Virus record (IMG/VR): IMGVR_UViG_3300022924_000033
Coordinates: 1-22,120 of that record
DNA from: a virus
Length of the DNA stretch: 22,120 nucleotides
Direction: 5' to 3' (one strand)
In this document: positions 1 to 22,120 of the stretch, piece by piece
Numbering within the stretch: position 1 is the stretch's first letter
Layout of the letters: each line of letters starts with the position of its first letter
The notes under the pieces: model-generated
The model's input: the letters and a program-made list of their open reading frames with translations, nothing else
What the model was told of the DNA's origin: nothing
Database searches by the model: none
Program-made: the position numbers and the translations under genes

Positions 1-71
1 ATCAGCGATCCGGTCGTATTCTGACCTTCTGATAGCCCCCCTCTATCGGTTGAGCTATCTCTAATTAGGTT

Positions 72-83
72 TCCCTATAGTGA
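72..83 (-). promoter_or_regulatory. T7-like promoter core (TCACTATAGGGA)
   Basis: Read on the minus strand, 12 bases match the -9 to +3 part of the T7 RNA polymerase promoter. The upstream specificity half (TAATACGAC in T7) is not conserved, and no single-subunit RNA polymerase gene is visible. It points toward the late genes to the left. It may be chance. On the plus strand the same bases contain TATAGT, a possible -10 without a good -35. Confidence 0.2.
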
Positions 84-121
84 AATGGTTTTTGGAATGC
101 GACGAATGGTTATTGACTATC

Positions 122-142
122 AATGCGCAAGCATTACGCATT
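122..142. repeat. Imperfect 21-bp palindrome, copy 1
   Basis: Arms AATGCG and CGCATT flank nine bases. The element matches the palindrome at 1505-1525 at 18 of 21 positions, including the first nine bases (AATGCGCAA). It lies outside coding sequence, downstream of the HNH gene. Use as a protein-binding site is inference. Confidence 0.45.
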
Positions 143-180
143 TGGTTGAAGGCTGCTACGAACGCGCAGTCTTTACGGGT

Positions 181-534
181 TCAACCTTTACGTTGAGCAC
201 CTATGCCGCCTTCCTCACGTGCTGTCTTGGCCGAGTGGCATGGACCGCAGCTCGATCTCCACAGCGCCTTATCCCAGAAGATCTTCTGATCGCCTCGATG
301 TGGAACGCTGTGGTCCACCACGTTAGCCGCTGTGATGCGTCCTTCCTGCTCGCAGTACCAGCACAACGGGAACTTAGCAAGGTGACTCAGCCTCGCCTTC
401 TGCCAGCGATATCCGTACCCACGCTGCGCTGTGGTCAGCCCTTCGCGCCATGCATCAGGGTTGAGCATCTGCACCGACTGCGTACTGACCTCACGCGCTC
501 GTGTGGGCTGCATGGTGACCCTTGACTTAGCCAT
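181..534 (-). CDS. HNH endonuclease, terminase-associated type
   Basis: Predicted 117-aa HNH nuclease. The core is near residues 45-110: an RGYGYRWQKAR motif, a CWYC zinc knuckle, VVDHSVPHRGDQ with the catalytic His, WRSSCGPCH, and the closing H-S-A-K-T-A-R-E. This matches the small HNH proteins encoded beside terminase small subunits in many phages, where HNH and terminase act together in cos or pac cleavage. That suggests packaging genes lie just left of the window. The ATG at 534 overlaps the stop of the upstream gene by 8 bases and has GGAG nine bases before it; an ATG at 549 behind AGGAG is the alternative. Confidence 0.88.
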   Translation of the reverse strand: MAKSRVTMQPTRAREVSTQSVQMLNPDAWREGLTTAQRGYGYRWQKARLSHLAKFPLCWYCEQEGRITAANVVDHSVPHRGDQKIFWDKALWRSSCGPCHSAKTAREEGGIGAQRKG

Positions 535-709
535 TGGCCTTGACTCCATGCTTCTCCTGAAGCACACGCATAAGCGCCTCGAAACGCGCCTTCTCCTCGG
601 GCGTAGAAGGTGGCCGCATAACGACCTTCTCGCCTTTCTCAAGCAGGTAGGTGCCGGGCTTTGTTGCTTCGGCCCATGCTCTCCACTCTTCGGGTGTCCA
701 ATCGTCCAC
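527..709 (-). CDS. Small hypothetical phage protein
   Basis: 60-aa acidic and Trp-rich protein starting with GTG at 709, with GAGG eight bases upstream. It begins V-DDWTPEEWRAWAEATKPG and ends in a charged helix (TPEEKARFEALMRVLQEKHG). There is no recognisable domain. It sits between two small minus-strand genes and overlaps the HNH gene by 8 bases, so it is probably translated with it. Function unknown. Confidence 0.65.
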   Translation of the reverse strand: MDDWTPEEWRAWAEATKPGTYLLEKGEKVVMRPPSTPEEKARFEALMRVLQEKHGVKANG

Positions 710-714
710 GGTGA

Positions 715-1017
715 TTACCTCGAATTCAACCCTGTTGGCCTCTGGTTCAACGCAGGAGGCGCGATCTCTTCAGATACTGCCGGAGGTTCACCCTGAGCCA
801 CCAACCGCTCCACAGCGACGCACAGGCGGGTCAGCAGCGATGTGTAGTCGACACTCACGGCCGCATCAGCGCCACCATCAAGCACCATCGGCTCCAGTCC
901 CATCGATTCGGCCAGGGGTGTGATGTTCTGAGTGATCTTCTCCACCGCTTCCATCCCGATGTGCTTTGGAATCCGCAGCACCAGTAATCCGTTGCTTGAG
1001 TTCTTCGAATCGTTCAT
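715..1017 (-). CDS. Hypothetical phage protein
   Basis: 100 aa. The stretch LLVLRIPKHIGMEAVEKITQ followed by a leucine- and valine-rich segment predicts a beta-alpha-beta fold; the C-terminus is Pro/Glu-rich and probably disordered. I recognise no catalytic motif. Its first 140 bases overlap the end of the minus-strand gene at 878-1078 in another frame, an unusually long overlap. The ATG at 1017 has only a weak ribosome site, so the true start may be further in. Function unknown. Confidence 0.6.
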   Translation of the reverse strand: MNDSKNSSNGLLVLRIPKHIGMEAVEKITQNITPLAESMGLEPMVLDGGADAAVSVDYTSLLTRLCVAVERLVAQGEPPAVSEEIAPPALNQRPTGLNSR

Positions 1018-1078
1018 TGGCTAAGTCCATAAGTCGTTTGAGTTTCGCCCGACGTCGAGCGCATCCGGAACATGCCAT
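878..1078 (-). CDS. Small CxxC protein, first gene of the leftward operon
   Basis: 66-aa protein beginning MACSGCARRRAKLKRLMDLA, a Cys-pair plus basic-helix start of a kind common among small phage proteins. I chose the ATG at 1078 because GGAG lies eight bases upstream. Starts at 1165 (ATG) and 1174 (TTG) would add residues but lack a ribosome site. The tail is rich in Gly, His and Asp and is low in complexity. It may bind metal or nucleic acid, but that is inference. Confidence 0.6.
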   Translation of the reverse strand: MACSGCARRRAKLKRLMDLANERFEELKQRITGAADSKAHRDGSGGEDHSEHHTPGRIDGTGADGA

Positions 1079-1165
1079 GGGTTCCGCTCCATGTGGTGAG
1101 TGCTCAGCGTACCTGTAAACCGCGAACCAGTGGAAGGCGTCTCGGCCAGGGGTCGTGTTCAGCAT

Positions 1166-1186
1166 TACGCGCAATTCTTGCGGGTT
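1166..1186. repeat. Imperfect 21-bp palindrome, copy 2
   Basis: The core is CGCAA, three bases, TTGCG (1170-1182), with 16 of 21 positions matching the copy at 1505-1525. It overlaps one of two TTCTTGCG direct repeats (1175-1182 and 1201-1208) and lies upstream of the leftward operon that begins at 1078, so a regulatory role for late genes is possible. Confidence 0.4.
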
Positions 1187-1264
1187 TATCTAATCTGCAT
1201 TTCTTGCGTGTTCTGTAGTACTAAACAAATAAAAATCTTCCATTTCTTCCTTGACAGGGTACTC

Positions 1265-1302
1265 CATGAGGGGGTAGGCTTCCAGCCTATTCCCCACTCA
1301 TG
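1265..1302. repeat. Long imperfect hairpin
   Basis: CATGAG-GGGG-TAGGCT pairs with AGCCTA-TT-CCCC-AC-CTCATG around a three-base loop (TCC): a six-pair tip, a GC-rich middle and a five-pair base with small bulges. No run of T follows on either strand, so it is not a normal intrinsic terminator. A TTGACA hexamer lies directly to its left (1251-1256), and one GTACTCC repeat abuts it (1259-1265). Confidence 0.55.
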
Positions 1303-1423
1303 AAGGGAAAGCACCGGCGAACTCCTCATCACTCCAATTCGTTTTCCCTGATTTCCTCCTCTCGCTGCACCAAAAACCTCCTTATAAAACAACCACTTAG
1401 CGCTACAGCTACGCCTGCTATTC

Positions 1424-1503
1424 GGAGTACTCCAATTGGCCGTGGAAGAGTTGGAGTACCAATTGGAGTACTCCAATTGCTGGAGTACCAATTGGAGTAC
1501 TTG
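1424..1503 (+). repeat. GGAGTAC iteron-like array with nested palindromes
   Basis: GGAGTAC begins at 1424, 1453, 1465, 1482 and 1494. The last four form a 29-base period split 12/17. Inside is a perfect 20-base palindrome at 1460-1479 (CAATTGGAGT, then its reverse complement), and CCAATTGG recurs. An inverted copy (GTACTCC) lies at 1259-1265. The array sits directly downstream of the primase-helicase gene. Such arrays are typical of initiator or regulator binding sites. Use as an origin is inference. Confidence 0.7.
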
Positions 1504-1504
1504 G

Positions 1505-1525
1505 AATGCGCAATTATTGCGCATT
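1505..1525. repeat. Perfect 9-bp-arm palindrome at the primase-helicase stop codon
   Basis: AATGCGCAA and TTGCGCATT arms flank TTA. On the minus strand the three-base loop is the TAA stop codon of the primase-helicase. It could be an mRNA hairpin at the gene end or a DNA-binding site. It closely resembles the element at 122-142. No T-run follows, so simple termination is unlikely. Confidence 0.6.
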
Positions 1526-3508
1526 CGCTTCATCGCCCAACTGAACATATTCGCCGTCCTCTATCAGCCATCCTTGCTCTACCAGTGCATCAAGTGCCCG
1601 CTTTATATCTCGGCGGCGGTTATCCTGCTTCGACGTGCCACGTACGGTTTCGGCTATCGATCGCTCTACCAGCTCCGCCGAGGCAACCTGGGCGGTAGGA
1701 TCAAGGCCGGTCATCTCGTGTGCAACGTTAAATACCGTTCTCTCGTGCGCACCACGAGGCTGGCGAGTAACGACTGCCGCGTCACGGGCCACGCCAGTGA
1801 TGTACTCCACCGTGCAGCTGGTCTCCGGTACGCCGTCTTCGTCAACCTGATCCACCGGCACAACCTCCAGCTTGAAGTCCAGTCCAAAGCCAGCAGGCGC
1901 GTCCTTGACCTTGTGGACGTATAGCGTACGGAGGACTGCGTTTTCCGCCCGGGATACCTCAAGCTCTACGCCTACGTTACCCTTCAAGCTGCCGTGGCCT
2001 CGTGAGCCGCGGGAAGTGTCTTTACCGGAGTGGTGGACGAGGATCGGTGTTCCTCCGGCGGCTAGGCCGATCGCCTCGGCATTGGCCATGATGATGCCCA
2101 TATCCTTACCGCTGTTCTCGTCAGCGCCCACTGACACTTTCGCCAGGGTGTCGATGATGATCAGATCGAAAGGGCCGAACCGCTTGATCTCTTTGATGAA
2201 CGCTTTAACCGAATTGTCGTCGGCCAGGTTCGGGATCTTGCCGGCCGCGTAAACGATCGGCACTTCGGATTCGTCGATGCCGTGCTTCTTGCAATAGGCT
2301 TCCATGCGGTTGGGGAAACCGCCGCGACCTTCAGCGACGACGTACAGAACGCGACCTTTCTTCACCCGTCGTCCGTTCCAATCGATGCCGCGGGCGATAG
2401 CGGCGCACATATCCATGAGTACGAACGACTTGCCGGCCGTGGACGCACCGAACAACATGCCTAGCTCTGTCTTGGGCAGAATGCCCTTGATAAGCCATTC
2501 TGGAGGCCCGAGGCGCTCTCGCAGCTCGGCCATGGAGTAGAATCCGAACTCGCCGTGAGCTTTTAGGGGGATTGGTGCCAGCACATCGAATTCGTCCGGC
2601 GAGGCCACGTCTATCCCCGTTTCGCCACCAGCGTCACGGATCATCTGAAGCACGGTACCCATGGTCTTATATTCAGCGGTACCGTTCCGCCCAAACGAAA
2701 CCCACCTTTCCATGCTGTACTCGGTAGACGTGTACTTAGGGGAGCGCGACGACCATTCATCCCAGACGTCGAAACCCTCTCCTTCCGTCTCGTGGTGGAC
2801 ACACATGCCAACGGCGACCCAAGCGTCGTAATTCAGATCATCTGGAAGCTTCTTCAGGAACTCGGCGATCTCCTCGAAAGAAAACCCCATGGTCGACTTG
2901 CCAGCCCCTACGCACTCAGCCCGTGCGCGATCCAGGCGCTTGAACCGTGTAGCGCAGAAAGCTTTCACGGCTTCTGTTAGCGGCGCTACGGTGTTCTCGT
3001 CGCCGGTTAGCTCTGTCATCTCCGTGGCGTTGCCTGTAAAGGTCACGAAACCCTTGGCGTGGAAGGTCTCGAAGCCGAACGATCCGTCTACCGGCGTGCT
3101 GTCTTTACTATCCGACGATTCACCGACCATGAAAGCGCGGACGCCGGTACCGGAAGGGCTTATCTCAGCGTAGGTACCAGCCGTTAGCTGTTCTACGCGA
3201 GGATCGATAACGCCGTCTTTCACGCAGTTGTCAAAGTCCAAAGCGGTGATACCGAACTCCGGCATTAAAGCCAGGCCGACGCCGGCGAAGTCATGTTTGC
3301 TGGCGAATGCTTTCGCCTCTTCAAATGTAACGAGTAGCGATCGGTCTTCAGCAGATCCGTGCGTTTTATTCCTCACTGACCCGGATAGGTAGTAGGGCAT
3401 CTTGAGCGCTTTCGGGCGACCCGGGCGCTGCACCCATCTCCAGACGAGCCAGCCTTTCAAACCCCGCAATGCGGCCGGCGCCTGCAGGTTCTCGAATTTC
3501 TTAACCAT
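1514..3508 (-). CDS. Primase-helicase (PrimPol-like / PriCT_2 / RecA-like ATPase)
   Basis: About 664 aa. Near residues 70-140 is an archaeo-eukaryotic primase-like fold with the acid motif ALDFDN and SPSGTGVRAF, where the usual His is replaced by Arg. Near 215-290 is a PriCT_2-like segment (FSFEEIAEFLKKLPDDLNYD). The C-terminal half is a RepA/DnaB-type ATPase: Walker A GASTAGKS, Walker B LIIIDTLAKV, then HHSGKD. It probably primes and unwinds DNA at the phage fork. I prefer the ATG at 3508 because GGGAG lies eight bases upstream; an ATG at 3523 adds five residues. It is cotranscribed with the regulator upstream and lies on the opposite strand from the polymerase. Confidence 0.88.
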   Translation of the reverse strand: MVKKFENLQAPAALRGLKGWLVWRWVQRPGRPKALKMPYYLSGSVRNKTHGSAEDRSLLVTFEEAKAFASKHDFAGVGLALMPEFGITALDFDNCVKDGVIDPRVEQLTAGTYAEISPSGTGVRAFMVGESSDSKDSTPVDGSFGFETFHAKGFVTFTGNATEMTELTGDENTVAPLTEAVKAFCATRFKRLDRARAECVGAGKSTMGFSFEEIAEFLKKLPDDLNYDAWVAVGMCVHHETEGEGFDVWDEWSSRSPKYTSTEYSMERWVSFGRNGTAEYKTMGTVLQMIRDAGGETGIDVASPDEFDVLAPIPLKAHGEFGFYSMAELRERLGPPEWLIKGILPKTELGMLFGASTAGKSFVLMDMCAAIARGIDWNGRRVKKGRVLYVVAEGRGGFPNRMEAYCKKHGIDESEVPIVYAAGKIPNLADDNSVKAFIKEIKRFGPFDLIIIDTLAKVSVGADENSGKDMGIIMANAEAIGLAAGGTPILVHHSGKDTSRGSRGHGSLKGNVGVELEVSRAENAVLRTLYVHKVKDAPAGFGLDFKLEVVPVDQVDEDGVPETSCTVEYITGVARDAAVVTRQPRGAHERTVFNVAHEMTGLDPTAQVASAELVERSIAETVRGTSKQDNRRRDIKRALDALVEQGWLIEDGEYVQLGDEANAQ

Positions 3509-3526
3509 CTTCGCGGCTCCCATGGA

Positions 3527-3754
3527 TCAATTACCTTCGGGCGACAAGAGAGCCTTGTGCTTAGGGTGGATCAATCGAATGCGAGGGACGCCGTATAAGC
3601 GCTCCACTTGGACGATATGCGCGGCGGGAACCCATCCGCACTTGACCCATCGTGAAACCGCCTGGTGCGAAACGCCCAGCTTGCGTGCTAGGACGCCTTG
3701 GCCACCTGCCGCGAGGATCGCGTCGACGACCCCTGATGTTTCTTGCTCTGACAT
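3527..3754 (-). CDS. Cro/YdaS-like helix-turn-helix regulator
   Basis: 75 aa. The helix-turn-helix reads VLARKLGVSHQAVSRWVKCG, followed by VPAAHIVQVERLYGVPRIRL, the layout of YdaS/Cro-type phage repressors. GGAG lies eight bases before the ATG at 3754. The stop lies just before the primase-helicase, so the two form an operon and the protein may control its own replication gene. It is a paralogue of the 4194-4508 product, sharing the G-V-x-x-Q-A-V-x-x-W pattern and a YGVxR motif. It has no peptidase domain, so it is not a LexA/CI-type cleavable repressor. Confidence 0.85.
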   Translation of the reverse strand: MSEQETSGVVDAILAAGGQGVLARKLGVSHQAVSRWVKCGWVPAAHIVQVERLYGVPRIRLIHPKHKALLSPEGN

Positions 3755-3793
3755 GTAGGTATCTCCGTTTTGCTGATGGCGCGAGCATACGCT

Positions 3794-3821
3794 TGCCCGC
3801 AACGAATTTCTACAGTATGTT
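3794..3821 (+). promoter_or_regulatory. Candidate promoter for the 3851 gene
   Basis: TTGCCC at 3794-3799 and TATGTT at 3816-3821 are spaced by 16 bases, 30 bases before the start codon. Both boxes overlap the arms of the inverted repeat 3797-3825, so a protein bound there would compete with RNA polymerase. Confidence 0.4.
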
Positions 3822-3825
3822 GCGG
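3797..3825. promoter_or_regulatory. Operator-like inverted repeat between divergent genes
   Basis: CCGCAAC and GTTGCGG arms (7 bp, perfect) flank 15 bases, so the arm centres are about two helical turns apart. The element lies between the regulator at 3754 (minus) and the gene at 3851 (plus), on top of both candidate promoters. The adjacent Cro/YdaS-like regulators are the obvious candidates to bind it. Binding is inference. Confidence 0.5.
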
Positions 3826-3835
3826 ATTAATTCAA
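3807..3835 (-). promoter_or_regulatory. Candidate promoter for the regulator/primase-helicase operon
   Basis: On the minus strand TTGAAT (3830-3835) and TAGAAA (3807-3812) are exactly 17 bases apart, about 53 bases before the start at 3754. One arm of the inverted repeat (GTTGCGG, 3819-3825) lies in the spacer. Confidence 0.45.
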
Positions 3836-3850
3836 ACAGGAGCGCGGGAA

Positions 3851-4162
3851 ATGAAAGCACACGACGCAATGTTTTTAGGATGGCTAGCTAAGGATGGGGA
3901 ACCGGGCAGGTTGGAGATCGTTTCCAAGCCGGAGTACATCGCGCGAGGCCTCTATGCCCCTTGCGACTTCTCGATGGGCGCGGCGTTCTTCTGCTGGAGG
4001 GAGATTCCCGATTCGCAAATCATGGCGTGCGTCCTCTGCACCGGGTTCAACATCGTAGAAAACTACGGCGTACCGGTTAAGGATGTGACGAAGGAACTGG
4101 AGAAAATAGAAGGGTTTACCAAATACTGGAACGAGATCGGCGTTATGACGGGAATGCTATAA
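3851..4162 (+). CDS. Hypothetical protein between the two regulators
   Basis: 103 aa, starting with the ATG at 3851 behind CAGGAG and CGGGAA. It is a mixed alpha/beta soluble protein with the stretch APCDFSMGAAFFCWREIPDS and Cys-rich hydrophobic segments. I recognise no family. It is the only plus-strand gene in this part, with its own promoter region and a terminator straight after it. It lies between two repressor-like genes on the other strand, a position often held by antirepressors, immunity genes or morons. No function can be assigned from sequence. Confidence 0.75.
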   Translation: MKAHDAMFLGWLAKDGEPGRLEIVSKPEYIARGLYAPCDFSMGAAFFCWREIPDSQIMACVLCTGFNIVENYGVPVKDVTKELEKIEGFTKYWNEIGVMTGML

Positions 4163-4168
4163 AACTAA

Positions 4169-4191
4169 GGGCTCCGCGAGGAGCCCATTTT
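4169..4191. terminator. Bidirectional intrinsic terminator
   Basis: Perfect 7-bp GC-rich stem (GGGCTCC / GGAGCCC) with GCGA loop, followed by ATTTT on the plus strand and TTAGTTTT on the minus strand. It lies between the convergent stops at 4162 (plus) and 4194 (minus), so it can end both transcripts. Confidence 0.85.
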
Positions 4192-4193
4192 CG

Positions 4194-4508
4194 TCATACG
4201 TCGGACGAGAAGTTAGGTTCGGCGAGGGCGGCAGCGTACTTGGGGTTCATCAGCTCGACGCGGGACACGCCATAGATGCTTTCGATCTCAGGAATGCGAG
4301 CCAGGGGGACGTAGCCAGTCTTCAGCCACTGCTGGACAGCCTGGTAGGTAACGCCGAGTTTATCGGCAGGACCCTGGAGGCTGCCGGCTTTGACTACGAC
4401 ATCTAGGATGCCGCTGTAGCGTTCTGCGTCGAGCAAAGCATTCATAACCGCCAGGGAAGCGCCGTTCTTAACTGCGTATTGGTTCAGTGCTTCGAGTTTC
4501 TTGTCCAT
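4194..4508 (-). CDS. Second Cro/YdaS-like helix-turn-helix regulator
   Basis: 104 aa from the ATG at 4508. A roughly 45-residue helical N-terminus precedes the helix-turn-helix (PADKLGVTYQAVQQWLKTGY) and a tail (IPEIESIYGVSRVELMNPKY) matching the paralogue encoded at 3527-3754. It probably represses at the divergent region 4509-4641, where repeated operator-like sequences cover its own promoter and that of the long plus-strand early operon. As a small non-cleavable repressor it could be the phage's Cro or its maintenance repressor; sequence alone cannot decide. Confidence 0.85.
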   Translation of the reverse strand: MDKKLEALNQYAVKNGASLAVMNALLDAERYSGILDVVVKAGSLQGPADKLGVTYQAVQQWLKTGYVPLARIPEIESIYGVSRVELMNPKYAAALAEPNFSSDV

Positions 4509-4540
4509 CGGTACATCTCGTCTGTGGGGTATTTGTGCGC

Positions 4541-4569
4541 AGGGTACGGCTATTCGCAAGAAAACGCAA
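4541..4569 (-). promoter_or_regulatory. Promoter of the 4508 regulator
   Basis: On the minus strand, -35 TTGCGT (4564-4569) and -10 TACCCT (4541-4546) are exactly 17 bases apart, with the start codon about 33 bases downstream. The repeat at 4556-4570 overlaps the -35 box and the upstream spacer. Confidence 0.55.
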
Positions 4570-4570
4570 C
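4556..4570. promoter_or_regulatory. Operator-like repeat 1
   Basis: GCAAGAAAACGCAAC. Its first 14 bases differ from those of repeat 2 (4594-4607) at one position. It covers the -35 region of the minus-strand promoter and contains TTGCG half-sites (minus strand) spaced 10 bp. Confidence 0.55.
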
Positions 4571-4585
4571 CTCAGATAAAAACAC

Positions 4586-4614
4586 TAGACAAAGCAAGAA
4601 AACACAATTAGATT
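4586..4614 (+). promoter_or_regulatory. Main early rightward promoter
   Basis: -35 TAGACA (5 of 6 consensus) and -10 TAGATT (4 of 6) are exactly 17 bases apart, 27 bases before the first start codon of the plus operon at 4642. The operator-like repeat 2 lies entirely within the spacer, which suits repression by steric block. Confidence 0.6.
4594..4607. promoter_or_regulatory. Operator-like repeat 2
   Basis: GCAAGAAAACACAA, 13 of 14 identical to repeat 1 and 38 bases from it. It sits in the spacer of the rightward promoter. The most likely ligand is the product of 4194-4508; this is inference. Confidence 0.55.
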
Positions 4615-4641
4615 TGATTCACACCAACCGGAGATCCCGCC

Positions 4642-4743
4642 ATGTTTGCTTTAGCCATCTTCTGTCTGTTCATGACCCGCGATGCGAAATCGCCAAAGCT
4701 TCCCCACGCTCGCACTGAGGATTCTTCTAATGCGCAAGCCTAA
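4642..4743 (+). CDS. Tiny hydrophobic leader protein of the early operon
   Basis: 33 aa beginning MFALAIFCLFMTRDAKSPKL: a short hydrophobic N-terminal segment and a polar tail. GGAG lies eight bases upstream of the ATG. It is the first gene after the early promoter and its end overlaps the next small gene. Possibly a membrane-inserted early peptide. Function unknown. Confidence 0.6.
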   Translation: MFALAIFCLFMTRDAKSPKLPHARTEDSSNAQA

Positions 4744-4852
4744 GAAACCCAAGATGTCAAAAGTCAACACCAGCGACTGTGCCAAAGGCCAGATGCACCA
4801 GCCGGCGGCGCAGCGATATCTGAAAACCATGCCGGGAGGATTTATAGCGTGA
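4730..4852 (+). CDS. Small basic protein
   Basis: 40 aa, starting MRKPKKPKMSKVNTSDCAKG. The N-terminus is very rich in Lys and Pro and may bind nucleic acid. GAGG lies nine bases upstream. It overlaps the preceding small gene by 14 bases and the following one by 4 (GTGA), so it looks translationally coupled. No family recognised. Confidence 0.55.
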   Translation: MRKPKKPKMSKVNTSDCAKGQMHQPAAQRYLKTMPGGFIA

Positions 4853-5055
4853 AAACGTATACAGCAAATGTTTTCTTCCCCGGATGCTTAGGCCCGCTCA
4901 AGCGTGAAGTGGTTCTACCCGACGAGATGGATATAGAAGCAGCGGCGAAGACCCTGGCCGATTGCATGGACTACCCATGGGAACACATGCCGGAACAGGG
5001 CAGAGAGACGATGCGGAAGCACGCCGCTGCAATTATCGAAGCGGCTTTCAAATGA
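4849..5055 (+). CDS. Hypothetical early protein
   Basis: 68 aa from GTG at 4849, nine bases after a strong GGAGG. It opens with a short beta-like segment (YTANVFFPGCLGP), then an acidic linker and a C-terminal helix (ETMRKHAAAIIEAAF). It overlaps both neighbours by four bases. No known domain and no assigned function. Confidence 0.75.
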   Translation: MKTYTANVFFPGCLGPLKREVVLPDEMDIEAAAKTLADCMDYPWEHMPEQGRETMRKHAAAIIEAAFK

Positions 5056-5210
5056 CCCTCCAATGCCCAAAGTGCGGTAACCCGGACGTGATACGTATGA
5101 GCAGCCTACGCATTATCCACTGCCCGGATTGCCATACGGAATCACCCTGGCCGTTGAAGGACGGCCAGAAGCCTTTGATTGGATCGAATAGAGGAGATCG
5201 GAAGAAATGA
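5052..5210 (+). CDS. Small zinc-ribbon protein
   Basis: 52 aa, ATG at 5052 in an ATGA overlap. Two knuckles, CPKCG near the N-terminus and CPDCH about 20 residues later, form a compact zinc ribbon. Some small phage proteins of this shape act against restriction (Lar-like) or bind nucleic acid, but similarity beyond the cysteines is too low to choose. Confidence 0.75.
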   Translation: MTLQCPKCGNPDVIRMSSLRIIHCPDCHTESPWPLKDGQKPLIGSNRGDRKK

Positions 5211-5299
5211 AATCAGCGACACAAGCAAAGATCATTTTCGCGATTCAAGTGCTCGGGCCTTTTATCGCTATCGGCATCGCTTATCTGATGAAACCCTAA
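5207..5299 (+). CDS. 30-aa single-pass membrane peptide
   Basis: A short polar head (MKSATQAK) precedes a hydrophobic stretch (IIFAIQVLGPFIAIGIAYLM) long enough to cross the membrane once. AGGAG lies upstream, and the start overlaps the zinc-ribbon stop (ATGA). One of several tiny membrane peptides in this operon. Function unknown. Confidence 0.65.
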   Translation: MKSATQAKIIFAIQVLGPFIAIGIAYLMKP

Positions 5300-5377
5300 C
5301 CGTTCGTCGTACCTACAAGCAATCGCAAGTTTCGTGTTGTATAGTTGCGTCACACAAATGCAGATAGGAGAAGGATG
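5300..5377 (+). promoter_or_regulatory. Short intergenic gap with TATAGT box and CGCAA/TTGCG pair
   Basis: This is one of the few real gaps in the early operon. TATAGT at 5340-5345 could be a -10 box, but no good -35 lies at the right distance. CGCAA at 5324-5328 and TTGCG at 5345-5349 form an inverted pair about two helical turns apart, like the pair at 3797-3825. Possibly an internal regulated promoter. Confidence 0.3.
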
Positions 5378-5527
5378 ATGGAAATTACTCACCGTAAGCT
5401 TCGCGAGCTTCTTGAGCGCGCATGGGATTTAGCCGAAGCCGCTGAGAGGGCCGGTGTAAACGAACCTGCGCTGAAGGACGCCGAACTCGATAACCTCATG
5501 GATATCGCCGAGGATTTCGAAGAGTGA
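5378..5527 (+). CDS. Small acidic helical protein
   Basis: 49 aa, predicted almost wholly helical (REL-LERAWDLAEAAERAG... DLMDIAEDFEE-like pattern). Adjacent ATGs at 5375 and 5378 follow AGGAGAAGG; the second has the better spacing (seven bases). It overlaps the next gene by four bases (GTGA). No family recognised. Confidence 0.65.
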   Translation: MEITHRKLRELLERAWDLAEAAERAGVNEPALKDAELDNLMDIAEDFEE

Positions 5528-5694
5528 ACCGCTTCAAAACCAATCAGACCGTTCGCATTAACGATACACAGAGCGAGTACCACAAGTGCCTGGCGCGTGT
5601 CGTGAAGGTCGGTGTCAAGAGCTACGACGTAACGGTAGGTGCGACCCGCCTGCGCGTCGTCCCCGAACAACTGCTAGGAGTACGCAAACCGTGA
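5524..5694 (+). CDS. Small basic beta-rich protein
   Basis: 56 aa from GTG at 5524. Alternating hydrophobic residues and many Arg/Lys (YHKCLARVVKVGVKSYDVTV) suggest a small beta-barrel, perhaps KOW- or SH3-like. This is a fold guess only. GTGA overlaps on both sides indicate translation coupled to its neighbours. Confidence 0.6.
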   Translation: MNRFKTNQTVRINDTQSEYHKCLARVVKVGVKSYDVTVGATRLRVVPEQLLGVRKP

Positions 5695-5966
5695 AGACAA
5701 TTTATAAATACCCTGTGCAAATGCTCGAGAACTTCACAGTTGAGGCGCCTCACGGGGCTGAGTTCTTCGCAGTTCAGGTTCAAGGAGACGAAGTGCAAAT
5801 GTGGGCTCGTGTAGATACTAAGTATCCCAGGAACACGTACCGCTTCGGGGTCTTTGGCACCGGCCATGTACTTAGCGGTGTAGGTCCAACCGCGCCACAC
5901 ATCGGCACCTTTCAGCTAGCCGGCGGTGCTCTCGTCTTTCACCTGTTCGGCGGAGAACACTCATGA
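5691..5966 (+). CDS. Conserved phage protein, DUF7352-like
   Basis: 91 aa from GTG at 5691. It has the pattern KTIYKYP...VEAPHGAEFFAVQVQGDEVQMWARVD, then FGTGH, IGTFQ and a closing LVFHLF. I recall this as a widespread small phage and bacterial family (DUF7352, name from memory), predicted all-beta and of unknown function. The coupled start and end fit the early cluster. Confidence 0.75.
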   Translation: MKTIYKYPVQMLENFTVEAPHGAEFFAVQVQGDEVQMWARVDTKYPRNTYRFGVFGTGHVLSGVGPTAPHIGTFQLAGGALVFHLFGGEHS

Positions 5967-6166
5967 TCACCCGCGCACAGGCTGAAGCGTTACTGACCCT
6001 GGCCGAGTCGCTGGAAGCGTGCGAGCGCTTAGGTATCGAGCTACCTATCGATGAAGAAGGCATGGCGATCTTCTTTCACGGTAGCGATTGGGTAAACCTC
6101 TACAAGCTGACCGGCATGGAAATACGTATGGCGGTGTCTTCTATATCGCCGAAGCAGGAGACATAG
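5963..6166 (+). CDS. Hypothetical early protein
   Basis: 67 aa, ATG in an ATGA overlap. A helical N-terminus (ITRAQAEALLTLAESLEACE) is followed by a mixed segment ending KLTGMEIRMAVSSI. No recognised motif. Position and coupling are the main support for it being real. Confidence 0.7.
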   Translation: MITRAQAEALLTLAESLEACERLGIELPIDEEGMAIFFHGSDWVNLYKLTGMEIRMAVSSISPKQET

Positions 6167-6167
6167 C

Positions 6168-6236
6168 ATGGACGACGCCGACTTCATGTTCCTGACCATC
6201 GTTGCCTTGATGCTCATCGCGTTCTATTTCTCCTAG
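6168..6236 (+). CDS. 22-aa membrane peptide
   Basis: M-D-D-A-D-F, then a single hydrophobic helix (MFLTIVALMLIAFYFS) reaching the C-terminus. AGGAG lies seven bases upstream of the ATG. Its end precedes a strong AGGAGG for the next gene. It is very short, but its ribosome site, placement and hydrophobicity agree with the other tiny membrane peptides here. Confidence 0.5.
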   Translation: MDDADFMFLTIVALMLIAFYFS

Positions 6237-6246
6237 GAGGTGCGCC

Positions 6247-6432
6247 ATGCTTCAGCCGCCAGTATCAGACCTCGCGCCGTGGTGCCCCGGCCACTGGATC
6301 ACGCAGACGGGGTATGCGCTTACAGAGCGTGACCTAATCGCCGGGACGAAGAACATGCCCGAGCGACGTATGGACATGCAAGCCAGCGTGTTCGAAGTCG
6401 ATTTGATAATTGAAAGGGTGATTGCGAAATGA
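6247..6432 (+). CDS. Hypothetical early protein
   Basis: 61 aa, starting six bases after a perfect TAGGAGG. An N-terminal PWCPGHWITQTGY segment (Cys, Trp, His) precedes a helical C-terminus (VFEVDLIIERVI). No family recognised. It is coupled by ATGA to the next gene. Confidence 0.7.
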   Translation: MLQPPVSDLAPWCPGHWITQTGYALTERDLIAGTKNMPERRMDMQASVFEVDLIIERVIAK

Positions 6433-6608
6433 TTATTCCAAATGGCAGTACGCTCTACGTCATGGCGGAAGAGGAAAGAATCCGCAGCGCCATTATCGAA
6501 CTGGCGTGGCAGAAGTGCGGAATCCAAGGCGACGCGATCCGCCAGCTCGCCACCGCGCTCGTAGCCGAAGGCTATCGCAAATTCGAAATCGTCGAGGAAG
6601 ACGTATGA
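6429..6608 (+). CDS. Hypothetical early protein
   Basis: 59 aa, ATG in an ATGA overlap. Two helices (EEERIRSAIIELAWQKCG and IRQLATALVAEGYRKF) and an acidic tail. Could be a small regulator or structural adapter. No recognisable motif. Confidence 0.65.
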   Translation: MIIPNGSTLYVMAEEERIRSAIIELAWQKCGIQGDAIRQLATALVAEGYRKFEIVEEDV

Positions 6609-6772
6609 CCAAGTGTGAAAAGTATTGGGTGTTTGGCATGATCCTCATGCTTTCCGTTACCCACAAAGAAGTTCCGACGCTGCTGAACTCAATCGGCAAT
6701 GTCGTTGCCTACGTCGGAGGCATTGGATTTTTCGTAGCCATGGTTTGGTGCTTTATCCGGGGTGAAAAATGA
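6605..6772 (+). CDS. Small membrane protein, two predicted helices
   Basis: 55 aa. Hydrophobic segments near residues 7-20 (YWVFGMILMLSV) and 32-51 (VVAYVGGIGFFVAMVWCFI), with a short polar loop (THKEVPTLLNS). It overlaps both neighbours by four bases. Role unknown; holin-like shape cannot be excluded, but a lysis cassette lies elsewhere. Confidence 0.65.
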   Translation: MTKCEKYWVFGMILMLSVTHKEVPTLLNSIGNVVAYVGGIGFFVAMVWCFIRGEK

Positions 6773-7053
6773 CCAATCTCGTGTTGACCCGTAAGGCCGG
6801 CCAGTCCGTTCGCCTTCTGATCGGCGATAAAACGGAATACGTCGAGATCCTCGATGTGACTGGCGGCTTCTGCAAATTCCGTTTGCTGTCCACGCTCCAG
6901 GTGGAACGCGTACGGTTCCGCGACTCCATGCAAATTGCTGAGGGCGTAAGTGTCTGCGTCGTTGACCTCGCCAAAGGCCATGCAAAGCTGAATTTCACAG
7001 CGCCGCGCGATGTTCACATCCTGCGTACTGAACTGATAAAGGAAGAAATCTGA
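6769..7053 (+). CDS. CsrA/RsmA-like RNA-binding protein with two tandem repeats
   Basis: 94 aa. The start (NLVLTRKAGQSVRLLIGD) matches beta-1 and the first turn of CsrA. The end (VCVVDLAKGHAKLNF, then TAPRDVHILRTELI) matches beta-2 to the C-terminal helix, with R86 in the place of the RNA-binding Arg44. The middle (YVEILDVTGGFCKFRLLSTL, then VERVRFRDSM) looks like a first copy of that same segment, with R51 at the matching Arg. CsrA is normally about 60 aa and works as a homodimer binding GGA hairpins, so this may be a single-chain pseudo-dimer. A phage copy could compete with host RsmA or regulate phage mRNAs; this is inference. Confidence 0.7.
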   Translation: MTNLVLTRKAGQSVRLLIGDKTEYVEILDVTGGFCKFRLLSTLQVERVRFRDSMQIAEGVSVCVVDLAKGHAKLNFTAPRDVHILRTELIKEEI

Positions 7054-7277
7054 TGAAAGTTACTAGAACCGGCAGCGAAGTTATCATAGATGGTCAGGGT
7101 GACCTCGTAATAAGCGGGCGTGAAAGAGCCCTCACTGTGGAAACAACCGCAGAAGACCCCGTTCCTACGACTATTACCAAATTCCATTTCGTATCTCGCA
7201 GACCAGGAGAAGAGTCAAAGTACCGCATTGTACGCTTGTTGGACCTGGTCAAACTGGTTTGGCCATACACAAAGTGA
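7053..7277 (+). CDS. Hypothetical beta-rich protein
   Basis: 74 aa, start sharing one base with the CsrA-like stop (TGATG). The first half is predicted beta (KVTRTGSEVIIDGQGDLVIS), the rest mixed. Its tight coupling to the CsrA-like gene suggests coordinated expression. No known domain. Confidence 0.65.
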   Translation: MKVTRTGSEVIIDGQGDLVISGRERALTVETTAEDPVPTTITKFHFVSRRPGEESKYRIVRLLDLVKLVWPYTK

Positions 7278-7588
7278 ACCGCTACCCGTGCAGGTGCCGC
7301 ACATGCGGCTCCAGGCGAACCATGAGCCAGCTACCCGAGAACATGCGCAACGGCTGCAAGTGCAAAGCATGCCGGGAAGCACGAGCAAAAGGCATAGAGC
7401 CGATTGTGCATTGCGACTGCGGCGGCACGTACCGGGTAGATCGCTACCGGATGCGCAAAGAGCACAAACAACTAGGGTGCTACTGCTCCGGCTTCCCGTG
7501 GGAGCTGTACGGCGCACCCCACCGCAAAGGCAGCTCCAGCCCGTCGAACGGTTGGTACTGCAACCACTGGAAAGGAGAAGGACGATGA
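7274..7588 (+). CDS. Cys-rich zinc-binding phage protein
   Basis: About 104 aa from GTG at 7274 (GTGA overlap); TTG at 7259 would add five residues. Three Cys clusters are visible: CRCRTCG, GCKCKAC, then CDCGG and GCYCSG, followed by a PHRKGS element and WYCNHW. Phage proteins ending in a Cys-x-Cys, PHRxGS and Trp-Cys pattern are common and unexplained. Probably two or three zinc knuckles binding nucleic acid or protein. Confidence 0.7.
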   Translation: MNRYPCRCRTCGSRRTMSQLPENMRNGCKCKACREARAKGIEPIVHCDCGGTYRVDRYRMRKEHKQLGCYCSGFPWELYGAPHRKGSSSPSNGWYCNHWKGEGR

Positions 7589-7890
7589 GCATTATTCAAT
7601 TTTTCGCCCAAGGCGTAACCGTAGACGTTTTCGATAGCAAGCAGGTACACGTAACGCTTGACGCGAACATGACCGATGTCGTCGAAGACATGTCGGTATC
7701 TGATCGTCTACATGAGATCGAGCCAATAGACATCGTTGAATCGGCCGGCGCGGTGAAGCTGTTGAACGCCATGGGCGAGATTCACTTCGATGAATGGGTG
7801 CAGGCGCATGGCGATTACTACGAAGCGCTCAACGCCATCGGGATCGAGAAGATCCAAGAATGGCTAGATACCTACGTAAGCTGCGAGTGA
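7585..7890 (+). CDS. Hypothetical acidic protein
   Basis: 101 aa, ATG in an ATGA overlap behind AAAGGAG. Strongly acidic, with a beta-like first third (IIQFFAQGVTVDVFDSKQVH) and helical remainder (AVKLLNAMGEIHFDEWVQAH). Small acidic early proteins can mimic DNA or inhibit host enzymes, but nothing here shows that. No family recognised. Confidence 0.7.
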   Translation: MSIIQFFAQGVTVDVFDSKQVHVTLDANMTDVVEDMSVSDRLHEIEPIDIVESAGAVKLLNAMGEIHFDEWVQAHGDYYEALNAIGIEKIQEWLDTYVSCE

Positions 7891-7897
7891 ATAGACG

Positions 7898-8086
7898 ATG
7901 AACTGCAATTGGCTTGTGACCCTATACAACGCAAGGGACGACGAGTACGCCTACCACACTGTTTTCTGCGCCGAGGGTGATCTGTCCGCAGTATGCGAGA
8001 ACTTGGCGGGAACGTTGGGAGACTTAAGCGATAGCTCGTGGGACTACCACGACGCTACGCCGATAAGCACCGTTTACCCGTTGTAG
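7898..8086 (+). CDS. Hypothetical protein, last gene of the first early block
   Basis: 62 aa; the ribosome site is weak. It starts MNCNWLVTLYNARDDEYAYH, followed by an acidic, Ser-rich segment. A real intergenic gap with a strong promoter follows, so it ends a transcriptional block. No known domain. Confidence 0.6.
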   Translation: MNCNWLVTLYNARDDEYAYHTVFCAEGDLSAVCENLAGTLGDLSDSSWDYHDATPISTVYPL

Positions 8087-8115
8087 ATAGCTACAAGTAT
8101 TAGCAACTAAACCAC

Positions 8116-8144
8116 TTGACATACCTTGTGCCGTTCTCTACCAT
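8116..8144 (+). promoter_or_regulatory. Strong sigma70 promoter for the replication cassette
   Basis: Perfect TTGACA (8116-8121), exactly 17 bases, then TACCAT (8139-8144; 4 of 6), 36 bases before the start at 8180. It is the best-matched promoter in the window and lies in the only long gap between 5378 and 11026. Confidence 0.75.
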
Positions 8145-8179
8145 CTGCGGCACACCTTAACCAAAAAGGAACTTGCAAC

Positions 8180-8590
8180 ATGTCGATCGAAGCCCTGATC
8201 CAAGCCCATACCGAAGCGCTGCTCGCGAACACCGAAGCTCTCAAGCTGCTGACCCTCTCCCTGGCAGGCCGTACGCCTACCGCTGAAAAGCCGAAGGCTG
8301 TGAAAGTCAAGCAGGAAGAACCGGAGCCCGAAGTCAAAGAGCTGAAGGAACTCGAATCCAAAAAAGAGCTGCCGATCCTCGTAAATCACACAGCCGTTCC
8401 CTACGAAACCGTACGCGCACTGGTGCTCAAACTGGCCCCGACGCAGCGTGACGCGATCAAGGCGCTGAACGCCAAGCACGGTATCGCCAACCTCAAAGTG
8501 TTGCTGGACAAAGAAGACGACTTCAGCACCGTGAACGACCAGGCGAAGCTCGAAGCCGTGTACGCCGATCTGCAAGCGCTTGAGGGCTGA
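8180..8590 (+). CDS. Hypothetical protein, replication cassette
   Basis: 136 aa. The N-terminus is helical (MSIEALIQAHTEALLANTEA), followed by a Lys/Glu/Pro-rich linker near residues 38-65 and a folded C-terminal part with helices (AVPYETVRALVLKLAPTQRD). The layout, a short oligomerising helix plus a flexible linker and small domain, resembles adapters or accessory DNA-binding proteins. It comes directly before the nuclease and ssDNA-binding protein genes, so a replication or recombination role is likely but unproven. Confidence 0.75.
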   Translation: MSIEALIQAHTEALLANTEALKLLTLSLAGRTPTAEKPKAVKVKQEEPEPEVKELKELESKKELPILVNHTAVPYETVRALVLKLAPTQRDAIKALNAKHGIANLKVLLDKEDDFSTVNDQAKLEAVYADLQALEG

Positions 8591-8593
8591 ACC

Positions 8594-10102
8594 ATGGGCG
8601 TTCACGCACTCTTAAGCCCTAGCAGTATGCCAGCAGCCATTCGCTGCTTGGCTAAGCCGCACCGGGAACGTGGGTTGCCCGACCGGTCGAGCAGCTTTGC
8701 GGACGAAGGCACCGCAGCGCATTTCCTGATGGAACAATGCCTACTAGAAAATAAGGACGCGAAAGACTTTCAGGGTCTGCGCATCCGGGTTAAGGACGGC
8801 GTAACCGAGTTCCACACATCCGGTCAGTACCCGGTCGGGCTCGACATGATCGGCCCAATGCAGAAGGCTTTGGATTACGTTCGGGCTGTCGCTGATGGCG
8901 CGACGATCTACACCGAACAAAAGCTGAGCATTGCGCACATCACCGGCGAGCACTGGCACAAAGTCACCGGCGCGGTCTGCTTCAAGAATGACGCGGGCCA
9001 GTACATCGACTTCGACAACGGCGATATCTATCCGGAAGACGACGTAGAGCCGGCCACCGGCACCACCGACGTTTGGATCATCAAGGGCAAGACGGCAATT
9101 TGCGCCGATCTAAAATGGGGGATGGGAGTACAGGTTTTCGCCAAGGACAACGAGCAGCAGGAGATGTACACCGACGCCGGTTTGCAGGAGTTTGACTTTT
9201 TAGGCGAAGTCGAAGAGATCCATCTGCACATTCTTCAACCGCGCTTGCAGCACTTTGACGAAGCCATGTTGACGCGGGCAGAACTCGATGCGCGTATTGA
9301 CCTGATCCGCAAAGCGTCCAAGGAAATTGCTTTTACCCCTGGCGACATGCTTCCCGCTGTACCTGGCGACAAGCAGTGTAAGTTCTGCCGTGTGCCGCCT
9401 GATCAATGCCCGGAGCGAACCAATTTCACTATGGAGCTAATAGTTGGCGAGTTCGTAGATCTTGACAAAGGCTTCATCAAAGTCGAAATGCCGCAGGCCG
9501 AGAAGCTACTGGCGCATAGCTTCGACGTGAAGCCGGCGGCGATTACCTTCCATCCTGATCTCGGCGACGACTTCGCACACTTCACCGTCAAGAAGCCGAA
9601 CATCCGCCCGAGTCTCGAAGCGGCAGAAGCCAAGTTACCGGACGCATCGGATGAGCGCTTGGCAACACTGATGGACGCAGCCGACTTACTGGAGGGTTTC
9701 CCGAAAGCGGTACGCGCTGAAGTTGAGCGGCGGCTCCTGGCCGGTAAGTTCACCGACTCCCGTTACAAGCTCGTCGAGGGTCGGCAGGGTGCGCGTAGCT
9801 GGACCAGCGAGGAGGAAGCCGAAGCCGCGCTCAAGGCGATGCGCCTGAAGGTCGACCAAATGTACGACTTCAAGCTGATCAGCCCCACAACGGCCGAGAA
9901 GGTCTTGAAGGAAGCCAACCCACGCAAGTGGAACAAGCTCCAGCCATTGATTGGCCGTAGCGATGGCAAGCCATCCGTAGCACCGGCCAGCGACAAGCGT
10001 CCCGCTTTGAGCATGGCTATAGCCGAGCAGTTCGAAGAGCTGCTGGCGGAAGTAGAAGAATCACCAATTGTCGCCGAAGACAACTTCGACGATCTCGTTT
10101 AA
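8594..10102 (+). CDS. DUF2800 PD-(D/E)XK nuclease, RecB/Cas4-like
   Basis: 502 aa. The nuclease core has FADEGTAAHFLMEQCL (E38), then GTTDVWI (D159) and ADLKWG (D172, K174), the D...(D/E)xK pattern of RecB/Cas4 enzymes. A Cys cluster CKFCRVPPDQC (C262, C265, C272) together with C18 matches the split four-Cys iron-sulfur layout of AddB/Cas4-like nucleases. The last 130 residues are helical and may be an adapter. It directly precedes the ssDNA-binding protein, as in many phage replication/recombination cassettes. Activity, probably 5' or 3' exonuclease, is inferred from the fold. Confidence 0.85.
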   Translation: MGVHALLSPSSMPAAIRCLAKPHRERGLPDRSSSFADEGTAAHFLMEQCLLENKDAKDFQGLRIRVKDGVTEFHTSGQYPVGLDMIGPMQKALDYVRAVADGATIYTEQKLSIAHITGEHWHKVTGAVCFKNDAGQYIDFDNGDIYPEDDVEPATGTTDVWIIKGKTAICADLKWGMGVQVFAKDNEQQEMYTDAGLQEFDFLGEVEEIHLHILQPRLQHFDEAMLTRAELDARIDLIRKASKEIAFTPGDMLPAVPGDKQCKFCRVPPDQCPERTNFTMELIVGEFVDLDKGFIKVEMPQAEKLLAHSFDVKPAAITFHPDLGDDFAHFTVKKPNIRPSLEAAEAKLPDASDERLATLMDAADLLEGFPKAVRAEVERRLLAGKFTDSRYKLVEGRQGARSWTSEEEAEAALKAMRLKVDQMYDFKLISPTTAEKVLKEANPRKWNKLQPLIGRSDGKPSVAPASDKRPALSMAIAEQFEELLAEVEESPIVAEDNFDDLV

Positions 10103-10140
10103 CCACTGAAACACCAACGACATAACACTGAGGATTTACC

Positions 10141-10689
10141 ATGAAACACACTTTCGCAAACGCCCGCATTTCCTTCCCGAACATCTTCACCGCCAAGGCC
10201 AACGAGCAGGGCAAGGAACAGTTCTCTGCTGCTTTCCTGTTCGAGCCTGATCACAAAGGCATCCCAGCACTCGACGCCGTGATCGAAGAAGTCGGCAAGG
10301 CCAAGTGGGGCGCCAAGTGGCCGGCAGTGAAGAAAGAGCTGACTGCCGGCGGCAAGCTGCTCGTGCACAATGGTGATAGCAAAGCATCCCTGGCCGGCTA
10401 CGAAGGCAATCTGTTCTTCAACGCCTACAACACAGTCCGCCCAACAGTTGTCGATCGTGATCGCACGCCGCTGACCGCGCAAGACGGTAAGCCGTATTCG
10501 GGCAGCTACGTAAACGTCATCGTCGACATCTGGGCGCAGGACAACAGCTACGGCAAACGTATCAACGCCCAGCTCCAAGGCATCCAGTTCGTCAAGGACG
10601 GCGAAGCGTTCTCCGGCGGCGGTACCTCGGCAGACGCCAGCGACTTCGAAGAGATCGCAGACGGCGCTGACGCGGACGACCTGGCCTAA
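10141..10689 (+). CDS. DUF2815 single-stranded DNA-binding protein
   Basis: 182 aa. It matches the DUF2815 pattern: start KHTFANARISFPNIFTAK, then QFSAAFLFEPDHKG, a central GYEGNLFFNAYNT, GSYVNVIVDIWAQDN, and an OB-fold-like end before an acidic C-terminal tail (ASDFEEIADGADADDL). The acidic tail is typical of T7 gp2.5-type and bacterial SSBs and recruits partner proteins. It sits after DUF2800 and ahead of the split polymerase. It probably protects single strands at the phage fork. Confidence 0.85.
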   Translation: MKHTFANARISFPNIFTAKANEQGKEQFSAAFLFEPDHKGIPALDAVIEEVGKAKWGAKWPAVKKELTAGGKLLVHNGDSKASLAGYEGNLFFNAYNTVRPTVVDRDRTPLTAQDGKPYSGSYVNVIVDIWAQDNSYGKRINAQLQGIQFVKDGEAFSGGGTSADASDFEEIADGADADDLA

Positions 10690-10696
10690 ATCAACC

Positions 10697-10714
10697 GCCC
10701 GGTGAAAGCCGGGC
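10697..10714 (+). other. Short GC hairpin after the ssDNA-binding gene
   Basis: GCCCGG and CCGGGC flank TGAAAG. No T-run follows, and the next ribosome site begins a few bases on. Could stabilise or process mRNA; not a full terminator. Confidence 0.4.
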
Positions 10715-10732
10715 AGCTTCAAGGAGAAATGC

Positions 10733-11026
10733 ATGTCTCAGCCTCAAGTACATTTGAATCTTCTCGGCCTTCGAGTACGCGACCGGGTATCCGGCTTTAC
10801 CGGCGTATGCACTTCAGTTTGCTTCGACCTTTACGGTTGCATCCAGGGCATTATCAATCCAGGTCTGCAGGCCGACGGCAAACTGGGCGAACAGTCGTGG
10901 TTCGATGTTAACCGCTTGGAGATCCTCTCCGACGTGCCCGTGATGAATCGCCCTGACTTCGAGCGCGGCGAAGTAGCGAAAGGCAATAAGGGTGCCGCTG
11001 AAAAGCCACTCTGCAATCGGGCCTAA
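10733..11026 (+). CDS. Conserved phage hypothetical protein
   Basis: 97 aa, ATG eleven bases after AAGGAG. The core RVRDRVSGFTGVCTSVCFDL, then YGCIQGIINPGL, GKLGEQSWFDVNRLEIL resembles a small beta-barrel family found in many phages, of unknown function. The C-terminus is polar. Last gene before a strong terminator, so it closes the first replication block. Confidence 0.75.
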   Translation: MSQPQVHLNLLGLRVRDRVSGFTGVCTSVCFDLYGCIQGIINPGLQADGKLGEQSWFDVNRLEILSDVPVMNRPDFERGEVAKGNKGAAEKPLCNRA

Positions 11027-11042
11027 TAGCTAAAGCAACACC

Positions 11043-11068
11043 AAAAAGCCTCTTCATTGAGGCTTTTT
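11043..11068. terminator. Strong intrinsic terminator
   Basis: Perfect 10-bp stem AAAAAGCCTC / GAGGCTTTTT with TTCATT loop, ending in five T. The A-run on the other side makes it work in both directions. It ends the DUF2800-DUF2815 transcript and separates it from the accessory block. Confidence 0.9.
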
Positions 11069-11069
11069 G

Positions 11070-11099
11070 TTGACCGCTCGTCGGGATACGCAAGACAAT
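11070..11099 (+). promoter_or_regulatory. Candidate promoter of the accessory block
   Basis: TTGACC (11070-11075) and GACAAT (11094-11099) are 18 bases apart. A TACAA / TTGTA inverted repeat lies just downstream (about 11101-11118). Moderate match; its place directly after a terminator supports it. Confidence 0.4.
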
Positions 11100-11156
11100 A
11101 CAAGTAATGCGTTGTACATTTGCTTTAACGAAAACAAACGCAGGGAGTAACGGGAA

Positions 11157-11369
11157 ATGGTTCAGGTAATCGCGATTTGCATACTGGTGTTCTGGGTCGG
11201 CGCCGGGGTTTATTTCTACCGAGCGGATCCGGGTAATGACAAATTCTGGAGCGGAAACCGGCAATCGTTTCTGTTCGGTGTATTCATCCACTCGACCCTG
11301 GTTACCTTCTTCGCTACATGTATCGCCATAGTAATCGGCGGCCTACTCATGCTTGCGTTTGGAGTATAA
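11157..11369 (+). CDS. Small membrane protein, two helices
   Basis: 70 aa. Transmembrane segments near residues 3-20 (QVIAICILVFWVGAGVYFY) and 44-68 (STLVTFFATCIAIVIGGLLM), with a polar loop (RADPGNDKFWSGNRQS) between. First gene after the terminator. GGGAG and CGGGAA precede the ATG. Possibly superinfection-related or a moron; no family recognised. Confidence 0.7.
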   Translation: MVQVIAICILVFWVGAGVYFYRADPGNDKFWSGNRQSFLFGVFIHSTLVTFFATCIAIVIGGLLMLAFGV

Positions 11370-11371
11370 AA

Positions 11372-11488
11372 ATGAACATCGCATTCAGCGTCCAGTGCTA
11401 CAAGAAGCTCCGCGCCAAGGGCTACAAACCCGCCGCCGCGCTCTATGCAGCAAAGTTCTACAAATCGCGTTATCCATTCATCAAGTAG
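11372..11488 (+). CDS. 38-aa basic aromatic peptide
   Basis: Begins MNIAFSVQCYKKLRAKGYKP. Very rich in Lys, Tyr and Ala, predicted as one amphipathic helix. GGAG lies seven bases before the ATG. A basic, Tyr-rich helix could bind nucleic acid or membrane; unproven. Confidence 0.6.
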   Translation: MNIAFSVQCYKKLRAKGYKPAAALYAAKFYKSRYPFIK

Positions 11489-11500
11489 GGAGACTTCAAT

Positions 11501-11734
11501 ATGCTTTACGCCTTGATCCTAACGACGTACATGACCGGGCAATACAACGACGTGCCTACGGTCACCCAAACAGTAACGCCGGGCTTCAGCCGCTTAGCCT
11601 GTGAGAACGCAGGGGAGGTCGCCCGTAAAGGCAGACCGCAAGGGTTGGGCCGCTACAACAATTACGCCGTGGTGGCCTACCAGTGCGCCGCGATGGGTCT
11701 TGAACAAGTCAGCTTAGAGGTGCCTTCCAAATGA
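11501..11734 (+). CDS. Small Cys-containing protein with short hydrophobic start
   Basis: 77 aa. The start (LYALILTTYM) could be a weak signal or anchor. Two Cys (ACENAG and YQCAAM) may form a disulfide if exported. The ending overlaps the lipoprotein gene (ATGA), so the pair may act together at the envelope. A shorter gene of similar start (20404-20550) occurs later. Function unknown. Confidence 0.6.
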   Translation: MLYALILTTYMTGQYNDVPTVTQTVTPGFSRLACENAGEVARKGRPQGLGRYNNYAVVAYQCAAMGLEQVSLEVPSK

Positions 11735-12108
11735 AAACCCTTATCGCCGCCGCACTGCTCGTTAGCCTCACTGGCTGCTCTACCATCATGAACGATCGCA
11801 TAACCGATGTCAGCGTACTGTCTGAGCCCTCCGGCCAGCGCTACAGCATCACGGACGAAGACGGTAAGCGTGTGCATACCGGCACTACGCCCGACAACAT
11901 CAAGCTGGACGCAGCGGCCGGGTTCTTCGACGGGCAGACCTACCATGTCAAGTACGAGGATGGCAAGACAACCGAACTCGACTCGCACACCACACCTTGG
12001 TACTGGGTAGGATTCTGCATCACGGTCGTATCCGGCTTCATCGTCGATCCGCTGACCGGTGATATGTTCAGCCTTCCCGCGGAGGTGTCGAATGTTAAGC
12101 CGCTGTGA
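11731..12108 (+). CDS. Predicted outer-membrane lipoprotein
   Basis: 125 aa. A signal peptide with lipobox LTGC (Cys16) follows MKTLIAAALLVS; the +2 residue is Ser, so retention in the outer membrane is expected. It continues CSTIMND, a beta-rich domain (residues about 25-80) with a GTTPDNIKLD turn as in PEGA-like bacterial lipoproteins, then PWYWVGFCITVVSGFIVDPLTGDMFSL. This pattern is known in host lipoproteins. Phage-encoded lipoproteins often alter the cell surface or block superinfection (as T5 Llp does); that role is inference. Confidence 0.8.
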   Translation: MKTLIAAALLVSLTGCSTIMNDRITDVSVLSEPSGQRYSITDEDGKRVHTGTTPDNIKLDAAAGFFDGQTYHVKYEDGKTTELDSHTTPWYWVGFCITVVSGFIVDPLTGDMFSLPAEVSNVKPL

Positions 12109-12250
12109 CGAAGCGATTCTACGTACCAAGGGTTTCGATTCGTTCTACGAGGCGTACGCATACCTTGACGACTTGATCAATATCTTCGGTTTCAAGAAAA
12201 GCTTTGTTCTGCCGGGTACTACGCAGTACATCGCATTCGCAACAGATTAG
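12092..12250 (+). CDS. Small hypothetical protein
   Basis: 52 aa, ATG at 12092, six bases after a strong GGAGG that lies inside the lipoprotein end. Helical first half (DEAILRTKGFDSFYEAYAYL), then a short beta-like tail. Overlaps the lipoprotein gene by 17 bases. No family recognised. Confidence 0.65.
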   Translation: MLSRCDEAILRTKGFDSFYEAYAYLDDLINIFGFKKSFVLPGTTQYIAFATD

Positions 12251-12260
12251 GAGGTGTCAT

Positions 12261-12431
12261 ATGTGGCACGGTAAATTATCCATTATTACCCCGGCGATCC
12301 TCTACGGCTTCATCGACTGGGTTAGCCCATGGCGCGCAGCGCAGGGGCAGCCGGTTTATCTATGGAGTGAAGAGTACTTCGGCGCTCCCTACTGCCCAAT
12401 TCAGTTCGAGGTGCGCAATGACTCCGTTTGA
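12261..12431 (+). CDS. Small Trp-rich protein
   Basis: 56 aa. It begins MWHGKLSIITPAILYGFIDW and continues with an aromatic-rich segment. GGAGGTGTCAT precedes the ATG, a strong ribosome site. Its end overlaps the Rmf/CrpP-like gene by 14 bases. May be membrane-associated. Function unknown. Confidence 0.6.
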   Translation: MWHGKLSIITPAILYGFIDWVSPWRAAQGQPVYLWSEEYFGAPYCPIQFEVRNDSV

Positions 12432-12570
12432 GCTTGGCTACCAGGCGTTCCTTAAAGGTATGAGCCGCGACGAAAACCCGTTCGATAAGGACGACTCGCC
12501 ATGGTCCCTCGGCAAGTGGATAGAGGGCTGGAACAAGGCTTATCGCGCACGGCAGGAGAAGCAGACATGA
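12418..12570 (+). CDS. Rmf/CrpP-like small protein
   Basis: 50 aa. GYQAFLKGMSRDENPF, then WSLGKWIEGWNKAY resembles the Rmf_CrpP family: a GxxAFLxG helix, an N-P turn and a closing W-x-x-G-W-x-x-A helix. Rmf dimerises idle ribosomes in host bacteria; CrpP was proposed to modify ciprofloxacin, which is contested. The many phage members have no proven role. No basic ribosome-binding surface like that of Rmf is clear, so the fold call is safer than the function. Confidence 0.65.
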   Translation: MTPFELGYQAFLKGMSRDENPFDKDDSPWSLGKWIEGWNKAYRARQEKQT

Positions 12571-12680
12571 CCTACCTCCTACTCTGGCCCCCCGCCTCAG
12601 TAATCCTGTGCGCAGCCTACAGCCTGATTCGGTCCAGGCAGAAGCGGCGCGAAACGTACAACGCGGTGTTTACCGCCTGA
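12567..12680 (+). CDS. 37-aa membrane peptide
   Basis: One hydrophobic helix (YLLLWPPASVILCAAYSLI), then a basic tail (RSRQKRRETYN), a positive-inside orientation that puts the tail in the cytoplasm. AGGAGAAGCAG precedes the ATG, which overlaps the previous stop by four bases. Function unknown. Confidence 0.6.
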   Translation: MTYLLLWPPASVILCAAYSLIRSRQKRRETYNAVFTA

Positions 12681-12698
12681 TCAATTGGAGATTTTGGA

Positions 12699-13097
12699 AT
12701 GGTTAGTTTCAGTCGTGAAGATCGTTACATTGTCGTAAAGCGCAGTGACCTTGCAAAGGTTGTATCCCATTACCAAGTCCATCGTTTTATGGAGACCCTC
12801 CTTAGGGTCGGTCAGCACTTACCTAAGAGAAAGTTTTTGGTTGTCGAAGCTGACTGGCCGGAATACGAGCCAGTATGGCGGATGATAGAAAGTCGCGTTA
12901 TGGGGATTCCGAGCGAACTCGACACCGCCCTCTCCCAACTCGCTGCTTTGCGGGAAGAGCTGGCGCAGAAAGTTGTGCTTGCCGTTCGTGAAGTTTGCGA
13001 ACTTGATCCTGCGGACAGCGACGATCCTGAATGTATCTGCATAAAGGCGTCTGACCTCGGCGCAATTCTTTCGCGGCATTTTGAGGGCGTCGAATGA
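12699..13097 (+). CDS. Conserved phage hypothetical protein
   Basis: 132 aa. It has the motif SFSREDRYIVVKRSDLAKV and, further on, FLVVEADWPEYEPVW, a combination seen in small Pseudomonas phage proteins. Near the C-terminus DPECICIKASDLGAI echoes the first motif, so the protein may contain two related halves around a helical middle (ALSQLAALREELAQKVV). Function unknown. Confidence 0.7.
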   Translation: MVSFSREDRYIVVKRSDLAKVVSHYQVHRFMETLLRVGQHLPKRKFLVVEADWPEYEPVWRMIESRVMGIPSELDTALSQLAALREELAQKVVLAVREVCELDPADSDDPECICIKASDLGAILSRHFEGVE

Positions 13098-13450
13098 ACA
13101 TCAAGCGATACGATATTTTCCCGGTCAATCATCAGGCCGGCAACGAGATCGAAAACACCGATGGGCGTTATGTACGGTTTGAAGATGTCTCCGACCTTCA
13201 GCAGCGCCTTGCGGACGCCGAGCGGCGGAATGCGGAGCTTGTTGTGGTGCTGAAAAATTGTCTCGGGCGCGGCCTTGGCGCGATAGATAACGACATCCGT
13301 AGCGCGATTGAGCCGAGCAATCAATGCACATTGATAACGGGTGAGTTCGTTTGTACACGACCGGGTGGCCACAAAGGTCGATGCCTAATGCTTGATCGTA
13401 AAGTGTTTGGGCGCGCCGCCCTCAACAAACCCGAAGAGGTAAAGCCATGA
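13094..13450 (+). CDS. Coiled-coil phage protein
   Basis: 118 aa. The N-terminal segment ends in YVRFEDVSDLQQRLADAERR, a coiled-coil start common in Pseudomonas phage early proteins, then a short helix and a Cys/Arg tail (FVCTRPGGHKGRC). Overlaps neighbours by four bases. Function unknown. Confidence 0.7.
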   Translation: MNIKRYDIFPVNHQAGNEIENTDGRYVRFEDVSDLQQRLADAERRNAELVVVLKNCLGRGLGAIDNDIRSAIEPSNQCTLITGEFVCTRPGGHKGRCLMLDRKVFGRAALNKPEEVKP

Positions 13451-14166
13451 GCGATCAGTATTCTCAATTTTTGACGGATGTAGTAACCGCTGCTGGGTTG
13501 ATAGCACACGGTAAGCAGGACAAAAAGTTTGCAGAACGCCTATCTACTGAAGCTATAGAACTGCGCGCCGTTCTCGCTCAGGAAGCGGGGAAGTGCGAGC
13601 CGGTGGCGTTGAGCGTCCCAGATGAATGCCCTCACCTGATCGTGTTCGACGATACCGACCGAGAAAACCTGCTGTTCGCTGGTGCTGGTTCTCGTTCTGC
13701 CGCGCTCAAAACTTGGGAGAAAATATCCCAATCATGGAATGCCCACCTGTTTGTGCGCGTCGAACGCAACTCGCGAGATGATCGTTATCCTTCGGCTCAC
13801 ACCTCCCAGCCAGCGCCGGTATCGGTGGATGAACTGCAAGCTATTCAAGATCGCCACGAGGCGTGGATGGCGGGCGCAGAGAATGGAAGATCAGAAGTGG
13901 CAAGACTCAAGGCCGAGAACGATCTTCTTCGCGGCGGCATGAAGGGCGATTATGATCTTGACGCATGGCTTGATTGGGCCAAAGAAGCATCCTTTCTGCG
14001 CACCCTTTTGAAAGGCGCAACTATTGAGTTTAGAAAATGCTCTGACTGGATCTGTCGTGAAGTAGAAGCTGGAACAAGTTCCGCAACTTACTGGGCAATC
14101 CGCATGCGCAAGCAAGCCGAATTGATCGACGCACGCCTCGACAAGGTCAAGGAGCTGAATCAATGA
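13447..14166 (+). CDS. Large hypothetical phage protein, modular
   Basis: 239 aa. Residues about 1-50 are helical; 55-115 form a beta-alpha unit (ECPHLIVFDDTDRENLLFAG, AALKTWEKISQSWNAHLFVR), a module I recall in other Pseudomonas phage proteins; 130-165 are coiled coil (EVARLKAENDLLRG); the C-terminus is helical (ASFLRTLLKGATIEFRKCSD). The mosaic build suggests recombination of modules. No catalytic motif seen. Confidence 0.75.
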   Translation: MSDQYSQFLTDVVTAAGLIAHGKQDKKFAERLSTEAIELRAVLAQEAGKCEPVALSVPDECPHLIVFDDTDRENLLFAGAGSRSAALKTWEKISQSWNAHLFVRVERNSRDDRYPSAHTSQPAPVSVDELQAIQDRHEAWMAGAENGRSEVARLKAENDLLRGGMKGDYDLDAWLDWAKEASFLRTLLKGATIEFRKCSDWICREVEAGTSSATYWAIRMRKQAELIDARLDKVKELNQ

Positions 14167-14390
14167 AACTCCGATCCGTTCTCGCTACGCCAGCGTGCGG
14201 CCACAATGCCTGTAAATCACTCGGCGAGCCTCACCCATTCTGTGACTTCGTGACGCAGCTAGAAGTCGCCCCAGTCGTCGAACCACTCCACCCCCACAAC
14301 GACGGCCTCGACGAATACCGGCAGCCCGTGCACGTCGGTGAACTTGATCCGGCGCAACGGTTGGCGCTGGCACGCGGAGAGCTGAAATGA
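14163..14390 (+). CDS. Small hypothetical protein
   Basis: 75 aa, ATG in an ATGA overlap, as is its end. It contains CGHNACKSLGEPHPFC and a His/Pro-rich middle that could bind metal. No known family. Confidence 0.6.
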   Translation: MKLRSVLATPACGHNACKSLGEPHPFCDFVTQLEVAPVVEPLHPHNDGLDEYRQPVHVGELDPAQRLALARGELK

Positions 14391-14695
14391 GCAGAGCCCC
14401 ACGGTGGACCGAACAGCAGCTCGACGAAGCAGAAGCACTACGAGCAAAAGGTGAAAAGTGGATAGTCGTAGAAGCAATGCTCGGCGAGGGTATAAAGAAC
14501 GCGTGTGAGTACCGGCGTACCCGTACCAACACGCCACGATTCTGCGATTGCAACCAGGGGCGTCTGCCGTGCTCTTGCAAGCCCGACGCGTGGAAGTTGA
14601 GCAACGGCGTACTGGCGCGGACCGAGTACGAAGCAAACGCGGCGCTAGAGCCCGGGGTGACGAAGCACCCTCTGTTCATGAGGGATCGGGTATGA
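14387..14695 (+). CDS. Helix-turn-helix-like, Cys-rich small protein
   Basis: 102 aa. The first part (PRWTEQQLDEAEALRAKGEK) resembles an SANT/HTH-type helix, next a stretch with CDCNQGRLPCSC, four Cys that could form one zinc site. The end is polar. Coupled to both neighbours by ATGA. Possibly a DNA-binding regulator just ahead of the polymerase; unproven. Confidence 0.65.
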   Translation: MSRAPRWTEQQLDEAEALRAKGEKWIVVEAMLGEGIKNACEYRRTRTNTPRFCDCNQGRLPCSCKPDAWKLSNGVLARTEYEANAALEPGVTKHPLFMRDRV

Positions 14696-15042
14696 CTCTG
14701 CCGATCGCCACAGAAACTATCGTAGGGATGTACTTGGACCAGCAGATGACAGAGCAGCAGATTGCAGCGAAGCTCGGCTCAAGTCAGCAGATGGTGGCTT
14801 ATAGGTTGCGCAAGGCCGGGGTATCGCTAAAGCGTACCAATAAGCGGTATCTACACCGCGAAATAAAACCTCACATCCCGGTATTACTCGGACTCGTTAG
14901 AGAGTTGCGCCGAAAGCGTAAAGCAATGGCAGAGTTCGTTATTGACACGTCCAACGCGGATTCTGATCGCGTGAAGATGGCCGAAAGTCTCGTACTGATA
15001 AACCGCGAGATAGCGGCCCTGGAAATAGTCGTGAGGAAGTGA
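14692..15042 (+). CDS. Helix-turn-helix protein upstream of polymerase
   Basis: 116 aa, ATG in an ATGA overlap. The helix-turn-helix is MTEQQIAAKLGSSQQMVAYR followed by LRKAGVSLKRTNKR, as in homeodomain-like and resolvase-type DNA-binding units. A basic linker leads to a long C-terminal helix (VKMAESLVLINREIAALEIV). The stop abuts the polymerase start. Likely a DNA-binding accessory or regulator. Confidence 0.75.
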   Translation: MTLPIATETIVGMYLDQQMTEQQIAAKLGSSQQMVAYRLRKAGVSLKRTNKRYLHREIKPHIPVLLGLVRELRRKRKAMAEFVIDTSNADSDRVKMAESLVLINREIAALEIVVRK

Positions 15043-16115
15043 TGAACCTATCTAAATGCATTTTCCTCGACACGGAAACCTTCTGCGATACGCCCATCAA
15101 CAACGGGACGCACCGTTATGCAGAAGGCGCCGAGATCATCATGTGGCAGTGGGCAGTCGGCGAGGGGGAAGTAATCATTCGCGATGGGGATGAAGACATC
15201 AGCGACTTGCTCGCTTTGCTTGAGGATGAAAGTTATGAAGTGGTTATCCACAATTCGGCGTTTGATCGGAATGTCATCCGACACGCCACCGGAATCGTTA
15301 TCCCCGTCGAGCGAGTCTTCGACACCATGGTCTGCGCTATGGCTCACAGCTTGCCCGGGAGCCTATCTACCGTTGGGACTATTCTTGGAGTCGCCCAAGA
15401 CAAAGCCAAAGACAAGGAAGGTAGAACGTGGATCTCTCTGTTCTGCAAACCTCAGCCGAAGGGTCGCAAAATACGTCGAGCCACGAAGCTTACACACCCG
15501 GTAGAGTGGCAACGCTTCCGCGACTACGGCGGCCTTGACATCGAGGCGATGCGGGAGATCTACAAGAAGTTGCCGCGGTGGAATTACCGCGGCGCCGAGA
15601 AGGAGTTGTGGCACCTCGACCAGAAGATCAATGAACGCGGCGTGCTGATGGACTTGGACCTGGCGCACGCTGCGATCCGCGCTTCGGATCGCGCGCAGAA
15701 GATCCACGCAGCCGATGCAGTGCGTTTGACCGATGGCGCAGTGACCAGCGCCAACCAGCGCGACAAGATGCTGGAGCACATCCTGGAGGCTTACGGCGTC
15801 GGCCTTCCCGATTTGCAGATCAGCACATTGGAACGTCGCATCGACGATCCAGATTTGCCGGTTGAGTTGCGCGAACTGCTGGCTGTCAGACTCCAAGCAT
15901 CGAAAACCTCGGTGTCGAAGTATAAGCGGGCGATCAGCGGAACGAGTAGCGATGGCCGTATGCGCGGAACCCTAGCGTTTGATGGGGCTTTACGCACCGG
16001 CAGATGGGCCGGCCGACTCCTCCAAATGCACAACATGCCTAGGCCTACAATCGATAACGACGAAATCGATCTATGGATCGAAGCCCTAAAATCTGATGCG
16101 GAAGACCTCGTATGA
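15042..16115 (+). CDS. Family A DNA polymerase, N-terminal part (3'-5' exonuclease and thumb)
   Basis: 357 aa from ATG at 15042, four bases after GAGGA (GTG at 15039 is too close to it). ExoI FLDTETF (D10, E12), ExoII HNSAFDRN (D75) and ExoIII YGGLDIEAM are intact, so proofreading should work. The end holds the TGRWAGR...MHNMPRP element that precedes the palm. The frame stops at TGA inside an ATGA overlap, and the palm continues in the -1 frame at 16112. Colinear comparison with my memory of single-gene homologues suggests no residues are missing. Two-subunit enzyme, frameshift fusion or sequence error are all open. Confidence 0.85.
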   Translation: MNLSKCIFLDTETFCDTPINNGTHRYAEGAEIIMWQWAVGEGEVIIRDGDEDISDLLALLEDESYEVVIHNSAFDRNVIRHATGIVIPVERVFDTMVCAMAHSLPGSLSTVGTILGVAQDKAKDKEGRTWISLFCKPQPKGRKIRRATKLTHPVEWQRFRDYGGLDIEAMREIYKKLPRWNYRGAEKELWHLDQKINERGVLMDLDLAHAAIRASDRAQKIHAADAVRLTDGAVTSANQRDKMLEHILEAYGVGLPDLQISTLERRIDDPDLPVELRELLAVRLQASKTSVSKYKRAISGTSSDGRMRGTLAFDGALRTGRWAGRLLQMHNMPRPTIDNDEIDLWIEALKSDAEDLV

Positions 16116-17104
16116 CTACCGTTATGGACGCCTGCAGCAGCGCGATTCGCGGCCTTATAATCGCACCTTCTAAAAAGAAACTTGTTATCGCGGATCTTAG
16201 TAATATTGAAGGAAGGGTACTCGCATGGCTGGCCGGCGAGGAGTGGAAGCTTCAAGCGTTCCGCGACTTCGACGCCGGAGAAGGGTTTGACCTCTACAAA
16301 CTGGCTTATGCAAAAGCATTCGGTATTGACCCTTCGTTAGTCGATAAAGATATGAGACAAATCGGAAAAACGATGGAATTGGCTCTAGGATATGCGGGCG
16401 GATGCGGCGCGTTCATTACCTTTTCGCTGGCGTTCAATATCGATTTGGAGAAGATGGCCGAAAAAGCTATCGAAGCGATCCCCAAAAAGACTTTAGACGA
16501 AGCGTCAAGCTTTCTGGAGTGGCAACTCGGCCAGGGCAAAAGCCAGTTCGGCCTATCTGATCAAGCTTTCATCGTTTGCGACAGCTTCAAACGTCTTTGG
16601 CGTGAAGCTCACCCGAACACCGCGACCTACTGGAAGGAACTGGAAAACGGCTGTAGAACGGCGATCAACAATCCCGGGCAGACTTACTCCTGCCGCCGTC
16701 ACAAGATCCGGCGCGATGGCGCTTGGCTCCGGGTAATGCTGCCGAGCGGCCGGTACCTCTGCTATCCGTCGCCGCGCGTCGAAGACGACGGTCAAATAAC
16801 ATTCATGGGTGTCAACCAGTACAGCCGCAAGTGGGAAAGGCTGCGCACATACTCCGGGAAGCTGGTGGAAAATATGTGCCAAGCCACGGCCCGCGATGTC
16901 CTCGCCTCTTCCATGCAGCCGATTGAATCCGCCGGTTATGAAATCGTTCTGACCGTCCACGATGAGATCATCAGCGAAGCGTCGGACACCGACGAGTACA
17001 CGCACGAACACCTGGCCGAACTGATGTCAGCAGGTTGTGACTGGACAGAAGGCCTACCGCTCGCCGCCGCCGGCTTCGAAGCGAAACGATATAGGAAAGG
17101 TTGA
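16112..17104 (+). CDS. Family A DNA polymerase, C-terminal part (palm and fingers)
   Basis: 330 aa. It opens MTTVMDACSSAIRGLIIAPS, which normally lies inside the polymerase chain. Motif A ADLSNIEGR (D28, E33), motif B R-x3-K-x7-YAGG (RQIGKTMELALGYAGG) and motif C VHDEI (H283, D284, E285) are present, so the catalytic carboxylates are intact. It overlaps the exonuclease part by four bases, and no separate ribosome site is obvious, so translation probably depends on coupling with the upstream frame. Works with DUF2815, primase-helicase and SNF2 in replication. Confidence 0.85.
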   Translation: MTTVMDACSSAIRGLIIAPSKKKLVIADLSNIEGRVLAWLAGEEWKLQAFRDFDAGEGFDLYKLAYAKAFGIDPSLVDKDMRQIGKTMELALGYAGGCGAFITFSLAFNIDLEKMAEKAIEAIPKKTLDEASSFLEWQLGQGKSQFGLSDQAFIVCDSFKRLWREAHPNTATYWKELENGCRTAINNPGQTYSCRRHKIRRDGAWLRVMLPSGRYLCYPSPRVEDDGQITFMGVNQYSRKWERLRTYSGKLVENMCQATARDVLASSMQPIESAGYEIVLTVHDEIISEASDTDEYTHEHLAELMSAGCDWTEGLPLAAAGFEAKRYRKG

Positions 17105-17129
17105 CTACAAGTCGAATCTTGCATAAGCT
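17101..17129 (+). promoter_or_regulatory. Weak candidate promoter after the polymerase
   Basis: TTGACT (17101-17106, overlapping the polymerase stop) and TAAGCT (17124-17129) are 17 bases apart. Two TTGC repeats (17119 and 17129) are 10 bases apart, as at the 4508 promoter. The -10 match is poor. Confidence 0.25.
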
Positions 17130-17155
17130 TGCGTACATCTAGAGGAGGGTTTGTG

Positions 17156-17503
17156 ATGAATACTGTTGGTGAATGGCGTCCCGTAAGTCTTTGCGCTACC
17201 TGCGGCTTTGAGCTTTGCGATCAAGAAATCTATTACGACAGGGTATGCCCGGGTTGCGCTGCCACTGCGACCTTTTGCCTTAACGTTTTGCGGACTGCGA
17301 AGCGTTGGGTTCCGAGCTTTAAGCCTTCGTTTTTACAACGCTGCCTAGGCAAAAAGGAATTAGGCCAGTGGGAGTGGAGCGGTAAAGCCGAAGGTTCTTC
17401 TGATTGCTCCCGCGTAACCGGCTTAATCCCCGGACGCCGCATAGCAGGCGGGATGAACGTAGTAACTATCGCAGCCGCCGGCATTGCTTCCGGCCTGTTC
17501 TGA
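17156..17503 (+). CDS. Zinc-binding hypothetical protein
   Basis: 115 aa. ATG at 17156 after GAGGAGGG, the strongest ribosome site in this part. N-terminal Cys pairs (LCATCGFELC and VCPGCAA) make a zinc ribbon of about 30 residues. The rest is basic (RTAKRWVPSFKPSF), ending in a hydrophobic stretch (VVTIAAAGIASGLF). Could be an accessory DNA-binding factor. Function unknown. Confidence 0.65.
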   Translation: MNTVGEWRPVSLCATCGFELCDQEIYYDRVCPGCAATATFCLNVLRTAKRWVPSFKPSFLQRCLGKKELGQWEWSGKAEGSSDCSRVTGLIPGRRIAGGMNVVTIAAAGIASGLF

Positions 17504-17513
17504 GGGTCCCAAA

Positions 17514-17831
17514 ATGCTAGAACGCGATATCGAAGCGTACCTCGTCAAGCGCTGCAAAGAGATTGGCGCGCTTGTGGATAAATTTACATCGCCTCAGCGT
17601 CGTTCGGTGCCTGATCGGCTGATAACGTTCGGCGGTCGCGTGTTGTTCGTTGAGCTGAAAGCGACCGGGGCGCGCCCTACTCCTGCGCAAGTGAGAGACC
17701 ATGATCGTCGGCGTGCTGCGGGTGCCGAAGTGGTTTGGCTGGATAGCTGCACCGGGGTGGACGTTGCTATCGACTATTTGGAACAGGGGGAGCACGTAAT
17801 GGTGACCTTGGATTATCAGGTGATTTGCTGA
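17514..17831 (+). CDS. VRR-NUC nuclease
   Basis: 105 aa, the usual length for stand-alone phage VRR-NUC proteins. The core is VPDRLITFGGRVLFVELK (D34, E47, K49), preceded by an N-terminal helix (LERDIEAYLVKRCKEIGA) and followed by Q-V-R-D-H and a G-A-E-V-V-W strand. Such PD-(D/E)XK enzymes resolve or cleave branched DNA and occur next to SNF2 helicases in phages. A start at 17484 would overlap the previous gene, so I chose the ATG at 17514. Coupled by TGATG to the next gene. Confidence 0.9.
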   Translation: MLERDIEAYLVKRCKEIGALVDKFTSPQRRSVPDRLITFGGRVLFVELKATGARPTPAQVRDHDRRRAAGAEVVWLDSCTGVDVAIDYLEQGEHVMVTLDYQVIC

Positions 17832-18049
17832 TGAAAACCGAAATAGAAAATATCCGGAATTCCCTGCAGTCTAACGAAAGGGCTGTTCTTAACGCTCTTG
17901 CGGAAGCGTGGAATCTCTACCTTGCTTTGAGCAAATCGCATCCTGATCAAGATGCTGAATTCCGTCACGGTATCCACGCGTTGCAGCACCAGATAATGGC
18001 GCGTCCAGTTCGTCGGATGCTAGCCGGGGAATTAGCCGATGGCAATTGA
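17831..18049 (+). CDS. Small helical protein between nuclease and helicase
   Basis: 72 aa, ATG sharing a base with the VRR-NUC stop. Mostly helical (IENIRNSLQSNERAVLNALA). Overlaps the SNF2 helicase by 11 bases. Its place suggests an adapter for the two enzymes. No family recognised. Confidence 0.7.
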   Translation: MKTEIENIRNSLQSNERAVLNALAEAWNLYLALSKSHPDQDAEFRHGIHALQHQIMARPVRRMLAGELADGN

Positions 18050-19433
18050 CTACAGGCCGCACAAATACCAAGACCTGATTATGTCTGCGATCCACGCGAC
18101 CAAGCGCATCGCTGTGTGGGCCGGAATGGGACTTGGCAAGTCGGTTAGTACGGCCACGGCGCTGGAAGACTTGACGCTTACAGAGGACGTATATCCGATC
18201 CTCGTCATAGCCCCACTGCGCGTTGCGCGCACCACCTGGCCGCAGGAGTACCAGAAGTGGAATCACCTTAAGCATCGCCGCGTCGTGACGATCTGCGGCG
18301 CGCTCAAGGATCGTCAGGCGGCTTTGCGCATCAAGGCGGACGTGTACACCGTCAACTTCGAGCAGATTGAATGGCTGGTCGAGCACCTTGGCGACAAATG
18401 GCCATTCCGCACAGTGGTAGTCGACGAAGCGACCAAGCTCAAGGGGTTCCGGCTGCGCCAAGGTACGCGTCGCGCCAAAGCGCTCGCCCGCGTTGCGCAT
18501 ACTAAGATCAAGCGGATCATCCTGCTGACCGGTACGCCGAGCCCTAACGGTCTCCAAGACCTTTGGGGGCAGATGTGGTTCGTCGACAAAGGCGATCGCC
18601 TAGGCCGCACCTACGATGCGTTTAAGCAGCGCTGGTTCCGGGCTTCGCATACCGGGTTCGGCGTCGAGGCTACCGACCAAGCGCAGGAGCAAATCCAAAA
18701 AGCTTTAGGCGACGTGTGTATAACGATCGACGCCGCAGACTGGTTCGACCTCAAAGAGCCGATCGTAAACGTCATAAAGGTGGATCTCCCTCCGGCTGCG
18801 CGCGTTCTCTACAAGAACATGGAAAAGCAGATGTTTATGGACTTGGAGGGCTCGCAGGTGGAGGCGCTGAACGCGGCTGCCAAGACGCAGAAGTGCTTAC
18901 AAATTGCCAGCGGAGCGGCCTACGTGGAAGGCGGCCCACAGTGGAAAAAGATTCACGACGAGAAGCTAAACGCGCTGGAAGAGATCTTGGAGGAAGCCGC
19001 CGGTATGCCGGTCCTCGTTGCGTATCACTTTCAAAGCGACCTGGCGCGGCTCTTGGCGCGATTCCCACAAGGCCGACACCTGGACAAGAAACCGGAGACG
19101 ATCGACGCGTGGAACGCCGGAGAGATCCCGATCATGTTCGCCCATCCGGCCAGTGCCGGGCACGGTTTGAACCTGCAGGACGGCGGTAACATCCTCGTGT
19201 TCTTCTCAATTTCGTGGAATCTTGAAGAACACCAACAGATTATCGAGCGTAACGGCCCGGTGCGTCAGCTTCAAGCCGGACATAATCGACCGGTCTTCCA
19301 TCACTTTATCCTTGCCTCCGATACAGTCGATGAACTGGTCTTGGAGCGCCTGCAGACCAAGCGAGAGGTTCAGGACATACTTTTACGCGCAATGCGGGAC
19401 CGAGGTTTCAATCCTATAGAGGACGCAGCGTGA
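18039..19433 (+). CDS. SNF2-type DNA helicase/translocase
   Basis: 464 aa. RecA-like domain 1 has Walker A GMGLGKS (G29-S35), motif Ia APLRVARTTWP, Walker B DEAT (D129, E130) and motif III LTGTPSPNG. Domain 2 shows HGLNLQDGG, then motif VI QQIIERNGPVRQLQAGH. It is short for the superfamily and typical of phage-encoded helicases found with VRR-NUC. Probably acts in fork restart or branch migration. Confidence 0.9.
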   Translation: MAIDYRPHKYQDLIMSAIHATKRIAVWAGMGLGKSVSTATALEDLTLTEDVYPILVIAPLRVARTTWPQEYQKWNHLKHRRVVTICGALKDRQAALRIKADVYTVNFEQIEWLVEHLGDKWPFRTVVVDEATKLKGFRLRQGTRRAKALARVAHTKIKRIILLTGTPSPNGLQDLWGQMWFVDKGDRLGRTYDAFKQRWFRASHTGFGVEATDQAQEQIQKALGDVCITIDAADWFDLKEPIVNVIKVDLPPAARVLYKNMEKQMFMDLEGSQVEALNAAAKTQKCLQIASGAAYVEGGPQWKKIHDEKLNALEEILEEAAGMPVLVAYHFQSDLARLLARFPQGRHLDKKPETIDAWNAGEIPIMFAHPASAGHGLNLQDGGNILVFFSISWNLEEHQQIIERNGPVRQLQAGHNRPVFHHFILASDTVDELVLERLQTKREVQDILLRAMRDRGFNPIEDAA

Positions 19434-19918
19434 GAAAAATTGATTACGAAACTCTTAAGAACATGCTCGACTACGATCCAGTAACCGGGCTTTTCCATTG
19501 GCGCGTATACCGCAATTGGCAGGCTAAACCCGGTGATAGGGCCGGAACTATAGACTCGAAGGGGCACAGGCAAATAAGGATTTTCAACGTAGCGCACCTC
19601 GCGCATAGATTGGCATGGCTGTATGTACACGGCGTTATGCCGACGGATGTTCTAGACCATATAAACGGGAATAAAGACGACAACCGGATTGCCAATCTTC
19701 GCGACGTAGTTACGGCCGTGAACTGTCAAAACGAACTGCGAGCCAGGGCGAATAATACTTGCGGCGTTTTAGGCGTTACCGAGAAACGGTATTCTTTCGT
19801 AGCTCAGATATACGCGAACGGTAAAAAGATTTACCTAGGCAGTTTCAGAACTGCGCAAGCCGCACACGAAGCTTACATTTCAGCCAAGCGAGAACTTCAT
19901 CCGGGAAACACGTTATGA
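19430..19918 (+). CDS. HNH-AP2 homing endonuclease
   Basis: 162 aa from GTG at 19430. An N-terminal recognition segment (YDPVTGLFHWRVYRNWQAKP), the HNH core near residues 60-110 (HRLAWLYVHG...VLDHINGNKDDNRIANLR), then an AP2-type DNA-binding unit (GVTEKRYSFVAQIYANGKKI, LGSFRTAQAAHEAY). Stand-alone HNH-AP2 proteins are mobile genes that copy themselves into neighbouring loci. AT-rich codons such as ATA and AGA are more common than in the neighbours, a sign of transfer. Overlaps of four bases at both ends keep the operon intact. Confidence 0.88.
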   Translation: MRKIDYETLKNMLDYDPVTGLFHWRVYRNWQAKPGDRAGTIDSKGHRQIRIFNVAHLAHRLAWLYVHGVMPTDVLDHINGNKDDNRIANLRDVVTAVNCQNELRARANNTCGVLGVTEKRYSFVAQIYANGKKIYLGSFRTAQAAHEAYISAKRELHPGNTL

Positions 19919-20193
19919 CCCAGCAGAAAACCGGCGGCAGCGTCGACTACTACAAATGCCACGTCGCTGACCCCATTTCCAAAGGCGAACCATACACCGC
20001 CGAGAGCATCGACATTATCGAAGCACTCGGTATGACCTTTGCGGAAGGCGAAGCGTTTAAAGCGATCTGGCGTACTTGCACTGGCCGCATGGGTGGCGCG
20101 GTAAAGGCAGACAACAAAGCGCTTTACAACGCTGAGAAAGTCGAATTCTTCGGCGCTCGCATGGTGCGGGCCGCGAAAAGGAGTGAAAGCTAA
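19915..20193 (+). CDS. Conserved phage hypothetical protein
   Basis: 92 aa, ATG in an ATGA overlap with the homing endonuclease. It shows GGSVDYYKCHVADPISKGEP, then IDIIEALGMTFAEGEAFKAIW, a pattern seen in many phages beside replication genes; the family has no known role. Separated from the helicase only by the mobile gene, so it may originally have followed it directly. Confidence 0.8.
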   Translation: MTQQKTGGSVDYYKCHVADPISKGEPYTAESIDIIEALGMTFAEGEAFKAIWRTCTGRMGGAVKADNKALYNAEKVEFFGARMVRAAKRSES

Positions 20194-20264
20194 TGGGCTA
20201 TTTCGTTATCGCGATCTGTGTTGTGCTTTTCGTGATGATCGTAGCGGGAGGGCATGACGAATGA
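20193..20264 (+). CDS. 23-aa membrane peptide
   Basis: A single hydrophobic helix (GYFVIAICVVLFVMIVAGG) with an H-D-E tail. AAAAGGAG precedes the ATG, which shares a base with the previous stop. Coupled by ATGA to the next small membrane gene. Function unknown. Confidence 0.55.
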   Translation: MGYFVIAICVVLFVMIVAGGHDE

Positions 20265-20407
20265 AAAGACGCTATGCATTCCTTATCGTGCTCTCGTGCG
20301 CGATTATCTTAGGCGCAGTGCATCCGTCGCCCGACGCTCACGCGATTTGCTACGGCATCGTCCTAGGATCTCTAACGTCCTTAACACTCCACTGGGTGCT
20401 AGCATGA
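20261..20407 (+). CDS. 48-aa membrane protein
   Basis: Basic start (MKRR), hydrophobic helix (AFLIVLSCAIILGAV), a polar stretch (HPSPDAHA), then a second hydrophobic helix (GIVLGSLTSLTLHWVL). Overlaps both neighbours by four bases. Function unknown. Confidence 0.55.
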   Translation: MKRRYAFLIVLSCAIILGAVHPSPDAHAICYGIVLGSLTSLTLHWVLA

Positions 20408-20550
20408 AAATCCTAGCCATGCTCTACATGCTAACCTCAAACAGCCCTGTGCCAGTGGCCGCGTACTTCACGCAGGACGCCCAGGTTATCTGCCAGGTAA
20501 CAGCCGCTGCACAAAATGCAACTGAGGAAGAGGAGTATTACTGTGAGTGA
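20404..20550 (+). CDS. Small protein with short hydrophobic start
   Basis: 48 aa. A short hydrophobic start (KILAMLYMLTSN) is followed by a polar part with two Cys and an acidic end (TEEEEYYCE). Resembles the longer 11501-11734 product in shape, so the two may be distant relatives. Overlap with the next gene is 8 bases. Function unknown. Confidence 0.5.
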   Translation: MKILAMLYMLTSNSPVPVAAYFTQDAQVICQVTAAAQNATEEEEYYCE

Positions 20551-20887
20551 TGAAATGCGTAAGCAATTTGAAAAGAGTACGCGCTTTAAGGGAATGGATT
20601 TCACTCGTTCCATTACGCATCCGGAGTATTACGAAAGCCCATACGCGAACGGCGCGTGGGATGGTTGGAAAGCTAGCAGAGACGCAGCTTTTCCTGATTG
20701 GCAGGCCATGTCTACGGAGCCGCCTTTCCCTTTCACTGGCGACATCTGCGTATCCGGTAGAGTGATTTTAGGCGCGGCGTGGTGCGCAGGATACTGGCAA
20801 ACACCCGGCAGAAGTGTAGACCGTGAGCGCGTAAGCCACTGGAAATTTCCCAATCCCGAGATTCTACCGCCTGAATCACTTCGCTGA
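20543..20887 (+). CDS. Hypothetical phage protein, last gene of the plus operon
   Basis: 114 aa from GTG at 20543, seven bases after AGGAG. It shows YANGAWDGWKASRDA, the A-x-x-GW-x-A pattern common in small phage proteins, then FTGDICVSGRVILGAAWCAG. Ends at 20887, overlapping the convergent Rz gene by 12 bases at their 3' ends. Function unknown. Confidence 0.7.
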   Translation: MSDEMRKQFEKSTRFKGMDFTRSITHPEYYESPYANGAWDGWKASRDAAFPDWQAMSTEPPFPFTGDICVSGRVILGAAWCAGYWQTPGRSVDRERVSHWKFPNPEILPPESLR

Positions 20888-21331
20888 CCGCTTCTTCAAT
20901 TCCGACCGGCAGAACTGCAACTCAGCAAACTGCCGGTCGAGTCCCAGCTTCAATTCGAAATAATCCGATCTAACAGAGGCGTCAAGTTCTGCGGTTCCGC
21001 TGACAGCTCCGCCGGGAACGGTTCCATCGGCGCGCACTGCTGGACAACTGGCTTTGATCCGCAGCCGCTTAGTGCCATCAGCAACAGCCCGCTCAAGAGC
21101 ACTCGTTTCATTTTCTTTACCTGCCTTGTACTCGATGAACGTAGCCCGGATGGCTTCCGTCTGTGCGCGTGACGCGATTAGCTGTTGGTTTACCGCATCC
21201 ACGTTCGCGCTGATCGCCGTAGCGGTTACCAAGTCGGCTGCCTGCACATCGTTATCCCAACGCAATGCTTGGACGTACCACGAGCCGGCAGCGCCGATCA
21301 GGAACGCGGCGACGTAACCGTACCCCTGCAT
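20876..21331 (-). CDS. Rz-like inner-membrane spanin
   Basis: 151 aa. One N-terminal transmembrane helix (GYVAAFLIGAAGSWYVQAL) is followed by a long periplasmic coiled coil (VDAVNQQLIASRAQTEAIRA, ENETSALERAVADGTKRLR), typical of Rz / DUF2514 lysis proteins. The start shares a base with the endolysin stop (TGATG). A complete Rz1 lipoprotein gene is nested inside it in another frame, as in lambda. Rz and Rz1 fuse inner and outer membranes in the last lysis step. Confidence 0.85.
   Translation of the reverse strand: MQGYGYVAAFLIGAAGSWYVQALRWDNDVQAADLVTATAISANVDAVNQQLIASRAQTEAIRATFIEYKAGKENETSALERAVADGTKRLRIKASCPAVRADGTVPGGAVSGTAELDASVRSDYFELKLGLDRQFAELQFCRSELKKRSAK
20903..20939. repeat. 10-bp inverted repeat near the convergent gene ends
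   Basis: CGACCGGCAG and CTGCCGGTCG flank 17 bases, within the end of Rz. No T-run follows. It could slow transcription between the convergent plus and minus operons, but may reflect coding of repeated Arg codons. Confidence 0.4.
20950..21111 (-). CDS. Rz1-like outer-membrane lipoprotein nested in Rz
   Basis: 53 aa in a different minus-strand frame, wholly inside the Rz gene. It begins MKRVLLSGLLLMALSGCGSK: basic start, hydrophobic core and lipobox LSGC with Cys17, so a lipoprotein is expected. The mature part is short and Pro-rich (QCAPMEPFPAELSAEPQN), as in Rz1. AGG lies eight bases before the ATG. Its stop lies 74 bases before the end of Rz. The nested layout and the pairing with an Rz-like protein make the call strong. 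Confidence 0.88.
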   Translation of the reverse strand: MKRVLLSGLLLMALSGCGSKPVVQQCAPMEPFPAELSAEPQNLTPLLDRIISN

Positions 21332-21807
21332 CACGATACTCTTCCGCCGGCAGCTTTGTACTTGGCGATCAAAGGCGCTACGCCGTGTTCTTTCTGTCCG
21401 TAGCCTGCACCCGGCAAACTGGCCCAAATGTTTTTGCATTTCTCGATAGCTGGTTCAACCCTACCCGCTTCGATATCCGCTAAAGCTCTTCGCTCTTTGA
21501 TCTGCTGAATAGCTACCGCGTCTTGGCTAGCCGGGGAAAAGTCTTTAAGGCCTAATTGATCCTTGTAGATCTTCCAGTACCGGTGAAGCAACTGGTAGCG
21601 GCCCGCTGCGGTAGACTTCAAGCCGCTGCGGTTCACGGTAACGAGAACGCCCGGGTGGTCCGCATAGCTGCTGAATGTGTTCGGGCTGTCAATCCCCCCG
21701 ACAATGACATCGTAGCCGTCGTTCTTCGTATACCGGCTAGTCGAAGTGCCCTCGGACCATGCCAGCATGTCGAGGAACGCACGGAGGTTTTTGCTGATAG
21801 CTGTCAC
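21331..21807 (-). CDS. Lambda R-type endolysin (lytic transglycosylase)
   Basis: 158 aa, the length of lambda R. It begins with GTG and has FLDMLAWSEGT with catalytic E19, GYDVIVGG, the substrate groove element STAAGRYQLLHRYW, and SQDAVAIQQIKERRAL. It cuts the glycan strand of peptidoglycan without hydrolysis. There is no signal peptide, so a holin must let it reach the wall. The start overlaps the holin stop by four bases (GTGA) and its end the Rz start, giving the order holin-endolysin-Rz/Rz1. Confidence 0.94.
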   Translation of the reverse strand: MTAISKNLRAFLDMLAWSEGTSTSRYTKNDGYDVIVGGIDSPNTFSSYADHPGVLVTVNRSGLKSTAAGRYQLLHRYWKIYKDQLGLKDFSPASQDAVAIQQIKERRALADIEAGRVEPAIEKCKNIWASLPGAGYGQKEHGVAPLIAKYKAAGGRVS

Positions 21808-22109
21808 AGGAATAACCTCGGGTTTATCGGCGGTATCATCTTCGCCACGTTCCCCTTCGCCCTAACCAACAAACCTAACACGCAGCCGAAGGCTATGATC
21901 AGCAAGCCGTGAACCATGGCCGGACCGGGCTTTACGATATGGAAGAGGATGAGCGTGAAGAGTCCGACGTTTGCTGCGGCGAGCCCTACGGCCAGCATAG
22001 AGACGCCCCAGCGTTGTCGTGAGTGGGAACCGTTGTAGACGAAAAGAATCAGGAAGGTTGCGAAATGGATGACGCACTCTACCCAAAGCAGAATCACGTT
22101 AAGCTCCAT
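21804..22109 (-). CDS. Putative holin, three transmembrane segments
   Basis: About 101 aa with three hydrophobic helices (near residues 3-22, 36-60 and 68-86), such as VGLAAANVGLFTLILFHIV and HGLLIIAFGCVLGLLVRAKG. It comes directly before the endolysin, where holins lie, so it likely opens the inner membrane. The start is either the ATG at 22109 (GGTGG upstream) or the GTG at 22118. Upstream sequence is cut off at the window edge, so the true start stays open. The class is inferred from topology and place, not a sequence family. Confidence 0.7.
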   Translation of the reverse strand: MELNVILLWVECVIHFATFLILFVYNGSHSRQRWGVSMLAVGLAAANVGLFTLILFHIVKPGPAMVHGLLIIAFGCVLGLLVRAKGNVAKMIPPINPRLFL

Positions 22110-22120
22110 CGTTGCCACCC

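Follow-up and report, generated by a model that had tools for sequence, protein, structure and literature searches.

A tandem csrA gene in a viral contig

The window, meaning the whole viral contig of 22,120 bases that was analyzed, contains at 6769-7053 (+) a csrA-like gene that extends from an ATG to a TGA (TGA 7051-7053) and encodes a protein of 94 aa (MTNLVLTRKAGQSVRLLIGDKTEYVEILDVTGGFCKFRLLSTLQVERVRFRDSMQIAEGVSVCVVDLAKGHAKLNFTAPRDVHILRTELIKEEI). This protein divides into two parts, each of which can be aligned with CsrA. Residues 1-53 (half 1; 6769..6927, +) correspond to CsrA beta-1 to beta-5 without the C-terminal helix, and residues 54-94 (half 2; 6928..7050, +) correspond to beta-2 to beta-5 without a beta-1.

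The gene resides within a run of short overlapping ORFs. Because its ATG overlaps the stop codon of the preceding ORF and its own stop codon touches the next ATG, the arrangement looks like that of an operon. The preceding ORF (6605..6772, +) encodes a small hydrophobic protein of 55 aa, for which a Pfam search returned no match, and the overlap of its TGA with the csrA ATG may couple the translation of the two. The short ORFs that flank csrA vary between phages much more than csrA itself does.

Other genes near tandem csrA encode an Enc34-type ssDNA-binding protein, a DUF2800 protein, a split DNA polymerase, a helicase, and a primase. By DNA comparison, the nearest named phages are Bordetella BPP-1 and Burkholderia BcepC6B, both podoviruses, with 66-67% identity over ~30% of the 7.6 kb queried. 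The two parts of the DNA polymerase A (15039-16115 and 16112-17104, +) overlap by 4 bases and match consecutive parts of phrog_17 (668-989 and 993-1231), which may reflect either a natural split or a frameshift. Elsewhere in the window, two similar small repressor-like HTH genes (3527-3802 and 4194-4559, −) have related endings (GVPRIRLIHPKH and GVSRVELMNPKY), which suggests a duplicated regulator.

Two CsrA segments are joined in one chain

The sequence-only reading had proposed two tandem CsrA segments in 6769-7053, and this proposal is borne out by Pfam, by profiles of the separate halves, and by column shuffles. The Pfam CsrA model (PF02599) matches the whole protein in two stretches with an E-value of 2.5e-12 and 47 bits, exceeding the gathering cut-off of 27. 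The same reading had proposed a profile search with each half as a check. Half 2 alone passes the cut-off (32.9 bits, 6e-8), whereas half 1 alone (15.9 bits, 0.013) falls below it. In a comparison of half profiles based on eleven representatives from five lineages, the half-1 profile aligns to CsrA 1-38 at 98.3% and the half-2 profile to CsrA 12-57 at 98.8%.

The likeness of half 1 to CsrA extends beyond beta-1. With that strand removed, residues 12-53 align to CsrA in register with a score of 32.8, and the maximum among 200 column shuffles is 17.8 (0/200). The corresponding values are 29.3 and 17.6 when the prophage-like member L099, described below, is omitted, and residues 19-53, which comprise beta-3/beta-4 only, score 20.6 versus a shuffle maximum of 13.4. 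Because the half-1 score lies above all 200 shuffles, the duplication is more than a chance resemblance, and a single CsrA domain carrying an unrelated insert is excluded.

The boundaries originally assigned to the segments were residues 4-51 and 56-94. Both are indeed CsrA-like, but the second begins at beta-2, at about residue 54, and has no beta-1. A second beta-1 concealed in the sequence VERVRFRDS was also considered and rejected, given that residues 40-58 score just 10.3, a value reached in 3 of 200 shuffles, and are aligned to beta-2.

The protein misses both NCBIfam csrA equivalog cut-offs (41.2 versus 73 bits and 39.2 versus 70.1 bits). When compared with NCBIfam models and with solved structures, the fused form is represented by neither, and no description of tandem, fused, or single-chain CsrA was found in a full-text literature search whose coverage excluded most subscription journals.

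Predicted structure

The AlphaFold2 model has nine strands rather than ten (2-9, 13-18, 21-30, 34-39, 45-49, 53-57, 60-68, 71-78, and 83-87), and their predicted order reproduces CsrA beta-1 to beta-5 and then, once more, beta-2 to beta-5. The model has a pLDDT of 88.9 and a pTM of 0.79, with all five models between 80 and 89, and its alignment contained ordinary CsrA rows, which could steer it. An alignment restricted to the family gives the same strands, with the last one broken, and a best pLDDT of 77.4 among five models, the others ranging from 41 to 54.

Among solved structures, the best Foldseek match is RsmF, with a probability of 1.00, a TM-score of 0.70 on the target, and an E-value of 0.07. 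The VIA Z values are 5.5 for RsmF, 5.4 for RsmN, 5.2 for CsrA, and 5.1 for RsmA/CsrA 2bti, and two unrelated beta proteins score higher (7.4 and 6.9). Because solved CsrA structures thus rank beside unrelated beta proteins, the assignment of the fold is not rested on these comparisons. The model is confident, and the strands of the predicted sandwich agree with CsrA in number and placing, yet it resembles solved CsrA folds weakly. Against predicted viral proteins, Foldseek returns 12 matches at E <= 0.001 that span almost the full protein with query TM-scores of 0.67-0.93; most are unnamed, and one is annotated as ‘Carbon storage regulator’. In total, about 16 viral proteins share the predicted fold.

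A single set of RNA-site residues is conserved

The RNA-binding surfaces of CsrA are formed by beta-1 and beta-5 of opposing monomers, with L4 and R44 being the most critical residues (PMC7652899), and the sheet of RsmA has the strand order beta5A-2B-3B-4B-1A (PMC3791407). In complexes of RsmE with RNA, both chains contribute to holding one RNA, chain A through Thr5 and Arg6 and chain B through Arg44 and Glu46 (PMC4005645). Judging from the alignment, the complete set of these contacts would occur once per fused chain, with T7 and R8 of half 1 joined by R86 and E88 of half 2. The first part of this putative composite site resides in beta-1 (L6 T7 R8 K9; 6784..6795, +) and corresponds to CsrA L4 T5 R6 R7. 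The second part extends from the T77-A78-P79-R80 loop to R86 and E88 of beta-5 (6997..7032, +) and corresponds to CsrA P37, R44, and E46. The residues that characterize the RNA site across the CsrA family, L4, R6, P37, and R44, are therefore present as L6, R8, P79, and R86, one set per chain.

Conservation is concentrated on this side of the protein. L4, L6, R8, K73, P79, R86, and E88 are invariant columns among the window family, Vibrio phage D93 (L025), Pseudomonas phage vsMR (L028), and Xanthomonas/Stenotrophomonas plasmids (L036-L038), and the candidate site residues L6, R8, P79, R86, and E88 are still invariant once L099 is included. Mean between-lineage identity is 0.63 in beta-1 and 0.56 in the half-2 loop and beta-5. 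It falls to 0.11, the lowest value for any part, in the half-1 loop and beta-5 (residues 40-53, including R51; 6886..6927, +), where a second site would be expected and appears degenerate. The half-1 loop of two members (L021 and L023) also carries a 9-residue insertion. The most divergent proteins encoded in the same neighborhood (L116, L118, and L119) retain an N-terminal LVLTRR and a C-terminal F-[PH]-RDV-x-I-[VL]-RTE. They are strongly diverged tandem CsrA proteins of close phage relatives, each with a single beta-1 and a single conserved RNA-site motif at the C-terminal end.

Two arginines, R51 and R86, had previously been matched to the RNA-binding position of CsrA. R86 retains this assignment, but R51 does not, as it is invariant in the window's phage group but replaced by L, Q, G, or N in other lineages. 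Nevertheless, R49 and R51 are both invariant within that group, which makes a group-specific use of the second side possible. The accompanying suggestion of a single-chain pseudo-dimer is upheld with respect to the fusion, to which sequence, conservation, and structure prediction all point. The symmetric two-site form that it implied is not upheld, since beta-1 is missing from half 2, and half 1 offers neither a conserved AP loop nor an equivalent of R44.

Tandem csrA is under purifying selection and lies on mobile elements

Tandem CsrA is encoded at 23 viral-contig loci, with identities of 70-100%. When the neighboring ssDNA-binding protein is used as an independent bait, tandem CsrA is found in 20 of 27 close, testable relatives, and none was found in the more distant relatives identified by this bait. 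The gene is under purifying selection, with a dN/dS of 0.16 overall and 0.12 in half 2, and beta-1 displays no amino-acid change (dN = 0). One copy (L024:3527 onward) is frameshifted after about residue 33 and meets an early stop, with its second half intact in another frame, and thus tandem csrA is not indispensable everywhere.

Vibrio phages D93, D71, D81, and D82 carry the same design, at 33% identity over 98% of the protein, as do Pseudomonas phage vsMR and Xanthomonas/Stenotrophomonas plasmid genes annotated as ‘carbon storage regulator’. A further tandem CsrA, L099, resides in a prophage-like element of one gammaproteobacterial genome, beside a tyrosine-recombinase-like ORF. Its half 1 retains FDAPR, which gives L099 the look of an intermediate. 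All five lineages yield two CsrA stretches in Pfam, and the identified members all lie on mobile elements.

L099 was the one clear tandem case when 247 genomes from one family and 274 from one class were searched by profile, with ~40 loci checked by a motif filter and many weaker matches lying outside this check. No tandem CsrA was confirmed when the GTDB genome collection was scanned with the window family's own peptides. A Xanthomonas-based scan recovered ordinary CsrA only, and when viral sequences were scanned with the vsMR and D93 proteins, no relatives emerged. On Xanthomonas citri plasmid plB (L038:2001-2634), the gene immediately downstream of a fused one-site csrA is an ordinary single-domain csrA.

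GGA hairpins and the csrA leader

Hairpins presenting GGA in a hexaloop are not enriched in the phage, numbering 3 compared with 2-8 for other triplets. One such element, CGTC-GAGGAA-GACG at 6590-6603 (+), places a Shine-Dalgarno GGA in the hexaloop. In most relatives, the CGUC-GAGGAA-GACG leader directly precedes csrA, and the window instead has it ahead of the small ORF at 6605, as if this ORF had been inserted between the leader and csrA. The stability of the leader hairpin at the csrA start does not exceed that of shuffled sequences. Autoregulation of csrA through a GGA hairpin at its start codon was therefore rejected: in the window the hairpin precedes the small ORF and is itself coding sequence of the ORF ahead of it, there is no hairpin enrichment, and the fold is no better than shuffles.

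Comparison with known CsrA proteins

Like CsrA, RsmA, and RsmE (PF02599), the fused protein has the family strand order in its predicted structure, the residues of the composite site (L4/R6 with P37/R44/E46), and a match to the family profile. These relatives are known as two-site homodimers of ~60-75 aa, whereas here two copies are fused within 94 aa that include one beta-1 and no first-half helix, an arrangement that would provide one site in place of two identical ones. Another rearranged CsrA relative that departs from the domain-swapped dimer is RsmN/RsmF of Pseudomonas aeruginosa, which is also the source of the nearest solved structure (RsmF). RsmN, however, carries a 16-residue helical insert in its one CsrA domain and is still a two-site dimer (PMC3791407), whereas the middle of the window protein is a second set of CsrA strands. 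The defining arrangement of RsmN/RsmF, one domain whose beta-2 and beta-3 are separated by a helical insert, is thus not what is found, the middle segment being beta and CsrA-like.

CsrA homologs carried by phages are already known (PMC7366521), and the window protein resembles those of the Pseudomonas RsmM phages, F116, and BcepIL02 (gp49), as well as RsmQ, in being encoded on a mobile element (PMC7366521, PMC9928087). All of the phage and plasmid proteins inspected from these groups have one CsrA domain, unlike the fused protein. RsmQ forms homodimers and also heterodimers with host Rsm proteins (PMC9928087), whereas the fused protein would need no partner. The BcepIL02 CsrA-like protein (L026:3980-4174, 64 aa) has lost the usual MLILTR beta-1 as well as the R44/E46 motif (IDRQPQ), and the major capsid gene directly follows the gene that encodes it.

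Further parallels are three proteins of 113-116 aa from Xanthomonas/Stenotrophomonas plasmids (WP_041854964.1, WP_227415728.1, and WP_157768254.1), which are likewise fused, with one beta-1 and one site, and whose annotation does not recognize this design. Unlike the window protein, they keep the C-terminal HREEV helix region.

A putative one-site intramolecular pseudo-dimer

The explanation that accounts best for these features, and that we consider probable, is an intramolecular CsrA pseudo-dimer with a single predicted RNA-binding site, which would engage one GGA motif per molecule and would not bridge two. Both protomers of the domain-swapped CsrA dimer would be fused, with half 1 supplying beta-1 to beta-5 and half 2 supplying beta-2 to beta-5. 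The beta-1 strand of half 1 would pack beside beta-4 of half 2, much as beta-1 of chain A lies beside beta-4 of chain B in RsmA. Beta-1 of half 1 and, from half 2, the AP loop and beta-5 would together form one composite GGA site (L6, T7, and R8 with P79, R86, and E88). The mirror site would have been lost, as beta-1 occurs just once and the loop and beta-5 of half 1 are degenerate.

CsrA represses hfq mRNA from a single site over the Shine-Dalgarno sequence (PMC7652899), and the fused protein would most likely act in a similar way, as a monomer on one GGA motif. Given this precedent, a one-site protein plausibly works as a simple block to translation, and the mRNAs repressed may belong to the phage or to the host. 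Tuning of phage translation is among the possible outcomes. Because it needs no partner, such a protein should be independent of host CsrA, and it would probably be held less well by multi-site sponge RNAs.

Several other arrangements can be weighed against this one. It seems quite unlikely that the chain is a symmetric pseudo-dimer with two working RNA sites in which R51 serves as a second R44. As such a role would predict, the window's phage group shows little or no variation at R51 and in the ERVRFR strand, but the L4/T5/R6 part of a second site is absent along with beta-1 of half 2, the half-1 loop has no AP and is variable in length, and the substitutions of R51 in other lineages (L, Q, G, or N) speak against it as well. 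It is highly improbable that the protein is a single, unduplicated RsmN/RsmF-like CsrA domain in which a 35-residue insertion separates beta-2 from beta-3. RsmF is the best solved match, and the model aligns with it over residues 1-89 (54 positions, 33% identity), but this insertion in place of a duplication is largely refuted by the column shuffles, as the supposedly inserted stretch matches CsrA beta-3/beta-4 in register above all 200 of them. In addition, L099 has FDAPR within that stretch, and the RsmN insert is a helix (PMC3791407), whereas AlphaFold2 predicts strands for the window protein.

The remaining alternatives concern function and assembly. Conceivably, a one-site protein could serve as an anti-Csr decoy, filling GGA motifs in host mRNAs or sponge RNAs without bridging them and thereby undoing host CsrA regulation as a dominant negative. 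In keeping with this, an R44A change in one pocket of CsrA leaves glgC incompletely repressed (PMC7652899), the plasmid protein RsmQ acts on host Rsm sRNAs and proteins (PMC9928087), and every identified member sits on a mobile element. However, the hosts of the nearest phages are Bordetella and Burkholderia, and chromosomal csrA is lacking in B. cepacia and B. cenocepacia (PMC7366521). A decoy role is unlikely in our view. The sheet order of RsmA suggests that the missing beta-1 would leave the beta-4 edge of half 1 exposed, and the fused protein might still dimerize through this open edge into a larger two-site assembly. Nothing speaks directly against such an assembly, but the single-chain model is confident, and we regard dimerization as improbable.

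The fused, putatively one-site CsrA is a variant within the known CsrA family and is distributed over several mobile elements. A broader and more tentative possibility is that mobile elements have given rise to a separate and recurring kind of CsrA, both single-chain and monovalent, which regulates or blocks GGA-site mRNAs outside host Gac/Rsm control. Within this reading, insulation from host CsrA would arise because subunits cannot swap, and poor retention by multi-site sponge RNAs would arise because the protein does not bridge. The fused design also indicates that phage and plasmid proteins annotated just as ‘carbon storage regulator’ or ‘hypothetical protein’ constitute a separate architecture. 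The need of CsrA for two sites has so far been studied with engineered one-pocket dimers (PMC7652899). If the one-site pseudo-dimer is correct, a natural single-chain CsrA with one site would allow the need for two RNA sites to be tested directly, as well as the value of insulation from host CsrA and its sponge RNAs.
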